Positions 1 to 64,000 of a stretch of DNA of 64,000 bases are shown here, one piece after another. Each line of letters begins with the position of its first letter. Within the stretch, counting starts at the first letter, position 1. The DNA is taken from positions 1-64,000 of the forward strand of contig JAFAZC010000202.1 of assembly GCA_019239965.1 (NCBI GenBank), written 5' to 3'. Made by a program: the position numbers and the translations under genes. The notes below the pieces were generated by a model. The model made no database searches and was not told where the DNA came from. It worked only from the letters and a program-made list of their open reading frames with translations. Source of the stretch: Kutzneria sp. GTDB lineage: Bacteria; Actinomycetota; Actinomycetes; Mycobacteriales; Pseudonocardiaceae.

Positions 1-1976
1 TGCTGGCCGCCCTGCGCTCGGAGCCGTTCGACCCCACCCCGGCCAAGGAGGTCGGGGGCAGCCTTGTCCGGGCGCATTTCACGGCCCCGGAGGCGCTCGG
101 CGCCACCTTGCTGCTGCTCGGCACCGAACTGGCCGGTCGGATCGCCAAGGCATCCGGCGGGAGCCCGCCCGCCGACCGCGTCATCCAGACGCTCGGCTGC
201 CTCAGCACCGGCTATGCCGAGGCGCTTCGGGAGCGGACCTTCGATGAGCAGGAAGTCATCAAGCAGGCGATGTGGCTGGCCACCGACATGGCCCAGCGTC
301 GGCTGCGCGACAGCGAGGCCCGGTTCCTCGCGGTGTTCGATTCGGCCGCGATGGCGTTGGTCATCTGCGACTTCGACGGAGTGATCCTAGAGTCGAACCG
401 GGCGCTGCAGGATCTGCTTGGATACACCCACGACGAGCTCGACGCCCTCAATGGCCGGCAGATCGTGCATCCCGACGACCTTGATGAGCTGGTGCGGCGT
501 TGTGGCGTGCTCTACCGCGGCGAGGCGGCCAGCTTCCGGCTGCGCCGTCGCCTGCTGAAGAAAGACGGCGACGTGCTGTGGGGCGACGTGACCGTGTCCG
601 CGGTGCGCGACGTGGAGGGGATGCCCGTCTACCAGGTCGCGATGATCGAGGACGCCACCGCGCTGCACTTCGCCAATCAGGCGATGGCGACGCTAGGCAT
701 GCAAGATCCGCTGACCGGTCTTCCGACGAGGGCCGCGTTCATGGCCAGGCTGGACAGCCTGATCGGCAGGGTGGACCATCCGACGCGGGTCGCGCTGTGC
801 GTGTTCGGTATGGACGGCTTCGCCATGATCACCGATGGCCTCGGCCCCGAGGTCGGCGACGACGTACTGCTCAAGATCGGCACGAAGCTGCGCTGGCACG
901 CCGAGGACAACGGCATGGTGGCCGCGAGACTCGGCGGCGACGAGTTCGCGTTGCTCGTTCCGGAGTCCGAGGGCACCAGGACCGTGACACCGCTCGTCGA
1001 GGAGGCGATGCGGCTGATCAGCGAACCGATCACCGTGCACGGTCACCGGCTGTCGGTGCAGTCCAGCGTCGGGATCGTGGAGCGGGCGGTCGGCGGCGAG
1101 CTGCCCGCGCAGCTGCTCAAGGATGCGACGATGGCGCTGCACTGGGCCAAATTGGGCGGCAAGGCTCAGTGGCAGCTGTTCGATGGGCAGCGGTCGGAAC
1201 ACGACAGTGCCGAACTGGAGCTCGCGCTCACGCTGCCGATCGCGTTGGAGAACGAGGAGTTCGTCGTTCAGTACCAACCGGTTTACGGGTTGGCCAACAA
1301 CGAACTGTTGTTCGTCGAGGCACTGTTGCGGTGGGACCATCCTGAGCGAGGCATGCTGGGGACCGACGCCTTCATGTCGCTGGCCGAACGGACCGGGTTG
1401 GTCGTGCGCCTGGCGGACTGGACGCTGCGGCAGGTCTGTGCCACGGCGAAGAGGTGGCTGGACGAGTTCGGGGACCGTGCACCGGTGGTCAGCCTGCGGC
1501 TGCCGACGAGGCAGGCCCGCGATCCGGACTTCCTGCCGAACGTGCTGCAGGTCCTTTCCGACAGCGGTCTTCCGGCCACGCTGCTCCAGCTCGATCTGCC
1601 CAGTGAGGCGGTGTCCACCGAGCTGGACGCGCACGCCGAGGACGTGGAGATGCTGACCGAACGGGGAATCCGGTTCAGTGTCGACGGTTTCGAGGGACAC
1701 GATCCCGGCTTCGTCAACACCATGCCGCTGCACATGTTGAAGAGCAAGCGGCTGGTCGTGCAGTCCTCACTCGGCGAGCGGGACCCGATCCGCGTCACGG
1801 TCGCGTGGAACCTGGTCTCGCTGGCACACCAGATGGACATGGTCGTCGTCGCCGAAGGAGTGTCGGCAAGCGACGACCTCGACTGGCTGCGTGAAATCGG
1901 GGTGGACGGCGCCCAAGGGGACCTGCTTGGCGGGCCCCGGCCGGCCGAGGAGATCGAAGAACTGTTCCGCCGCTGA
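1..1976 (+). CDS. PAS-GGDEF-EAL cyclic-di-GMP signalling protein (5' partial)
   Basis: The frame is open from base 3 and has no start in view, so the N-terminus lies outside the window. About 657 residues are visible. A PAS fold starts near base 315. A GGDEF domain follows, with an intact GGDEF motif at 933-947, so diguanylate cyclase activity is plausible. A C-terminal EAL domain begins near 1210 with EALLRW around 1317. The EAL domain looks degenerate: the usual DDFG metal-binding pair reads VDGFEG and the LEITE-type element reads LDLPSE, while AEGV and the QG near the end remain. I infer an active cyclase whose EAL domain is probably a non-catalytic sensor for c-di-GMP. The first ~100 residues match no domain I recognise. 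Confidence 0.85.
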   Translation, partial: LAALRSEPFDPTPAKEVGGSLVRAHFTAPEALGATLLLLGTELAGRIAKASGGSPPADRVIQTLGCLSTGYAEALRERTFDEQEVIKQAMWLATDMAQRRLRDSEARFLAVFDSAAMALVICDFDGVILESNRALQDLLGYTHDELDALNGRQIVHPDDLDELVRRCGVLYRGEAASFRLRRRLLKKDGDVLWGDVTVSAVRDVEGMPVYQVAMIEDATALHFANQAMATLGMQDPLTGLPTRAAFMARLDSLIGRVDHPTRVALCVFGMDGFAMITDGLGPEVGDDVLLKIGTKLRWHAEDNGMVAARLGGDEFALLVPESEGTRTVTPLVEEAMRLISEPITVHGHRLSVQSSVGIVERAVGGELPAQLLKDATMALHWAKLGGKAQWQLFDGQRSEHDSAELELALTLPIALENEEFVVQYQPVYGLANNELLFVEALLRWDHPERGMLGTDAFMSLAERTGLVVRLADWTLRQVCATAKRWLDEFGDRAPVVSLRLPTRQARDPDFLPNVLQVLSDSGLPATLLQLDLPSEAVSTELDAHAEDVEMLTERGIRFSVDGFEGHDPGFVNTMPLHMLKSKRLVVQSSLGERDPIRVTVAWNLVSLAHQMDMVVVAEGVSASDDLDWLREIGVDGAQGDLLGGPRPAEEIEELFRR

Positions 1977-1982
1977 GCCCGC

Positions 1983-2774
1983 TCACCTCGGACGCCAGAG
2001 CGCGATCGGCCGCCCTGAACTCGCGGCGACGGTGCCGACGGCGAGATGGGCGGCCGCCGCGACACTCAGCGCGAGGAGAAATGCCGGCATGACACCGAAA
2101 TCAGACAGGCTTGTGGCGACCGTCAGGAAGAACGCCGACGCGGAGAACGTCGACAGCACGACGCCGCGCACCATCGCCGTCGCGCTGGCCGGACCCGCCT
2201 CGTTGTGGACGAAAACCACCAACAGGCCGGTGAACACGGGCAGCGCCGCGACCAGGCCCGCGAGCCGGGACCCGAGCAACGGCGCGGATTCGGTGACCAG
2301 CAAGGTAAACACGACGGCGACGAGCATTCTGGCGGGCAGCTCCCATGTCGGCGTCGGCCGGTCCACACTGTCGGTCGGCGCGTCGGGCCAGCCCGCGAGC
2401 ACCGCGACAAGGCCGAGGGGCACGATACTTTCCTGAAGCAGCAACGAAAAGCCAACCATGTCCTGGATGAGTGCGGCGATCGCGAAGCAGGCCAGGCCGG
2501 CCGCCAGCGCCACCGGCCACCGGTGGCGGGCGACGGCACGGGCGTAGCCGAGGCAGAACAAGGCCACGCAGAGCTGGCCAGCGAGTGAGGAAACGCTGGC
2601 CGTGGCGGCGAACTGGGACCCTCGGTCAATGGCGAGCATCAGCAGCAGAGGCGCCGAGGTGAGCGGAAGGCCGATGAATCGGCCTCCGGCGAGGTGGCCC
2701 CACCGACGTTGGACGAGCGTGGCGATGGCGATCAACAGCGGCGTGAGCAGCAGTTTCAGCAGCAGGGGTGGCAT
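1983..2774 (-). CDS. Integral membrane protein divergent from Lrp regulator
   Basis: A 263-residue, very hydrophobic protein with about seven to eight predicted membrane segments, starting with an Leu-rich helix right after the initiator. It contains FIGLPLTSAPLLLML and a repeated-looking second half. I do not recognise the family with certainty. It is transcribed divergently from an Lrp/AsnC regulator 93 bp away, an arrangement often found for small-molecule or amino-acid exporters, so an efflux role under Lrp control is a reasonable guess. It converges with the GGDEF gene, with 6 bp between the stops. Confidence 0.6.
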   Translation of the reverse strand: MPPLLLKLLLTPLLIAIATLVQRRWGHLAGGRFIGLPLTSAPLLLMLAIDRGSQFAATASVSSLAGQLCVALFCLGYARAVARHRWPVALAAGLACFAIAALIQDMVGFSLLLQESIVPLGLVAVLAGWPDAPTDSVDRPTPTWELPARMLVAVVFTLLVTESAPLLGSRLAGLVAALPVFTGLLVVFVHNEAGPASATAMVRGVVLSTFSASAFFLTVATSLSDFGVMPAFLLALSVAAAAHLAVGTVAASSGRPIALWRPR

Positions 2775-2818
2775 GAATACGAGCCTGTCAGTGATCAGGC
2801 CTCAGGTGTCGCGAAATT

Positions 2819-2864
2819 CTCAGTAATATCCGGTACTTGTCCGAGTAAAACTCAGTAGAATCCG
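2819..2864. promoter_or_regulatory. Direct repeat in Lrp/membrane-protein divergent promoter
   Basis: Two copies of CTCAGTAnnATCCG lie at 2819-2832 and 2851-2864, matching at 12 of 14 bases and 32 bp apart (about three helical turns). They sit just upstream of the lrp-type start at 2868, in an AT-rich patch. This is a candidate binding site for the adjacent Lrp/AsnC protein, which would autoregulate and control the divergent membrane gene. Confidence 0.45.
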
Positions 2865-2867
2865 ATT

Positions 2868-3347
2868 ATGGCCGCGAATAACTCAGCATCAGACCTGGAT
2901 GTCGTGGATCGGGAGATCCTGAGCGTGCTGCTACACGAGGGCAGGATCACTTACCAGGAGTTGGGCAGGACGGTTCGGCTCAGCGCCAACGCGGCAGCCG
3001 AGCGGGTACGCAGGATGCGTGCCAGCGGGGTGATCCGGGGCTACCGCGCGGACCTGGACTTCGCCGCACTGGGCCGGCCGCTGGTGATGGTGTCCGACGT
3101 GCGACTGCGAGAAGGGGTGCCGGGCAAGGAGTTCGAACGCGGGCTGGCGCATTTCCCCCAGGTCCTGTCCGCCGCGCACGTCACCGGCGAGTACGACTAC
3201 CAGCTGCGGGTGGCCTGCACGGACACCTACGAGTTCGAGGAACTCGTCGACCGGCTCAAGCGAGACCACGGGGTCCGTGCGGTGCGCAGCCGGCTACTAC
3301 TGCGGCAGATTGACCTGGATCCGGCCCGGGTGCTGGCGAACCCGTGA
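2868..3347 (+). CDS. Lrp/AsnC family transcriptional regulator
   Basis: 159 residues, the usual length of the family. An N-terminal winged helix-turn-helix (residues ~10-70, starting LDVVDREILSVLLHEGR) is followed by an RAM/ASNC ligand-binding beta-alpha domain (residues ~75-150). Such proteins form octamers that sense amino acids. The gene is divergent from a multi-pass membrane protein, its likely target. The ATG at 2868 was chosen because it directly follows the repeat-containing promoter region and gives the family N-terminus. Confidence 0.9.
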   Translation: MAANNSASDLDVVDREILSVLLHEGRITYQELGRTVRLSANAAAERVRRMRASGVIRGYRADLDFAALGRPLVMVSDVRLREGVPGKEFERGLAHFPQVLSAAHVTGEYDYQLRVACTDTYEFEELVDRLKRDHGVRAVRSRLLLRQIDLDPARVLANP

Positions 3348-3353
3348 ACCGGG

Positions 3354-3405
3354 TTGACTTTGTACCGCTCATTGTCTTAGCTTGTTGCTACAAGCAATGA
3401 GACAA
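3354..3405 (+). promoter_or_regulatory. Promoter with overlapping GntR-type palindrome
   Basis: A -35-like TTGACT (3354-3359) and a -10-like TAGCTT (3378-3383), 18 bp apart, precede the operon at 3417. A nested inverted repeat covers the -10 region: outer arms TTGTCT (3372-3377) and AGACAA (3400-3405), inner arms GCTTGT (3380-3385) and ACAAGC (3390-3395). Its position fits repression by the YtrA-type GntR protein encoded as the second gene of the operon. Confidence 0.6.
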
Positions 3406-3416
3406 CGGGAGAGGCG

Positions 3417-4184
3417 ATGGGATACATCGACGCGTGGCTTGCCCGACACCAGGGATTCGATCTCGGTCCGCGCGAGTTGCTGCTCGCCCGGCTGTCGCTA
3501 CGCCAGCGGGTGCGGCGGTTGCAGCTCAAGATCACGCTTCCGGCCACGATCATCCTGGCGGCCCTCTATGTCGTGTTCCTCTGCATGCCTCCGGCGTCCT
3601 CCGAGACGAACCTACCCGCTCTGGGCGTGTACTTCGCCCTGGCCATGGTGTTGACGATCGCGACCTGGTTCACGGCGCACTGCCATCGAACCGGCGAGCG
3701 CCACATCGCCCGAGACCTCACCGCGCGGATCGCGCGTTCCGAGGCGGTGCGTCTGAGGACCATGCTGGGGCCGTGGACCAGCACGGCGGTGGCCGTGTCC
3801 TATGGCGGCGGACTGGTCGTCGGCGGGGTGGCAGCGGTCATGGCGTCGTCGCAGCCGGATCGGATCACCGCCGTGGTCTTCCTGATCGGGCTTGTCGTAC
3901 TCGGTGGGATGACCGCACTGGCTCTCAAGCACGTCCTGCACCGGCCGGCCCTCGCCGTCGATCCGGGTTCACTGCTGGCAGACGACCTGCTGCGCACCGA
4001 GGACGCCCGCGGCCTGGCGGCACCCCTGTTGCCAATGCTGCTCGCGGGGTCGGTCATGCTGGCCGGACAGCACCGTTCCGGAACGAGCACTCTGCTGGAC
4101 GGATTCGTGATTGTCTGCTCCATCTTCGTGGCCGTCGCCGCGCTGAAGGAACCGAACCAACCTCGCGTGGTGGTGCCCCGATGA
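3417..4184 (+). CDS. Membrane protein of a GntR-controlled operon
   Basis: 255 residues with about five to six membrane segments: a pair near residues 40-90, a pair near 120-165, and a pair near 200-245. The N-terminus is cytosolic and charged (RQRVRRLQLK). GGGAGAGG lies just before the ATG at 3417. The stop overlaps the start of the downstream GntR regulator (ATGA), so the two are translationally coupled. Small GntR regulators of the YtrA type commonly sit with membrane or ABC-transport genes. I do not recognise the family of this protein and assign no substrate. Confidence 0.65.
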   Translation: MGYIDAWLARHQGFDLGPRELLLARLSLRQRVRRLQLKITLPATIILAALYVVFLCMPPASSETNLPALGVYFALAMVLTIATWFTAHCHRTGERHIARDLTARIARSEAVRLRTMLGPWTSTAVAVSYGGGLVVGGVAAVMASSQPDRITAVVFLIGLVVLGGMTALALKHVLHRPALAVDPGSLLADDLLRTEDARGLAAPLLPMLLAGSVMLAGQHRSGTSTLLDGFVIVCSIFVAVAALKEPNQPRVVVPR

Positions 4185-4552
4185 TCAGGATCGACAGTAC
4201 TTCGGCGGTGCCGCCGTACGAGCAGGTCCGCTCCCAGCTGGCCGCGCAGATCGCCGACCGAGTGCTGGCCGTCGGCACGAGACTGCCGACGGTCCGCCAA
4301 CTCGCGGCGGACCTCGGACTGGCCGTCAACACCGTGGCGAGGGCCTACCGGGAGCTGGAAGAGGCCCGCATGGTGGAAACCCGTGGGCGGGCCGGCACGT
4401 TCGTCAGCGCGGCGGGTGAACGCAGCAGAATCCGCGCCGAACAGGCGGCACGGCAGTACGCGAGCACGGCGGTAGGGCTCGGACTGACCGCCAGCGAGGC
4501 CCTGGAAATCGTTCGCGCCGCGCTGGCCAACGCGGCAGGCTCACCGACGTGA
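4181..4552 (+). CDS. GntR family regulator, YtrA subfamily
   Basis: 123 residues: a GntR winged helix-turn-helix (PPYEQVRSQLAAQI... PTVRQLAADLGLAVNTVARAY) followed by only a short C-terminal dimerisation tail, which defines the YtrA subfamily. The ATG at 4181 overlaps the upstream stop, and the stop overlaps the GTG of the next gene. It probably represses its own operon through the palindrome at 3372-3405. YtrA-type repressors in Bacillus respond to cell-wall antibiotics. A drug-responsive role here is inferred from the adjacent antibiotic kinase. Confidence 0.88.
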   Translation: MIRIDSTSAVPPYEQVRSQLAAQIADRVLAVGTRLPTVRQLAADLGLAVNTVARAYRELEEARMVETRGRAGTFVSAAGERSRIRAEQAARQYASTAVGLGLTASEALEIVRAALANAAGSPT

Positions 4553-5406
4553 CACGCTTGCGTATCCCCGCCCATCTCGCCGAGCTGGCTCGCAACGACA
4601 ACCCTGCCTTCCTCGACTGGGTGAGCCGCCTGCCCGACACCATCCCCGAACTGGTCGACCGGTTGGGCGTGCGGGTCGGCGAGCCCTACGAACCCGGCGG
4701 ATACTGCTCCTGGGTCGCACCCGCCCGCAACGCCGCCGGTGAGGAGGTGGTGCTCAAGGTGGGCTGGCGCCACCCCGAGTCCGAGCACGAGGCCGACGCT
4801 CTGCGGGTGTGGAACGGAGACGGCGCCGTCCGGGTGTTCGCCTCGGCGACGTTGGGTGACTCCGACGTGCTGCTGCTGGAACGGTGCGCCCCGGGAACCA
4901 CGCTCCGCTCGGCGCTGCCCGGAGCGGAACAGGACGTCGTGGTCGCCGGCCTGCTGCGGCGCCTGTGGCGCACTCCGCCGGCCGACCACCCGTTCCGTCC
5001 ACTGTGGCAGATGTGCGACCAGTGGGCCGCCGAGGCCGAGTCGGCCGAGATTCCCGACGGAGTGGACCGTGGTCTTGTCCGGGAAGGCATCGCGCTGCTG
5101 CGTTCCCTCCCGTTGGCCACGGACGACAGCGTGCTGCTCTGCACCGACCTGCACGGCGCGAACATCCTCGCGGCACGACGGGAACCGTGGCTGGTCATCG
5201 ATCCGAAGCCTTATCTTGGTGATCCTGCCTACGATGCGGTGCAACACATGCTGAACCGCGAGGACCGCCTCGCCGCCGATCCCGCTGGTCTCGCCAGGCG
5301 CATGGCGGATCTGCTTGACGTGGACGCCAAGCGCGTCGTCCTGTGGTTGTTCGCCAGGTGCGTCCAGCAGGGCCTGCACGAGATCGCGGCCCGCCTCGCC
5401 CCATGA
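4549..5406 (+). CDS. Streptomycin 6-kinase/hydroxyurea phosphotransferase family (APH(6)-like)
   Basis: 285 residues, typical of the aminoglycoside/hydroxyurea antibiotic resistance kinase family. The catalytic loop CTDLHGANILAA (HGxN form of the Brenner motif) and the Mg-binding IDPKPYLGDPAYD element are intact, as is the ATP-side lysine in VVLKVGW. The protein would use ATP to phosphorylate a hydroxyl of a streptomycin-like compound, but many family members have no proven drug substrate. The GTG start overlaps the gntR stop, so it is the third gene of the operon. Substrate unknown. Confidence 0.88.
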   Translation: MTRLRIPAHLAELARNDNPAFLDWVSRLPDTIPELVDRLGVRVGEPYEPGGYCSWVAPARNAAGEEVVLKVGWRHPESEHEADALRVWNGDGAVRVFASATLGDSDVLLLERCAPGTTLRSALPGAEQDVVVAGLLRRLWRTPPADHPFRPLWQMCDQWAAEAESAEIPDGVDRGLVREGIALLRSLPLATDDSVLLCTDLHGANILAARREPWLVIDPKPYLGDPAYDAVQHMLNREDRLAADPAGLARRMADLLDVDAKRVVLWLFARCVQQGLHEIAARLAP

Positions 5407-5593
5407 CGGCGCCCCGCCGGTGGTCTCACGTGCCATTGATCTCGTGGCCCACCGCGACGACATCGCCCTGTTCGGCGGCCGGCCACACTCGGTCGTCGTC
5501 CTCGGCCGACCGCTGGCGCCAGTCGGCCATCCGGTACACCGCGTTAGGCGGCTCCCGTCGGGGCTCCTCGACTCGGGCGCGTTCCGCCGCGAA

Positions 5594-7029
5594 ATGGCGG
5601 AAGTGCAGTCCAGGATCGCCAACGACATCGGCGGCAGGGGCGCCACGGTGACCAATGTAGCTACTACCGTGGTCGCCAGCCTGAGCACAGTGGTGGCCAG
5701 CCTGGTCGCGATGATCGCCCTCGACTGGCGGCTGACCCTGATCTCGCTGCTCGTGCTGCCGCTGTTCGCCTGGCTGAGCCGAAGCGTCGGCGCACAGTGC
5801 AGGGCGATCACCCGTCAGCGCCAGCAACAGTTCGCGCTGATGTCCACCCTTGTCGAGGAATCGCTGTCGGTGAATGGATTCCTGCTCGGCCGGGTGATGG
5901 GCCGCGCCGAGCTGCTCAACGACGAGTTCGCCAAACAGTCCACCGCGCTGACCGAACTCACCGTGCGTTCCGCGATGGCCGGCCGCTGGTGGCAGTCCAG
6001 CGTCCAGATCATCATGGCGGCCACTCCGGCGCTGGTCTACTGGGTGGCGGGGTTGACGGGGGACGCCGGTCGGCCGGTGATCTCGATCGGCACCCTCGTC
6101 GCGTTCACCGCGTTGCAGCAGGGGCTGTTCGGCCCGGTCGTCGACATGTTGCAGCTCGGCATCATGGTGCAGAGCTCAATGGCCCTGTTCGAGCGTGTCT
6201 TCGAGTATCTCGATCTGCCAGTGGACATCCCGGAGCCGGCCGAGCCGGTGCGCATGGACCGGGCCGCCGGGCACGTCAGGTTCGAAGCCGTCGACTTCTC
6301 CTACGGCGACCATCAGGTGTTGCGCGGCATCGACATCGACCTGCCGCCGGGCGGGCACCTCGCGGTCGTCGGTGCCACCGGAGCCGGCAAGACGACCCTG
6401 GGATACCTGGTGCCCCGGCTCTATGACGTGGACGCCGGCCGGGTCAGCATCGACGGTGTGGACGTCCGGGACCTGAGCTTCGCCACCCTGGCCGAGACCG
6501 TCGGCGTGGTGTCCCAGGACACCCACTTGTTCCACACCACCGTCGCCGACAATCTTCGGTTCGCCCGACCGGATGCCGACATGGACGAGATCATCGAGGC
6601 CGCGAGGGCCACACAAATCCACGACCTGATCACCTCGCTGCCCGAGGGCTACGGCACGGTGGTCGGCGAACGCGGGTACCGGTTCTCCGGCGGCGAGAAG
6701 CAGCGGTTGGCCATCGCCCGCACCATGCTGCGCAACCCCCGGTGCTGGTACTCGACGAGGCCACGAGTTCCCTGGACAGCGGAACCGAACGGGCCGTACA
6801 GCGGGCTCTCGACGCGTTGCCCGTGGGGCGGACCACCATCACCATCGCGCACCGGCTGTCCACGGTCCGGGAGGCCGACCAGATCATCGTGCTCGACCAC
6901 GGTCACATCGTCGAACGCGGCACGCATGGCGAACTTCTCGGTGCCGGCGGCCACTACGCACGGCTGGTCACCATGAGCGGCCAACGTGACACGGACCTGC
7001 CGGTGAGGCGCGGGGCCCGTATGGCGTGA
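5594..7029 (+). pseudogene. Decayed ABC exporter (5' truncated and frameshifted)
   Basis: This would be a multidrug-type ABC half-transporter: membrane domain then ATPase with Walker A GATGAGKTTL, signature [14 protein letters not shown], Walker [13 protein letters not shown] and H-loop IAHRL. Two lesions are visible. Recognisable homology starts only at EVQSRIANDIGG (~5597), so the first two membrane helices (about 120 residues) are missing. The frame then breaks in a run of five C at 6736-6740, between RNP and [12 protein letters not shown], where a sixth C would restore it. Bases 5407-5593 upstream hold no convincing exporter sequence. Decay is likelier than a single sequencing error because there are two independent defects. 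Confidence 0.8.
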
Positions 7030-7031
7030 CG

Positions 7032-8987
7032 TCACCACGCCTCAGGGCACAGTCGGCGGGGCTGGTGGTCGCCACCCAGCGTCGCCTCCACACAGCCAGC
7101 GGGCAGGGACCGGTAAGCAGTGGTGCCGAAGTTGGCGGTCACCGTCAGCGTGCCCGCGCCGAACGTGGTCCGCTGCACGAGGTGATCAGGGGTCAGCCAG
7201 CGGAAGTCGGTCATCGGTTCGGTTCCGGCCGCCTCGTGCAGCGGCGCGAAATAGCGTTGCAGGGCGGCGATCTGGCTGCCGTGCGCACTCAGTTCCGGTC
7301 CGTCCAGTACGACGTTTAGCGGCGTGTCATACACCATCGCCAGCAGTGTCCTCGTGGTGGCCAGGTCCGGCAGCTTTCCGGTGGGCAGCTCCCACCTGTC
7401 GAGGCTGAGCACCGAGTCGTGCAACACGGTCTCGTACAGCGGTACCCGGTATGCCGGATCGAACATCGCCTTGCCCACGTCGGCGGGCAGACGTACCGGT
7501 TGGAAGAAGAACTTCGGCGCGGTGGCGGGAGCGTAGCCGCCCCAGAACGCTTTGTCCCGTTCCAGTGCCCACAGCCCATCCGTCACCGGGGTTGCTGATC
7601 CGTGGCTGAAGGACAGCACCTGGTTGGCCCAGGCACCGGCCTTTTCCGAACCGAGCACCAACCCGCGGTCCCCGGACAGGTAACGCATCCGCTCGATCCT
7701 GTTCCGCTCGTCCGCCGCCATGGTCATCGGGTGCGCGGGACTGTGGTCGTCGAAGAACTCTCCGAACGCGTCCACGTCGAGGAAGTAGCTGTTCGCGCCG
7801 TTTGCGGTCGTCGTGTCGACGCGGTCGGCGAGATAGTGCCGGGTGGATTCGGCGGCGGCCAGCGCGGCCGAACTCAGGTAGCAGCCCCGGCCGTGGAAAC
7901 CCGCCTTGACCGAACCGTCCTCGTTGTGAACACACGCCTGCGGGTACACCGGAGCCGGCCAGGACGAGGTTGACGCGTCCGAGGTGGCCGGATCCTGGGC
8001 GTTGGCCCAGGAGTCGTACGGGCCGACCAGATAACCAGCCTGCTGTGCGGCGGCCACCGCCGCCGGGCTCATCGGGTCTCCGTCGGCGTCGTAGCCGAGC
8101 CACATCCGGCTCAGCCCCAATGCGGTCAGCTGGCCGATGCCGGCCGGAGAACGCGCCGAACCCCACAGGTAGGCGTGGAAGGCGCCGAGCAGCCTGCCCG
8201 CCGCCGGGTTGGCGGCGATTTTGGCCTTCAGCGACCCGAGTTGGCCGTGCTGGGCCAACCAGGACCGGTAGTCCACGGCGGCCGAGGTCGGGGTCGGCGG
8301 TGTCACCGCGAAGGTGACCAGATAGTCCCTTTGCCCTTCGACACCGGAGAAAGTGTGGCGCCCACTCGTGGCCAGCCGTCCTCCCACGGACCCGAAGTCC
8401 AGCACGGTGCCGATGCCCTCGGGCACGAGATAGCTCGTTCCGTGCCTGCCCACGGTGTGCCCCCAGAACGGCATGGTGAGATCCGCGTTCAGATCCGCCG
8501 TACTGCCGACGAGCCCGGCTGCCGGCCCATTCCACCACGGGTCGCCGACGGGCACCCAGAGGCCGTCGCCCCTGGGGATCTGCACCGAGGAGGTGGCCGG
8601 GTCGGTGCCGGTCACCGGCCACTCCACAGCACTGTCCACCGTGGACTTCAGATCGACGAGCAGCCGTCCCGCCGACGACGTCGCGGTCACCTGGATCCCT
8701 CTGTCCGGATAGGACCAGCGGGCGCCGTTGGAGAGCCGAACGACCTGCCCCTGTCGACCGAGTGCGTCCCGCGGCGGCGCGGACAGAACGATCAACTGAC
8801 CGTCGTCGGTGTACGCGGTGACCGCCATGGTCGAGGTCGACACGCTTGCCACGCCGCCCGCGATGGGGATATACACCAGATCCGCCGACTGGTCCTGCCC
8901 AGCGGCCGAACCGGCGAACACCAGTGGCGCGGCCAACGCGAGCGTGGCGACCAAGCCGACCACGGATCGAATCGGAGTCCTGGTCAT
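7032..8987 (-). CDS. Secreted glycoside hydrolase-like protein (GH129/GH101-related)
   Basis: 651 residues with a Sec signal peptide (TRTPIRSVVGLVATLALAAP then an AxA-type site). The body resembles the glycosyl hydrolases related to GH101/GH129, whose known members cleave alpha-N-acetylgalactosaminides: LGLSRMWLGYDADGDP, FLDVDAFGEFFDDH (candidate acidic active-site residues) and LGSEKAGAW. The ATG at 8987 was preferred over GTG 8996 because of the AGGGTG six bases upstream. It follows the P450 gene on the same strand by 44 bp, so co-transcription is possible. The family assignment is from recalled sequence features, and substrate specificity is not established. Confidence 0.6.
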   Translation of the reverse strand: MTRTPIRSVVGLVATLALAAPLVFAGSAAGQDQSADLVYIPIAGGVASVSTSTMAVTAYTDDGQLIVLSAPPRDALGRQGQVVRLSNGARWSYPDRGIQVTATSSAGRLLVDLKSTVDSAVEWPVTGTDPATSSVQIPRGDGLWVPVGDPWWNGPAAGLVGSTADLNADLTMPFWGHTVGRHGTSYLVPEGIGTVLDFGSVGGRLATSGRHTFSGVEGQRDYLVTFAVTPPTPTSAAVDYRSWLAQHGQLGSLKAKIAANPAAGRLLGAFHAYLWGSARSPAGIGQLTALGLSRMWLGYDADGDPMSPAAVAAAQQAGYLVGPYDSWANAQDPATSDASTSSWPAPVYPQACVHNEDGSVKAGFHGRGCYLSSAALAAAESTRHYLADRVDTTTANGANSYFLDVDAFGEFFDDHSPAHPMTMAADERNRIERMRYLSGDRGLVLGSEKAGAWANQVLSFSHGSATPVTDGLWALERDKAFWGGYAPATAPKFFFQPVRLPADVGKAMFDPAYRVPLYETVLHDSVLSLDRWELPTGKLPDLATTRTLLAMVYDTPLNVVLDGPELSAHGSQIAALQRYFAPLHEAAGTEPMTDFRWLTPDHLVQRTTFGAGTLTVTANFGTTAYRSLPAGCVEATLGGDHQPRRLCPEAW

Positions 8988-9031
8988 TGTCGGCACCCTA
9001 CCGGCACATCAGGCCTCGACCGGTGTGCCGA

Positions 9032-10213
9032 TCACCACGTGACGGGCACCTCCACGAGCCCGCCGCCGAGCCGACCTGTGCGCAACCGCAACTCCTCGAC
9101 GGGCACCGCGAGCCGGAGAGTTGGGAACCTGCGCAGCAGCGCGGTGAACACCACCTGCAGCTCGAGGCGTGCCAGGCTGGCGCCGACACAGTAGTGCGCC
9201 CCATGTCCGAAGGTGACGTGATGGTTGGCCTTGCGCCCTATGTCGAACCGGATCGGGTCGCCGAAGGTCCGTGCGTCGTGGTTGGCGGCACCGATACTGA
9301 GCAGCACCGCTTCCCCCGCCTTGACCGTCACGTCCCCCACCTCGATGTCGGCGCGGGCGTAGCGCGGCAGACCGCCACCCTCGTTGGCACTGCGCCGCAG
9401 TATCTCCTCGACCGCCTCGGCCATACGTGTCTCGTCGCGCTCGACGAGCTCACGCTGCTCAGGATTGGTCAGCAACAGGACGGTGCCCCAGTCGATCCGC
9501 ACCACCGTCGTCTCGTGACCGGCGAACAGCAGACCGGCCCCAAGTTGGGCAAGGTGGAAGTCGGGGACCTCCCCGCCGTGCGCGGCGAGGAGGTCGGAGA
9601 GCAGGTCGTCGCCGGGCTCGGCGCGTTTGCCGGCGAGCAGCCGGTCCATGTAGGCGGTAAGCCCCTCCCAGCCGGCCGCCGATCGGGCACCGTCGACGGT
9701 GTCCGAGGCCGCGTCGGACAGGGCGCGGAACTCCTCACGATCGGCGTAGGGCACGCCGAGCAGATCGCAGATGACCAGTACTGGCAACGGAACTGACAAC
9801 GCCTCGTGCAGGTCGACCGGGGGCTCGCGGCGTGCCATGGCTTCCAACAGGTCGTCGACGGTGCGTTCGACCAGCGGCCGCATCGCCCGGATCCGGCGGG
9901 GCGAGAAGGCCGGCATCAACATCGCGCGCATGGCGGCGTTATCGGCGTCCTCGGTCTCGTAGTTGTCCCGTGCCCCACCGATCAGCACCGAGTTGCTCAC
10001 CTTCGCGGCCCGCTCCGGCTCGGGGTGTGACTGCCCCAGTCGGGGGTCAGCGAAGAGGGCTTTCACCTCATCGTGTCGGGTCACCAACCACGCCTCGTCG
10101 CCAGCGGCGGTGCGTACTCTCGTGATCGGCCCCTGTTCCTGCAAACGGAGCAATTCGGGCGCGAGGTCGAACGCGCTGGGCCGCGGGAACGGAAGGGACG
10201 GAAGATCGGTCAT
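9032..10213 (-). CDS. Cytochrome P450
   Basis: 393 residues, a normal soluble bacterial P450. The I-helix reads AGHETT, the ExxR motif is EEILRR, and the heme-ligand loop is FGHGAHYCVGASLAR with the axial cysteine. The protein would hydroxylate a hydrophobic substrate using ferredoxin-derived electrons, but no ferredoxin gene is adjacent. The longer open frame to 10324 runs through the operator, so the ATG at 10213 was chosen, preceded by CAAGGGGG. It is divergent from a TetR regulator across a strong palindrome, so induction by a small molecule is likely. Confidence 0.93.
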   Translation of the reverse strand: MTDLPSLPFPRPSAFDLAPELLRLQEQGPITRVRTAAGDEAWLVTRHDEVKALFADPRLGQSHPEPERAAKVSNSVLIGGARDNYETEDADNAAMRAMLMPAFSPRRIRAMRPLVERTVDDLLEAMARREPPVDLHEALSVPLPVLVICDLLGVPYADREEFRALSDAASDTVDGARSAAGWEGLTAYMDRLLAGKRAEPGDDLLSDLLAAHGGEVPDFHLAQLGAGLLFAGHETTVVRIDWGTVLLLTNPEQRELVERDETRMAEAVEEILRRSANEGGGLPRYARADIEVGDVTVKAGEAVLLSIGAANHDARTFGDPIRFDIGRKANHHVTFGHGAHYCVGASLARLELQVVFTALLRRFPTLRLAVPVEELRLRTGRLGGGLVEVPVTW

Positions 10214-10228
10214 GGCTACCCCCTTGAG

Positions 10229-10250
10229 ATGTATACTCAAGAATATACAT
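10229..10250. promoter_or_regulatory. TetR-type operator between P450 and TetR genes
   Basis: An inverted repeat with perfect 7-bp arms ATGTATA (10229-10235) and TATACAT (10244-10250), nearly symmetric through the 8-bp centre. It lies between the divergent P450 start (10213) and TetR gene, in an otherwise GC-rich area. The geometry is that of a TetR dimer site controlling both genes. Confidence 0.8.
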
Positions 10251-10287
10251 AGGCATGTCGACATGGTCGACCCTGGGGAACCCCGCC

Positions 10288-10863
10288 ATGACTGACATTC
10301 AAGGAGTGCGGCTTCCCAGAGCACAGCGCCGCGAGCAGATCCTCGCCGCGGCCACGAAGGCCTTTGCCCACGCCGGCTATACGGCGACCAGCCTGAACGA
10401 CATCGCCGGCGAGGCCGGAGTCAGCCGGATGATCGTGTACCGGCACTTCGACTCCAAGCGCGAGCTGTACCGCAGTGCCCTCGACAGGGTCGGCGACCGG
10501 CTGGCCGAAGCCACCTCTCACCCGGACTACACCGAACACAGCCTGAACGGGATGCTCGCGGTCGCCAAGGAGGACCCGGACGGGTTCCGGCTGCTGTTCC
10601 GGCACGCGGCGAGGGAACCGGAGTTCCGCAGGGAGGCCGACGAACTCCGCGCCGGCATGGTGGCCGCCGTCACCGGACGGCTGGCCGGGAAGGTGAACGA
10701 GCCAGCGTGGGCCGAGTGGGCCTCGACGTTCGTCGGCGTGGCGGTGATCGAGGCGGTGCTGGCCTGGCTGGACGTCGGCCAACCCGATCCGGAGGGAACC
10801 GCGGAGCGCATCCGGGCCGTCATAGCGGGCATCGTCGCGGCGGCACGCATGCCGCCGACGTGA
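10288..10863 (+). CDS. TetR family transcriptional regulator
   Basis: 191 residues from the chosen start. The N-terminal helix-turn-helix is typical (REQILAAATKAFAHAGY, then TSLNDIAGEAGVSRMIVYRHF). The C-terminal ligand domain is of generic TetR type. An ATG at 10255 would add 11 residues but has no ribosome-binding site and nearly abuts the operator, so the ATG at 10288, behind GGGGAA, is preferred. It probably represses itself and the divergent P450. Confidence 0.9.
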   Translation: MTDIQGVRLPRAQRREQILAAATKAFAHAGYTATSLNDIAGEAGVSRMIVYRHFDSKRELYRSALDRVGDRLAEATSHPDYTEHSLNGMLAVAKEDPDGFRLLFRHAAREPEFRREADELRAGMVAAVTGRLAGKVNEPAWAEWASTFVGVAVIEAVLAWLDVGQPDPEGTAERIRAVIAGIVAAARMPPT

Positions 10864-10897
10864 CACGATGGCGCCCAGCCCACTGATAGGACGAGCC

Positions 10898-11911
10898 GTG
10901 ACCACACCACCTCCGGTGCCGTATTACCCGGTGGCACCACCACCGCCGAGCTACCCGGAACCGGGTGTCATACCGCTGCGCCCGCTCGGTGTCAGCGACA
11001 TATTCGGCGGCGCGTTCGCCACGATCCGTCGCAATTGGCGGACGATGCTGTTGGTTCCGTTCGTCATCACGCTCGCCGTGAACGCCATTGAGGTTCCGCT
11101 GAGGTGGTTGGCGTTGAACAGCAGTCCGTTTCCCACCGCGCTCGGCCCAGTGGCGGACCACGCCGTCCTGAACTGGACGGCCGGCCAACTCTGGTCAATG
11201 GCGATCCCGGTGATCGGTTCAGCGGTGACGATCGTGTTGTTCCAGGGGGTGTTCACGGTGACGATCAGCCGTGCCGTACTGGGTCGGCCAACCACGTTCG
11301 GCCAGGCACTGCGAGCGGCGGGCCCACGCTATCTTCCGCTGATCGGCCTGTTCGTGATCGTCGCCGCTGTCCTCGCCGCGGCTCTGGCCGTGCCTGGGGG
11401 GATCGGCCTCGGCGTCGGGAGCATGGCCGGTGGAATCGGCCCTGTCCTGGGGCTGACGTTTCTCGGCATCCTCGTCGGGCTCGGCGTGGCGGCCTACTTC
11501 GCGGTGACCTTCACCTTCGCCACGACCGCGCTGATCCTGGAACCGCAGCCGATCTTCCGCGCGCTGTCCCGTTCCCGGTGGCTGGTGCGCGGACACTGGT
11601 GGCGGATCTTCGGCATCATCCTGCTCAGCGGCCTGATCGCCGCGATGGTGAGCGGTGTGGTGCAGATGCCGATCTCGATATGGCAGACGGTGTCGATACT
11701 GCACGCCACCTTCAGCGATCCGGCCGCGGCGCTGCGCACGACGGCGTCATGGCCGATGCTGATCGCGAGCGGTGTCGTCGCGACCGTCAGCGCCACGCTG
11801 ATCATGCCGTTCACCGCGGCCGTTTCCGTACTGCTGTACCACGACCAGCGGATCCGCCTGGAGGGGTTCCACGTCCCGCTTGCCCAGATGGCCGGCGCGG
11901 CGACCCTGTAG
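10898..11911 (+). CDS. Multi-pass membrane protein, Pro-rich N-terminus (GPDPase membrane-domain-like)
   Basis: 337 residues. A short proline-rich cytosolic N-terminus (TTPPPVPYYPVAPPPP) precedes RPLGVSDIFGGAFATIRRNWRTMLLVPF and about six membrane helices. This layout is common in actinobacteria and resembles the membrane domain of glycerophosphodiester phosphodiesterase-like proteins, without any catalytic domain. GTG 10898 with AGGACGA upstream was preferred to the earlier in-frame ATG at 10868. It follows the TetR gene closely on the same strand. Function unknown. Confidence 0.65.
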   Translation: MTTPPPVPYYPVAPPPPSYPEPGVIPLRPLGVSDIFGGAFATIRRNWRTMLLVPFVITLAVNAIEVPLRWLALNSSPFPTALGPVADHAVLNWTAGQLWSMAIPVIGSAVTIVLFQGVFTVTISRAVLGRPTTFGQALRAAGPRYLPLIGLFVIVAAVLAAALAVPGGIGLGVGSMAGGIGPVLGLTFLGILVGLGVAAYFAVTFTFATTALILEPQPIFRALSRSRWLVRGHWWRIFGIILLSGLIAAMVSGVVQMPISIWQTVSILHATFSDPAAALRTTASWPMLIASGVVATVSATLIMPFTAAVSVLLYHDQRIRLEGFHVPLAQMAGAATL

Positions 11912-11929
11912 CAAGCCGGCTATCGGCCC

Positions 11930-14911
<2,982 letters not shown>

Positions 14912-15042
14912 GGAGAAACCCTCTTGCCGTCGGTCACGGGCACCTGAGCTGGCGAGATCGCACGCCAGAAGCACCTGATCCTAGAGCGCCGGTCAGGCAA
15001 GGCCTTGCGCATCCCCCACCTTGACGCCTACCCACGGCTAAC

Positions 15043-15074
15043 TTAGTATCTAAATATTCCAATTATTGTACTAA
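15043..15074 (+). promoter_or_regulatory. AT-rich promoter/operator of NmrA gene
   Basis: An inverted repeat TTAGTA (15043-15048) / TACTAA (15069-15074) frames an AT-rich stretch, and its left part is itself palindromic (TTAG TAT CTAA, 15043-15053). It lies 17-48 bp before the NmrA start and probably binds a MarR- or HxlR-like regulator, possibly the one encoded two genes on. Confidence 0.45.
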
Positions 15075-15090
15075 CTCACCGGGGGCGGCG

Positions 15091-15927
15091 ATGATTCTCG
15101 TGACCGGAGCCACCGGCAGCGTCGGACGGCACGTCGTAGCGGGTCTGCTGGCCGAGGGCCACCGGGTTCGCGCCATGACCAGGGACCCCGAGCGCGCGGA
15201 CATTCCCGAACCAGCCGAGGTCGTGCCCGGCGACCTCGGCGAACCGGATCAACTGGGAGCCGCGCTGCGCGGGGTGCGTGCCCTGTACCTGATGGCCATG
15301 GGCGGTGTGGCGGACCGACTCGTGGACGTTGCCGCACGTGGTGGCGTACGGCGGATAGTCCTGCTGTCCACCGGTGACGTGCTCGACGACGTCGAACGGC
15401 AACCGGACGCGGTCGCCGAGGTCCACGCGGCGTTCGAGCGGGCGGTGGCGCGGTCGGGCCTGGAGTGGACGTTCTTGCGCCCCAACGAGTTCGCCGGGAA
15501 CAGTCTGCAGTGGGCGGCACAGGTCAGATCCGGTGACACCGTGTGCGCGCCCTATCCCCAGGCGCGCACGGCCCCCATCCACGAGCGGGACATCGCCGCC
15601 GTCGCGGTCCGGGCACTGACCGAGAGCGGGCACCACGGCGCGAAGTACCTGCTGACCGGACCGGAGGTTCTCACTCACGCCGACCAGCTCGCCGCGATCG
15701 GGACTGTGCTCGGACGCCGGCTGCGGTTCGACGAGATCCCGGCTGGGCGGGCACGGGAACTGATGACCCGGTACGCGCCTGCCGCCATCGTGGATGCCGT
15801 CCTCGACCAGCTCGCGGCGGCCGTCGGCCGAGCACCGGTCCTGACCGATGCGGTGCACGAGGTCGCCGGCCGGCCGGCACGTACCTTCGAGGAGTGGGCA
15901 TGTGAACACCGCCCCGACTTCACCTGA
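15091..15927 (+). CDS. NmrA-like NAD(P)-binding oxidoreductase
   Basis: 278 residues. A Rossmann fold opens the protein with the glycine motif VTGATGSVGRHV (TGxxGxxG), as in atypical short-chain dehydrogenases of the NmrA/QOR2-like type. There is no YxxxK catalytic pair in the usual place, which fits redox-sensing or reductase members of this group. A MarR regulator starts 57 bp downstream on the same strand, so the pair likely forms a small operon under the palindromic promoter. Confidence 0.85.
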   Translation: MILVTGATGSVGRHVVAGLLAEGHRVRAMTRDPERADIPEPAEVVPGDLGEPDQLGAALRGVRALYLMAMGGVADRLVDVAARGGVRRIVLLSTGDVLDDVERQPDAVAEVHAAFERAVARSGLEWTFLRPNEFAGNSLQWAAQVRSGDTVCAPYPQARTAPIHERDIAAVAVRALTESGHHGAKYLLTGPEVLTHADQLAAIGTVLGRRLRFDEIPAGRARELMTRYAPAAIVDAVLDQLAAAVGRAPVLTDAVHEVAGRPARTFEEWACEHRPDFT

Positions 15928-15984
15928 GTGTGCCGCCGGCTATCCTCCGCTCGTCAGGTGCACCGACGACTGGGCGGGTTCGCG

Positions 15985-16455
15985 ATGAAAGGTGGTTCCA
16001 AGAAGCGGCTGGTTCACGAGCTGATGCTGGCCCTCACCGAACTGCGCAACGTCTCCGATCAGGTTGACCAGGCCGTCAGCGACCGCCTCGGTCTCAACCG
16101 GACCGACGCCCGCTGCCTGGCCTGCCTGATCGTGCGTGGACCCATGCCGGCGGGCGAGCTCGCAGCGGCGGCGGGGCTCACCCCCAGTGCGCTCACCTTC
16201 GCCGTCGACCGGCTGACCCAGGCAGGCTACGCAGAACGGGCACAAGATCCCGGTGACCGCAGACGTGTGCTCGTCAGGGCCGCCGACAGGGCCGTGCGGT
16301 TCGCCGAACAGGCGTGGAGCGAGACCATCGCGGAATCCGAGCGGCAGCTGGCGAAGTACACCGCACCCCAGCTCGAGTTGCTCACCGGCTTCGTCCGCGA
16401 GCACATCCAGCTGCAACGGCGGCACGCGAGCCGCATCCGCGACGAGACGGACTGA
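15985..16455 (+). CDS. MarR family transcriptional regulator
   Basis: 156 residues from ATG 15985. A winged helix-turn-helix (MPAGELAAAAGLTPSALTFAVDRLTQAGYAER, split here for length: recognition helix LTPSALTFAVDRL) sits between N- and C-terminal dimerisation helices, and the wing reads DPGDRRRVLV. The open frame extends to 15928, but the extra residues look like untranslated leader. Likely regulator of the NmrA gene upstream. Confidence 0.85.
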   Translation: MKGGSKKRLVHELMLALTELRNVSDQVDQAVSDRLGLNRTDARCLACLIVRGPMPAGELAAAAGLTPSALTFAVDRLTQAGYAERAQDPGDRRRVLVRAADRAVRFAEQAWSETIAESERQLAKYTAPQLELLTGFVREHIQLQRRHASRIRDETD

Positions 16456-16649
16456 TTGACGACCTTGCCCCGATGGCTCGACGAGCATCCGACTGCACTC
16501 AGGCCATCGCCTGATCCTCGGTCCGCGTGACACCGGGAACCCAACAGCGCCACCGCACCTCGATCACGTTTATGTCACCGAGCGTAGCGGCCGAGGACGG
16601 CTGGTCGAAGTCCTGGTGGTCGTACACGACGGCAGTCGGAGGCGAGCCC

Positions 16650-18314
16650 ATGGCGCCCAGCAGATTGTTCTCAATCTTCCTATTGAAGAGCGAATACGAC
16701 GCCGCTGCCGCGCTCAGGAAGGACAACACGCTGAGCGACAACGTCCCGGCGACCGGCCTGCCGGCCGGTGCGACGTTGTTCGTGTTGGATGGAATTCCGC
16801 AAAATCCATGGTGGAAGTCCTACTTCGGCATACAGCAGGATCTCCTTCAGGCCAGCAAGGGGGCACTGGTGTTCCTCCCGGTCCAAGACCGGGTCTTCGT
16901 CCTCGCATTTGGGCGTGTCGGGCACAACTTGAGGGACGAGTCCTACGAGTACGACTTCGGAATCAGGGTGACACTGAACTGCATTGACCCAACGAAACTG
17001 AAGAACATCGACACCCTGCGACCAGACACGGCACGACGTCAACGCACGCAACACGCCATCGAGACCGGACTGACATACTTCGACTTCGACAACGACACCT
17101 CAATACTGAAGAGCGTCACCGGCAAGACGAAGGCCGAGTACGCCGACATGCTCAAACACGCCACAGGCGCGAGCAGCCTGCGCGTGAGTACGGCGGTCGA
17201 GTCGGCGAACCTGGTAGATCTGTGCACTCGCCTACTGGCACTGTATGCCGAAGACTCCTATCTGGAATCGTTTCCGGATATCCACAAGATCACTCCCGTG
17301 CGTGACCCAGAGCGGGTTTCCGCATTGAACCACCGGCTGCGGGAACAGATACGGGAGCGAGCGGACAACGTAAGTATGTCCATACCGGACTTGATCGACT
17401 ACAGCCAGGGCGGCGGCAGCACGTACGTAACATTCAGCGGGGCTGGTCGCAGCCTGCTGTATCAGGATGTGTCGATCACACACTATTACGAGTACCTAAG
17501 CGGCAACGGCGTTCAACTCTCGTCCTTGACGATCGAGCGGCTGAAGACACACCAACTACGGTTGGGCAACGACGTTGACGACATCCACGGAAGTTGCAGC
17601 GTGTTCAGGTCGTTGTTGTTCGACACCACACTTCCCGGCAGCGACGCGGCGTTCCACCTGACCGAAGGAAACTGGTACGAGGTCGACCGCGACTACGTGC
17701 GGAGCCTGCAGGTCGGCCTGGATCAGTTCTGGTCCGACCTGACATTCCTGGAAGAGTGCCGGCACACTCTCGAACCCGACTACAACACGGCGGTCGGCGA
17801 GAAACCCGGCTTTGTCTGCCTGGATAGGACAACCGTGAGTCCGAAAGGACAGACCCAACTCGAACCGTGCGACCTCTACACCGTCATCGACCACCGTGCG
17901 GCGCTGGTGCACGTCAAGTTCTCCACCACCTCAAGCCAGCTCAGCCACCTGTTCAACCAGGGCACCAATTCAGTCGAGCTGCTCAAGTCGGAGGAGGGCG
18001 CCCCAGAGCGACTCATCGCGCTTCTCACGGAGAAGCACAAGGAGGGCGACGACATCGATGCCTTGACAGAACCGGTGCGGGCCGGCAACTACACGGTGGT
18101 GTTTGCGATCATCACCTGGCGAGATCCCAACAACAGGTCCTTGAACTTGCCGCTCTTCTCGCGGATAAGCCTCGCTCGCACCGTCAAGGTTCTGCATCGT
18201 TTGATGAACGTGCCCGTGTCGTTCGGTTTCGTCAAGGACGCCTCGGTTCGAGCACCCGCGAGACCAAAGCCAAGGAAAGTCCGAAAATCGTCTACGGCCG
18301 AGGGAGCGGCTTGA
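16650..18314 (+). CDS. DUF6119 / TIGR04141 sporadically distributed protein
   Basis: 554 residues. It matches my recollection of the TIGR04141 family along its length: RLFSIFLLKSEYD at the start, FGRVGHNL then DFGIRVTLNCIDPTKLKNID, YVTFSGAGRS, GNWYEVDRDYV, EPCDLYTVIDH, and VHVKFSTTSSQLSHLFNQG. The last elements resemble the nuclease-like tail of the family. ATG 16650 was chosen because GGAGG lies seven bases upstream; the open frame runs to 16527. Sampled lines are ~57% GC, against over 70% in neighbouring genes, with more ATA and TTG codons, which suggests transfer. The family is patchy and sometimes seen near defence genes. Function unknown; a stand-alone anti-phage role is speculation. Confidence 0.85.
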   Translation: MAPSRLFSIFLLKSEYDAAAALRKDNTLSDNVPATGLPAGATLFVLDGIPQNPWWKSYFGIQQDLLQASKGALVFLPVQDRVFVLAFGRVGHNLRDESYEYDFGIRVTLNCIDPTKLKNIDTLRPDTARRQRTQHAIETGLTYFDFDNDTSILKSVTGKTKAEYADMLKHATGASSLRVSTAVESANLVDLCTRLLALYAEDSYLESFPDIHKITPVRDPERVSALNHRLREQIRERADNVSMSIPDLIDYSQGGGSTYVTFSGAGRSLLYQDVSITHYYEYLSGNGVQLSSLTIERLKTHQLRLGNDVDDIHGSCSVFRSLLFDTTLPGSDAAFHLTEGNWYEVDRDYVRSLQVGLDQFWSDLTFLEECRHTLEPDYNTAVGEKPGFVCLDRTTVSPKGQTQLEPCDLYTVIDHRAALVHVKFSTTSSQLSHLFNQGTNSVELLKSEEGAPERLIALLTEKHKEGDDIDALTEPVRAGNYTVVFAIITWRDPNNRSLNLPLFSRISLARTVKVLHRLMNVPVSFGFVKDASVRAPARPKPRKVRKSSTAEGAA

Positions 18315-18392
18315 CGCTTCGGCTGTTGCCGAAATCCCTCGCCGAGGTCCGTTCACGGAAACTGTGCCGGACACGCCGAAACCGTCCCCGGC

Positions 18393-19151
18393 TCAGCGCA
18401 GACCCTCGAGCACCGCACGGACCGCGTCGAGGCTGGCCCGCATCAGCCCGGTGGCTAGGCTGACCCGGGCAACCCCGAGTTCCGCGAGCTCGACGAGCGG
18501 CGGCGCCGCCGACCGCAGCAGGATGTTGACCGGACAACCGACCGTGCGCACGAACTCGTCGATCAAAGCCTTGTCCGACAACACGATCGGGTACACGCAG
18601 TCCGCGCCGGCGTCCCGGTATCGCTTGGCCCGCTCGACGCCGTCGACGAACTGTTCCCGCGTCGGCTTCTCCTCGAGAAGATCGTGGAACACGTCAACCC
18701 TCGCGTTGATCACCACTGGCACGCCCGCCGCCTCGACGGCCTCCCTGACGCCGGCGATCCGCTGCGCCTGCCACGCCGGGTCGCGAAGACCGCCGGCACG
18801 GTGGTCGGTGTCCTCGATGTTGAGCCCGACCGCGCCCGCCTCGAGCAGCATGGCGACCAGCTCGTCCGCGGCGAGACCGTAGCCGGCCTCCAGGTCCGCG
18901 GTGACCGGGACCTCGACGGACGCGGCGATGCGCCGGACGGCGGCGAACATCTGCACGGCCGGTGCCAGCTCACCGTCGGAGAAGCCGAGGCTGCGCGCGA
19001 CGGCATGGCTGGAGGTGGCGACGACGGAAAACTCGGCCTCGGCGACAAGGCGTGCGGTCGCGGCGTCCCAGGCGTTGGGCAGTAGCAGCGGATCGCCTGG
19101 GCGGTGCAGCGCACGCAGCCGCCGCGCGTGTTCGACCAGCCGCGGAGTCAT
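18393..19151 (-). CDS. Isocitrate lyase/PEP mutase family protein
   Basis: 252 residues, a TIM-barrel of the PEP mutase/isocitrate lyase superfamily. NAWDAATARL, TADLEAGYG (metal-binding loop), LNIEDT and INARVDVF are the expected landmarks. Family members cleave or form C-C or P-C bonds next to a carboxylate (methylisocitrate, oxaloacetate, phosphonopyruvate). Which reaction applies here cannot be told, because the gating loop does not carry the classic KKCGH motif. Its ATG overlaps the stop of the AhpD-like gene (ATGA), so the two are co-translated. Confidence 0.85.
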   Translation of the reverse strand: MTPRLVEHARRLRALHRPGDPLLLPNAWDAATARLVAEAEFSVVATSSHAVARSLGFSDGELAPAVQMFAAVRRIAASVEVPVTADLEAGYGLAADELVAMLLEAGAVGLNIEDTDHRAGGLRDPAWQAQRIAGVREAVEAAGVPVVINARVDVFHDLLEEKPTREQFVDGVERAKRYRDAGADCVYPIVLSDKALIDEFVRTVGCPVNILLRSAAPPLVELAELGVARVSLATGLMRASLDAVRAVLEGLR

Positions 19152-19612
19152 TCGTCTTCCGCCGGCGGCTGCCGTCGGGTGCTGACACCGATCCGGTTCC
19201 ACAGGTTGATCGTGCCGATCAGCATCACAAGAGTCGCCAGCTCGGTGGCGTCGAAGTGCTTCTCGGCCTCCTGCCAGACCTCGTCGGGCACATGCGTTTC
19301 CGACACCAGGGTGATGGCTTCGGTGAGCGCGAGCGCCGCGCATTCCCTGTCGGTGTAGAAGGACACCTCTCGCCAGGCGGGCAACGCGATGATGCGTCGC
19401 TCGGACTCACCCAGCTTCCGCGCGTCGGTGGCATGCATGTCCAGGCAGAAGCCGCAGCCGTTGACCTGCGAGGCACGGATCTTGACCAGTTCGGCCAGCT
19501 TGGGGTCGATGCCCTCGTGCGCCGTCTTGTTGAGCAGCAGCAACGCTCGGAACGCGGAAGGGGCCTCAGCGGCGATGTCGAGTCTTTGTCGGTGGGTCAC
19601 TGTGTCGGTCAC
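19148..19612 (-). CDS. AhpD-like/carboxymuconolactone decarboxylase family protein
   Basis: 154 residues. It carries the alkylhydroperoxidase signature CGFCLDMH (CxxC plus His) of AhpD-like thiol peroxidases and NLWNRIGV in the last helix. These proteins reduce peroxides or detoxify electrophiles. GTG 19612 is the first codon downstream of the short intergenic region shared with the divergent MocR gene. The open frame continuing into the MocR gene is an artefact. First gene of the operon with the PEP-mutase-like enzyme. Confidence 0.87.
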   Translation of the reverse strand: MTDTVTHRQRLDIAAEAPSAFRALLLLNKTAHEGIDPKLAELVKIRASQVNGCGFCLDMHATDARKLGESERRIIALPAWREVSFYTDRECAALALTEAITLVSETHVPDEVWQEAEKHFDATELATLVMLIGTINLWNRIGVSTRRQPPAEDE

Positions 19613-19658
19613 AGGTCCAGCGTAACTCCGCTCTGGTCTACTCGTATGATCCAGCTCA
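19613..19658. promoter_or_regulatory. Divergent promoter with candidate MocR box
   Basis: Only 46 bp separate the two divergent starts. They contain CTGGTCTAC (19631-19639) facing GATCCAG (19645-19652), an imperfect inverted repeat. The TGGTCTA half resembles boxes reported for PdxR-type MocR regulators, so the adjacent MocR protein probably binds here. Tentative. Confidence 0.35.
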
Positions 19659-21128
19659 ATGCCAGAACAATGGACCAGCGGTGGCCGGGAACTGCACCTC
19701 GACCTCGACCCGGCGTTGGGGCGGCGGACCGCCCTGGAAAGCGCGCTGCGGGAGGCGATCCGATCGGGACGACTGTCCTGCGGCACCCAGCTGCCGTCAT
19801 CCAGGACACTCGCCGCCGACCTTGGGCTGGCGCGGGGCACCGTCGTACATGCCTACCAGCAACTGCTCGCCGAGGGCTACCTGGAGAGCAGTTCGCGGAC
19901 CAGCACCAGGGTGGCCGCGTTGCCGCACGTGGCGCCGAACGAGCCGGCGCCAGGATCGGAGAGCCCCGGAGTCCACCACAACCTGCGATCCGGCAGGCCG
20001 GACAGCAGCGCCTTCCCCAGGACACAGTGGGCATCGGCGCTGCGCCACGCGATCGGCACCGTCCCCGACTCCGACCTCGACTACGGCGACCCGCGCGGGC
20101 ATCCGGCACTGCGGCGCGCCCTGGCCGGTTACCTCGCACGGGTCCGGGGAGTCAGGACCAGTGAGCAGCAGTTGATCGTCTGCTCCGGGTTCGGCCAGGG
20201 GCTGGCGCTGATCTGCGACGTGCTGCGTGCACGCGGCGCCTCGACGGTGGCCGTGGAGCACTGCGGGCTTCCCCAGCATGTCGACCTTGTCGCCGGTACC
20301 GGCTTGCGACCCAAGCCGGTACCGGTGGACGGCGACGGGCTGCGGATCGATTGCCTCGGGACGGCCGACGCGGTGATCGTCACGCCGTCGCATCAGTTCC
20401 CCTCCGGAATGACACTGCATCCGTCCCGCCGGACCGCACTGGTCGAATGGGCGCGCCGCCGCGACGCGCTGGTTGTCGAGGACGACTATGACGGCGAGTT
20501 CCGCTACGACCGGCAGCCGATCGGCGCCGTCCAGGGGCTGGACCCCGAGCACGTGGTGTACGCCGGAACGACGAGCAAGTCGCTGGCGCCCGCGGTACGG
20601 CTGGCGTGGTTCGCGGTGCCGCGCTGGCTGGTCGGCCCGATCACGTCCTCCCGCGCACTGGTCGAACGGCATCCGCCCACATTCGACCAGATCGCGTTCG
20701 CGCGCCTTGTCGATACCGGCGGCCTCGACCGGCATCTGCGCCGTATGCGGGCGCGCTACCGGCAACGCCGCGACCTGCTGCTGACCGCGCTGCGCACGGA
20801 GGTACCCGAGGTGCGGCCGGTCGGAGTCGCCGCCGGGCTGCACCTGACGCTGCTGCTGTCCGCGGACGGCCCGAGCGAGCTGGAGGTCCAGCGAACATTG
20901 GCCACCCAGGGTGTCGCGGTGGACGCCCTGTCGTTCTTCGCAAGGCAACCGCTGGCCGAACGTGGCCTGGTGGTCGGCTACGCGGCACCGGCCGGACACG
21001 CCTACCAGGCCGCGGTCCGGGCGCTGGTCACCGGCCTCCGCGAGGCGTTCGACGGACGGGGAGGGTCACCCGCTCAGCCGGTGGCCAGCAATCCGCGCGA
21101 CGGGATCGGCTACAGCGGCGTCACATAG
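19659..21128 (+). CDS. MocR/PdxR-type GntR regulator with aminotransferase domain
   Basis: 489 residues. A GntR-type winged helix (SRTLAADLGLARGTVVHAY) is joined by a linker to a class I aminotransferase fold. The PLP lysine is in TTSKSLAPAVRLAW, and the cofactor aspartate in VVEDDYDGEF. These regulators use pyridoxal phosphate to sense amines or vitamers. It is divergent from the AhpD/PEP-mutase pair, its likely target. The last 19 bp overlap the 3' end of the convergent SDR gene, so the C-terminal tail NPRDGIGYSGVT is encoded opposite another gene. Confidence 0.92.
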   Translation: MPEQWTSGGRELHLDLDPALGRRTALESALREAIRSGRLSCGTQLPSSRTLAADLGLARGTVVHAYQQLLAEGYLESSSRTSTRVAALPHVAPNEPAPGSESPGVHHNLRSGRPDSSAFPRTQWASALRHAIGTVPDSDLDYGDPRGHPALRRALAGYLARVRGVRTSEQQLIVCSGFGQGLALICDVLRARGASTVAVEHCGLPQHVDLVAGTGLRPKPVPVDGDGLRIDCLGTADAVIVTPSHQFPSGMTLHPSRRTALVEWARRRDALVVEDDYDGEFRYDRQPIGAVQGLDPEHVVYAGTTSKSLAPAVRLAWFAVPRWLVGPITSSRALVERHPPTFDQIAFARLVDTGGLDRHLRRMRARYRQRRDLLLTALRTEVPEVRPVGVAAGLHLTLLLSADGPSELEVQRTLATQGVAVDALSFFARQPLAERGLVVGYAAPAGHAYQAAVRALVTGLREAFDGRGGSPAQPVASNPRDGIGYSGVT

Positions 21129-21877
21129 GCGCCCGATATGCCTCCGTCGACGAGGAAGGTCGACGCAGTGACGAACGAGGAGTCGTCGCTGGCCAGGAAC
21201 GCCACCGCGCCGGCGATCTCCTCCGGCTCGGCGAACCGGCCGATCGGCACGTGCACCAGTCTGCGCGCGGCCCGCTCCGGATCGGCGGCGAACAATTCCT
21301 TGAGCAGCGGGGTGTTCACCGGCCCGGGACACAGCGCGTTGACCCGGATCCCCTCACGGGCGAACTGCACGCCGAGCTCCCGGCTCATGGCGAGCACCCC
21401 GCCCTTGGACGCGGTGTACGAGATCTGCGAGGTCGCCGCGCCCATCACGGCGACGAACGAAGCGGTGTTGATGATCGACCCCCGGCCCTGACGCCGCATG
21501 TGCGGCAGGACGTGCTTGCAGCACAGGTACACCGATGTCAGGTTGACCTGTTGGACCCGCTGCCACGCCTCGATTCCGGTGGTCAGGATCGAGTCGTCCT
21601 CTGGCGGTGAGATGCCGGCGTTGTTGAACGCCACGTCCACTGAGCCGTAGGCGTCCACCGCGGCCTGGAACAGCGCCTCGACTTCGGTCTCCTCGGTCAC
21701 GTCGACCTGGATGAACAGGCCGTCCACCTCCTTGGCCACCGCGGCGCCGGACACGGCGTTGACGTCTGCGACGACCACCTTGGCGCCCTCGGCGGCGAGC
21801 CGCCGGACCGAGGCGAGACCGATTCCGCTGCCGCCACCGGTGATCACCGCTACCCGGCCGTCGAGTCGTTGTGCCAT
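21110..21877 (-). CDS. Short-chain dehydrogenase/reductase of the glnA4 cluster
   Basis: 255 residues, a classical SDR: cofactor motif TGGGSGIG, NNAG, catalytic Ser/Tyr/Lys in NTAS...YTASKGG, and the closing VDGGISGAYVTPL. It would oxidise or reduce an alcohol/ketone using NAD(P). It is the last gene of the four-gene cluster and sits where M. tuberculosis has Rv2857c. Its start is 1 bp after the aldehyde dehydrogenase stop. Confidence 0.92.
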   Translation of the reverse strand: MAQRLDGRVAVITGGGSGIGLASVRRLAAEGAKVVVADVNAVSGAAVAKEVDGLFIQVDVTEETEVEALFQAAVDAYGSVDVAFNNAGISPPEDDSILTTGIEAWQRVQQVNLTSVYLCCKHVLPHMRRQGRGSIINTASFVAVMGAATSQISYTASKGGVLAMSRELGVQFAREGIRVNALCPGPVNTPLLKELFAADPERAARRLVHVPIGRFAEPEEIAGAVAFLASDDSSFVTASTFLVDGGISGAYVTPL

Positions 21878-21878
21878 C

Positions 21879-23240
21879 TCACTCCTCCGTCGCGATGAAC
21901 ACGTTCTTGGTCTCGGTGAAGGCCGCCGCGGCGTCGGGCCCGAGTTCGCGGCCGAGTCCGGACTGCTTGAATCCGCCGAACGGGGTCCAGTAGCGCACCG
22001 AGGAGTGCGAGTTGACCGACAGGGTGCCAGACTCCACCCCGCGAGCGACGCGCAGAGCCCGTCCCACGTCGGAAGTCCAGATCGAACCGGAAAGGCCGTA
22101 CCTGCTGTCGTTGGCCATCCGCACCGCGTCGGCCTCCTCGTCGAAGGGCAGCACGACGACGACCGGTCCGAAGATCTCCTCGACCACGGCGCGGTCGGTC
22201 TCCGATGACGGAGCTAGAACCGTTGGCGGGAACCAGAATCCTGGCCCGTCCGGCGCAGCGCCCCGGAACGCCACCGGCGCACCATCCGGCACGTAGGAGG
22301 CCACCTTGGCCCGATGGGCAGCCGAGATCAGCGGCCCCATCTCCGATTCGGCGTCGCGTGGGTCACCGACCCTCAGGCCACGCACTGCGGGCTCGAGCCG
22401 CTCCATGAACCGGTCGAACACGCTGCGCTGCACCAGGATCCGCGACCTGGCGCAGCAGTCCTGTCCTGCGTTGTCGAACACACCGTACGGCGCGGTTGCC
22501 GCGGCGCGCTCCAGGTCGGCGTCGGCGAAGACGATGTTGGCGCTCTTTCCGCCCAGCTCCAGGGTCACTCGCTTCACCTGCTCGGCACAGCCGGCCATGA
22601 TCTGCTTGCCGACAGCGGTCGATCCGGTGAACACCACCTTGCGCACGGCGGGGTGGGTGACGAACCTCTGCCCGACGACCGGTCCTTCCCCCGGAAGCAC
22701 CTGCAGGACGTGTTCGGGGATGCCGGCTCGCACGGCGAGCTCACCGATTCGCATGGCGGTCAGCGGCGTGAGTTCGGCCGGCTTGACCAGCACCGTGTTG
22801 CCCGCGGCGAGCGCGGGCGCGAAACCCCAGGAGGCGATGAGCATCGGATAGTTCCACGGCACGATGACACCGACGACACCAAGCGGTTCGCAGAAGGTCA
22901 CGTCAACACCGCCGGGCACCGGGATCTGCCGGCCGAAAAGCCGTTCCGGCGCGGCGGCGAAGTATTCCACCACGTCGCGGACGGCACCGGCTTCCCATCG
23001 GGCGGTCGCCGCGATGTGGCCGGAGTTCGTGGTTTCCAACCGGGCCAGGTTCTCCAGGTCGGCGTCGATCGCGTCGGCGAACCGCCGGAGCAGTCGGGCC
23101 CTGTCCCCCGGTGCCACCGCCCGCCAGGCCGGCAGCGCGGCCTGTGCTCGGGCGATCGCGGCATCGGTCTGCTCAAGTGTGACGGCTTCGACGGTGGTCA
23201 CCAGCTCCTCGGTCGCGGGATTGATGACATCGAGGATCAT
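21879..23240 (-). CDS. Aldehyde dehydrogenase (AldC/PuuC-like)
   Basis: 453 residues of the NAD(P)-dependent aldehyde dehydrogenase superfamily. Present are the nucleotide-binding PWNYP and FTGSTAVG, the general-base glutamate in LELGGKSAN, the catalytic cysteine in NAGQDCCARSR, and EEIFGPVV. In this cluster it would oxidise the gamma-glutamylated aldehyde made from an amine. The position matches Rv2858c (aldC). The start overlaps the upstream hydrolase stop by 4 bp. Confidence 0.93.
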   Translation of the reverse strand: MILDVINPATEELVTTVEAVTLEQTDAAIARAQAALPAWRAVAPGDRARLLRRFADAIDADLENLARLETTNSGHIAATARWEAGAVRDVVEYFAAAPERLFGRQIPVPGGVDVTFCEPLGVVGVIVPWNYPMLIASWGFAPALAAGNTVLVKPAELTPLTAMRIGELAVRAGIPEHVLQVLPGEGPVVGQRFVTHPAVRKVVFTGSTAVGKQIMAGCAEQVKRVTLELGGKSANIVFADADLERAAATAPYGVFDNAGQDCCARSRILVQRSVFDRFMERLEPAVRGLRVGDPRDAESEMGPLISAAHRAKVASYVPDGAPVAFRGAAPDGPGFWFPPTVLAPSSETDRAVVEEIFGPVVVVLPFDEEADAVRMANDSRYGLSGSIWTSDVGRALRVARGVESGTLSVNSHSSVRYWTPFGGFKQSGLGRELGPDAAAAFTETKNVFIATEE

Positions 23241-23956
23241 CGTCGCCTCCTTGTCTCATCGACCAATGCCTTGAACAGGCTGACTTCCGCGTCCTGTTCG
23301 GGATGCCACTGCACGCCGAGTACGAAGCCGCCCGTGCTCAGCTCGACCGCCTCGATGACGCCGTCGGCCGCCCACCCGACGGCGTCAAGACCGGCACCGA
23401 GCCGGTCGATCGCCTGATGATGGTGACAGGACACGGTGCTGCCGCGGCCAAGGGCGCCCGCGACCCGGCTGCCGGGGGCCAGCTCGACCTCGATGGGGGT
23501 GAACTCGCCGAGGACGGGCCGGTGGACGGTGCTGCCGGTGACGTCGGGAAGGTGCTGGCTTAGTGTGCCGCCGAAGGCGACGTTGAGCACCTGCATGCCA
23601 CGGCACACGCCGAGCACCGGAATGTCGGCGTCGACGGCGGCGCGTAGCAGCGCGAACTCCACGGCATCCCTCGCCACGCGAGGCGCATCGGTTCCGGGGT
23701 GGGCCGGCTGGCCGTAGCGACCGGGGTCGACGTCGGGACCACCGGCGAGCACCAGGGCATCCACAAAGGACAGACTGGCCTTCTGCCATTCCGCGACCGG
23801 CGGCAGCAACACGGGACTGCCGCCCGCACTGACGACGACATCCACATAGGTCCGTGGAAGCAGCGCGGCTTCGACATCCCAGGGGCCGTAGCGCGCCCTT
23901 TCCAGATAGCTGACGATTCCGACGACCGGGCGCGATTCACAGTCGCTCGAAGCCAC
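23237..23956 (-). CDS. Class I amidotransferase-type gamma-glutamyl hydrolase (PuuD-like)
   Basis: 239 residues. The nucleophile cysteine is in GVCRGMQVLNVAFGG and the His-Glu pair in GVQWHPEQDAE, as in PuuD and Rv2859c. It hydrolyses the gamma-glutamyl bond to release glutamate and the oxidised amine product. GTG 23956 was chosen because GGGAG is seven bases upstream, and it overlaps the 3' end of the synthetase gene by 20 bp. The longer open frame to 24121 is read through that gene. Confidence 0.9.
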   Translation of the reverse strand: MASSDCESRPVVGIVSYLERARYGPWDVEAALLPRTYVDVVVSAGGSPVLLPPVAEWQKASLSFVDALVLAGGPDVDPGRYGQPAHPGTDAPRVARDAVEFALLRAAVDADIPVLGVCRGMQVLNVAFGGTLSQHLPDVTGSTVHRPVLGEFTPIEVELAPGSRVAGALGRGSTVSCHHHQAIDRLGAGLDAVGWAADGVIEAVELSTGGFVLGVQWHPEQDAEVSLFKALVDETRRRR

Positions 23957-25301
23957 GTACACGCTCCCAGTCGGTGACGGCGGAGGAAAAGGCGGCCAGC
24001 TCCACGTTGGCGGCGTTGACATAGTGATTGACGACATCGGTGCCAAAGGCGGACCGGGCGAGTTCACTCGCCGAGAACTCCTCGGCCGCGGCCGCCAGGG
24101 TTGTCGGCACGGTGGGCGCACCGCAGACGTAGGCGTTGCCGGCGACCTCGGGTTCCAACACGAGTTCGTCGTCGATGCCGCGCAGCCCGGCGGCTATCAG
24201 GCCGGACACCGCCAGATAGGGATTGACATCGCCACCGGGGACGCGGTTCTCCACTCGCAGACCAGCGCCGTGGCCGACGAGCCGCAGCGCGCAGGTGCGG
24301 TTGTCCCTGCCCCATGCGACCGCGGTCGGCGCGAAGCTTCCCGGGACGAACCGCTTGTAGGAGTTGATGTTCGGTGCCAACAGCATCGTCAGCTCGCGTA
24401 GGAAGGTGAGCTGACCGGCAATGAAGTGTCCGGCTTGCTTGGACAGCCCGTACGGTCCGTCGCCGGCGAAGGTCAACCCGCCATCCGCGCCGCGCAGGCT
24501 GATGTGAATGTGACAGGAGTTTCCCTCGCGCTGGTCGTACTTGGCCATGAAGGTCAGGCTCTTGCCCTCCTGAGCGGCGATCTCCTTGGCACCAGTCTTG
24601 TACAGCACATGGTTGTCGCAAGTCGTGAGCGCGTCGGCGTAGCGGAACACGATTTCGTGCTGGCCGAGGTTGCATTCGCCTTTTGCGGACTCGACGGCCA
24701 TGCCGGCACCGCCCATCTCGTTGCGGATCCGGCGCAGCAGCGGTTCCACCCTCGAGGTCCCGAGCAGTGAATAGTCCACGTTGTACTGGTTGGCCGGCCG
24801 AAGCCCGCGGTACCCGAGGTCGTTGGCGCGTTCGTAGCTGTCGTCGAACACCATGAATTCCAACTCGGTGCCGACCAGCGCGACAAGGTCGCGCTCGGCC
24901 AGCCGGTCAAGCTGACGGCGCAAGATCTGGCGTGGTGAGACGGTGACCGGACTCTCGTCGGGCCATTCCACATCACACAGCACGAAGGCGGTCGCGGGCA
25001 GCCAGGGAACCAGCCGCAGCGTCGTGAGGTCGGGGCGCATCACGAAATCGCCGTATCCCCGTTCCCACGAGGAGATCTCGTAGCCACCGACAGTGGTCAT
25101 CTCCACGTCGACAGCGAGCAGATAGTTGCACCCTTCGGTGGCGTGTTCGACAACCGTGTCGAGGAAGTAGTGTGCCGCACACCGTTTGCCCTGAAGCCGA
25201 CCCTGCATGTCCACGATGGCGACGAGCACCGTGTCCACCGATCCGCCGTCGACCATGCCGCGCAACGACTCGACGGTGAGCCTGCCTCCGCCGTGTGGCA
25301 T
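23937..25301 (-). CDS. glnA4: Glutamine synthetase-like gamma-glutamyl-amine ligase (GlnA4 type)
   Basis: 454 residues. Conserved glutamine-synthetase features are visible: GTELEFMVF, the beta-Glu region ESAKGECNLGQHEI, SCHIHIS, RLVGHG and the ENRVPGGDVNPYL loop. With the next three genes it reproduces the Rv2860c-Rv2857c order. In Streptomyces coelicolor GlnA4 glutamylates ethanolamine, and its relatives act on polyamines. I infer an ATP-dependent ligase that caps an amine before its oxidation, not an assimilatory glutamine synthetase. ATG 25301 follows AAGGG by seven bases. First gene of the operon. Confidence 0.9.
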   Translation of the reverse strand: MPHGGGRLTVESLRGMVDGGSVDTVLVAIVDMQGRLQGKRCAAHYFLDTVVEHATEGCNYLLAVDVEMTTVGGYEISSWERGYGDFVMRPDLTTLRLVPWLPATAFVLCDVEWPDESPVTVSPRQILRRQLDRLAERDLVALVGTELEFMVFDDSYERANDLGYRGLRPANQYNVDYSLLGTSRVEPLLRRIRNEMGGAGMAVESAKGECNLGQHEIVFRYADALTTCDNHVLYKTGAKEIAAQEGKSLTFMAKYDQREGNSCHIHISLRGADGGLTFAGDGPYGLSKQAGHFIAGQLTFLRELTMLLAPNINSYKRFVPGSFAPTAVAWGRDNRTCALRLVGHGAGLRVENRVPGGDVNPYLAVSGLIAAGLRGIDDELVLEPEVAGNAYVCGAPTVPTTLAAAAEEFSASELARSAFGTDVVNHYVNAANVELAAFSSAVTDWERVRGFERL

Positions 25302-25393
25302 CCGGCCACCCTTCTGCCGTGCGGACAAGGGCCCGCGGCCTTCTCCACGCTGCCGGCCTTTGTGCTGCTGGCCTCCTGGAGGATCCTGATCTA

Positions 25394-25424
25394 TTGACGG
25401 TGGGGCGTCAACTTCAGGTACAGT
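25394..25424 (+). promoter_or_regulatory. Promoter of DAHP synthase leader
   Basis: TTGACG (25394-25399) and TACAGT (25419-25424), 19 bp apart. Transcription starting about seven bases after the -10 would begin at or next to the GTG at 25431, so the leader peptide would be translated from a leaderless transcript. Confidence 0.5.
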
Positions 25425-25430
25425 GGCCCC

Positions 25431-25496
25431 GTGCGGCGTTATCCGTGGTTTAGCGAGCCGGTCCTGGATGGACCCGGCGGCGACACCACGCGCTGA
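25431..25496 (+). CDS. 21-residue aromatic leader peptide (candidate attenuator)
   Basis: A 21-codon open frame starting GTG and beginning VRRYPWFSEP, with Tyr, Trp and Phe codons at positions 4, 6 and 7, then TGA at 25494. All three aromatic amino acids appear within four codons immediately upstream of a gene for the first step of aromatic biosynthesis. This is the hallmark of ribosome-mediated attenuation. Hairpin GGTCC-TGGAT-GGACC (25460-25474) lies inside the later codons and could rearrange when a ribosome stalls at the aromatic cluster. Confidence 0.6.
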   Translation: MRRYPWFSEPVLDGPGGDTTR

Positions 25497-25513
25497 CCGC
25501 GACGATCATCCAG

Positions 25514-25594
25514 AGCCGGCCCTGGCGAGGCGAGAAAGCCTCAGCCTTTCGTTTGCTGCTACGCAGGCAAGCCGGCTCACCTGGATCGGCTTGC
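25514..25594 (+). promoter_or_regulatory. Alternative RNA hairpins upstream of DAHP synthase (attenuator)
   Basis: A terminator-like stem GGCGAGGC (25524-25531) / GCCTC-A-GCC (25538-25546) is followed by TTTCGTTTG. A second stem GCAAGCCG (25567-25574) / CGGCTTGC (25587-25594) lies just ahead of the ribosome-binding site. AGCCGGC (25514-25520) can instead pair with GCCGGCT (25571-25577), and CATCCAG (25507-25513) with CTGGATG inside the leader ORF (25464-25470). Mutually exclusive pairings of this kind fit attenuation. Pairings were found by eye; energies were not computed. Confidence 0.5.
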
Positions 25595-25611
25595 GGAGAG
25601 GAATCCCCACC

Positions 25612-26697
25612 GTGTCCATTGGTGATCAGATACACAATCAGCGCATCGTCGGCAGCCGACCGATGATCTCCCCGGCACTGCTGCGTGACGAGTTGCCACT
25701 GACCGAAGCCGGCCAGGCTGGCGTCCTGCGCAGCCGTGCCGCCGTCACCAGGGTTCTCGACGGCGTCGACGACCGGCTGCTCGTCGTCGTCGGCCCCTGC
25801 TCGGTGCACGACCCGGTGGCCGGCCTCGACTACGCGCGCCGGCTCGCCGAACTCGCCGCGGAGCTGTCCGATCAGCTGTGCGTCGTCATGCGCGTGTACT
25901 TCGAGAAGCCGAGGACAACCCTGGGCTGGAAGGGCCTGCTCAACGATCCAGGCCTCGACGGCAGCTTCGACGTCAACCACGGGCTGCGCACCGCTCGCGC
26001 GCTGTTGCTGGACATCCTCGCGCTCGACCTACCAGTGGGATGCGAGTTCCTCGATCCGATCACCCCGCAGTACATCGCCGACACCGTCAGCTGGGGCTCG
26101 ATCGGCGCGAGGACCGCACAGAGCCAGGTGCACCGCCAGCTGTGCAGCGGGCTGTCGATGCCGATCGGGATCAAGAACTCCACCGACGGCGACGTGCAGG
26201 TCGCCGTCGACGCGGTGAAGGCGGCCGCCAGCAGTCACGTGTTCCCGGGGATCACCGACGACGGGCTCGCGGCGATCTTCTCCACCAGCGGCAATCCCGA
26301 CTGCCACGTGATCCTGCGCGGTGGCGCCGCCGGTCCGAACTACGACCGGGTCAGCGTCGAGGCGACGGTGGACCGCCTTGAGCGGGCCGCTCTGCCCGGC
26401 CGGCTCATCGTCGACGCCAGCCACGGCAACAGCGGCAAGGACCACCTGCGCCAACCCGTCGTGGCGGCTGAGGTCGGTGCCCGGCTGGCCGCCGGCGAGC
26501 ACGGTGTCGTCGGCCTGATGCTGGAAAGCTTCCTCGTGCCCGGTCGACAGGAGCTCACCCTCGGCAGGGCGTCGGATCTCGTCTACGGGCAGAGCGTCAC
26601 CGACGGATGCATGGGCTGGGAGACGACCGTGTCGGTGTTGCGGGAGTTGGCCTCGGCCGTTGCCCAGCGGCGGACGTGCGCGCTCGCGACCACCTAG
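25612..26697 (+). CDS. aroG: 3-deoxy-7-phosphoheptulonate (DAHP) synthase, type I (AroG-like)
   Basis: 361 residues, close to E. coli AroG/F/H. Motifs: VVVGPCSVHDP, MRVYFEKPRTTLGWKGLLNDP, GCEFLDPITPQY, SWGSIGARTAQSQVHRQL, PIGIKNSTDG, DASHGNSGKDH and LMLESFL. It condenses phosphoenolpyruvate with erythrose-4-phosphate, the first shikimate-pathway step. GTG 25612 (after GGAGAGGA) gives the family N-terminus; the open frame begins earlier at 25423. Most actinobacteria rely on the plant-like type II enzyme, so this may be a second isoenzyme. Expression probably responds to aromatic amino acids through the upstream leader. Confidence 0.93.
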   Translation: MSIGDQIHNQRIVGSRPMISPALLRDELPLTEAGQAGVLRSRAAVTRVLDGVDDRLLVVVGPCSVHDPVAGLDYARRLAELAAELSDQLCVVMRVYFEKPRTTLGWKGLLNDPGLDGSFDVNHGLRTARALLLDILALDLPVGCEFLDPITPQYIADTVSWGSIGARTAQSQVHRQLCSGLSMPIGIKNSTDGDVQVAVDAVKAAASSHVFPGITDDGLAAIFSTSGNPDCHVILRGGAAGPNYDRVSVEATVDRLERAALPGRLIVDASHGNSGKDHLRQPVVAAEVGARLAAGEHGVVGLMLESFLVPGRQELTLGRASDLVYGQSVTDGCMGWETTVSVLRELASAVAQRRTCALATT

Positions 26698-27680
26698 CGG
26701 TCAGCCGGCCAGCCGGACCGGACGAAGGTCAGCCCGCCGGCGCCGGCGGCGCAGATCCAGGCGAGCACGAGCGTGATGATCGTCTGCGAACCGGCGTTGA
26801 TCAAGACAGCCCACCACAGCGCGAGACCGAGGGCGCTCACGAGCAGCACACAGGCCAGCGCGGCCAGCGGCGAGCGACAGGGCGCCGCGGCCAACGCCAG
26901 TCGGCTGCCCGATGGCGCCCGGACCAGCGCGGCGAGCGCCAGCACGGCCACGACCGGCGGTAGCACGAGCCCTCCCCAGGCCAGCAACGGAGCGGGCCGG
27001 GACCCGCCGGCTACCACCAGGAGGGTGATCAGACCCACCACGACAGCGCAGACCGGTCGAGCCGACTGCTGGAACAGCTGGGTGATGTCGGGACGGTCGG
27101 CGGGCCGGGCATCCGGCACCCTCCTGCGCAGCCGGGTCAACTGCACTCGAATCCTCGAGTCGTCCGGCGCCTTGCGCAGCGCCGCCCGGTAGGCACGCTC
27201 GGCCGTTGAGAAGTCCCGGATCCGCACGGCGGCATCACCGAGCAGAAGATACGGCCGCACCTGGGTCGGTCCGAGTTCCACCGAGCGCCGGGCCGCCGCC
27301 AGCGCCTCCGGCCAACGTCGGGCCGCGGCCAGCGCCTCGGCCAACGCGAAGGGGCACCGCCAGTCCGACGGTGCGAGCCGAGCCGCCCTGCGAGCGGCCG
27401 TGACGGCTTCACGGTGCCGATGAAGGCCGCTGAGCGCCCTGCTGGCCAGCCGCTGAGCCAGGGCGCGGTCACCGCCTAGCGGCAACGCGCGAGTGGCGGC
27501 CGCCAGCGCGGCCGCAGGGTCGCCCCGGTCCAGATGTGCCGCCGCGAGCCGACACCACACGTCCTGCCGATACGGGTGTTCGACGGTGATCGGTTTGAGC
27601 AGTGCGATGGCCTTACCCGCTCGTCCGCTCGCGGTCAGCTCCGCCGCCTGGTGCAGCACCGAACTGATCGGCTCGACCAT
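26694..27680 (-). CDS. TPR-repeat protein with C-terminal membrane domain
   Basis: 328 residues. The N-terminal ~190 are tetratricopeptide-like helices rich in Ala and Arg (PAAALAAATRALPLGGDRA, WPEALAAARRSVELGP, FSTAERAYRAALRKAPDD), a protein-protein scaffold. The C-terminal ~130 form four membrane helices. ATG 27680 follows GGGAGGA by eight bases and was preferred to the first codon of the open frame at 27725. The stop overlaps the DAHP synthase stop by 4 bp (convergent). Function unknown. Confidence 0.8.
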   Translation of the reverse strand: MVEPISSVLHQAAELTASGRAGKAIALLKPITVEHPYRQDVWCRLAAAHLDRGDPAAALAAATRALPLGGDRALAQRLASRALSGLHRHREAVTAARRAARLAPSDWRCPFALAEALAAARRWPEALAAARRSVELGPTQVRPYLLLGDAAVRIRDFSTAERAYRAALRKAPDDSRIRVQLTRLRRRVPDARPADRPDITQLFQQSARPVCAVVVGLITLLVVAGGSRPAPLLAWGGLVLPPVVAVLALAALVRAPSGSRLALAAAPCRSPLAALACVLLVSALGLALWWAVLINAGSQTIITLVLAWICAAGAGGLTFVRSGWPADR

Positions 27681-28150
27681 CGCTCGCGTCCTCCCGCGCT
27701 CAGCGACTATGACCACCGATCTCATCTTGACAGGAAGTTCACGCCAGAAGAGCGGCTTGGCGATACCGGCGTGTCGCCCATTGCGGTACCGCCACTCAGT
27801 CCAATGCGGTTTTCATGATCATATCCGGCCTGGCCGACCTTGTCAGAGACGGGACACCAGCGGCCGCCCTGCCATGTTTGTGCAGGTCATCCATTCATCC
27901 GCTCATCCTATCTACTGTCGGTTCTGTGATCCTGGTCACACCACTCCCTCTCATTCGCCTGATCAGGTCATCTCCGAGCACTTTCGTACGGTGAATTACC
28001 GTTACCTCTGGACCCATCCCCAGATGAGTGACAGATTGAACCGAGAAGTTCGCCTGGGGGCGACATTGAGTGAACGTGAACAGGAGCACTGCGGATGAGC
28101 GGTCTACTCCCGACCACGTTGAGATGTTGGGAACTTGAGGGGTGGACACT
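27681..28150 (+). promoter_or_regulatory. ssgB upstream region with three tandem palindromes
   Basis: This 470-bp gap has no convincing gene apart from a small uORF near its end. It holds a perfect CRP-type site, TGTGA-N6-TCACA (27925-27940), a 10-bp palindrome CCTGATCAGG (27958-27967), and ACGGT-N5-ACCGT (27988-28002). Their centres are about 30 and 33 bp apart, so they lie on one face of the helix. They are 150-225 bp before ssgB. This looks like a multi-input developmental promoter. Confidence 0.5.
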
Positions 28151-28169
28151 ATGCGTAACGACCACATGA
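28095..28169 (+). CDS. Possible 24-residue upstream ORF overlapping ssgB start
   Basis: ATG 28095, with AGGAG eight bases upstream, opens 24 codons (MSGLLPTTLRCWELEGW then LCVTTT) and stops at 28169, 19 bp inside ssgB in another frame. It contains two Trp and two rare CTA codons. It could modulate ssgB translation. Too short to judge by composition. Confidence 0.25.
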   Translation: MSGLLPTTLRCWELEGWTLCVTTT

Positions 28170-28576
28170 CGCTCCGCGCGACGATGGTTTTCGACCTTCT
28201 CGTGCCGGAGGCACCCGCGGTGCCGGTCGAGGTTGAGCTGCGCTACGACACTCGAGACCCCTACGCCGTCACCGCGGCCTTCCGGTCCGGACCGTCCGGC
28301 TGGGTCGAGTGGTGCTTCGCCCGCGATCTGCTCGCCGACGGCCTGATCGCCGAGGCCGGCAACGGCGACGTCCGTATTCGACCGGTCCCAGGCAGTATGG
28401 AGCTGGTCGAACTGGTGGTCAGCTCCCCGGCGGGGTTGGCGATGTTCGAGGCCCCAGCACAGGAACTGGCTGACTTCCTGGATCGCACCTACGACAGCGT
28501 GCTGCCCGGCAACGAGAGCCACTGGGTCAGCGTGGATGATGCGCTGATCACTCTGATGCCTCGCGACCTCGCCTGA
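28151..28576 (+). CDS. ssgB: SsgA/SsgB-like sporulation and cell-division regulator
   Basis: 141 residues of the SsgA-like (SALP) family, restricted to morphologically complex actinomycetes. Landmarks: LRYDTRDPYAVTAAF, WVEWCFARDLLADGL, GDVRIRPVPGS, VSSPAGLAMFEAPAQELADFL. SsgB recruits FtsZ to future septum sites before sporulation in Streptomyces. ATG 28151 follows GAGGGG by eight bases. The length and N-terminus fit SsgB better than SsgA, but other paralogues may exist in the genome. Confidence 0.85.
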   Translation: MRNDHMTLRATMVFDLLVPEAPAVPVEVELRYDTRDPYAVTAAFRSGPSGWVEWCFARDLLADGLIAEAGNGDVRIRPVPGSMELVELVVSSPAGLAMFEAPAQELADFLDRTYDSVLPGNESHWVSVDDALITLMPRDLA

Positions 28577-28830
28577 ATCGGGGCATCTCTCCAAGTTTGG
28601 CGGCCTAGTCGCCTCCATATCGTGTTGTGAACCCGTTGTTGTCACTCACCCGGATTACAGCTGATACCCCACTCGTGCAAGGCTGAAACGAGTTCCGTGA
28701 AGTCGCTTGGCGGTCACGAACGATGCAGCCCTGTCAGCCGCGTCACGTCGTGGACCGGCGTGCGTCCCATCGCGGCAAGGCTCCCGCACCCTCGGGTAGG
28801 CACCCTGCAGACAGGCTGGAGGTCGGAGAA

Positions 28831-29046
28831 GTGGACCACACGGAGTGGTTGGTGACCTGTCGCGACGTAGCCGGTCGCCGCCGGAATCTCACGGTGTTCG
28901 TCAGCCAAGGGCATGTGGTGGTGGTCGCGCCCCCCGGAGAGACCGCGGTGTTCGCTCCGCTCGAGGTCGGCCGACTGCGCGCTGCGTTGCGTGACGCCGT
29001 GGTGAAGGCCACCGTGGTCAGCGCCGTGGACTCCCCCGAGCCGTGA
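28831..29046 (+). CDS. Small conserved-type hypothetical protein coupled to acyl-CoA synthetase
   Basis: 71 residues from GTG 28831 (GGAGG nine bases upstream), beginning MDHTEWLVTCRDVAGRRR. It has alternating charged and Val-rich strands (LTVFVSQGHVVVVAPPGE), which suggests a small beta-sheet fold, and no cysteine pair or membrane segment. Its stop overlaps the GTG of the acyl-CoA synthetase gene. The open frame reaches back to 28723, but the extra residues are Arg/Pro-rich and unlikely to be coding. Family not recognised. About 250 bp upstream, after ssgB, contain nothing I can identify. Confidence 0.6.
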   Translation: MDHTEWLVTCRDVAGRRRNLTVFVSQGHVVVVAPPGETAVFAPLEVGRLRAALRDAVVKATVVSAVDSPEP

Positions 29047-30731
29047 CGTGGCCGCGGGCATTCGCGCCACTGAGGGGCATGGCCACAGGTCTGCTGACGC
29101 TGTCCCGCGCACGGTCCCTCCGCGCGGTCCCACCGAATCGGCTGTTCGGCTTGGTTGACGGGTACCTGCGCTGGGGACTCACCCTGCCGTTCGGCTACGC
29201 CTTCGGCGCCGCGGCGCGCAGGCACCAGGTCGCGATCGTCGACGAGCTCGGCTCGCTGACCTATGCGGAAGTCCACTGGCGTACGACCCGACTCGCGCAC
29301 GGCCTCGCCGGCCAGGGGATCCGCGCCGGACACACCGTTGGCCTGTTGTGCCGCAACCACAGAGGCTTCGTCGAGAGCCTCGTGGCCTGCGGCAAGCTGG
29401 GTGCGCATGCCCTGCTGCTCAACACCGGACTCGGCGCCGAGCAGCTGCTTTCCGTGCTTGGTGAGCACGGCGTGGCCGCCGTTATCGCGGACGATGAGTT
29501 CAACGACCGCCTGCGGGATCTGTCCGATGACGTTGTCGTCGTGACGGCATGGACCGAGACAGGCCCGGGAAAGTCGCGGGAGCGGGCGCTCACCGTGGCC
29601 GGGTTGATCGACACCGCACCGGTCGTGCCACTTCCCCGCCGGCCGCCGGGCACAGTGATCACGCTGACCTCGGGCACCACCGGGACGGCCAAGGGCGCGA
29701 GACGGCCCGAACTGGCCAGCCTCGCACCGGTGGCCGCCCTCCTTCGGCGGGTTCCACTCCGTGGCGGCGAGCCCTGGCTGGTCAGCGGCCCGCTCTTCCA
29801 CACGTGGGGGCTGGCCATGTCCCAGATCGGCGTCGCACTCGGGGCCACTCTGGTACTGCATCGGTCTTTCGATCCGGCGGCCGCTCTCGCCGCCGTGGAC
29901 CGGTACCGCTGCACGTGTCTGTTCGCGGTGCCCGTGATGCTGCACCGGATCCTCGAGCTGCCGGCGGCGCAGCGAGCCCGACACGATCTGTCGTGCCTGC
30001 GGGTGGTGGCCTCGAGCGGCTCGGCCCTACCCGCGCGGCTGAGTATCGCGTTCCAACGCGAATTCGGCCCCGTGTTGTATAACCTTTACGGCTCAACGGA
30101 AGTATCGCTGGTCAGCGTTGCGACGCCTGGTGATCTACGCACGGCGCCCGACACGGTCGGCAGGCCGCCGGCTGGCACGAGGCTGGCAATCCTCGACGAG
30201 AGCGGCGCGGAACTGCCGCCGGGCCGCACGGGCCAGATCTTTGCCGTCAACGCGCTGCGTTTCGGAGGTTACACCGACGGCACCGGCGTCGCGGTCCGCG
30301 ACGGGCTGACAGCCACCGGTGATGTCGGTCGCGTTGACGACGCTGGCCGGCTGTTCGTCATCGGCAGAATGGACGACATGATCATCTCTGGTGGGGAGAA
30401 CGTCTATCCCGGCCAGACCGAGGAGGTGCTGGCCGCGCTGCCGCAGGTGCGCGAGGTGGCCGTGGTCGGTGTGCCCGACCGGGAGTGGGGCCAGCGGCTT
30501 GCCGCCTTCATCGTGCTGGCCGACGGCGCCAAGCTGAGTGCTGATGGCGTGCGTGAACACGTCCGCGCGCGGCTGGCGGTCTTCTCGGTGCCGCGCGAGG
30601 TGACGTTTCTCGATGAACTGCCCCGCAATGCCACGGGCAAGATCGTCAAACGTCGGCTTGGCCGGCCGGGGGAAGGAACCAGTCCTGCCGCCGAGCCTGG
30701 CGCAACGCCTCGCGACGGATCTCCGGGGTGA
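29043..30731 (+). CDS. Acyl-CoA synthetase (AMP-forming, FadD-like)
   Basis: 562 residues of the adenylate-forming superfamily: P-loop TLTSGTTGTAKGAR, YGSTEVSLVS, TGDVGRVDDAGRLFVIGRMDDMI and the C-terminal catalytic lysine in NATGKIVKRRL. It activates a fatty or related acid to its CoA ester. GTG 29043 overlaps the previous stop, implying coupling; ATG 29079 is an alternative. The C-terminal tail after GKIVKRRLG (about 28 residues) runs 86 bp into the convergent deformylase gene, so it is an unusual antiparallel overlap. Confidence 0.9.
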   Translation: MTWPRAFAPLRGMATGLLTLSRARSLRAVPPNRLFGLVDGYLRWGLTLPFGYAFGAAARRHQVAIVDELGSLTYAEVHWRTTRLAHGLAGQGIRAGHTVGLLCRNHRGFVESLVACGKLGAHALLLNTGLGAEQLLSVLGEHGVAAVIADDEFNDRLRDLSDDVVVVTAWTETGPGKSRERALTVAGLIDTAPVVPLPRRPPGTVITLTSGTTGTAKGARRPELASLAPVAALLRRVPLRGGEPWLVSGPLFHTWGLAMSQIGVALGATLVLHRSFDPAAALAAVDRYRCTCLFAVPVMLHRILELPAAQRARHDLSCLRVVASSGSALPARLSIAFQREFGPVLYNLYGSTEVSLVSVATPGDLRTAPDTVGRPPAGTRLAILDESGAELPPGRTGQIFAVNALRFGGYTDGTGVAVRDGLTATGDVGRVDDAGRLFVIGRMDDMIISGGENVYPGQTEEVLAALPQVREVAVVGVPDREWGQRLAAFIVLADGAKLSADGVREHVRARLAVFSVPREVTFLDELPRNATGKIVKRRLGRPGEGTSPAAEPGATPRDGSPG

Positions 30732-31164
30732 GCCGCCACAGGTAGAGCATCCCGTCGAGATGATCGGTTTCGTGTTGGAGGCAGCGGGCGAACTCTCCGT
30801 CGCCACTGATCACGATCGGCTCGTTGCCGACATCGACACCACGCACCACGGCTTGGTACGCCCGTTCGGTGGGAAAGGCGAGGCCGGGAACTGACAGGCA
30901 GGCCTCGTATCCGGTCTGCCGCCGAGGCGAGGAGCCGACCAGCTCAGGATTGACAACATATCCATGCCTACCCTCGATCCGGTAGCTGAAGACCCGTAGT
31001 CCGACCCCGATCTGCGGCGCGGCCAGCCCGGCGCGCCCCGGATCGTCCACTGTGTCCATCAGATCGTCGACGAGGACCCGCAACGCCTTGCCGAACTGGG
31101 TGACCGGCGCAGACGGGCTGGCAAGGACGGGGTCGCCGAAGCGGCGCAGGGGTTTCACGGACAC
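30646..31164 (-). CDS. def: Peptide deformylase (regulated paralogue?)
   Basis: 172 residues with the three deformylase motifs: GLAAPQIGVG (motif 1), YEACLSVPG (motif 2, with Ala replacing the usual Gly of EGCLS) and QHETDHLDG (motif 3, HExxH metal site). It removes formyl groups from nascent proteins. The start overlaps the 3' end of an ArsR-type regulator by 10 bp, so it lies in a regulated two-gene operon, which is unusual for housekeeping def. I infer an inducible second deformylase, perhaps protective against deformylase inhibitors. Confidence 0.92.
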   Translation of the reverse strand: MSVKPLRRFGDPVLASPSAPVTQFGKALRVLVDDLMDTVDDPGRAGLAAPQIGVGLRVFSYRIEGRHGYVVNPELVGSSPRRQTGYEACLSVPGLAFPTERAYQAVVRGVDVGNEPIVISGDGEFARCLQHETDHLDGMLYLWRLTPEIRREALRQARRQDWFLPPAGQADV

Positions 31165-31676
31165 GGGGTCTCGTCCTCGGGCAACAGCGGGAACAGGCGG
31201 ACGACACCGGCGATCGGGCCGGTGCCCCGCCGAGGGGAACAGCGGGCATGGCGCGCGACGACGGCCTTGATCTCGGCGGCGACCTCGGCGATCTCATCAG
31301 GTCGCAGGTGTAGCACCGCACTGAACGCCTCGTCGTGCCGCCATGCGGCGGACGCGTCGCCGCGGACGCGCAACCAGCGCTGGTAGCCCTCGTCCTCCAG
31401 GTCCCGTGCGAGCCGGTCGAACCGTTCAGGCTCCGCCGCGCCGCGTTGACGCAGTCGCCACGGCCTCACTCGCCCGCGTACGCCCGTCACCTCTTCGAGA
31501 ACGCCGTGCTTGGCCAGCTGGCGAAGATGGAAGGAACACAGGCCGGAACTCGCACCGAGTTCGCTTGCGGCCTCGGTCGAGGTCAGCGTCGCACGCTCGG
31601 TCAGCAGCCTGAGCAGAGCCGCGCGCACCGGGTGGGCGAGTACCGGGTCGGTCAGGTCGAGCTCCTCGTCAGCCAT
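31155..31676 (-). CDS. ArsR-type winged-helix regulator upstream of deformylase
   Basis: 173 residues. The N-terminal ~90 form a winged helix of the ArsR type ([45 protein letters not shown]). There is no metal-binding CxC motif in the recognition helix. A C-terminal ~70-residue extension is of unknown type. The ATG at 31676 touches the operator palindrome and has no Shine-Dalgarno, so the message is probably leaderless. Likely autorepressor that also controls def. Confidence 0.85.
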
Positions 31677-31712
31677 GTTTGCAAACTATGTTGCTTTGCA
31701 AACGTGCGTCAA
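31677..31712 (-). promoter_or_regulatory. Promoter and twin TTTGCAAA operator of arsR-def operon
   Basis: On the minus strand, TTGACG (31707-31712) is a good -35. A -10 such as TAGTTT follows with 18-bp spacing, and transcription would start at or near the ATG. GTTTGCAAAC (31677-31686) is a perfect 10-bp palindrome, and a second TTTGCAAA core is centred 17 bp away (31695-31702). The two overlap the -10 and spacer, as expected of a repressor site. Confidence 0.65.
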
Positions 31713-31780
31713 GCCGCCGTCCGGCGCCAGGCACACCCGGAGTCCCCCGGGGCATCGTCCATCGGACTAGGCTCACCACG

Positions 31781-32392
31781 GTGATCGATCGCCTGGTGTG
31801 GATTGACTGTGAGATGACAGGGCTCGACCTGGGCAAAGACGCCCTGATCGAGGTCGCGGCGCTGGTGACCGATGCGGACCTCAACGTTCTTGGCGACGGC
31901 GTGGACGCGGTGATCCACGCCGAGGACTCAGCGCTGGACGGCATGCCCGACGTAGTCCGCGAGATGCACGCCAGCTCCGGGCTCACCGACGAGGTTCGCC
32001 GGTCCGAGGTCACGCTCAAACAGGCGGAGAAGATGGTGCTGGACTACGTCCGCCAGTACGTGCCGACTCCCGGTACCGTTCCACTGGCCGGGAACTCGAT
32101 CGCCACCGATCGGGGCTTCATCGCCAGGGACATGCCGGAACTGGACGCACACCTGCACTACCGAATGGTGGACGTGTCCTCCATCAAGGAGCTGTGCCGG
32201 CGCTGGTACCCCAGGATCTACTATGCCCAGCCGGGCAAGGGGTTGGCACACCGCGCACTGGCCGACATCCGCGAGTCCATCAGGGAACTGGCCTACTACC
32301 GGGCCACCGCATTCGTGCCCCAGCCGGGCCCCACCAGCGAGCAGGCCCAGTCCGTCGCGGCTGCTCTGCTCCAGGATGACGGGGTGGCGTAA
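31781..32392 (+). CDS. orn: Oligoribonuclease
   Basis: 203 residues. All DEDDh exonuclease motifs are present: DCEMTGLD (exo I), [10 protein letters not shown] (exo II), [12 protein letters not shown] and HRALADI (exo III). It degrades 2-5 nt RNAs and pGpG, the product of c-di-GMP breakdown. GTG 31781 gives the family N-terminus ([15 protein letters not shown]). There is no Shine-Dalgarno, and TAGGCT lies seven bases before the GTG, so a leaderless transcript is likely. tRNA-His follows. Confidence 0.93.
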
Positions 32393-32462
32393 CCGGGTTC
32401 GGCCCCCTGACGGGTGTGCGCTAAGCTCCTTGCGGATCGCCGGAAACATCTGGCGGCCCATG

Positions 32463-32535
32463 GTGGGTGTAGCTCAGTCGGTAGAGCACTGGGTTGTGGT
32501 CCCAGGTGTCGCGGGTTCGAATCCCGTCACTCACC
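32463..32535 (+). tRNA. tRNA-His (anticodon GTG)
   Basis: A full cloverleaf: acceptor GTGGGTG pairs with CACTCAC (one G-U), D-arm AGCTCAGTCGGTAGAGC, anticodon stem CTGGG/CCCAG with loop TTGTGGT (anticodon GTG), and T-arm with GTTCGAATC. G at 32462 would be the G-1 typical of tRNA-His, opposite C73. No CCA is encoded. A possible promoter with GCTAAG at 32420-32425 lies upstream. Confidence 0.97.
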
Positions 32536-32579
32536 CAAGAACTGAGGGCCGGTGCGGCAGCACCGGCCCTCAGTTCTTG
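32536..32579 (+). terminator. Strong hairpin terminator after tRNA-His
   Basis: A perfect 20-bp inverted repeat (arms 32536-32555 and 32560-32579, loop GGCA) starts right after the tRNA. It has no long T-run, as is common for actinobacterial terminators. Confidence 0.85.
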
Positions 32580-32613
32580 CCCCGTGCGGCTCTCTGCGGT
32601 GTCATCGTCCTGT

Positions 32614-33258
32614 TCATGCCCGGTTCGTGGCTCGCTCGCGATCGAGCATGGCCCGGACCGACGCGACCATCTCAGCAGAGGCCTTGTCCGGCGAGCCGCT
32701 GTCGAACGGCGGCTGGGGATCGTATTCGATGCCGAGTTGGATCGCCCTCGCGGTCTGCTCACCCCACAATGTCGCGGCGAGGGCCAAGGCCATGTCGATA
32801 CCGGCCGAAACCCCCGCGCAGGTGACCACATCGCCGTCGAAGACAACGCGGTCGGTACTGACCACCGCTCCGAGAGCCGCCAACACGTCCCTGGCCAGCC
32901 AGTGAGTGGTGGCCGGCCGGCCGGCAAGCATGCCAGCCTTGGCGAGCAGTGTCGCTCCGGTGCATACCGACGTGGTCCAGGTGGCCTTCGTGTGGACGGA
33001 GGCGAGCCAGTCGACGAGAGTCCGGTCGTCGAGAACCGCACGCCAGTGCGAACTTCCTGGCACCACGATAAGTTCCGGGGTGGGCACCACGTCGAAGGTG
33101 GTGTCCGAACACAGCGTGAGGCCGTTGTCACAGCGGATGGCGCCGACGTGGTCCGCGACGAAGCGCGGCCTCGCCTCCGGATGGCTGGCAAGCACCTCGT
33201 ACGGACCGACGAGGTCAAGCGCGGTCATGTGCTCGTACAACACAAATGCGATGTCCAT
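32614..33258 (-). CDS. DJ-1/PfpI family protein (isonitrile hydratase-like)
   Basis: 214 residues. DJ-1/PfpI fold with the nucleophile cysteine in the elbow TSVCTGATLLAKAG, an early acidic residue, and GRPATTHW, which together resemble the isonitrile hydratase branch. Relatives hydrate isocyanides or act as glyoxalases, or form the sensor half of AraC regulators; no DNA-binding domain is attached here. ATG 33258 was chosen (MDIAFVLYEHMTALDLVGPY), which gives the family start; the open frame begins 40 codons earlier. Bases 33259-33448 upstream are non-coding with no clear signal. Confidence 0.87.
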   Translation of the reverse strand: MDIAFVLYEHMTALDLVGPYEVLASHPEARPRFVADHVGAIRCDNGLTLCSDTTFDVVPTPELIVVPGSSHWRAVLDDRTLVDWLASVHTKATWTTSVCTGATLLAKAGMLAGRPATTHWLARDVLAALGAVVSTDRVVFDGDVVTCAGVSAGIDMALALAATLWGEQTARAIQLGIEYDPQPPFDSGSPDKASAEMVASVRAMLDRERATNRA

Positions 33259-33448
33259 GTGACTCAGAATGAACGGACCGCGTCGGGGACTGCAATGACA
33301 CATGTCCCTCCGATAAGGACATCCCGGATTTATCGTCGTGTCAGAAAAGTCCAATGCGGACAGAGTAGGACTGGCCATCGGGACTACCCGTGTATGCCAG
33401 GGTCCGCGGTAGGAGTCGAGACCGTCGACCTCACACAGGTCACGCCGC

Positions 33449-33952
33449 TCAGGTCAGGCGGCTAAACGCAGCGCTCGTGCCGATGCCGTACACGACGTGC
33501 CCGCCGAGGTCCTCGGCGATAGTCCTGGTGTCGTATTCCCAGATCGGCTTGTAGAGCTTGGCAACGGGCAGCACGGTGTAGTCGGCCACGAGGACTGCCA
33601 CTCCGAGCGGCAGTCCATGAGCGGCCTTGGGTTTGGTCGTGGATCCAGCGATGACGCCATAGGCGGTACCCCACAACGTCCCATACGTCCAATGCACGAT
33701 ATTGGCGATCAGGCGAGCCCGCCGCGGTGACAGCTCGCGCCCCAGCATCCCCTCGATAATGCGCTTGCCGATCTGAGCCGGCGCCGGCGCCTTCTCCCAG
33801 TCGTCAAGCCCCGCGGAGGTTTCCCAGGCCCAGAAGCTTCCCCTGTCCGTCGTCGCCCGCTGGCGTGCGAACCAGTAGAGGTCCATTGCCAGGGTGCCCG
33901 CGGCACCGGCGGCCATCCCCTTCCATACGGCTCCCAATGGGGTCAGGCCCAT
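33449..33952 (-). CDS. Conserved-type integral membrane protein
   Basis: 167 residues with about four membrane segments: AAGAAGTLAMDLYWF near the start, IVHWTYGTLWGTAYGVIAG in the middle and LGGHVVYGIGTSAAF at the end. The layout (small residues plus conserved His in HWTYG and GHVVYG) recalls YagU/DUF1440-like proteins, but I am not sure of the family. Stands alone between the PfpI and M20 genes. Confidence 0.6.
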   Translation of the reverse strand: MGLTPLGAVWKGMAAGAAGTLAMDLYWFARQRATTDRGSFWAWETSAGLDDWEKAPAPAQIGKRIIEGMLGRELSPRRARLIANIVHWTYGTLWGTAYGVIAGSTTKPKAAHGLPLGVAVLVADYTVLPVAKLYKPIWEYDTRTIAEDLGGHVVYGIGTSAAFSRLT

Positions 33953-34020
33953 CCGTCGGTTGTCCCCCGAGTCGTGCCCTCTGTCGCGTTAACTGGCGAA
34001 GGTAACCGGAAACGGCAGCA

Positions 34021-35262
34021 TCAGCTGTCGGACGAGTACCGCTCCGCCATCGCGATCGACAGCACGCCGCGGCGGGCGAGCAGATCCAGCAGACGGTTTC
34101 GATGTACTTCGTCCACGGCCAGCCCGATCGCCGTCCACGCCATAGCGAGACCTCCATCCAGGACGGCCCGGTCGGCCTGGGGAGTCGTGCCGTAGCTGGT
34201 GAATTCGGGACTGTGTATGGCGGCTTCACCGACGTCGTAGCCGATCATGGGATGGACGACCGGCATCACCTGCGAAATGTTGCCCATGTCCGTTGAGGCA
34301 CCGCGCACCGAAGGATCGCGTGGGAGCAGCCGGCGATCAAGAGACTCGACAGCCTCGCGATACAGATCGATCATCTCGGCGTCCTGGCACAGCTCGGCAT
34401 AGTCATTGCCAACGGCCTCGATGTCGAGTGTGGCTCCCGTAGCCAACGCGCCCGCTTCGAAGCAGGCGCGAATCCGTTCCTGAAGCTCCCGCAGGTCCTC
34501 GAAGTTCGCCGCACGGCAGGCGTACTTCGCGGTGGCACGGTCCGGAATGACGTTGGACGCCTCTCCCCCCGAGGTGACGACACCGGACACGACACCACCG
34601 GGAATCATCTGCTGCCGATAGGCACCGATGGCCACTTGCGCGATCATCATGGCGTCGGCGGCATTGATGCCTTGGTGGGGCATGGCGGCCGCATGCGCGG
34701 CACGGCCGACGTAGCTGACCCTCCAGTCGCCGATAGCCAGCGTGACGAGGTCCGCGGCGTCTGCGGAACTGGCATGCACCATCATCGCCGCCGCCACGTC
34801 GTCGAAGGCGCCCCCTCGGAGCATGTCGATCTTGCCGCCGCCCGACTCCTCAGCCGGGGTGCCGAGGAGTTTCACCGTCACTCCGATCTCGTCGGCGACC
34901 TCGGCGAGAGCGAGCGCGGCCGCTACGGACGCGGCGCCATTGACGTTGTGCCCGCATGCGTGTCCGATTTCGGGTAGCGCGTCGTATTCGGCGCACAGGC
35001 CAATGACCAGATCACCTGATCCAACGGTCGCGGTGAAGGCGGTCGGAAGGTCACAGACACCGCGTTCCACCCGGAAACCCGCGTCCTCCGCGAGGTCGGC
35101 GATCTTCTTCGCCGAACGATGCTCCTGATAGGCCAGTTCCGGCTCGGCGTGCAGACTATGGCTCAGTGCGAGAACTCGCTCCTGGTCCCCGGTGAGACGC
35201 CGTTGGCTGCGCTCACGCAGCGCGGTTACGTCGGAAGCGGTCAGCGACCGCGATCGGCTCAT
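34021..35262 (-). CDS. M20 family amidohydrolase/peptidase
   Basis: 413 residues. The dinuclear-metal hydrolase fold of the M20D/AbgB kind is marked by AEYDALPEIGHACGHNVNG, GTPAEESGGGK, YVGRAAHAA and VRGASTDMGNISQVMP. It probably cleaves an N-acyl or aminobenzoyl-type amide, releasing an amino acid or amine. Its ATG overlaps the stop of the agmatinase-like gene (ATGA), so the two likely work in sequence on a guanidino or acylated amine compound. Confidence 0.9.
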   Translation of the reverse strand: MSRSRSLTASDVTALRERSQRRLTGDQERVLALSHSLHAEPELAYQEHRSAKKIADLAEDAGFRVERGVCDLPTAFTATVGSGDLVIGLCAEYDALPEIGHACGHNVNGAASVAAALALAEVADEIGVTVKLLGTPAEESGGGKIDMLRGGAFDDVAAAMMVHASSADAADLVTLAIGDWRVSYVGRAAHAAAMPHQGINAADAMMIAQVAIGAYRQQMIPGGVVSGVVTSGGEASNVIPDRATAKYACRAANFEDLRELQERIRACFEAGALATGATLDIEAVGNDYAELCQDAEMIDLYREAVESLDRRLLPRDPSVRGASTDMGNISQVMPVVHPMIGYDVGEAAIHSPEFTSYGTTPQADRAVLDGGLAMAWTAIGLAVDEVHRNRLLDLLARRGVLSIAMAERYSSDS

Positions 35263-36308
35263 GAACGGAACTCCTTGGCTGCGTCGGAGAAGTCACAGCG
35301 GTCGAGCAACGGCTGACTGCGGTCCCACCGCCCCAACTCGCCACGGTTTTCTGCTCGTTGCCGCGCCATGCCTGACAAGATCTCCAGCACCACACGGTTA
35401 CCGAGCAGTGCCGTGATGTCCGCGGTGTCGTAACTCGGCGCGATTTCGACGATCTCGATACCGACTATCGGCAGCTCGTAGGACAGCTTCCGCACCGCGT
35501 CCAACAGCTGCCGGGAGGTGAGGCCTCCCGGTTCCGGCGTTCCCGTCGCCGGGGCCATTCCCGGGTCGACGACGTCGATGTCCACGGAGAGATGGACGCC
35601 TTGGCATGCGTCGAGCGCGGTCCGTGCCGCCTCGTCAAGGCAGACGTTCAGCCCGCGCTCCACGAGTTCGGTCATCTCGTACGAACGCATTCCCTGTTCG
35701 GCCATCCACCGCAGCGTCCGCGGACCCGGCCAGTACCCGCGCAGACCTATCGGCAGGAAACGGTCGCCTCGCACCGCACCGGATTCAATGAGTCGACGCA
35801 TCGGCTGGCCGTGAGCGGTGAGCGAGCCGAAGGCACTGTCACCGGTGTCGGCATGCGCGTCGAAGTGCATGACGGAGATCCGCCCCCAGCCGATGCTGCG
35901 GGCGAGCCCAGTGACGTTCGGAAGGGCGATCGAGTGGTCTCCGCCGAGCACGAGCGGAACCTTTCCAGCACCGGAAATCGTGCTGACAGCACGTTCCAGC
36001 GCCGCATGAGACGTCCGTGCGTCGCCACTGAACATCATCACATCACCGGCGTCGACGACGTTCAGATCGGCCAGTGCGTCGACACCGAGCGCGAGCGAAG
36101 GGCGGACCCCGTCGTGGCCGAGATAGCAGGCCTGCCGGACGGCACTCGGCCCGAACCGAGCCCCCGCGCGGTAGGAAGTGCCTCCGTCGTACGGGGCGCC
36201 GAGGATGACGACCTCGGCGTCATCCCAGGTTGACGGGTCGTCGAGATCACACGCCGGGACGCCGAGGAAGGTGATGTCCGGTCCGTACATCGCTCCGTAC
36301 CGGGCCAT
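35259..36308 (-). CDS. Agmatinase/ureohydrolase family enzyme
   Basis: 349 residues. The three manganese-binding signatures are intact: GGDHSIALP, MHFDAHADTGD and SVDIDVVDPGMAPATGTPEPGG (given in part). The family hydrolyses a guanidino group to urea and an amine; agmatine, guanidinobutyrate and guanidinopropionate are all possible substrates. ATG 36308 is preceded by GGAGA; the open frame reaches 36485, but those residues look untranslated. It is first in an operon with the M20 enzyme. The 274 bp upstream hold no other gene. Confidence 0.92.
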   Translation of the reverse strand: MARYGAMYGPDITFLGVPACDLDDPSTWDDAEVVILGAPYDGGTSYRAGARFGPSAVRQACYLGHDGVRPSLALGVDALADLNVVDAGDVMMFSGDARTSHAALERAVSTISGAGKVPLVLGGDHSIALPNVTGLARSIGWGRISVMHFDAHADTGDSAFGSLTAHGQPMRRLIESGAVRGDRFLPIGLRGYWPGPRTLRWMAEQGMRSYEMTELVERGLNVCLDEAARTALDACQGVHLSVDIDVVDPGMAPATGTPEPGGLTSRQLLDAVRKLSYELPIVGIEIVEIAPSYDTADITALLGNRVVLEILSGMARQRAENRGELGRWDRSQPLLDRCDFSDAAKEFRS

Positions 36309-36582
36309 CGGTCTCCATTCTTCTGGGAACAAGCGGTTGCGGACCGGTCCGACTCCCGCGCCGGCACAGTCTCGCACACCGGAACCGAGATTGACATCGT
36401 GTCGCCCTGCCCGCTTCAGGTGGCCAAGGCAACGCGCCTGATCCAGAACGGTCATAGGGCGAGGCCCGTCGGTTTGACAGTCCACTTTGGATGCTCGAAC
36501 TCGGGTCGCGTGCGGAACGCAAGGTATTGGAGATCATGGCACCGATCTCAGACACCACAGGCCAGCACACTAGGCTCGCCTC

Positions 36583-37203
36583 ATGGCGAAGTACTTCGAC
36601 GTGCATCCGGAGAATCCTCAACGGCGTGCGATCAGCCAGGCGGTGGACATTGTCCGCACCGGCGGACTGATCGCCTATCCGACGGACTCCTGCTTCGCGC
36701 TCGGCTGCCAGCTGGGCAACGGGGCCGGGATCGACCGGATCCGGTCCATTCGACGCCTCGACGAACGGCACCACTTCACCCTCGTGTGCCAGGACTTCGC
36801 CCAGCTCGGACAGTTCGTGCACGTGAGCAACGCAGTGTTTCGAGCGGTCAAGGCGTCCACCCCCGGCAGCTACACGTTCATCCTTCCGGCAACCAAGGAG
36901 GTACCCCGAAGGTTGCTGCATCCCAAGAAGAAGACTGTCGGCGTTCGGATCCCCAACCACGTCGTGGCGCAGGCATTGGTCGCCGAGCTCGGTGAGCCGC
37001 TGTTGTCGAGCACGCTGCTACTGCCCGATCAGCAGGAAGCGATGACACAGGGTTGGGAGATCAAGGAGCGTCTCGAACACGTGGTCGACGCGGTGATCGA
37101 CTCCGGCGACTGCGGAACCGAGCCGACCACGGTCATCGACTTCTCACAGGACGAACCGGAAATCGTGCGCCGCGGAGCGGGCGACACCATTCGGTTCGAG
37201 TAG
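36583..37203 (+). CDS. L-threonylcarbamoyladenylate synthase family (YrdC/YciO-type)
   Basis: 206 residues, YciO branch: IAYPTDSCFALGCQLGN, the RIRSIRR-type nucleotide site, PGSYTFILPATKEVPRRLLHPKKKTVGVRIPNH (given in part as PGSYTFILPATKEVPRRLL) and SSTLLLP. Relatives make threonylcarbamoyl-AMP for tRNA t6A, and YciO members may have another role. The ATG has no Shine-Dalgarno, and TAGGCT sits six bases before it, so translation is probably leaderless. Confidence 0.9.
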   Translation: MAKYFDVHPENPQRRAISQAVDIVRTGGLIAYPTDSCFALGCQLGNGAGIDRIRSIRRLDERHHFTLVCQDFAQLGQFVHVSNAVFRAVKASTPGSYTFILPATKEVPRRLLHPKKKTVGVRIPNHVVAQALVAELGEPLLSSTLLLPDQQEAMTQGWEIKERLEHVVDAVIDSGDCGTEPTTVIDFSQDEPEIVRRGAGDTIRFE

Positions 37204-37260
37204 CCCTACCGCTTCGAGTAGCACCATGATTCCGCGTCTCGGCCACCTCGGCAGGCGGGA

Positions 37261-37896
37261 TCAGACGACTCCCTCGAGATCGTCCAACAGCCTCCGGCCG
37301 CGCCGAACGATCTCGCTGGCCGCCAACACGGCCACCCCAATGACACACAGAAGGACATAGCCATCGGTGAACCTCTGGTAAGGGGGGTGGCCCTGGGGGG
37401 TCATCATCGCGGATGCCACGAACGTCGCGCCGGAGTCCAGCACGGCGGCAACGATCGAGCCAAGAGTCAGCGTCCAACCGGCCTTGGTCAACAGCCCGAC
37501 CGCCTCGGCGGAGAACAGGAGTCGATCAGCTCGCCGTCCAAGGTGAACCGCCTTGGCCAGCCAGTTCAGGGACAGCAGCCCGACGAGCACGCCGGGGAAC
37601 CAGGTGAGGAAGTACAGCGCACCGGTGAGAGTCGGATGGTGGGGATCGCGGACCGTCACCGTGATGTCGTGGGGTAGGACATCTGCGCCCGGCTTGACGA
37701 TGCCGGTCAGGGGCGGTTGAGGAGCGGGCACTGATACGTCGATGCCGGCGCTGATACCCACACTGTGGAAGGCGATGGCATAGTTGCCGACGACACCAAC
37801 GGCCGCGCTCATCACGGCCAAGCCGAACCCCAACGAGAGCAACACGTTGAGCGCGCCGAGCCAACGCGCCGCCGACCGGACCGGGATGTCTGTCAC
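37261..37896 (-). CDS. DUF2975-like membrane protein
   Basis: 211 residues with four membrane segments (near 15-40, 95-115, 135-160, 180-200) and a charged C-terminus ending RRLLDDLEGVV, which resembles the end of DUF2975 proteins. Those are usually followed by a small Cro/CI-type regulator, but none is present here. GTG 37896 follows AAGGGGG. A large perfect palindrome covers the promoter. Family call is tentative. Confidence 0.6.
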   Translation of the reverse strand: MTDIPVRSAARWLGALNVLLSLGFGLAVMSAAVGVVGNYAIAFHSVGISAGIDVSVPAPQPPLTGIVKPGADVLPHDITVTVRDPHHPTLTGALYFLTWFPGVLVGLLSLNWLAKAVHLGRRADRLLFSAEAVGLLTKAGWTLTLGSIVAAVLDSGATFVASAMMTPQGHPPYQRFTDGYVLLCVIGVAVLAASEIVRRGRRLLDDLEGVV

Positions 37897-37900
37897 GAAG

Positions 37901-37951
37901 CCCCCTTGTTTATCGTTTATCGATCACATCGATAAACGATAAACAAGGGGG
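37901..37951. repeat. 24-bp perfect inverted repeat over DUF2975-like promoter
   Basis: Arms 37901-37924 and 37928-37951 are perfectly complementary, with CAC between. Each arm contains two tandem GATAAAC/GTTTATC units. On the minus strand a -35 TTGACG lies at 37959-37964, and the -10 (TATCGT, 17 bp later) falls inside the palindrome. The other arm reaches the ribosome-binding site. It can act as a repressor operator and would also form an RNA hairpin masking the start. Confidence 0.8.
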
Positions 37952-38049
37952 GAGGTTCCGTCAACCAATTCCCTGGTTCGAAGTGGACTGCGAATCTCCG
38001 ATACGTAATCAGCCGACAAAGCCGGGCAAGGACGGCCCACCACGATACA

Positions 38050-38074
38050 AGAAACCCAGGCCTTCTGACCTGGG
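38050..38074 (-). terminator. Terminator of tRNA-Lys
   Basis: On the minus strand CCCAGG, an 8-nt loop and CCTGGG are followed by TTTCTTG, seven bases past the tRNA 3' end. A typical intrinsic terminator. Confidence 0.75.
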
Positions 38075-38080
38075 GACTTG

Positions 38081-38153
<73 letters not shown>

Positions 38154-38184
38154 GAACCAGGATCTCTCCTGGCGACGGCAGAAA

Positions 38185-38213
38185 CTTAGCACACGGCACG
38201 CAGCGCTCTCCAA
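38185..38213 (-). promoter_or_regulatory. Promoter of tRNA-Lys
   Basis: On the minus strand TTGGAG (38208-38213) and GCTAAG (38185-38190) are separated by exactly 17 bp and lie 32 bp before the tRNA. The same GCTAAG sequence precedes tRNA-His. Confidence 0.6.
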
Positions 38214-38283
38214 CCGGTCGGCGGCCGCCGTGCCCGTCGGCAAGTGTCCAGGTCAACCGCTGAGACGGGGCACCGGGGGTTCA

Positions 38284-39033
38284 CTACACCTCGTGGCCGC
38301 TCGGTCTGTCCACAGGCACGGACGGCTCCCGCTTTCGTCGGAGCGCGTCGATCCCGTCTAGCATGCGCTCCACCGCGAAGTCGAAGCGACGGGCCAGGTC
38401 GGGGCCGGTGATCTCGGTCGCGAGCGCGAGCGTGTTGGGGTACTCCGCCACCGGGAGCTCCGCCAGGTGGTCACGGATACCGTCTAGGAACTCTCTGGGT
38501 GGCATGCCGTTCTTGACCTGGACGGACAACGGGGCCTGCTCGTTGGCCACGAACCCCAGCACAGTGACTATGAGGAAGTAACAGGCGTAGGCGGTGTCGT
38601 GCCCGTCCAACCCTGTCGACCGCAACGCACCGAGGATCGCCTCCATGCACCGCAGCCGATTCGACCCGGTGGAGAAGCGTCCGGCCAACAGACGCGCGGA
38701 GTCTCGGCGTGCCAGCAAATAGCAACGCATCTCCCGCAGGAACGTGGCGAGACCGACTCGCCAGTCGACCGAGTCGAGTGGAGACCGTGTGTCCACATCG
38801 GCCAGCAGCTCATCGGAGAGCAGGTCGAGCAGTTCGTCCTTGTCCCGGACGTGCCAGTACATCGAGGCCGCACGCACACCGAGTTCTTCAGCAACGTTGC
38901 GCATGGTGAGCGCATCCAGGCCGTTACGTTCCAACACTCGCAGGCCCGCGGCGAGCACCGCCTCCCGGCTGACCACCGACTCGCCCGCGGGCGGCCGTCC
39001 CCTGCGTCGCTTCTGGGGGCGTATGCTGTCCAC
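38284..39033 (-). CDS. TetR family regulator with TetR-type C-terminal domain
   Basis: 249 residues. A basic N-terminus (RPQKRRRGRPPAGE) precedes the helix-turn-helix (LTMRNVAEELGVRAASMYWHVRDKDELLDLL). The C-terminal half has the all-helical architecture of the TetR_C group. It is divergent from an AMP-dependent ligase, its probable target. The GTG at 39033 has no ribosome-binding site, and TAGATT lies six bases before it, which suggests a leaderless message. Confidence 0.9.
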   Translation of the reverse strand: MDSIRPQKRRRGRPPAGESVVSREAVLAAGLRVLERNGLDALTMRNVAEELGVRAASMYWHVRDKDELLDLLSDELLADVDTRSPLDSVDWRVGLATFLREMRCYLLARRDSARLLAGRFSTGSNRLRCMEAILGALRSTGLDGHDTAYACYFLIVTVLGFVANEQAPLSVQVKNGMPPREFLDGIRDHLAELPVAEYPNTLALATEITGPDLARRFDFAVERMLDGIDALRRKREPSVPVDRPSGHEV

Positions 39034-39071
39034 GATATTAATCTAACACTGTTCGTTAAGGAGTGCGGAGC
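39034..39071. promoter_or_regulatory. TetR operator between divergent TetR and AMP-ligase genes
   Basis: AACA-C-TGTT (39045-39053) is a perfect 9-bp palindrome within a longer, weakly symmetric AT-rich sequence. AAGGAG (39058-39063) to its right is the ribosome-binding site of the ligase. The site lies over the -10 of the regulator, so it is well placed for autorepression. Confidence 0.5.
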
Positions 39072-40577
39072 GTGCCCGAGGCGATCCGGGAGTACATCGA
39101 CGACGCGATGGCGACGACGGCGCGCCGGGCCGACCGGCCGGCGATCATGCACGGCGACCGCGTACTGCGCTTCGCTGATCTGATGGATGAGGTCCACCGA
39201 CTCGCCCACGGGCTGGAGGCTCTCGGCCTGCGGCGCGGTGACGGGCTGGGCCTGCTGGCGGCGAACCCACCCGAAGCGCTCACCATCCGGTTCGCCGCGT
39301 TCCTGCTCGGACTCCGCTTCACCGCCGTGCACCTCGGCCCGACCACCCAGGGTCTGGCCCACATCATGCGGGATGCCGAACTCACGGCGGTGGTGTTCGA
39401 TCCCGTGCGTCCCGCACCCGGCGGCCCGGTCCCCCAGCTCGCGGCGGGCATCCCGCATGTGCTGTCGCTGGACGACATGGCGGCGTTGGCCGCCGAGCAG
39501 TCCGTCGAGCCGGTGTCGGCGCGGGCACGGGACTCCGACATCGCCAAGCTGACCTACACCGGCGGGACGACCGGCCTGCCCAAGGGAGTGCCCACCACGT
39601 ACGGCAGGTTGCTCGCGTCCTACCGGTCATGGGGATTCGGGGACATCCAGGTCCCCGACGACCTGCGGCTGCTCGCGGTCACCCCCACCGCCCACGCCAC
39701 CGGCGACATGGCGATCGGCATGCTGATGATCGGGGTTGCCGTGGAGCTGCATGACGAGTTCGATGCCGACGCGGTGCTTGGCTCGCTGGCCTCGGGGCAG
39801 GTCGCCACCTATCTGTATCCGTCGCTGCTCTACCGGCTGCTGGACCACCCGGCCACCGCCACCACGGACCTATCCAACCTTGTCCTCCTCAGCTACGGCA
39901 GCGCGCCAGCCTCGCCGTCCAGGCTGCGGCAGGCCCTGGACCGCCTTGGCCCGGTCCTGCAGCAGACCTACGCCTCCACCGAGGCGCCGGCTATCGCCAT
40001 GCTCTATCCGCATGAGCACAAGGCGGAGCTGCTGTCCTCGGTGGGCCGGCCGCTTCCCGGTGTACGCGTGGACATCCGGTCCGCTGACGGCCGCTCGCTT
40101 CCGGTTGGCGGTGTCGGCGAGGTGTGCGTCCAGTCGTCCTCGGTGATGGCGGGGTACTGGCGGCGGCCGGGCGAGACCGCCATGGCGCTGCGCGACGGCT
40201 GGCTGTACACCGGTGATCTCGGCCGGCTCGACGAGGACGGCTACCTGTACCTGGTCGGCCGCGTCAAGGACATGATCATCGTAGACGGGCACAACTGCTA
40301 CGCGGCCCCTATCGAGCACGCCCTGACCAGCCATCCCGGCGTGCGGCACGCGGCGGTGGTCGGCGCGCCGAGCGAGCGCACCGGAGAGGAGATGCACGCC
40401 TTCGTGGTGTGCGAACCAGAGGCCGTCATCGATACCGAGCAGTTGCGTGCCGCGGTGCACGAACAACTCACCGCCGTGGACGTGCCCGCCGCGGTGTGGT
40501 TCGTCGACGCACTGCCACTAACCACGTTCGGCAAACCCGACAAGGCCGCACTTCGAGCGATGATCCGGTCCGGATGA
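39072..40577 (+). CDS. AMP-dependent acyl-CoA synthetase/ligase
   Basis: 501 residues. Adenylate-forming signatures: LTYTGGTTGLPKGVP, QTYASTEAP, YTGDLGRLDEDGYLYLVGRVKDMI and the terminal lysine in TFGKPDKAAL. Acid substrate unknown. GTG 39072, eight bases after AAGGAG, was preferred to GTG 39063. It is controlled by the divergent TetR regulator, and the convergent hotdog thioesterase 20 bp downstream may act on the same acyl-CoA pool. Confidence 0.9.
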   Translation: MPEAIREYIDDAMATTARRADRPAIMHGDRVLRFADLMDEVHRLAHGLEALGLRRGDGLGLLAANPPEALTIRFAAFLLGLRFTAVHLGPTTQGLAHIMRDAELTAVVFDPVRPAPGGPVPQLAAGIPHVLSLDDMAALAAEQSVEPVSARARDSDIAKLTYTGGTTGLPKGVPTTYGRLLASYRSWGFGDIQVPDDLRLLAVTPTAHATGDMAIGMLMIGVAVELHDEFDADAVLGSLASGQVATYLYPSLLYRLLDHPATATTDLSNLVLLSYGSAPASPSRLRQALDRLGPVLQQTYASTEAPAIAMLYPHEHKAELLSSVGRPLPGVRVDIRSADGRSLPVGGVGEVCVQSSSVMAGYWRRPGETAMALRDGWLYTGDLGRLDEDGYLYLVGRVKDMIIVDGHNCYAAPIEHALTSHPGVRHAAVVGAPSERTGEEMHAFVVCEPEAVIDTEQLRAAVHEQLTAVDVPAAVWFVDALPLTTFGKPDKAALRAMIRSG

Positions 40578-40596
40578 AGCCCGCGGCTGAATCTTG

Positions 40597-41049
40597 TCAG
40601 GCGCGTGGGCGCCAGCGCCTCCACTGCGCTGTGGCCTCGGCACGGGGTTTGTCGTCCCACACGAGCGACACGTCGACCGTCATCTGCGTCTCGGACACTT
40701 CCCGCAACGACGCCAGCAGCTCGACGGGGTCGTACAACGGCGATGGACGCAGGTAGCGAACGGCCAGCCCGGCCGTCACGTAGGGCAGGGCGGCGTCGCC
40801 GAGCGGCTTCCACCCTCGCCGGTCCGCCTCAAGCATCACGGCCGCCGCGCTGTGACAGTCCAGCACGGTGCAGATGATGCCACCGTTGAGAAAACCGATG
40901 CCATTGTCGTGCTCCGGCCACGGTGTGAACGTCGCCGTCACCACACCGTCGTCACCGGGATAGCTACGCAGCCGCAACCCTCTGCTGTTGGCGTGGCCGC
41001 AGCCGAAACAAGAGAGGTCCGGGTACAAGCGTTCCTGAATGCTGATCAT
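40597..41049 (-). CDS. Hotdog-fold thioesterase (PaaI/4HBT-like)
   Basis: 150 residues. CFGCGHANSRGLRL near the start and FLNGGIICTVLDCHSAAAV in the central helix are typical of hotdog acyl-CoA thioesterases in actinobacteria, where the acidic residue after the glycines acts in catalysis. Predicted to hydrolyse an acyl-CoA. Convergent with the AMP-ligase. Confidence 0.85.
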   Translation of the reverse strand: MISIQERLYPDLSCFGCGHANSRGLRLRSYPGDDGVVTATFTPWPEHDNGIGFLNGGIICTVLDCHSAAAVMLEADRRGWKPLGDAALPYVTAGLAVRYLRPSPLYDPVELLASLREVSETQMTVDVSLVWDDKPRAEATAQWRRWRPRA

Positions 41050-41122
41050 GCGGTGAACAGTAAGCGGCCATCCTCGACATCGACCGAACAGGGCAACCGT
41101 GCCACTGGGTGTGCTGGACGGT

Positions 41123-41815
41123 TCACAGCAGCTGAGCTGCCTCAGTCATCCGGCGGCGCCGCCCTTCGGGTGGCTGTCGGGGGCAACTCGCACATGTGGC
41201 GGCCCCGACCTGGTAGATCAGGCAGCAGGAGATCCGCCGGACCAGAGGAACGGGCTGAGTTCGTCCGTCGATGGCCACCTCAACGAACCTCGGCATCGGC
41301 ATCGGGACGCCAATCGCCTCGGCGAGTCGCCTCGCCGAGGTGACTCCGCGGCCCGCGGCGCCCTGTTCTCGCCAAGCGCCGAGCAGCGCATTGGCCAGTG
41401 AGTCAGCGGCGACCGCCCACAACGGCCTAGGGCGCATCTCGGCCACGCCGGCGAGCGTGTCCACGATGGCGCCGATGGACCGCCGCAGCCCGTCAGCAAG
41501 GGAGTCCATATCAGACAGCCAGGCCATGGGTTGCGCGGAGAGCAGCTGACCACCGTCACCAACGGACAGACGCGTTCGGCACAGTGCTGGGTCGGGCGGC
41601 GGGTCGCCGGCCGCAAGCCGGGCAGCCAACGGGGTGAACAGCACAAAACTGGCCATGTACCACCACAGTGTGCCCGCGACCCGGGAATCCCCTGTTGCCC
41701 ACTGCCGTCCAGCCGCGTCGACCATCTCACCAAGCATGTCCGGGTCGGCAAGCGAATCGGCGGTCATGATCCGCTCGGTCACGGGATGCCGGCGTTCCTT
41801 CTCGGTATCAGCCAT
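41123..41815 (-). CDS. FhuF-like (2Fe-2S) ferric-iron reductase-type protein
   Basis: 230 residues. The C-terminus carries [20 protein letters not shown], a CC-x9-C-x2-C cluster much like the [2Fe-2S] site of FhuF siderophore reductases (usually x10). The body ([18 protein letters not shown]) also fits that family in actinobacteria. It would reduce ferric siderophores in the cytosol. ATG 41815 lies inside the end of the PxpA-like gene (ATGgcTGA), so the two are translationally coupled, an unexpected pairing. GTG 41830 is an alternative start. Confidence 0.75.
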
Positions 41816-42593
41816 GCGGATGGGAACCACTCAGGTCGACGAATGCTCGGATGTCCACTCCAGCTTCGACAAGACCGGATCGAATCCGGCTGGCGATCTC
41901 GACCGCTCCGGGCGTGTCGCCATGCACGCACAGCGATCGGGGCCTGAGGCCGACAGTGCGTCCGTCGACGGCGACCACGCTGCCCTCACGGACCATGCGC
42001 AGGGCACGTGCCACCACCTCGTCGGCATCGTGCAGGACGGCTCCGGTCACCCGGCGGGAGACCAGCGTCCCCTCTGCGGTGTAGGCGCGGTCCACGAAGG
42101 CTTCGTGCACCGTGGCCAGCCCGGCGGATTCCGCCTGGCGCAACCATTCCGAGCCAGGCAGCCCGAGCACTGGCATGCTGCGGTCGTACCGCAGGACGCC
42201 TTCGACGACGGCGGCCGCCTGTTCGGTGTGGGTGACGATGGCGTTGTAGAGCGCGCCGTGCGGTTTGACGTACTGAACCCGGGAACCGGCGATCCTTGCG
42301 AACCCGTCCAGCGCCGCTATCTGATAGATCACATCGTTGGTGAGCTCCTCAGGGACCACGTCGATGAATCGTCTGCCGAATCCTGAAAGGTCGCGGTAGC
42401 CCACCTGCGCGCCGATCGCCACACCGCGCTCGACGGCGAGCTCGGTGACCTTCCGCAGCACCGAGGGGTCCCCCGCATGGAATCCGCACGCGATGTTCGC
42501 GCTGGACACGATGTCCAGCAACGCGTCGTCGTCTCCCAGCGTCCAGACGCCGAAGCCCTCGCCGAGGTCGCTGTTTAGGTCGACCGCCGTCAT
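41808..42593 (-). CDS. pxpA: LamB/YcsF family 5-oxoprolinase subunit A (PxpA-like)
   Basis: 261 residues: [23 protein letters not shown], given here as [11 protein letters not shown], then [22 protein letters not shown] and [13 protein letters not shown] are diagnostic. PxpA works with PxpB and PxpC to open 5-oxoproline to glutamate using ATP. No pxpB or pxpC gene is nearby, so its partners are elsewhere or its role differs. ATG 42593 gives the family start; ATG 42623 is also in frame. Confidence 0.9.
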
Positions 42594-42733
42594 GGGAAGC
42601 AGTCTGGCACTGTTGGGCGCCATTGGGTATCGACATGCCGATGCCCGGTGCTGCCGCTGTCACCGCCCCGGCGTCGGAACGAGCACGGATTCAGCCAGGT
42701 CGGCGGGACACGGCCGAGCAGCGTCAGCTGTTC

Positions 42734-44989
42734 TCACGGCCGACGGCTTTGAAATCTACGCAGCCGCAGGCTGTTGGATACCACGAACACGCTGGAGAAC
42801 GCCATCGTGGCCCCGGCGATCATGGGGTTGAGCAACCCGAGTGCGGCCAGAGGCAGCGCGCCGAGGTTGTAGGCGAACGCCCAGAACAGGTTCCCCTTGA
42901 TCGTGTTCAGGGTGCGGCGGGCGAGCCGGATCGCGTCGACCGCGGTGAGCAGGTCACCACGTGTCAGGGTGAGGTCGCTCGCCTCGATGGCGACATCGGT
43001 CCCGGTCCCCATCGCCATTCCGAGATCGGCCGTTGCCAAAGCAGCGGCGTCGTTGACGCCGTCGCCCACCATCGCAACCACATGTCCATTCGACTGTAGG
43101 GCCTTGATCACGTCAACCTTGCCGCTGGGCAGGACCTCCGTGTGCACCTCGGTGATTCCGATTTCGGCCGCGACCGAACGGGCCACCGCCTCGTTGTCAC
43201 CGGTGAGCAGGACGGTGCGCAGTCCCAGCTTGCGCAGCTCGCGGATCGCCTCAATGGACGTGGGTTTGATCGTGTCAGCCATGACAAGGACCGCACGCGC
43301 CCGGCCGTCCCAGCCGACCGCGACGGCCGTGCATCCTTTCGCTTCCGCCTCCTGCTTGTTTCCTGCCAAGGTGCCGGTCAGCTCCATGCCGTACTGCCGG
43401 AGCAGTCGTGTGCGTCCGGCGAGGACCTCATGGCCCTCGACGAACCCCCGAACGCCCACACCTTCCAGATTCTGGAAGTCCTTCACGGCGGGAAGTTCAC
43501 CGGAGCGCTCGGCCGCCCGTGCCGTGATCGCTTTGCCGATGGGGTGTTCCGACGCGTGCTCGAGCGCGCCGGCGAGCCGCAGCACCTCTGCCTCGTTCAC
43601 GCCGTCGGCCACATGCACCTCGACAAGGCTCATCTGTCCTGTGGTCACGGTGCCGGTCTTGTCGAGCACCACGGTGTCCACCCGGCGAGTCGACTCGAGC
43701 ACCTCAGGGCCTTTGATAAGGATTCCGAGCTGCGCTCCCCGACCGGTGCCCACCATCAGGGCGGTGGGGGTCGCCAACCCGAGCGCACACGGACACGCCA
43801 CAACGAGCACGGCGACCGCGGCCGTGAAGGCGGCGACCGGTGCGGCGTCCATCGCGAGCCAGGCGACCAGAGTGATGAGGGCGAGCATGATGACAGTCGG
43901 AACGAACACCGCGGAGATCCGGTCGGCGAGCCGCTGCGCTCTCGCCTTGCCGTTCTGCGCCTCGGTCACCAGTCGGGTCAGCTGGGCGAGCTGGGTGTCT
44001 GACCCGATCCTGGTCGCCCGCACGATCACGCGGCCACCCACGTTGACCGTGGCTCCGGTGACCACATCACCGGGGCGGACCTCGACCGGAGTGGACTCAC
44101 CGGTGAGCATGCTCGTGTCCACCGCCGAGCTGCCCTCGTCCACAACACCGTCGGTGGCGATCTTCTCACCCGGGCGCACCAGGAACTTCTCGCCGATCCG
44201 CAGTTCGTCGATGCTGACCCGCAGCTCTCGTCCGTCCCGCAGCACCACGACGTCTTTGGCGCCAAGCTCGAACAGCGCCCGAAGGGCGGCTCCCGCCCTG
44301 TGCTTCGACCGTGCCTCGATATAGCGCCCGGACAGGACGAAGGCTGTCACCCCGGCGGCCACCTCAAGGTAGATGCCGCCTTGACCGGGATCGCGTCGGA
44401 GGGTGAACTCGAACACGTCATGCATACCTGAGGTTCCCGCGGTCCCGAAGAACAGCGCATACAGCGACCACAGAAAAGCAGTCCCGACACCCAGTGAGAT
44501 CAGAGTGTCCATTGTCGACGTTCCGTGCTTGAGAGCGCGCCAGGCCGCGACGTGGAACGGCAGGGCTCCCCACACGACTACCGGGGCCGTCAGCGTCAGG
44601 GAGAACCACTGCCAGTTGGTGAACTGCAATGCCGGGACCATCGCGAGTACGATCACCGGTGCCGCCAATACGACCGAGACGATCAGCCTCTGCCGCAGCG
44701 ATCTGGTTGGGTCGTCCCGCTCGTCCTCGTCCTCGGCATCTCGCCGAGCGGGCAGTACGGCCGTGTAACCGGCCGCGTGCACGGCGTCGACGAGCTGATC
44801 AGCCGAGACGTCCACGGGATGGGTGATCAGCGCCTTCTCGGTGGCGTAATTGACCGTGGCCGCCACGCCGTCGAGCTTGTTGAGCGTGCGCTCAACCCTC
44901 GCCGCGCAGGAAGCGCAGGTCATTCCCCCGATGCTCAGCTCGGTCGTGTGCAGGACCGTCAGCTGGTCGGTGTGCGTGGTCGAGCTCAT
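42734..44989 (-). CDS. copA: Copper-exporting P1B-type ATPase
   Basis: 751 residues. An N-terminal heavy-metal domain with GMTCASC, the metal-transport CPC in [14 protein letters not shown], phosphorylation site [17 protein letters not shown], and the hinge [11 protein letters not shown] are all intact. Eight membrane helices are expected. It pumps Cu(I) out of the cytosol. It is third in a csoR-copZ-copA operon, 3 bp after copZ, and will be induced by copper through the CsoR box upstream. Confidence 0.96.
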
Positions 44990-44992
44990 CGA

Positions 44993-45202
44993 TCAGCTCC
45001 TGACGAGCTGATAGCCGGCCTCGACAACGGCCGCCCGCACCGCATCTTCGGCGAGCGGCTGCTCGCTTGCGACCGTGACACGGCCGCTGGCCACGTCGAC
45101 ATCAACGCTGGTGACACCGCCGAGCTGGCTAATCTCCTCGGTCACCGAGTTTGCACAGTGTCCGCAGGTCATGCCGGTGACGATGTAGTTGGACTCGGTC
45201 AT
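44993..45202 (-). CDS. copZ: Copper chaperone CopZ
   Basis: 69 residues, one ferredoxin-like heavy-metal-associated domain with the metal site GMTCGHC. It delivers Cu(I) to CopA, whose gene starts 3 bp downstream. ATG 45202 is preceded by GGAG. Confidence 0.95.
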   Translation of the reverse strand: MTESNYIVTGMTCGHCANSVTEEISQLGGVTSVDVDVASGRVTVASEQPLAEDAVRAAVVEAGYQLVRS

Positions 45203-45242
45203 CGGTGCCGCTCCTCATGGGTCGTTGCGGTGGGTGCGCTCG

Positions 45243-45524
45243 TCACGAGCGGACCAGCCGCGCGATCGCCGCGGTCGCTTCGCGGATCTTGACATCAGCC
45301 TCGGAGCCGCCTTCAGCGATCGCGTTGGTCACGCAGTGCCGAATGTGCTCGTTGAGCAGCTCGAGGGACACCGCCTGCAGGGCCCGCGTCGCGGCGGAGA
45401 TCTGAGTAAGCACGTCGATGCAGTACTCATCACTGGCAATCATCCGCTGCAAACCCCGGACCTGCCCCTCGATACGCCGCAGGCGACGCAGGTGGCTGTC
45501 CTTCTGCTCGCTGTAGCCGGCCAC
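45243..45524 (-). CDS. csoR: Copper-sensing repressor CsoR
   Basis: 93 residues, an all-helical CsoR/RcnR-type repressor. The Cu(I) ligands Cys (in EYCID), His and Cys (in HIRHC) are present. It releases DNA on binding copper. First gene of the copper operon, starting at GTG 45524, about 40 bp after a CsoR box. Confidence 0.96.
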   Translation of the reverse strand: MAGYSEQKDSHLRRLRRIEGQVRGLQRMIASDEYCIDVLTQISAATRALQAVSLELLNEHIRHCVTNAIAEGGSEADVKIREATAAIARLVRS

Positions 45525-45562
45525 GTGTCACCTCCCGACAGACGGACTCCGCGTCAGACTAT

Positions 45563-45579
45563 ATACCCCCAGAGGGTAT
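45563..45579. promoter_or_regulatory. CsoR operator
   Basis: ATACCC (45563-45568) and GGGTAT (45574-45579) separated by five bases form the familiar TACCC/GGGTA pseudo-palindrome recognised by CsoR proteins, just upstream of csoR. Confidence 0.85.
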
Positions 45580-45728
45580 GAGCCACGTATCTGCCGGTGC
45601 CGGCCCGCTCTCCTGCTGCCCAGGATCCGGCCCTACGCCGTGATAGCACCCTGATAGGGCGATGGTCGACAATCTCAGCGTTTTCTTTGGTCGCCGAACA
45701 CCCTGCTACGCGCCAAAGGAGTTACCTG

Positions 45729-47388
45729 ATGACACGTCGCCACCACACCCTTGCACCCAGCCATTGGTCTCCATCCCCGGCATCGTCTCCCCCGCCCTGG
45801 CCCACAGCCATCGCACCGGCGCGATCGAGACCGGTCAGCACATGTCGGTATCCGTCCCGCTGAGGCTGCACAACACCGCGGACCTGGACGCCTTCCCCGC
45901 CCAGGTCAGTGATCCCATGTCCGCACAGTACGGCCATTACCTCACCCCGGCCCAGTTCACCGAGAGATTCGGCCCCACCGCGGCCGAGGTCACCCGGGTG
46001 TCCGGCTTCCTCAGCTCAGCGGGCCTGCACGTGGACTCGGTCAGCGGCGACCGTCAGGTGGTCGTCGCCAGCGGTACCGTCGACCAGCTGCAGAAGGCGT
46101 TCAACACGACGCTGAGCCGCTAGCGGGACAGCACCGACAACCACGGCTTCTACGCCAACGACACCGCACCGCAGGTGCCACCCGACACCACGCCGATCGT
46201 GCAGGGTGTCATCGGTCTGGACGATGACGTCTCGTGGCACAAACTCTCCATAACACGCAAAGCGGGCACTCCGGACGGCTACGGCCCTGCCCAGTTACGG
46301 GGCGCCTACGACACCGGCTCGCTGGGCACCGGGGCCGGAGTGGCAGTGGCCCTGTCTGAGTTCGACGGATACCAACAGACCAACGTCTCCACCGACGACA
46401 GCCAGTTCGGGCTGACGCCGCCACAACCGCGGACCGTCTCGGTCGATGGGGCCAACTACGACGGCAGCCCTGGGGAGGGGCAGAACGAAGTCGAGCTGGA
46501 CATCGAGGTCGTCCAGGCGATGGCGCCAGCGGCGTCGACCTATGTCTACGAGGCGCCCGACTCCGGCGAGGGCGAGGTCGACATGATCAACAAGATCGTG
46601 ACGACAACAAGGTCTCGGTCGTATCGATCTCGTGGGGCGCGTGTGAACAGGACAATGATCCGGCGTCGTTCGAGGGCAGCGGGAACGCCTACAAGCGGGG
46701 CGTGGCCGAGGGCATCAGCTTCCTCGCCGCCTCCGGCGACGACGGCTCGAAGGACTGCACCTACTTTCCCACCGGCCCCAGCGTTGACGCGGTGGACTAT
46801 CCCGGATCCGACCCGAACGTGACCAGCGTCGGCGGCGCCACGCTGAGGCTCAATGGCACCAGCTACGGCTCCGAGACGGGCTGGAGTGGCTCCGGAGGCG
46901 GCACCTCGGTCCATTTCGCGGCTCCGGACTACCAGACCGGCGTGGCCGGCAAGCGGACCGTCCCGGACATCTCCGCCGACGCCGACGGTGACAACAGCGG
47001 GTACGCGATCTATTCCGCGGGAGAATGGCTCGACGCCGGTGGCGCCAGTTGTGCCACACCCGTGTGGGCCGGCTTCGCGGGGCTGGCCAATGCCAAGGTG
47101 GGTCACAGGCTCGGCAATGCCAACCCGGCGTTGTACCGGATCGGCAAGGGATCCAATGCCGCCAAGGCGTTCCACGACGTCACCGCGGGCAGCAACGGCA
47201 CGTTCCGCGCCGGTACCGGCTACGAGCAGGTGACCGGCTGGGGTTCCCTCGACGGTGCTGGTCTGGCGGCGGCACTGGCTGGCCGATTGCCCCTTCTTCT
47301 CAACGGACACTTGCGCTTTCCACGAATGCTCCGGGCCTGCCCGCGGGACGGGCGGGCCTGGAGCCTCGCTCCAGGGACACACGTGTGA
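45729..47388 (+). pseudogene. Sedolisin-type (S53) secreted protease, three lesions
   Basis: AAAGGAG precedes ATG 45729, which starts MTRRHHTLA, a signal peptide. The frame then shifts by one base (~45745-45770), and the hydrophobic core LVSIPGIVSPALA and the pro-domain (YGHYLTPAQFTERFGPT) continue in another frame. A TAG at 46121-46123 interrupts LSR-RDSTDNHGF, where a Tyr codon would fit. A one-base loss near 46600 separates DMINKIV from DNKVSVVSISWG. The catalytic domain is otherwise clear: ELDIEVVQAMAP, SGDDGS and the nucleophile Ser in GGASCATPVWAGF. The ancestral enzyme was a pro-kumamolisin-like acid peptidase. Confidence 0.85.
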
Positions 47389-47440
47389 ACCAGGCACAGT
47401 CGGGTACTCAGGGGCGAGACGAGAAAGGGAGTGATCGTTG

Positions 47441-48055
47441 ATGGCCACCATCGAACAGTCCATCGATGTACGCGTTCCGGTACGCACTGCGTACAACCAG
47501 TGGACCCAGTTCGAGTCCTTCCCGTACTTCATGGATGGTGTGCAACGGGTCATCCAGGTCAACGACACATTGACCCACTGGGAGACGAAGGTCGGGGGCA
47601 TCCAGCGCGAGTTCGATGCACGGATCACTGAACAACACCCCGACGAGAAGATCGCCTGGCGCACCACCGAGGGACCGGACCACGGTGGCACCGTCACCTT
47701 TCATCCGCTCGATGAAGGGACCACCCGCGTTTCACTCACGATGGAGTACGACCCGGAAACCCTGACCGAGAAGGTCGGTACCGCGCTCGGTGTCGTCAGT
47801 AACCGGATCAGCGGCGATCTCCAGCGGTTCAAGGAATTCATCGAAGACGAGGGGCACGAGACCGGAGCGTGGCGGGGCGTGGTCACCGGCGCCCACCAAG
47901 ACGCTCGCTTCCGTCAGCCACAACGGTCCGACGACGTCGCCACGACTCCTTTTCCTAGGCAGGCCGACCCACACCTCAGCAGTACGCCGGCTTATCCCGA
48001 CCCTGGTGCAGGCGCCATGGGCTCGCCGGTGCCACCCCCTATCAATGAGCCATGA
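47441..48055 (+). CDS. SRPBCC (START-like) family protein
   Basis: 204 residues. Residues ~1-145 form an SRPBCC/polyketide-cyclase-like ligand-binding fold (VRVPVRTAYNQWTQFESFPYFMDGVQ, in part; then WETKVGGIQREFDARI and YDPETLTEKVG). Such COG5637-type proteins are common in actinobacterial stress regions, and their ligand is unknown. The last ~50 residues are Pro-rich and likely disordered. ATG 47441 was chosen, with GGGAG upstream. Confidence 0.85.
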   Translation: MATIEQSIDVRVPVRTAYNQWTQFESFPYFMDGVQRVIQVNDTLTHWETKVGGIQREFDARITEQHPDEKIAWRTTEGPDHGGTVTFHPLDEGTTRVSLTMEYDPETLTEKVGTALGVVSNRISGDLQRFKEFIEDEGHETGAWRGVVTGAHQDARFRQPQRSDDVATTPFPRQADPHLSSTPAYPDPGAGAMGSPVPPPINEP

Positions 48056-48098
48056 CCGGCACCAGTGCCGAATCGACCTCATTCACAAAGGGACCGCT

Positions 48099-48311
48099 AT
48101 GGCCACTATGGACATAACGCGAATCAATCGAGCCCACGCCGGGCAACTCGCGGCGGACTGCCCACCACGGCAGCTGCGACGTGCGGCACGATATGTCGCA
48201 AGCAAGGCTTTGGATGCCGGGGACTGCGCCATGCTGCTGGACATGCTGGGCCTCGACCCAAGGGACGGACTGGCCACGGACGGCGAAAGCGTGACAGTGT
48301 TCAGTTCCTGA
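48099..48311 (+). CDS. Small helical hypothetical protein
   Basis: 70 residues from ATG 48099, with AAAGGGA seven bases upstream. Mostly helical, with RRAARYVASKALDAGDCAMLLDMLGLDP, of which DCAMLLDMLGLDP resembles small actinobacterial proteins I have seen annotated only as hypothetical. It follows the SRPBCC gene by 43 bp and converges with the MFS transporter. Function unknown. Confidence 0.6.
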   Translation: MATMDITRINRAHAGQLAADCPPRQLRRAARYVASKALDAGDCAMLLDMLGLDPRDGLATDGESVTVFSS

Positions 48312-48321
48312 TCACAGGCCA

Positions 48322-49806
48322 TCACGACAGTGGCAAGGTCGATCTCCGCCCGTCCCGCTGTTGTGGCCCCCGCTCGTCTGGAGTGGCCGACAGCGGGCTC
48401 GCGATGTCCTCGAGGGACCGCTGTGCCGCCTCGATACCGAACGCGATTTCGGCGATTCCGCCGACCATCATCACGGCAGCGCCAAGGTAGTAACCGACCG
48501 CGACTGCTGTTGGCTCGCCGGACTCGACCAGTTTCCCAAACAGGGCCGGCCCGACAATGCCACCAAGCCCTGTACCTACCGAGTAGAACAGCGCGATGGC
48601 CATTGCCCTGATCTCCAGCGGAAACACCTCCGACACCGTCAGGTAGGCCGCGCTGGCACCGGCCGAGGCCAAGAAGAACACCGCGGACCAGGCGGCGGTC
48701 AGTGTGTTGGCGCTCAACAAGCCCTGCCCGAACAGCACGCCCGTTCCCACGAGCAGCAGCCCGGAGCCGAGGTAGCTGACCGTGATCATCACACGCCGGC
48801 CGACGGTGTCGAACAGCTTGCCGAGCACGATCGGCCCACAGAAACTGCCCAGCGCGAGCGGAATCAGGTAACCGCCAACAGCGGCGTCCGACACTCCGAA
48901 GAACCTGCCCAACACCAGTGCCTGGGTGAAGTAGACGGCGTTGTAGAGGAAGGCCTGGCCGACGAACAGTCCCAGTCCGAGCAGGGTACGGCGTGGATAG
49001 GTGCGCAGCAGGGTCACGCCCACCACACCGAATCCGGCGGTTCCGCGCCGCTTCACCCGGATCGTGTCGTCCACCGGCTCGAGCCGATGCCCAGTCTTCT
49101 CGGTGACGAGATGTTCGATCCTGCCGACCAACCGGTCCGCGTCGTCGGCCCGCCCATGGGTGAACAGCCATCGTGGGCTCTCGGGAAGGTTCCTGCGCAC
49201 GATCAGGATGCCGACCCCGAGTGCGGCACCGAGGCCGAAGGCCAGCCGCCAACCCAGGTTCGGCGGGAGCAGCGCCGGATTGAGCAGAACCAGCGTCAGC
49301 GCGGCTCCTGCGGCGGCACCCAGCCAGTATGATCCGTTGACGATCAGGTCGACTCGGCCCCGTACCCGTGCGGGTACCAGTTCGTCGACCGCGGAGTTGA
49401 TCGCCGCGTACTCCCCGCCGATTCCGGCGCCAGTGGCCATGCGCATCAGCAGAAACCACAGGAAGCCAGGAGAGAACGCGGTCAGCACCGTGGCCGCCAG
49501 ATAGACCGCCAGGGTAGACAGGAACAGCTTCTTGCGACCGAACCGGTCGGCGAGATATCCAAAGCCGAGCGAACCGAGCACGGCGCCGGCCACGTAGCCC
49601 GACGCGGCTAAGCCGACCTGGGCGTCAGTCAGGTGCAGACCGCCTGTCGGGTCTGTGAGTCGTGCACCAAGGGCACCGACGATGGTGACCTCGAGACCAT
49701 CGAGAATCCATACGGCTCCCAGACCGAGCAGTACCGTCCAGTGCCAACGCGACCAGGGCAACCGGTCCATTCTCGCCGGCACGTCAGTGTCCACGGTGTC
49801 GTTCAC
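48322..49806 (-). CDS. MFS transporter, sugar/metabolite-porter type
   Basis: 494 residues with 12 membrane helices. The conserved motif GYLADRFGRKKLF follows helix 2, RMATGAGIGGEYAAI marks helix 4, and PESPRWLF follows helix 6, as in sugar-porter and metabolite-H+ symporter families. Substrate unknown. GTG 49806 was chosen; the longer frame to 50025 runs through untranslated leader rich in Gly and Arg. Confidence 0.88.
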   Translation of the reverse strand: MNDTVDTDVPARMDRLPWSRWHWTVLLGLGAVWILDGLEVTIVGALGARLTDPTGGLHLTDAQVGLAASGYVAGAVLGSLGFGYLADRFGRKKLFLSTLAVYLAATVLTAFSPGFLWFLLMRMATGAGIGGEYAAINSAVDELVPARVRGRVDLIVNGSYWLGAAAGAALTLVLLNPALLPPNLGWRLAFGLGAALGVGILIVRRNLPESPRWLFTHGRADDADRLVGRIEHLVTEKTGHRLEPVDDTIRVKRRGTAGFGVVGVTLLRTYPRRTLLGLGLFVGQAFLYNAVYFTQALVLGRFFGVSDAAVGGYLIPLALGSFCGPIVLGKLFDTVGRRVMITVSYLGSGLLLVGTGVLFGQGLLSANTLTAAWSAVFFLASAGASAAYLTVSEVFPLEIRAMAIALFYSVGTGLGGIVGPALFGKLVESGEPTAVAVGYYLGAAVMMVGGIAEIAFGIEAAQRSLEDIASPLSATPDERGPQQRDGRRSTLPLS

Positions 49807-49992
49807 CCAGCCACCACCCCCTTCGCCGACACTCTCGCGATGGTGACTACCCCGGCCGTCACTGACGGAACCCCCGCCGCTCGACACGCCGTGAAACTCA
49901 CACGGGCGGTGGCGTTTAGCCGGGGCGCCCAGCGGGGAGTCCATGCCCATGGGCGATGGCCGTCTTGTTGTGGTCGTCACCCACTGCGGTGG

Positions 49993-50016
49993 GCCCCGGT
50001 GGGCAGGGCCCGGGGC
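49993..50016 (-). terminator. Candidate terminator after the anti-sigma-like gene
   Basis: GCCCCGG (49993-49999) and CCGGGGC (50010-50016) form a GC-rich stem with a 10-nt loop, about 60 bp past the stop of the MEDS/ATPase gene and before the MFS gene. No T-tract. Confidence 0.4.
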
Positions 50017-50072
50017 TCGCCGCACGATAAATGGCAGGGTAAGGCGGCTCTCACACGGCCTGTCCGCTCGTG

Positions 50073-51020
50073 TCAGGGGAAGACCATCACACGAACGACC
50101 GTGCCCGTTGCTGGCGACGAACGCAGTTGTACGAGGTCACACACCTGGTTGACGATCCACAGCCCCCTACCTCGCCGTTGCTTCGTCGTCGGCTTGCGTC
50201 GGCCAGCGAGTGGATCGGTCAGTACGCCGGAATCGCGGACTTCGCAAACGAAGCCTTTCGGGTCGCGCCACAGCAGCAGCACTCCTTTGCCGCCGCCGTG
50301 GTCGATGCTGTTGACCATCACCTCATGTGTGGCGAGCACCAGGTCCTGAACGCCGTCCTCGGTCAGCCCGGCGCGGGATGCCTCGGACGCCACGAGCGTG
50401 CGGACACTGGAAATGCTCTCCATGTCGAATGGGACCTGGTGATGCGCGCGCGGCGGCGTGGGCAGCGTTCCGGCGAGAACGGTCGCCGGGGACGGCGGAC
50501 GGTAGTCGGGATTCGTCGCTCCGGCGACCACGGAATGGTCGCCCAGCACCGAAGCGATGTCTCCGTGATCGAGTTCTGTCACGTCGTAGGGACACAGCAG
50601 CCGCCATGCCGGCAGACCGACGAATGCCAGATTCAGCAACGACTCGTGCCGGCGGTACTCGGCGAGTTCCGAGGTGTCACGGTCGGGTGCCATCGGCTCG
50701 CACACGCCACGGCAGAGACGACGGCCTGCCTGTTCCTCAAGCCAGCTACGCAGCATGGGGATGATCCGCGCGGGGTTGCGTCCGACGCCGTTCAGTTCGA
50801 GGAACCGGACGGCGTCGGCCTCCGCACCGAGGTCGGCGCGGAGCAGCTCCTCGGTGTCGGCCCGTACCGCGACCAGGACGGACTCCTCCGCGCACAAGCC
50901 TTCCCGGATGAACTCGCTAACGGATGCCTGAAGCTGGTCCGTATCGGTGTACAGCAATGCCTCGTGGCGGAAGTCCGGCTTCTCGCGGCCCTGACCGGAC
51001 TCCTGTACAGCATCCCTCAC
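50073..51020 (-). CDS. MEDS-domain sensor with HATPase (RsbA-like anti-sigma regulator)
   Basis: 315 residues. Residues ~15-190 match the MEDS (DcmR-like) sensory domain (HEALLYTDTDQLQASVSEFI, VLVAVRADT). The C-terminal ~130 form a GHKL ATPase of the anti-sigma kinase type (HEVMVNSIDHGGGKG N-box, CEVRDSG, GRGLWIVNQVCDLV). There is no histidine phospho-acceptor. These RsbA-like proteins sequester or phosphorylate anti-sigma-factor antagonists in general stress responses; no sigma factor is adjacent. GTG 51020 follows GGGGGC; the open frame to 51311 is Arg/Pro-rich. Confidence 0.85.
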   Translation of the reverse strand: MRDAVQESGQGREKPDFRHEALLYTDTDQLQASVSEFIREGLCAEESVLVAVRADTEELLRADLGAEADAVRFLELNGVGRNPARIIPMLRSWLEEQAGRRLCRGVCEPMAPDRDTSELAEYRRHESLLNLAFVGLPAWRLLCPYDVTELDHGDIASVLGDHSVVAGATNPDYRPPSPATVLAGTLPTPPRAHHQVPFDMESISSVRTLVASEASRAGLTEDGVQDLVLATHEVMVNSIDHGGGKGVLLLWRDPKGFVCEVRDSGVLTDPLAGRRKPTTKQRRGRGLWIVNQVCDLVQLRSSPATGTVVRVMVFP

Positions 51021-51295
51021 CGCATCGCCCCCATCTCTCACCTGCAAGGATACCGTCGAGCCAGCACCCTGGCCGGTCGTGTCACACAGTGGAGTTGTCA
51101 GGCGAGAGGCCGCCGAGATCACATTACCAGCCATCATGTTCCCCGTGACGAGACAACGAGCTTGACGCCGCACGTTCCCACCGGCGGTTCCCGCGCTGTT
51201 CGCGTCTGACCGGCGGCCGTAGGCGTCCACCGTGGGACTGCCGGGCCTCGCGCTGGGTGTCTGACGATCGTCCGCAGGACAGTTCCAAGACACTG

Positions 51296-51538
51296 TCAGC
51301 GCCGTAAACATAACCCGAACCCGGCGGTGGCAAAAGCGACGCCGGACAAAATGAGCACTACGTTCGCCACCACACAGCCGAGTACGAGACAGGCCATCCC
51401 GAAGGCACCTAGCACCGCGAACAGCCAGCGGTAGCGGTCAAGCACGCCGATCCGAAGTATCGCGGCCAGTTTCGGGTCCTCCTCGGCCAATGCCTGTTCG
51501 ATACCCTCCAGCTGTCTGCGCTCGTACTGACTCAACAT
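51296..51538 (-). CDS. DUF3040 small membrane protein
   Basis: 80 residues. LSQYERRQLEGIEQALAEEDP is the DUF3040 hallmark (given as one motif, with ATG before it). Two membrane segments follow (WLFAVLGAFGMACLVLG and LILSGVAFATAGFGL). GGGAG lies five bases before ATG 51538. Common in actinobacteria, function unknown. The 200 bp upstream are non-coding. Confidence 0.9.
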   Translation of the reverse strand: MLSQYERRQLEGIEQALAEEDPKLAAILRIGVLDRYRWLFAVLGAFGMACLVLGCVVANVVLILSGVAFATAGFGLCLRR

Positions 51539-51739
51539 CGTGACTCCCACTCCGTCCCAGACCAGTGCACCCTTCTCCCCACCGGCACGGTCCACCACCC
51601 GCACTCGGTGTACCCGAGCCCTCGAGCACAGCGCGCATCCGTCGCTGGCAAGCGCGAGCCGACAAATACCTTGGGATACGGATACCGCGGCGTGGGACCG
51701 GCGAAACTCCGTAAGGTGACTTTCACACACCACACGGCC

Positions 51740-52195
51740 TTACCGTCTCCGCAGCGACATCGGGATGGTGAACCACAGCGATCCGAACAGCGCTCCCATA
51801 CCGATGCCAAGTACGACGCCGGTGAGTTTGCCGAAAACCACATAGCCGATCAGCAGGACGGTTCCTGTGGTCGCAGCGGCCAGCGACGCGAGTCCGATGA
51901 CGGCGAATGTCGAGGCATTGGTCACGATCGACTCGCGTCTGCCATGGCGGAAGAGTATGCGGTGCCAGGCAGCCGGGGTGATGAGAAAACACACCGCTAT
52001 AGCGGCGAACATGACGGTGATCACGTGAACCACGTGTACGAAGGCATCCGCACGGGCGTAGCGATCGGTGAACGCTACCGACAGCAGAAACCCGAACAGG
52101 ACCTGCACACCGGTTTGCGCAATCCTGAGTTCTTGCAACAACTCGTTCAGATTGCGAGCGAGTCGTTGCTGTTCGGACGCTTCTGGCTCACTCAT
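51740..52195 (-). CDS. DUF6328 membrane protein
   Basis: 151 residues. A conserved cytosolic start (RLARNLNELLQELRIAQTGVQ) runs into four membrane helices (VLFGFLLSVAF onward). This pattern fits DUF6328, often near DUF3040 and other stress-linked actinobacterial genes. ATG 52195 overlaps the stop of the small gene upstream. Function unknown. Confidence 0.85.
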   Translation of the reverse strand: MSEPEASEQQRLARNLNELLQELRIAQTGVQVLFGFLLSVAFTDRYARADAFVHVVHVITVMFAAIAVCFLITPAAWHRILFRHGRRESIVTNASTFAVIGLASLAAATTGTVLLIGYVVFGKLTGVVLGIGMGALFGSLWFTIPMSLRRR

Positions 52196-52401
52196 GAACC
52201 GTTACCGTCCACCTGCGGACAGCGCACGGTGAAAGTGGGACGTGGCGACCGCATCCGCGGCGAGAGGAGTTGCGGGTCGGGCCCGGCCAGCTCGGTATAC
52301 ATCAACAGCAGGATGCGGAGCAGCACGCTTCCCCTGGCCGACCTACCGCGTACCGGTACGGGCCCTGATGCCGGCACCAGCCGCGTGGTGGTAGTGCTCA
52401 T
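52192..52401 (-). CDS. Small Arg/Pro-rich hypothetical protein coupled to DUF6328
   Basis: 69 residues starting at ATG 52401, 11 bp after the oxidase gene's stop codon. Its stop overlaps the DUF6328 start (ATGA), which is the main support for it being real. It contains LLRILLLMYTELAGPD, a possible amphipathic helix. No family recognised, and it may be a coupling ORF only. Confidence 0.4.
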   Translation of the reverse strand: MSTTTTRLVPASGPVPVRGRSARGSVLLRILLLMYTELAGPDPQLLSPRMRSPRPTFTVRCPQVDGNGS

Positions 52402-52411
52402 CGCTTGCCGT

Positions 52412-54205
52412 TCATGAACGTCCGCCAGGCAGGAACTCCTGTGCCTTGGTCTTGATTCCCTTGGTCAGCATGCTCCACACGTCAGCGTCGCCCCGCAGCA
52501 TCGATTCGGCCGTCGACCGGATCTGCTCGAACGTGGCATGGGGTGGGATCGGCGGGATATTGGGATCACAGTGCACGTCGAGCACGACAGGACGGTCGGC
52601 GACGAGTGCCTCGTGCCATGCGGCTCCGAGCTGGCCGGGATCGGTCACGGTGATTCCACTGAGTCCGAGCACCCGTGCGAAGTCGGCGTAGGAGACGTCT
52701 GGAAGGGACTGGGACTCCTGGAACTTCGGAGCTCCGCCCATCGCCCGCAGTTCCCAGGTCACCTGGTTGAGGTCGTTGTTGTGCAGTATGCAGACGATGC
52801 AACGCGGGTCTGACCAATGCTTGTAATAGCGCTGGATCGTAATCAGTTCCGCCATACCATTCATCTGCATCGCGCCGTCTCCGACGAGAGCGATCGCCGG
52901 TCGGTCCGGATGAGCGAACTTGGCGCCGATAGCGTAGGGGACCCCTGGTCCCATAGTGGCCAGTGTTCCCGACAGTGAGGCCCGCATCCCACCACGCAAC
53001 TTCAGCGTGCGGGCATACCAGTTCGCCACGGACCCCGAGTCCGACGTCACGATGGCATTGTCCGGGACACGCGAGGACAGCTCCCAGGTGATCCGCATCG
53101 GGTTGATCGGGTCCGCGTCCACCATGGACTCGCGCTCCATCACCTCCCACCACCGTGCCACGTTCTTCTCGATCGACTGTCGCCACGATCGGTCCTGCTT
53201 GCGCTCGAGCAACGGAATCAGCGCGGCCAGGGTCGCCTTCGCGTCCCCGACGAGGTTGGCCTCGGTGGGGTAGCGCATGCCGATGAACTTTCCGTCGATG
53301 TCGATCTGGATGCCGCGCGCCTTGCCGTACGGCGGGAGGAAGTGGGAGTACGGAAAGTTCGACCCGACGATCAACAGCGTGTCGCAGTCTGCCATCAGCT
53401 CGTAACTCGGCCGAGTTCCCAGCAAGCCGATCGCACCGGTCACGTAGGGCAGGTCATCAGGCAGCACGTCCTTGCCAAGCAATGCCTTGGCCACTCCCGC
53501 ACCGGTGAGCTCGGCGACCTCACGCACCTCATCGTCGGCGTGCCGCGCCCCCTGTCCGATCAGTATCGCGACCTTCTTGCCACCGTTGAGGATCTCCGCT
53601 GCGCGGGCCAATTCCTCGGCCGCGGGCATCGTCACCGAACGCGCCTGGCTGGGTGGACTGGATGGCACGTGCTTGAACACGTGCTTCGGCGGGTTGTAGG
53701 GCTCCTCCTGCAGGTCGTTGGGAATGATCAAGGCAGTCGGCGCCCGCTCAGCCTCGGCGATCCGCATCGCCCGATCCAACACATTGGGCAACTGCTCCGA
53801 GACGTTGACCTCAACCAGGTAGGCACTGGCGACGTCCTTGAACAGGGACTGAAGGTCCACCTCCTGCTGGTAACTGCCGCCCATGGCACTGCGGGCCGTC
53901 TGCCCGACAATCGCCACCACCGGCACGTGATCCAGCTTCGCGTCGTAGAGACCGTTGAGCAGGTGAATGGCACCGGGCCCCGAGGTGGCCATGCACACGC
54001 CCACCTTGCCGCTGAACTTGGCGTAGCCGACCGCCTCGAAGGCGGCCATTTCCTCATGTCTGGCCTGGATGAAGGCGGGATGGTTGTCCGCTCGACCAAA
54101 TGCGGCGACGATGCCGTTGATGCCGTCGCCCGGATAACCGAACACCTGCTCGACACCCCAGTCGCGCAGTCGCTTGAGCAGGTAGTCGCCAACGGACTCG
54201 GCCAT
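52412..54205 (-). CDS. ThDP-dependent pyruvate oxidase/dehydrogenase (PoxB-like)
   Basis: 597 residues. Three domains of the acetolactate synthase/pyruvate oxidase family: N-terminal pyrimidine-binding (GYPGDGINGIVAAFG, RHEEMAAFEAVGYAKFSG), central FAD-fold, and ThDP-binding (ALVGDGAMQMNGMAELIT...HNNDLNQVTWE). It would decarboxylate pyruvate to acetate or acetyl phosphate using FAD and a quinone or O2. ATG 54205 follows GAGGAGG, and the open frame continuing to 54271 is leader. First gene of a run with the DUF6328 and DUF3040 genes. Confidence 0.9.
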   Translation of the reverse strand: MAESVGDYLLKRLRDWGVEQVFGYPGDGINGIVAAFGRADNHPAFIQARHEEMAAFEAVGYAKFSGKVGVCMATSGPGAIHLLNGLYDAKLDHVPVVAIVGQTARSAMGGSYQQEVDLQSLFKDVASAYLVEVNVSEQLPNVLDRAMRIAEAERAPTALIIPNDLQEEPYNPPKHVFKHVPSSPPSQARSVTMPAAEELARAAEILNGGKKVAILIGQGARHADDEVREVAELTGAGVAKALLGKDVLPDDLPYVTGAIGLLGTRPSYELMADCDTLLIVGSNFPYSHFLPPYGKARGIQIDIDGKFIGMRYPTEANLVGDAKATLAALIPLLERKQDRSWRQSIEKNVARWWEVMERESMVDADPINPMRITWELSSRVPDNAIVTSDSGSVANWYARTLKLRGGMRASLSGTLATMGPGVPYAIGAKFAHPDRPAIALVGDGAMQMNGMAELITIQRYYKHWSDPRCIVCILHNNDLNQVTWELRAMGGAPKFQESQSLPDVSYADFARVLGLSGITVTDPGQLGAAWHEALVADRPVVLDVHCDPNIPPIPPHATFEQIRSTAESMLRGDADVWSMLTKGIKTKAQEFLPGGRS

Positions 54206-54436
54206 CGTTCCTCCTCGCATCGGATCACCGCACCGCTTCAGGAATACCCGCCCGCGGCCCGCCCACACCATTGATCAGATGCCGAGCAGGTCTTCGGGTC
54301 GTCGGCGGCCCTCCTCGACCAGGACCGACTCCGGCGGCCACCGCGTGGTCGGTCTCCCCAGTCGGGCGTGAGCCCTTCCGGATTACCCCTTCGACCCCGA
54401 TTTCATGCGCCCGCCAGGACCGAGCCGCGGCCACGT

Positions 54437-55360
54437 TCAGACACGCAGCCACCTCAACTGTCTTGGCTCGGCCAACCGCCGCCAGGTGACGGCCAGCCCA
54501 TCAAGGGCACGGCACATGTGCTGCCACTCGACGCCGCACAGCGCACCGAGGGTGAACCCGTCACGGACAGAACGGCCGTCAGCCGCGTGGTGGACCTGTG
54601 CGGCCATGCACCGCAGCTCCGACATGGCGACAACGCCGTCCTGGTAGTGGCCGAGCAGCTCCTGCAGTGCCTTGACGTGGCCGAGGGTCCGCTCCGCCTC
54701 CTCCCCGACCACCGGCAGGGTCGCTTCGACGGCATAACGGAACCGCTTAGCGGCCTTGCGGACCTGGTGCACCAGCCGGTCTCGTTCCGGCCCGGGTGTC
54801 ATCTCGTCGACGGCGGCGTGTGCCCGATCGAGTCGGAGCCACGCCTTGCCGACCAGGGCAGGCAGCACCGGCTCGGCGCGTCCGGCGGCCAAGGTGGTGA
54901 ACGGCGGGTCGGCCAGCAGTTTTTCCAAAGTCGAGCGCAGCAGCCGGTAGCGCTGGCCGCGCAGCGCCGCGAGCACCGCATCCCTGGCGCTGGCCTGACG
55001 GCTCGCGCAGCGGTCGTCGAGACGCTGGCCGACGTCGCTCCACAGGAGTTCGGCCGGCAGCGCCAAGAGCCGTTCGGCGAACCTGGCACGCAGTACTTCC
55101 TGGTCACGAGCCGATCCGAGGATCCCGGCCAGCCACTTCAGCTCAGCGGCCAGTGCCGTGGTGTCCGGAGGCGACACGATCTGACGAAACACCCGCAGCC
55201 CGCTGCGCAGTCGGCGAATCGCGACTCGCATCTGGTGCACCGACCCCGCGTCGTCGAGCCTGACCCGTCGATCCTGAGCGGCGATCGCCTCGACCTGCTC
55301 CCGCAGGTACGCCATGACGGCCTCACCTGCCAACGCGTGACGAGCCAGCACGTCACCCAT
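54437..55360 (-). CDS. CHAD domain protein
   Basis: 307 residues, essentially one CHAD domain: VHQMRVAIRRLRSGLRVF and VHQVRKAAKRFRYAVE carry the paired conserved histidines and arginines, as in both halves of the repeat. CHAD domains bind polyphosphate. No CYTH phosphatase domain is attached or adjacent. ATG 55360 was chosen because the extra N-terminal residues to 55441 overlap the promoter of the divergent HAD gene. Confidence 0.9.
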   Translation of the reverse strand: MGDVLARHALAGEAVMAYLREQVEAIAAQDRRVRLDDAGSVHQMRVAIRRLRSGLRVFRQIVSPPDTTALAAELKWLAGILGSARDQEVLRARFAERLLALPAELLWSDVGQRLDDRCASRQASARDAVLAALRGQRYRLLRSTLEKLLADPPFTTLAAGRAEPVLPALVGKAWLRLDRAHAAVDEMTPGPERDRLVHQVRKAAKRFRYAVEATLPVVGEEAERTLGHVKALQELLGHYQDGVVAMSELRCMAAQVHHAADGRSVRDGFTLGALCGVEWQHMCRALDGLAVTWRRLAEPRQLRWLRV

Positions 55361-55446
55361 GGTCGCAGCGTACCCGGCTCTTCGGATGGTTGGCGTCGGT
55401 CGGATCCGGGCACTCCCCAGTGAGGCGACACTGGAGGGCATGCCAC

Positions 55447-56184
55447 GTGACCGAGCACACCGACCTTGGCGTTCCGGCCACGATCAGGGCGTTGCTGTTC
55501 GATTTGGACGGGGTGCTGACGAAGACCGCCACGCTGCACGCCAAGGCCTGGAAGACGACCTTTGACGGTTTCCTCGACGGACGGGGCGCCCCGTTCACAC
55601 TGGACACCGACTATGCGGAGTACGTCGACGGCAAGCCTCGCATCGACGGTGTGCGGTCCTTCCTCGGGGCAAGGGGAATCGCACTGCCCGAAGGTGACCC
55701 CGACGACTCTCCCACTGCCCGGACGGTACACGGGCTGGCCAACCGCAAGAACCAGCTTGTGCTGGGCATGATCCGTGATGAGGGTGTGCAGGCATACGAG
55801 GACGCGGTCGAGTACCTGCGTGCGGTAGACGGCGCCGGAATGCCGCGAGCGGTGGTGTCCTCCAGCGCCAACTGTCACGATGTGTTGGTCTCCGCGGGTA
55901 TCGACGGCTTCTTCCAGACGGAGATCGACGGCAGGGCCGCAGCGGAGCTGGGCCTTGCTGGCAAGCCCGCTCCGGACACCTTCCTCGCGGGTGCGGAAGC
56001 GTTGGGGGTCGAGCCCGCACAGGCAGCGGTTCTCGAGGACGCACTGGCCGGGGTTGCGGCGGGACGCGCCGGCAACTTCGGCGTCGTCGTTGGCGTCGAC
56101 CGGGCCAACCATGGTGACGCCCTGCTCGCGCACGGTGCCGATCTCGTCGTCGCCGAACTCACGGAATTGTTGAACAAGGCATGA
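55447..56184 (+). CDS. HAD-family beta-phosphoglucomutase-like enzyme
   Basis: 245 residues. HAD motif I LLFDLDGVLTKTATLHAKAW, motif II SSSAN, and motif III/IV ranges GKPAPDTFLAGAEALG and LEDALAGVAAG are intact. It interconverts beta-glucose-1-phosphate and glucose-6-phosphate. GTG 55447 is eight bases after GGAGGG. The stop overlaps the start of a GH65 disaccharide phosphorylase, whose beta-glucose-1-phosphate product is its natural substrate. Confidence 0.92.
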   Translation: MTEHTDLGVPATIRALLFDLDGVLTKTATLHAKAWKTTFDGFLDGRGAPFTLDTDYAEYVDGKPRIDGVRSFLGARGIALPEGDPDDSPTARTVHGLANRKNQLVLGMIRDEGVQAYEDAVEYLRAVDGAGMPRAVVSSSANCHDVLVSAGIDGFFQTEIDGRAAAELGLAGKPAPDTFLAGAEALGVEPAQAAVLEDALAGVAAGRAGNFGVVVGVDRANHGDALLAHGADLVVAELTELLNKA

Positions 56185-58544
56185 TTGAGCATCCCGCGTT
56201 CCCCGTCGACCAATGGTGTCTGCGGGAACTTGAGCTGCATGACGATCTGCTCGCGCAGACCGAGTCGCTGTTCGCGCTGTCCAACGGTCACATCGGCTGG
56301 CGGGCGAATCTGGACGAGGGTGAGCCGCACGCGCTGCCGGGCAGTTATCTCAACGGAGTGCACGAGATCCGGCCGCTTCCCTACGCGGAAGCCGGCTACG
56401 GCTATCCGGAGTCCGGCGAGACCGTCATCAACGTGACCAATGGCAAGGTGATCCGGCTCCTCGTCGACGACGAACCACTCGACCTGCGCTATGGCACAAC
56501 GGTGAGCCATGAACGCGTGCTCGACTTCCGCGCCGGCGTGTTGCGACGCGCCCTGCACTGGGTTTCCCCTGCTGGGCAAGCGGTCAAGGTGACCTCGACG
56601 AGGATGGTGTCCTTCACCCAGCGTTCCATCGCGGCCGTCTGTTACGAAGTAGAGGCCATGGGCGGCCCGACACGGATCGTCGTGCAGTCGGAGCTGATTG
56701 CCAACGAGGAGTTGCCGCGACAGAACTCGGATCCGCGGTCGGCCGCGGTCATGAAGCACCCGCTGAACGCGATGACACACTCACATCAGGGCACCAGGGT
56801 AAATATGGTGCATCGGGTCGCGCACAGTGGACTCGGCGTGGCCGCCGCCATGGAGCACATGGTTGTCTCCCCCGAGGGAATCACCCCGGTAGCCGAGAGC
56901 TCTCCGCACCTCGGCCGGGTGACCCTGGCCACTGTGCTCCGTCCCGGACAACGGCTGCGTCTGATCAAGTTTGTCGCCTACGGCTGGTCGAGCCGCCGGT
57001 CCGTGCCCGCGCTGCGTGACCAGGTCGACGCCGCGCTCACCGCCGCGGCACTCACCGGCTGGGAAGGCCTGCTCGATGAGCAGCGCGCCTTCCTCGACAA
57101 TTTCTGGCGAGACGCAGACGTCGAGTTCGACGGCGACGCCGAGGTGCAGCAGGCGGTCCGGTTCGGCTTGTTCCACGTGCTGCAGGCCGGCGCGCGGGGC
57201 GAACGGCGGGCGATACCGGCGAAGGGGCTGACCGGGCCTGGCTACGACGGGCACGCCTTCTGGGACAGCGAAATGTACGTGCTGCCAGTACTGACCTACA
57301 CACTTCCGGATGCGGTGGCACATGCGCTGTGTTGGCGGCACGACACGCTCCCGCTGGCGCTTGAGCGAGCCGAACAGCTCGGCCTGCGGGGTGCGGCGTT
57401 CCCCTGGCGGACCATCACCGGCGCGGAGTGTTCTGGCTACTGGCCGGCAGGCACTGCGGCGTTCCATCTCAACGCCGCGATCGCGGCCGCGGTGACCAGA
57501 TACGTCTCGGCGACCGGCGATGAGGACTTCGCCGAGAAGGCTGGCATCGACCTGCTCGTGCAGACCGCACGCCTGTGGCGCTCGCTGGGGCATCACGACA
57601 ATGAGGGCGCGTTCAGGATAGACGGCGTGACTGGCCCTGACGAGTACAGTGCCTTGGCCGACAACAACGTCTACACCAATCTGATGGCCAAGCGGAACCT
57701 GTTGGCGGCCTACGAGTACGTGCACCGCTTCCCCCGCCGCGCGCAGGAACTCGCGGTGGGCGACGAGGAGGCCGCCTCCTGGCGCGACGCGGCGCTGGCC
57801 GTCGTTGTCCCCTACGACGACAAACTGGGCGTGCATTCTCAGGCCGAGGGCTTCACCAACCATCAGGAATGGAACTTCTCCGCGACGCCGCGGGAGAACT
57901 ATCCGCTGATGCTGCACTACCCCTACTTCGACATCTATCGCAAGCAGGTCGTCAAACAGGCCGATCTGGTGATGGCGATCATGCAGTGCGCCGAGGAGTT
58001 CACCGACGAACAGAAGGCCCGTGACTTCGTCTACTACGAGCGGATCACGGTGCGGGACTCGTCGCTGTCATCGTGTGTGCAGGCCGTGGTCGCGGCCGAT
58101 GTCGGACAGCTGGACCTGGCCAACGACTACCTTGCCGAAGCCGCGCTGATGGACCTGGCCGACCTCGAGCACAACACGGCCGACGGAATGCACATAGCTT
58201 CGCTCGCCGGCGGCTGGATCGCGCTGGTGGCCGGGTTCGGCGGGATGCGCCACAACGGTGACACGGTGTCGTTCGCACCCCGGCTGCCGCCGGGATCGAG
58301 CAGACTGACCTTCTCGGTCCGGCTGGCATCCGGTCGGCTGCGGGTGATCGTGCACCCCGGTAAGGCTCGTTACCAGTTCCAGGGTAGTGATCACATCAGA
58401 TTCCTCCACTATGGACAGCCCGTGACAGTGAACTCCGGACAGGACGTAGAGATGTCGACGCCGGCACTACCCGCACGAGCGAGGGCCACCCAACCCCCTG
58501 GTCGCGATCCACGGAGTCGGCGTGGGGATGCGTGGAAGGACTAG
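56181..58544 (+). CDS. GH65 disaccharide phosphorylase (trehalose/maltose/kojibiose type)
   Basis: 787 residues. N-terminal beta-sandwich (ALSNGHIGWRANLDEG), then the (alpha/alpha)6 barrel with KGLTGPGYDGHAFWDSEMYV and the general-acid glutamate in GVTGPDEYSALADNN, then the C-terminal sheet. It splits an alpha-glucosidic disaccharide with phosphate to beta-glucose-1-phosphate and glucose. Which linkage cannot be told from sequence alone. ATGA overlap with the phosphoglucomutase gene makes a complete salvage pathway. The ~30 residues after VEMSTP are Arg/Pro-rich and probably disordered. Confidence 0.92.
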   Translation: MIEHPAFPVDQWCLRELELHDDLLAQTESLFALSNGHIGWRANLDEGEPHALPGSYLNGVHEIRPLPYAEAGYGYPESGETVINVTNGKVIRLLVDDEPLDLRYGTTVSHERVLDFRAGVLRRALHWVSPAGQAVKVTSTRMVSFTQRSIAAVCYEVEAMGGPTRIVVQSELIANEELPRQNSDPRSAAVMKHPLNAMTHSHQGTRVNMVHRVAHSGLGVAAAMEHMVVSPEGITPVAESSPHLGRVTLATVLRPGQRLRLIKFVAYGWSSRRSVPALRDQVDAALTAAALTGWEGLLDEQRAFLDNFWRDADVEFDGDAEVQQAVRFGLFHVLQAGARGERRAIPAKGLTGPGYDGHAFWDSEMYVLPVLTYTLPDAVAHALCWRHDTLPLALERAEQLGLRGAAFPWRTITGAECSGYWPAGTAAFHLNAAIAAAVTRYVSATGDEDFAEKAGIDLLVQTARLWRSLGHHDNEGAFRIDGVTGPDEYSALADNNVYTNLMAKRNLLAAYEYVHRFPRRAQELAVGDEEAASWRDAALAVVVPYDDKLGVHSQAEGFTNHQEWNFSATPRENYPLMLHYPYFDIYRKQVVKQADLVMAIMQCAEEFTDEQKARDFVYYERITVRDSSLSSCVQAVVAADVGQLDLANDYLAEAALMDLADLEHNTADGMHIASLAGGWIALVAGFGGMRHNGDTVSFAPRLPPGSSRLTFSVRLASGRLRVIVHPGKARYQFQGSDHIRFLHYGQPVTVNSGQDVEMSTPALPARARATQPPGRDPRSRRGDAWKD

Positions 58545-58594
58545 CTGGGATGTGGAGGGCGTCCAGGGGCCTCCGCCCTGGTGGGCAGCACCGG

Positions 58595-59086
58595 TCAGTG
58601 CAGTGGACCGGGTTCCCGTCGTGTCGCGCCGACCGCCATATCGTCATTGCCGGCATGATTGTCCTCGGCTAGGGTGCCGGCGTCGTGCCCCTCATGGGCG
58701 GCGTCACGATCTGGTTGGTCGACGCGCTGTTCGGACTCGTGGAAGTGAGTGTCCAACTCGGCGGCCAGTACCTCCTGCCGGCGGCGGCTGAGCTGGGACA
58801 AGGCGAGGCCATAGGCAACAGCGAGAACGATCAGCAGAAAACCGATGCGCAGCAAGAAATTCTGCTGGTCATCCGCATGGAACGGGATGACCGCGATGAG
58901 CGAGACAAGCCCGAGTGTCAGCAGGTGGAACAGCACCGACACCAGAGTGGCCGCGGACTGGGCCGACTCGCGTTCGGCCGGCGCCGAGCGGGACAGATAG
59001 CGCCGGCCACCGTACACCAGCAGCCTGCCGACAACAGCAACGATGATCACTCCCGCGAGCAGGAACAGCGCACGTCCGGTATCCAT
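58595..59086 (-). CDS. Membrane protein with acidic/His-rich C-terminus
   Basis: 163 residues. Three membrane segments (residues ~5-25, ~45-70, ~80-100) are followed by a cytosolic tail rich in Asp, Glu and His (THFHESEQRVDQPDRDAAHE and GHDAGTLAEDNHAGNDD). ATG 59086 follows GAGGAGT. Family not recognised; the His/Asp tail might bind metal. The 276 bp upstream to the methyltransferase contain no other gene. Confidence 0.65.
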   Translation of the reverse strand: MDTGRALFLLAGVIIVAVVGRLLVYGGRRYLSRSAPAERESAQSAATLVSVLFHLLTLGLVSLIAVIPFHADDQQNFLLRIGFLLIVLAVAYGLALSQLSRRRQEVLAAELDTHFHESEQRVDQPDRDAAHEGHDAGTLAEDNHAGNDDMAVGATRREPGPLH

Positions 59087-59362
59087 GCCGGCCACTCCTC
59101 TCCTGAGCCCGCTAGGAGGATGCCACGGATGACGCCGCGTCAAACCTCGAACACGGTTGGTCATCGAATCCCGCACCGCGGCGGTGGCTGTGCTTCGGAT
59201 CGCTCCCGGGCCGGATGGGCGGTACGGCCTCCGCCTCCCCGTTGCGGAAACAGCAAAATACCTCGTCGACAAGACCCATCGGCGCGCATGATCAGCCCAG
59301 CCGGGGTCAGTGCGGAGACGGACCCGCGACGGCAGTGGATCTGACCGGACAACAGCTACTGG

Positions 59363-60205
59363 ATGGGTGCGATGGACGACTTCGACTGGGCCGCAATGGC
59401 CGACCTGCTCGAACTCGAAGGTGTGACGAACAGCCCCTCTGTGCGCCAGGCGCTCCAGGAGCTGCACGACCTGACTCCGCGGCGGGTCCTCGACGTCGGT
59501 AGCGGCCCTGGGGTCGCCGCCTGCCTGCTGGCCACGACGTTTCCACAGGCCGACGTCGTCGCGGTCGACGGGACACCGGAGTTGCTCGCCCGCGCCGAGG
59601 AACGGGCCGGCCGACTGGGTGTCCGGTTGCGTACCGCGGTGGCCGAGTTCCCCGAGGGGCTTGCCGGCCTTCCTTCGGCGGACCTGGTGTGGTCGGGACA
59701 GGTCGTCCACCATGTCGGCGACCAGCAGGGCGCACTGAACCACCTGGCCGGCCTGCTCGAACCCGATGGCGTGCTGGCGATCGTCGAGGGTGGCCTTCCG
59801 GCTCGCTGGCTGCCGCGCGACCTGGGCTTCGGACGCCCGGGGCTGCAGGCCCGCCTGGACGCGGCCATGGCACAGTGGTTCACCCGCATGCGCGCCGAAC
59901 TACCCGGCTCGGTCGCGGTGGTCGAGGACTGGCCCGGAATGCTGCGGACCGCGGGACTCGTCCAGGTACGCAGCAAGTCCTTTCTCGTTGACCATCCCGC
60001 CCCGCTCGCCGAGGGACCGCGGCGGTCGGTACGGCGATCCCTTGAACGGCAGCGAGAGCTGCTGGACGGCCTTCTTGAGGCCGAGGACGCCGCCACCCTG
60101 GACCGGTTGCTCGACCCGGATGACCCCGTGAGTGTGGACCGGCGGGAGGACCTTTTCCTGCTGACCGCGAAGACTGTCCACTTCGGTCGCCGACCGGCTC
60201 GCTGA
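59363..60205 (+). CDS. SAM-dependent methyltransferase
   Basis: 280 residues, class I fold: motif I RVLDVGSGPGVAACL, the acidic end of beta-2 in VVAVDGTPELL, and VWSGQVVHHVGDQQGAL at motif IV. The substrate is probably a small molecule; no partner genes are adjacent. ATG 59372 (MDDFDW) is an equally possible start. Confidence 0.85.
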   Translation: MGAMDDFDWAAMADLLELEGVTNSPSVRQALQELHDLTPRRVLDVGSGPGVAACLLATTFPQADVVAVDGTPELLARAEERAGRLGVRLRTAVAEFPEGLAGLPSADLVWSGQVVHHVGDQQGALNHLAGLLEPDGVLAIVEGGLPARWLPRDLGFGRPGLQARLDAAMAQWFTRMRAELPGSVAVVEDWPGMLRTAGLVQVRSKSFLVDHPAPLAEGPRRSVRRSLERQRELLDGLLEAEDAATLDRLLDPDDPVSVDRREDLFLLTAKTVHFGRRPAR

Positions 60206-60238
60206 CAAGGCACGTTTGACGAATCACCGGCGGGGAAA

Positions 60239-60260
60239 CCCTCTCGCGTGTCGAGAGGGG
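60239..60260 (+). promoter_or_regulatory. Hairpin sequestering the mrpE ribosome-binding site
   Basis: CCCTCTCG (60239-60246) and CGAGAGGG (60252-60259) make a perfect 8-bp stem with a 5-nt loop. The right arm is the GAGAGGGG Shine-Dalgarno of mrpE (start 60266). The fold would block translation of the operon's first gene until opened. Confidence 0.5.
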
Positions 60261-60265
60261 CCGCG

Positions 60266-60709
60266 GTGTCCAGAGCAGTGGAAGCCCTGGTGTGGTGGAT
60301 CGTGCTGACCGGGATATGGCTGCTGACACTCACCTCGTTCTCCGTCCAGGAGCTGTCAGCCGCGTTGGTCGCGGGGCTCCTGTGCGCACTTGTGGCCACG
60401 ACGGCGAGAGAGTCCTACCGCGCCAGCTGGCGGCCGCGAGCGCGATGGCTTTCCTGGATCGCTCTCCTGCCGCACACCGTCGTGGCCGACACCGTGCGGG
60501 TACTGGGACCACGATTGCGCACTCCGGCTGAGAGACGAAGGATTCCGGTCGACGATGACGCCGCGGTAGCCACCATGGTCGTTTCCGCGGCGCCGGGGAC
60601 GGTGGTACTCGACGACCGCGTCGCCGAGGCCACTGGCAACAGGACGACGCTGGTGGTACACGCCCTCGTACCGGCCGGTTCCCGTATCGAACGGTCGGTC
60701 CGGTCATGA
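60266..60709 (+). CDS. mrpE: Mrp/Mbh antiporter subunit E (MrpE/MbhA)
   Basis: 147 residues from GTG 60266 (GTG 60248 is also in frame). Two N-terminal membrane helices (VWWIVLTGIWLLTLTSFSVQEL; shortened: WWIVLTGIWLLTLTSF) and a cytosolic domain ending in the MrpE motif GTVVLD. Part of the Na+(K+)/H+ antiporter complex. First gene of a seven-gene overlapping operon. Confidence 0.88.
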   Translation: MSRAVEALVWWIVLTGIWLLTLTSFSVQELSAALVAGLLCALVATTARESYRASWRPRARWLSWIALLPHTVVADTVRVLGPRLRTPAERRRIPVDDDAAVATMVVSAAPGTVVLDDRVAEATGNRTTLVVHALVPAGSRIERSVRS

Positions 60710-60960
60710 CCCAATGGACCGTGGCGGCCATGGTGCTGATGGGCGGCGGACTGGCTCCGGCGCTGTGGCTGGCCTCGAGAGGTACGGCCGTGTGTCGGCT
60801 GATCGGTCTCCAGCTGGTCAGCTCGGTGAGCGTGCTGGTGCTGCTGGTGCTTGTCCAGGCCATCGGCCAGCCTTCGTACCTGATCGTGCCCCTTGTTCTG
60901 GCGCTGCTCAGTTTCGCGGGCACACTCGTGTTCGCCCGGCTGCTCAGGTCGGCGCCATGA
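60706..60960 (+). CDS. mrpF: Mrp antiporter subunit F (MrpF/MbhB)
   Basis: 84 residues, three membrane helices with the CRLIGLQLVS segment. Overlaps mrpE by 4 bp (ATGA). Small membrane subunit of the antiporter. Confidence 0.85.
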   Translation: MTQWTVAAMVLMGGGLAPALWLASRGTAVCRLIGLQLVSSVSVLVLLVLVQAIGQPSYLIVPLVLALLSFAGTLVFARLLRSAP

Positions 60961-61250
60961 TGTACTGGGTGCTTCTCGGTCTCGGTTGCGTCGTCACGGT
61001 CAGTTGCACTGTGGCCGCCACCCTCACCGGTGACCTGTACCGGCGGCTGCATCTGCTGACTCCGGTGACGTCACTGGGTGCGCCGTTGGTCGGCTTGACC
61101 GTAGCGCTGGCCAACGGCTTGAGCCTTGTCACCGGTCTCGTCCTGTTGACCGTCGCGCTGCTCATGGTCTCCGGCCCGGTGCTCGGCTCGGCGATCGGGC
61201 ATTGCGCGGCCGCGCGGGACGGCTCGATTCAGGCCGGATCGTCGTCATGA
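60957..61250 (+). CDS. mrpG: Mrp antiporter subunit G (MrpG/MbhC)
   Basis: 97 residues, three membrane helices with the subunit-G segment DLYRRLHLLTPVTSLGAPLV (form of the family's RLH element). ATG 60957 overlaps the mrpF stop. A second ATG directly follows. Confidence 0.87.
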   Translation: MMYWVLLGLGCVVTVSCTVAATLTGDLYRRLHLLTPVTSLGAPLVGLTVALANGLSLVTGLVLLTVALLMVSGPVLGSAIGHCAAARDGSIQAGSSS

Positions 61251-61486
61251 ACATGCTGGTAATGCTGGGGTTCGCGCTGGTTGCCGCCATGGGCACGGCA
61301 GTGGTGTTCACCGGCGAACCCGAACGCCAGGCGGTGACGTTGTCGGCGTATGGGTTGTCGCTGACCGTGTTGTTCATACTGGTGCAGGCGCCCGACGTCG
61401 CCCTGTCCCAGGTCGCGGTCGGCACCGCCGTCGTGCCGCTGATGGTGATGTTGGCGGTGCGCAAGGTACGCGGGCGCCGAGAATGA
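61247..61486 (+). CDS. MbhD-type subunit (DUF4040; MrpA C-terminal-like)
   Basis: 79 residues, three membrane helices: LGFALVAAMGTAVVF, LTVLFILVQAPDVALSQVAV and a final LMVMLAV segment. This matches the DUF4040 part of the MrpA C-terminus, which is the separate MbhD protein in archaeal hydrogenase complexes. ATGA overlap with mrpG. Confidence 0.85.
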   Translation: MNMLVMLGFALVAAMGTAVVFTGEPERQAVTLSAYGLSLTVLFILVQAPDVALSQVAVGTAVVPLMVMLAVRKVRGRRE

Positions 61487-62217
61487 GCCGGCGCCTGAGG
61501 TTGGTGGTGTTCGGCCTTGGGGTGAGCGGCATCGGCGTGGTGTTCGTGCTCGCCGCATTGCTGATTCCGCGTTTCGGTGGTGGAGACCATCCATACCGGG
61601 ACCTCGCGGTGCCCGCGGCGGTCGCGCGGTCAGCTCCGAATGTGGTGTCCGCGCTGAACTTCGACCAGCGGGCCCTGGACACTCTCGGGGAGGAAACCAT
61701 CCTGCTGGCGTCGGTGGTCGGTGCCGCGGCCCTGTTGCGGCCGACGACATCCGAACATGAGCGATCCATCGTCGCGGAGGACAGGATCCTCTCCGCCACC
61801 ACACTCCTCGGCTACCTTCTCTTGCCGGTGACCTTGCTAGTCGGGCTCGACGTGGTCGCCCATGGGCACCTGACGCCGGGGGGCGGATTCCAGGGTGGGG
61901 TCGTGCTGGCAACGGGCCTACATCTGCTGTATGTGGCGGGCAGCTACTCGACGCTGGTCCGGCTGCGGCCGTTGACCTGGTACGGCATCGCCGAAGCCCT
62001 CGGTGCCGGCGCGTTCGCCGTCCTTGGCGTGTCCGGGCTTGTCGCTGCCGGCGGGTTCCTGGTGAACATGCTGCCATACGGGCGCTTCGGTGACCTGTTC
62101 TCGGCCGGCACCGTGCCACTGCTCAACCTCGCCGTCGGATGCGAGGTCGCGTCCGGCGTGATCGTGCTGCTCGCCCAATTCCTCGCCCAGGCGTTGACGG
62201 TCAGGGCCACCCGATGA
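61483..62217 (+). CDS. mrpB: Fused MbhE (MrpA C-terminus) and MrpB subunit
   Basis: 244 residues. The first ~90 hold APNVVSALNFDQRALDTLGEE, the hallmark of the extreme MrpA C-terminus (MbhE). Residues ~100-244 are MrpB (LLPVTLLVGLDVVAHGHLTPGGGFQGG in part: GHLTPGGGFQGGVVLATGLH). So two subunits separate in Mbh are fused here. Six to seven membrane helices. ATGA overlap with the previous gene. Confidence 0.85.
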   Translation: MSRRLRLVVFGLGVSGIGVVFVLAALLIPRFGGGDHPYRDLAVPAAVARSAPNVVSALNFDQRALDTLGEETILLASVVGAAALLRPTTSEHERSIVAEDRILSATTLLGYLLLPVTLLVGLDVVAHGHLTPGGGFQGGVVLATGLHLLYVAGSYSTLVRLRPLTWYGIAEALGAGAFAVLGVSGLVAAGGFLVNMLPYGRFGDLFSAGTVPLLNLAVGCEVASGVIVLLAQFLAQALTVRATR

Positions 62218-62561
62218 ACATGTTCCCCTACCTGGTCGGCGGTTGGCTGCTCCTTGTCGGCTGCTTGGGTGTGGTGCGCAGTCGCGATCTCGTGCACACC
62301 GTTGTGTGCGTTTCGGTTGCCCAGTCTGGTACCTACGTGCTCCTGGTCGCCGTGGGATACCAGAGCGGGGCCGCCGCGCCGGTCCAGGGCGAAGGTACCC
62401 CGGTTCCCGGACCAGTGGTCGACCCGGTCGTGCAGGCCTTGACGCTGACCGACATCGTCGTTTCGGCAACGGTGACCGCACTGCTGCTGGGCCTGGTGAT
62501 ACAGATCGCCAAACTACACGGCACGGTCGACCCAGACCGGCTCAACGACCTCCGGGGTTAG
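62214..62561 (+). CDS. mrpC: Mrp antiporter subunit C (MrpC/MbhG, NuoK-like)
   Basis: 115 residues, three membrane helices, NuoK-like: GVVRSRDLVHTVVCVSVAQSG, and PVVQALTLTDIVVSATVTAL, which carries the family's DPVPQALVLTAIVI-type element. ATGA overlap with mrpB. Confidence 0.9.
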   Translation: MNMFPYLVGGWLLLVGCLGVVRSRDLVHTVVCVSVAQSGTYVLLVAVGYQSGAAAPVQGEGTPVPGPVVDPVVQALTLTDIVVSATVTALLLGLVIQIAKLHGTVDPDRLNDLRG

Positions 62562-62563
62562 CG

Positions 62564-64000
62564 ATGGACCCGAGTTGGTTGCCGCCGACGGTCATCGCGA
62601 TCCCCCTCATCGGCGCCTGTCTGGTACTGGCACTCGCGCAGCACACCCCTCGGCTCGTCGTCGACGTGGCGGCCCTGGTGACCGCGCTGTTCACCGTGGC
62701 GGGCGGCGCGGTTCTTCTCGTGGTCGTCGGGGCCGGCCGGGTAGTGACTCGAGTCGGCGGATGGACACCACAGATCGGGATCGTGTTGGTCGCCGATCCG
62801 ATCGGCACCGCGCTCGCGCTGCTCGCCGCGATTCTCACCGCCTGCGCACTGCTGTACACGTGGCGATACTTCGACTCGGCCGAAGCTCACGTGCACGTCC
62901 TGCTGCTGCTGTTCCTCGCGGGAATGGTGGGTTTCGCGCTCACCGCGGACCTGTTCGACCTGTTCGTCTTCTTCGAACTGATGGGGGCGGCCGCGTACGC
63001 GCTCACCGGGCACAAGATCGAGGAACCACAGGCGGTGCACGGCGGCTTCGCCTTCGGCGTGGTCAACTCACTCGGCGCATACTTCTCATTGACCGGTATC
63101 GCGTTGCTCTACGCCCGTACCGGACGGTTGGGGCTCGCTCCGCTCGGCGCCGCGTTGACCGGCCGCGGCGCCGATGTGCTCGTGCTTGCCGCGATGGTGC
63201 TCGTGCTGACCGGCCTGTTGGTGAAGGCGGCGATCGTACCGTTCCACTTCTGGCTCGCCGACGCGCACGCGGTAGCGCCGAGTCCGGTGTGCGCACTGTT
63301 CTCCGGCGTGATGGCGCCTCTCGGTCTGTACGGAGTGGTCCGGGTGTACGTCACGGTGTTCGGCGCCGCTGTGCCGGCTGTGGTGGCGCATCGGACCCTC
63401 GTGGGCCTTGGCGTGGTCACCGCCGGGCTGGGCGCGGTCATGTGCCTTGCCCAGCGGCACCTCAAACGCATGCTCGCCTACTCCACCATCGCCCATCTCG
63501 GTCTGTTCCTGGTGGGGATGGCCACCCTGTCCGGGCAGGGCATGGCCGGGTCGATGGTGTATCTGCTCGGCCATGCCGGCGTGAAGGGCGCCCTGTTCCT
63601 GCTTGTCGGACTGCTGTTGGCTCGACACGGCAACGTCGACGAGGTCGGTCTGCACGGTCGCGGTCGGGCAGACGGCGTCGCCCGATGGCTGTTTGTGTTG
63701 GCCGCGCTTGCCTTGGCTGGCCTTCCGCCGTTCGGTACCGGGCTGGGCAAGGCGATCAGCGAGGAAGCCGCCGAACGGTGGTGGCTGGTGGGAATTTTCG
63801 TCCTGGTGTCGGCGGCGACTGGCGGCGCTGCCCTGCGCGCCGGTCTGCGTGTTCACTTCGGGCTCGGCAAACCGCCGACCGACGCCGATCCGGACACCAC
63901 GTCCGGCGAGGACGAAGCGCAGGAGGGACGTTTCCCCGCGAGGATCCCGATGACCATGGTGGTGCCTGTCGTTGTGCTGCTGGTCGGGGCAGTGGCCATC
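62564..64000 (+). CDS. mrpD: Mrp antiporter subunit D (MrpD/MbhH, NuoN/L-like), 3' partial
   Basis: 479 codons are visible before the window ends. A proton-pumping antiporter-like protein with about 13 helices: DLFDLFVFFELMGAAAYAL (conserved Glu), TGLLVKAAIVPFHFWLADAHAVAPS (conserved Lys; split: LLVKAAIVPFHFWLADAHA), RMLAYSTIAHLG and LGHAGVKGALFLLVG. The start is 2 bp after the mrpC stop. The hydrophilic insert near residues 425-450 (Asp/Glu-rich) is unusual for the subunit. Confidence 0.92.
   Translation, partial: MDPSWLPPTVIAIPLIGACLVLALAQHTPRLVVDVAALVTALFTVAGGAVLLVVVGAGRVVTRVGGWTPQIGIVLVADPIGTALALLAAILTACALLYTWRYFDSAEAHVHVLLLLFLAGMVGFALTADLFDLFVFFELMGAAAYALTGHKIEEPQAVHGGFAFGVVNSLGAYFSLTGIALLYARTGRLGLAPLGAALTGRGADVLVLAAMVLVLTGLLVKAAIVPFHFWLADAHAVAPSPVCALFSGVMAPLGLYGVVRVYVTVFGAAVPAVVAHRTLVGLGVVTAGLGAVMCLAQRHLKRMLAYSTIAHLGLFLVGMATLSGQGMAGSMVYLLGHAGVKGALFLLVGLLLARHGNVDEVGLHGRGRADGVARWLFVLAALALAGLPPFGTGLGKAISEEAAERWWLVGIFVLVSAATGGAALRAGLRVHFGLGKPPTDADPDTTSGEDEAQEGRFPARIPMTMVVPVVVLLVGAVAI

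Follow-up and report, generated by a model that had tools for sequence, protein, structure and literature searches.

DAHP synthase (DAHPS) gates the entry of carbon into all aromatic compounds, including many actinomycete antibiotics and industrial products. In the E. coli trp and pheA systems, a Shine-Dalgarno-led leader carries its control codons inside segment 1, and an antiterminator competes directly with the terminator. In actinobacteria, leaderless trpL, ilvL and leuL attenuators are known from Streptomyces and corynebacteria (PMC8079986, PMC5784534), and in the LEU element before leuA, described by Seliverstov et al. (2005; PMC1262725), a pseudoknot has at its base a pairing of the Leu codons themselves with the Shine-Dalgarno. 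No conserved RNA structures were found before Phe or Tyr operons in that survey of actinobacterial RNA regulation (PMC1262725), and a DAHPS leader is not among the eight S. lividans leaders listed in PMC8079986. The closest described system is aroR, a leader upstream of aroF in C. glutamicum (Neshat et al., 2014, as cited in PMC11802643; also PMC4046766 and PMC7356990). In a 2025 review, aroR is reported to derepress on Phe limitation and to respond to Phe, not to Tyr (PMC11802643).

Here, we analyzed a 64,000-nucleotide stretch of DNA from Kutzneria sp. (the window), in which an element of this kind appears to precede a type I DAHPS gene. With a probability of roughly 78%, we consider it to be a ribosome-stalling attenuator of this gene, comprising a leaderless leader peptide and a switch between the RNA helices R1:R3, R3:R4 and R4:R5. 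The DAHPS gene (25612 to 26697, plus strand, from the ORF list; GTG start, 361 aa; Pfam PF00793, E 3.8e-84) stands alone, flanked by two genes of the opposite strand: upstream, a glutamine-synthetase-like gene (23937 to 25328), and downstream, a TPR-domain gene (26694 to 27725). It is the one type I copy that we found in this genome, which also contains type II DAHPS, one complete and further partial copies (contigs C94, C13 and C74 of G000). Control searches gave the same pairing of type I and type II in C. glutamicum. On the minus strand of the window, between 21879 and 25328, an aldehyde dehydrogenase gene, a putative gene for a probable class I glutamine amidotransferase and the glutamine-synthetase-like gene are grouped, which suggests a cluster for gamma-glutamyl polyamine or amine catabolism that runs divergently from DAHPS.

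The 283-nt gap upstream of DAHPS holds a -10-like hexamer, a 21-codon ORF and then 115 nt of structured RNA, all features described below being on the plus strand. The ORF (MRRYPWFSEPVLDGPGGDTTR, 25431 to 25496) begins GTG CGG CGT TAT CCG TGG TTT and ends with TGA, in a frame that differs from that of DAHPS. Its sequence contains the control codons TAT CCG TGG TTT (Tyr-Pro-Trp-Phe, 25440 to 25451), with Tyr and Phe in their rare forms. The -10-like hexamer TACAGT (25419 to 25424) lies 6 nt before the start codon, which sits at the predicted +1, and this spacing is kept in relatives. A weak -35-like hexamer, TTGACG (25394 to 25399), was recognized from the letters only and is separated from TACAGT by a long, 19-nt spacer. 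Generic sigma-70 promoter and terminator scans reported nothing in the leader region, because the spacer is too long for the promoter scan and a bulged A interrupts the terminator stem. An earlier sequence-only reading of this DNA had claimed a Tyr-Pro-Trp-Phe ORF at a predicted transcription start, directly before type I DAHPS, and both claims are borne out, with the DAHPS start set at GTG 25612.

How far is this arrangement conserved? Among the 110 type I DAHPS loci whose upstream sequence we read, nearly all those from actinobacteria have a leader that follows the pattern MQRYFWFSxPAxGG, MNIxxRAYWRFIEAPGGA or MTRSYRWFRQPA. A covariance model built on the leader plus R1:R3, used at E <= 0.01 on 399 genomes of the order, found exactly one element each in 159 genomes, and DAHPS lay downstream at 69 of the 70 loci checked. 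For a sample that the model had not selected, we drew 20 DAHPS loci of one related family by protein search, and the leader is present at all 20 of these type I loci, picked under the hexamer requirement that follows. In 122 of 125 leaders, window included, the start codon lies 6 or 7 nt past a TANNNT hexamer; since the picking script demanded a hexamer within 4 to 10 nt, the informative part is the tight spacing and not the presence of the hexamer. Transcription that begins right at the start codon would give such spacing. Leaderless transcripts, also proposed by the earlier reading, are likely, and the predicted start remains at 25431 and not well downstream of it. The start codon, the stop codon and the aromatic residues of the mini-ORF are all kept in relatives. 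Judged by this conservation, a chance origin of the ORF and of the structures that follow it is out of the question.

The same comparison bears on another use of this DNA, as the 5' end of a longer DAHPS frame. An in-frame ORF of 424 aa does run open in the window from GTG 25423, but this codon lies upstream of the predicted transcription start, and conservation tracks the RNA pairing and the other frame. Moreover, leader start and DAHPS start are 181, 187, 183 and 180 nt apart in members of the genus, so the two do not keep a constant frame relation. An N-terminal extension from 25423 was rejected on this ground, and we give the longer frame practically no credence.

The control block is built from the rarest Phe and Tyr codons, which are nearly absent from the DAHPS genes themselves. 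In fact, the 125 leaders contain 130 TTT, 52 TTC, 113 TAT and 14 TAC codons, against 2 TTT, 623 TTC, 5 TAT and 493 TAC in the DAHPS genes of the same genomes (Fisher p < 1e-100 for both Phe and Tyr). Across these leaders, TTT and TAT are favoured over TTC and TAC in the control blocks of GC-rich genomes, and this strict use gives a direct way to test how the sensitivity of a stalling switch depends on codon choice. Phe, Tyr and Trp all occur within the first 16 residues in 117 of the 125 leaders. The earlier proposal that one leader senses all three aromatic amino acids thus stands as far as the codons go; a response to all three may be expected from codon content, whereas C. glutamicum aroR is reported to respond to Phe and not to Tyr (PMC11802643).

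Downstream of the control block, the RNA can adopt several helices. R1 (CCGGTCCTGGATGG, 25458 to 25471) lies inside the leader ORF, 6 nt past the last control codon, and pairs with R3 (TCATCCAGAGCCGGC, 25506 to 25520; -20.8 kcal/mol). R3 is the switch strand: through GAGCCGGC (25513 to 25520) it can pair instead with R4 (GCAAGCCGGCTC, 25567 to 25578), the segment involved being GCCGGCTC (25571 to 25578; -16.2 kcal/mol). R4 in turn uses GCAAGCCG (25567 to 25574) to pair with R5 (CGGCTTGC, 25587 to 25594; -15.0 kcal/mol), which lies directly upstream of the DAHPS Shine-Dalgarno, GGAGAGG (25595 to 25601; anti-SD duplex -9.7 kcal/mol). The region from 25431 to 25625 folds better than its dinucleotide shuffles (z -2.77), 1 of 200 shuffles being as good.

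These pairings covary. Over the 14 pair columns of R1:R3, 80.3% of cells are paired, whereas controls made by sliding never exceed 49.9%. Both partners have changed in 40 cells (14 +/- 2.6 in shuffles), and one column pair reads GC in 18 sequences, UA in 10 and CG in 9. We also compared each sequence's own pairing with pairings in which partners were swapped between species, a test that removes shared ancestry only in part. In 49 relatives of the class lacking the terminator it gave z 5.4 for R1:R3, 6.9 for R4:R5 and 7.4 for R5:R6, a helix that would sequester the Shine-Dalgarno; in 47 terminator-bearing relatives, R1:R3 reached z 5.1 and R3:R4 z 6.2. After thinning to below 75% identity, helix z values are still 3.3 to 4.9, except for R5:R6 in the terminator class, which the window resembles, where z is 0.9 (against 3.8 in sequences lacking the terminator). 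At a 65% cut, 8 to 15 sequences are left and z falls to about 2 to 4. Within the window's genus, R4:R5 reads GCAAGCC:GGCTTGC in the window, GCAGACC:GGTCTGC in L002, GCAGGCC:GGCCTGC in L003 and GCAGGCC:GGTCTGC in L005, which amounts to compensatory change. The competing structure announced by the sequence-only reading is therefore real and has conserved pairings in relatives; the covariation supports R1:R3, R3:R4 and R4:R5 as alternative helices forming a chain that leads to the Shine-Dalgarno.

Other candidates were dropped. R2 (GGACCCGGC, 25470 to 25478) can close a local hairpin with 25457 to 25464 (-12.4 kcal/mol), and the arms of R1:R2 are complementary in the window, yet as a conserved competitor it was rejected because it lacks covariation and its register varies between clades. 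R1:R5 is prominent in the window's minimum-energy fold and also lacks covariation (z about 0). Whole-duplex energies between the leader and the downstream RNA were uninformative owing to GC content.

Could the leader be translated merely to open an inhibitory structure, or to feed re-initiation at DAHPS, with no amino-acid-specific stall? The 115 nt that separate the end of the leader from the gene are highly structured, as such simple coupling would have it. However, no part of the peptide is better conserved than its block of rare aromatic codons, and almost all sequences place the beginning of R1 at a constant 12 nt from the start of the TGGTTT (or TGGCG) block, so that we regard simple coupling as quite improbable. 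A leader RNA that binds a metabolite or a protein, the short ORF being incidental, would also account for a structured and conserved RNA. Against it, conservation extends to the start and stop codons, the aromatic residues and the use of rare codons, the variable bases lie in mutually exclusive helices, and the alignment has no compact conserved unpaired core. Nor does the element match any Rfam 15 family above the gathering score, T-box, riboswitches and amino acid leaders included. We hold a binding RNA to be very unlikely, slightly more so than simple coupling. Ribosome stalling on the aromatic codons remains our preferred reading.

Between R3 and R4 is nested an intrinsic-terminator-like hairpin, GGCGAGGC-GAGAAA-GCCTCaGCC-TTTCGTTT (25524 to 25554; -13.4 kcal/mol), with an 8-bp stem, a bulged A and the tail TTTCGTTT. 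The hairpin claimed earlier after the leader ORF is thus genuine in kind: relatives of the same genus have, at the same place between R3 and R4, a perfect 11 to 12 bp stem with a U-rich tail. It is missing in many other relatives. Where it occurs, R1:R3 ends within a few nucleotides of it. In a scan of the leader and the post-stop region in the 47 terminator-bearing sequences, neither terminator arm had a covarying antiterminator partner, so a classical overlapping antiterminator is unsupported. The earlier reading had modelled its mechanism on the trp and phe attenuators; a stalling attenuator is what conservation and covariation support, with the refinement that relatives share no antiterminator overlapping the terminator stem.

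One may ask whether the terminator alone matters. In a purely transcriptional attenuator, the abutting R1:R3 helix would stop the terminator from zippering, and R4 and R5 would be incidental. In fact, the terminator 5' arm starts 5 to 10 nt from the first G of GAGCC in 47 of 47 terminator-bearing sequences, so that R1:R3 always abuts it, and C. glutamicum has R1:R3 and a terminator and lacks R4, yet is reported to be regulated (PMC11802643). But the 49 relatives of which nearly all lack a U-tract terminator keep R1:R3, R3:R4 and R4:R5, R3:R4 covaries even with the terminator nested inside it, and an antiterminator overlapping the terminator stem is wanting. A purely transcriptional switch is therefore doubtful, though much the most serious of the alternatives.

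We propose instead that stalling acts through the whole chain of helices. Transcription would start at or beside the leader GTG, and the leader would be translated as a leaderless mRNA. When charged aromatic tRNA is plentiful, the ribosome would pass R1 and reach the stop codon, leaving R3 free. The terminator hairpin could then form, and in any RNA that is read through, R3 would pair with R4 and block the R4:R5 hairpin. In relatives lacking the terminator, a pairing of R5 with R6 across the Shine-Dalgarno would become possible as well in this OFF state. When charged aromatic tRNA is scarce, the ribosome would stall at the rare TAT or TTT codons (or at TGG) and leave R1 uncovered, and R1 would capture R3. 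R4 would then be free for R5, and the Shine-Dalgarno just downstream would be offered to ribosomes. We take R1:R3 plus R4:R5 to be the probable ON state, by analogy, because starvation must induce and because the R3:R4 equivalent of proteobacterial DAHPS leaders is a terminator. As to the mode of terminator relief in the window's clade, we infer and indeed speculate that the abutting R1:R3 helix may hinder the hairpin.

Folding models agree with this scheme in part. In the window, holding R3 open lowers the cost of opening the Shine-Dalgarno from 5.5 to 3.9 kcal/mol, a modest effect. Among class A sequences, only about half show a clear gain in modelled opening, and class B shows no trend, so we abandoned this energy as a general two-state test. 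R5:R6 appears in OFF-state models of some terminator-less sequences (e.g. L009), not of all. Since the helix chain reaches the Shine-Dalgarno and many relatives lack a terminator, we consider translational control no less likely than control by classical termination, and the window's clade represents a variant with a probable translational relay.

How does this element compare with aroR? We examined a C. glutamicum-type aroF locus in a genome of the genus Corynebacterium, with the exact aroF start located by a primer sequence given in PMC7356990. Upstream of it, TAAGGT is followed after 7 nt by ATG TTC GCA GCA CGA TTT TAT TTT ATG TCC GGC TCC GGG and further codons, a leader that agrees with the published Phe-Tyr-Phe leader (PMC4046766, PMC11802643). 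Its R3 (CCGGAGTCG) pairs with R1 at -17.7 kcal/mol and is directly followed by the terminator; beyond the terminator, R3 lacks a strong partner (-5.9 against a class median of -20.4 kcal/mol). Both systems thus have an aromatic leader ORF, probably leaderless in the window, directly before type I DAHPS, TTT and TAT control codons, and an R1:R3 pairing with a terminator right after R3, the window's being bulged. Unlike the window's, the control block of aroR lacks Trp, and aroR has no R4 and cannot form the R3:R4 and R4:R5 steps of the window's clade. By its sequence, the window element is of the same kind as aroR, with an R4/R5 part added.

Likeness to the other systems is looser. As in E. coli trp and pheA, the ribosome position would choose between exclusive hairpins, and the leader carries control codons for pathway products; the difference lies in the lack, over the 47 sequences, of an antiterminator overlapping the terminator stem. 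With LEU, the window element shares a leader ORF with a codon run, probably alternative structures acting on the Shine-Dalgarno and, in many cases, the lack of a terminator, but it leaves its control codons unpaired and would work through a relay of helices. The trpL, ilvL and leuL leaders, leaderless as the window's probably is, are rich in the end-product amino acid, some with terminators, and belong to other pathways. Outside the actinobacteria, 21 of 49 type I DAHPS loci have an aromatic leader and a U-tract terminator. In proteobacterial cases (e.g. L065, L071, L090), R1 lies inside the ORF after the control codons and pairs with R3, as in the window; there, however, R3 serves as the 5' arm of a genuine terminator with a U-tract, as in classical transcription attenuation, and the likeness need not mean homology. 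Such proteobacterial leaders, MSAKFYFYFFWHLRPLADREG and RSFYFWYYGFPMPLAEEG among them, have the U-tract terminator CCGCCAG...CTGGCGG, and leader codons pair with its 5' arm. They occur at L059, L060, L065, L071, L072, L081, L087, L090, L091, L097, L101, L106 and L107, and those tested matched no Rfam family.

Very probably, then, the element lets the bacterium raise DAHPS when aromatic amino acids run short, and the experimentally described aroR leader appears to be one version of an element retained in many actinobacterial genera. This wider distribution may already have been noticed by others, the literature covered here being open-access papers. More tentatively, and with odds somewhat below even, we envision one unnamed element throughout the actinobacteria, in which a leaderless leader would read Tyr, Trp and Phe via rare wobble codons and exclusive helices (R1:R3 plus R4:R5 versus R3:R4 plus R5:R6) would relay the outcome to the DAHPS Shine-Dalgarno. 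The terminator would be added, nested or dropped by lineage and, where present, relieved by an abutting helix instead of an overlapping antiterminator. Removing or recoding the leader would be an obvious route to a stronger aromatic supply in harmless production strains.

Two further motifs were seen upstream of the leader in relatives. An inverted repeat, CAATGGACTGATCCTGACCCATTG, lies just upstream of the promoter, about 35 to 60 nt before the leader start, in four members of the window's genus (L003, L005, L006 and L007); it is absent from the window, partly kept in L002, and possibly an operator. In L008, L009, L010, L011, L012, L015, L016, L018, L020 and L033, the motif T(T/G)GATCGGTGCAG occurs at a variable distance, 37 to 102 nt upstream of the leader start, and possibly belongs to a divergent promoter or serves as a binding site.

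Follow-up and report, generated by a model that had tools for sequence, protein, structure and literature searches.

In a stretch of Kutzneria sp. DNA of 64,000 nucleotides (the window), a DUF2975-type gene stands without the HTH_26 gene that usually follows such genes, and a long palindrome covers its promoter. What does this palindrome do, and which protein would read it? With a probability of roughly 80%, we interpret it as a double operator at which a small Cro/CI-type HTH_26 repressor of the DUF2975-linked family would bind, with the regulator supplied in trans from a gene on another contig, C103; the interpretation is built on sequence comparison. The palindrome and its surroundings comprise the following features.

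37901..37951, unstranded: palindrome of 51 bp with perfect 24-bp arms and centre CAC/GTG (sequence; inverted-repeat search)
37959..37964, minus strand: -35-like TTGACG (promoter scan)
37936..37941, minus strand: -10-like TATCGT after a 17-nt spacer, coincident with the first operator box (promoter scan)
37901..37907, minus strand: Shine-Dalgarno-like AAGGGGG at the outer end of the downstream arm (sequence)
37261..37896, minus strand: gene of an orphan DUF2975-type membrane protein of 211 aa with a GTG start and four hydrophobic helices (profile searches, helix prediction)
38055..38074, minus strand: intrinsic-terminator-like hairpin directly behind tRNA-Lys, given as context (hairpin scan)

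The arm at 37901-37924 is 100% complementary to that at 37928-37951; each has 24 nt, and 3 nt lie between them. They are the longest perfect arms among the inverted repeats in the window; for arms of 24 bp with a loop of at most 12, base composition predicts about 4e-8 cases in 64 kb. The sole sigma-70-like promoter found in a scan of 37800-38250 lies on the minus strand and consists of TTGACG (37964-37959), 17 nt and TATCGT (37941-37936), so that the -10 and the first TATCG box coincide; the region as a whole reads TTGACG-17 nt-TATCGTTTATCGATGTGATCGATAAACGATAAACAAGGGGGCTTCGTG on this strand. The GTG start follows at 37896, and its Shine-Dalgarno AAGGGGG closes the right arm in the minus-strand reading. 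The 211-aa protein scored 17.9 bits against PF11188, below the Pfam cut-off of 27; a profile built from relatives matched the product of 37261-37896 with 69 bits (E 3e-20), which places it with DUF2975. Its AlphaFold model is mediocre (pLDDT 70). An earlier note on this DNA had described perfect 24-bp arms around a 3-bp centre, lying on a DUF2975-like promoter, spanning the -10 and reaching the ribosome-binding site, and all of this is borne out by the coordinates, the promoter and the profile match.

We fetched the relatives of the window gene, 56 DUF2975 loci in total, and in 54 of them a small HTH_26 protein is encoded directly behind DUF2975. TATCG/CGATA boxes were present at 53 of the 54 DUF2975-HTH loci of the family, with 6.26 boxes per kb upstream versus 0.20 elsewhere (31 times denser); as thirty of them are the canonical members with the highest scores, the set leans towards one branch. 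When named bacterial genomes were scanned with the HTH family, 80 loci came up in Actinobacteria, Proteobacteria, Firmicutes, Bacteroidetes, Planctomycetes and others, and TATCG/CGATA boxes were again enriched at the upstream place (5.2 versus 1.5 per kb). Conservation upstream of homologues, which the earlier note had proposed as a check, is therefore seen in both sets. The commonest TATCG-to-CGATA offset is 10, followed by 26, which points to a 15-bp dyad and to two such dyads one base apart. When half-sites were permuted, near-exact TATCG dyads were found in 78 of 133 zones, versus 11 for the next best permutation and a median of 1. The scoring matrix, trained without this genome, consists of T-A-T-C/T-G, five mostly A/T bases and C-A/G-A-T-A.

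The inner 31 bp of the window palindrome consist of two adjacent 15-bp dyads plus 1 bp, with the motif TATYG-N5-CRATA.

37911..37941, minus strand: candidate 31-bp double operator TATCG TTTAT CGATG T GATCG ATAAA CGATA, in the 2x15+1 layout of DUF2975-HTH_26 promoters
37927..37941, minus strand: candidate operator half A (TATCG-N5-CGATG), overlapping the -10 (25.8 bits with the matrix, best in 64 kb)
37911..37925, minus strand: candidate operator half B (GATCG-N5-CGATA) (24.8 bits, second in 64 kb)

After these two halves, the next-best score in the window is 9.2 bits. Across 20 further stretches of the genome, higher scores were obtained only at two sites on C103 (30.5 and 26.1), and the next one was 14.3. 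The 31 bp are identical at 29 positions to the operator of the Saccharothrix DUF2975-HTH pair (L092) and at 24-26 positions to those of 13 further loci from Actinobacteria and Alphaproteobacteria. Similarity of operators correlates with similarity of regulators (rho 0.46, phylogeny ignored). Each of the inner half-sites is one base off the motif, which counts against an operator. The DUF2975-HTH_26 pairs of Saccharothrix (L092), Streptomyces (L145), Nonomuraea (L129) and Sphingopyxis (L142) share the gene family, the promoter motif and the 31-bp double-site layout with the window; in contrast to the window, all four have an HTH_26 gene behind DUF2975. A regulatory role of the palindrome on the DUF2975 promoter, as the earlier note had supposed, thus appears very probable, and its length beyond one dimer site is resolved into two adjacent 15-bp dyads plus an outer 10 bp per arm. 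The tandem GATAAAC units seen by the same note are real, in that all four occurrences in the window fall within the palindrome, but the conserved unit is TATCG-N5-CGATA used twice. We rejected GATAAAC as the functional unit; relatives conserve TATCG/CGATA, and the flanking AAAC varies.

If the palindrome is an operator, a regulator has to be found elsewhere. No HTH_26-like frame is present in the 64-kb window, and only 57 bp behind the DUF2975 gene a convergent gene follows; the gene being an orphan, its regulator would have to act in trans. The claim that the usual partner is missing therefore holds for the neighbourhood and the window, but not for the genome, where a search revealed one close HTH_26 homologue at C103:54776-54958 (E 1.3e-20; next match 0.06). 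This protein scores 76 bits against PF13443, and the Saccharothrix L092 regulator is 77% identical to it. Its gene comes after another DUF2975 gene, at C103:54095-54751; the promoter of this DUF2975 gene bears TATCGTTTCACGATA at 54081-54095 and has one strong dyad versus two in the window, which counts against a double operator. Directly behind the regulator stop and ahead of a CPBP/Rce1-like gene lies another palindrome, C103:54992-55044 (L169:14992-15044), with 24-bp perfect arms around TATCGTTTTTCGATA. It has the top matrix score of all sites (30.5 bits), and the CPBP gene may therefore be a further member of the regulon; the site may be an operator for this gene, an operon-ending hairpin, or both. 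As the genome is 94% complete, another regulator could have been missed.

Adjacency of DUF2975 and HTH_26 is usual but not universal, given orphans in other genomes. Orphan DUF2975 genes with operator boxes and no HTH gene beside them were identified in seven other genomes, six from genus g8 (L063, L187, L190, L192, L194, L196) and G022 (L066). All seven also have a DUF2975 copy that is paired with an HTH gene and has boxes in its promoter (L185, L188, L191, L193, L195, L197, L186), and an orphan with a separate paired copy is thus a recurring arrangement. In one more g8 genome (L189), no exact boxes lie near the orphan gene. The g8 cases probably all go back to a single inherited event. Like the window gene, the g8 orphans and L066 combine boxes, no HTH neighbour and a paired copy elsewhere in the genome; unlike it, they represent another motif branch (CGATTGAnnnTCGATAG, 14-bp spacing) and have no long perfect palindrome.

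From these features we infer binding, repression and action in trans as follows. Two HTH_26 dimers would occupy the adjacent 15-bp dyads at the -10 and the transcript start, and the bound dimers would block RNA polymerase and so repress the DUF2975 gene; a layout in which the sites cover the -10 and the start point suits plain steric repression. The regulator would be supplied in trans, and the sole close candidate is the C103 HTH_26 protein, with its own DUF2975 operon and the same motif. A signal to the repressor might come from the DUF2975 membrane protein. Among solved structures, the HTH profile matches best, by sequence, to PDB 3tyr, which we take to be VanUG. At its own promoter, VanUG occupies a pair of adjacent imperfect palindromes; it represses its own expression as well as a second promoter (PMC4405338). 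The VanUG/PUG operator of the Enterococcus faecalis vanG operon (PMC4405338) resembles our reading of the window in its small Cro/CI-type HTH protein, two adjacent palindromes over a promoter, negative autoregulation and repression of a second promoter. However, the motif described for it has two imperfect repeats of 14 bp between -70 and -20, as opposed to two 15-bp dyads from about -12 to +19 in the window; the vanG operon is not a DUF2975 locus, and the candidate regulator of the window is not adjacent.

The outer 10 bp of each arm lie outside the conserved operator, which leaves them unexplained by it, and the chance of their pairing is about 3e-6. Among 146 matrix sites located upstream of HTH genes, the DUF2975-HTH_26 pairs included, no perfect arm is longer than 13 bp, versus 24 in the window. 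The ten extra pairs mirror the Shine-Dalgarno. At another locus, L008, the downstream side is the same (CGATAAGCAAGGGGG) but its mirror copy is absent, and therefore the upstream (left) CCCCCTTG copy is probably the derived one. Two papers (PMC7202029, PMC8794818) describe template switching at imperfect palindromes as a known route to perfect arms. The outer arms probably arose by such perfecting, in which, starting from an operator that was already a palindrome, template switching would have duplicated the side with the Shine-Dalgarno on the opposite side. They could additionally block translation of read-through RNA.

Long, perfect arms are also what a REP-like or mobile inverted repeat inserted in the promoter by chance would have, and scattered copies of such a repeat were named in the earlier note as evidence against a regulatory site. 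By exact search, however, the tandem unit GATAAACGATAAAC has a single location in the genome, and it was not found in 389 other genomes of the family; with two mismatches allowed, it has scattered partial matches in the genome. Using 432 kb of this genome as background, we found one other perfect 24-bp palindrome, the C103 site described above, which bears the TATCG/CGATA motif too. An inserted repeat is thus extremely improbable. It is also very unlikely, though less so, that another regulator uses the site, such as the product of the TetR-type gene at 38284-39033, which is nearby and belongs to a class that binds palindromes: the motif is tied to DUF2975-HTH_26 loci across many phyla and not to TetR genes, and nothing else in the window, the TetR promoter included, matches the matrix above 9.2 bits. 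We rejected the neighbouring TetR as regulator on the absence of the motif from its promoter.

A main role as an RNA hairpin deserves more weight, although we consider it unlikely. In transcripts initiated upstream, the 24-bp stem would hide the Shine-Dalgarno and stop translation, or would end transcription. The fold is strong (-52 kcal/mol, z -4.7), the entire Shine-Dalgarno is within the stem, and the same window has a long perfect hairpin directly behind tRNA-His. Yet with the predicted promoter situated on the palindrome, the gene's own transcript would start near the centre of the palindrome without the upstream arm, and such a transcript folds only weakly; the full hairpin would need transcription from upstream. 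A hairpin hiding the Shine-Dalgarno of the gene's own transcript was accordingly rejected. The palindrome was also rejected as a terminator for tRNA-Lys, which has the terminator-like hairpin at 38055..38074; the palindrome has no T-run and was not listed by the terminator scan. In an Rfam scan, the tRNA alone was above threshold. An RNA role also gives no reason why other genomes conserve the TATCG boxes.

We found no published description of a TATYG-N5-CRATA operator in the literature searched; DUF2975 is mentioned once in each of two papers there, which by title do not have its regulation as their subject, and a search for YozG/yoaS revealed nothing on regulation. There is almost no literature on DUF2975 and its HTH partner. 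The window site would thus be an ordinary repressor operator, but of an apparently undescribed and widely distributed family, in an orphan setting and with an unusually long perfect palindrome. The motif provides a concrete, testable operator for a widespread uncharacterised pair and allows prediction of members regulated in trans, while the 24-bp arms exemplify how a plain operator may become a long perfect palindrome. More speculatively, and with considerable doubt, DUF2975-HTH_26 might be a phylum-spanning autoregulated module of membrane protein and repressor with a shared operator code, from which orphan DUF2975 genes recurrently arise and stay under the control of the repressor in trans. 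In this genome, two of its operators (the window site and C103:54992-55044) would have been enlarged to 24-bp perfect palindromes that work as operators at the DNA level and also as hairpins in RNA.

Several minor observations were made along the way. The genome measures 4.7 Mb versus 10-12 Mb for other species placed in its genus. The hairpin at 32536-32579 of the window, at the very end of tRNA-His, has perfect 20-bp arms and no T-run and is terminator-like. Two more long perfect hairpins in this genome, at L180:848-895 and L167:14216-14256, have 20- and 18-bp arms. Among the other TATCG..CGATA pairs in the genome, two, at C163:50765-50784 and C198:5061-5080, read TATCGAAC-N4-GTTCGATA and resemble LexA boxes (TCGAAC-N4-GTTCGA).
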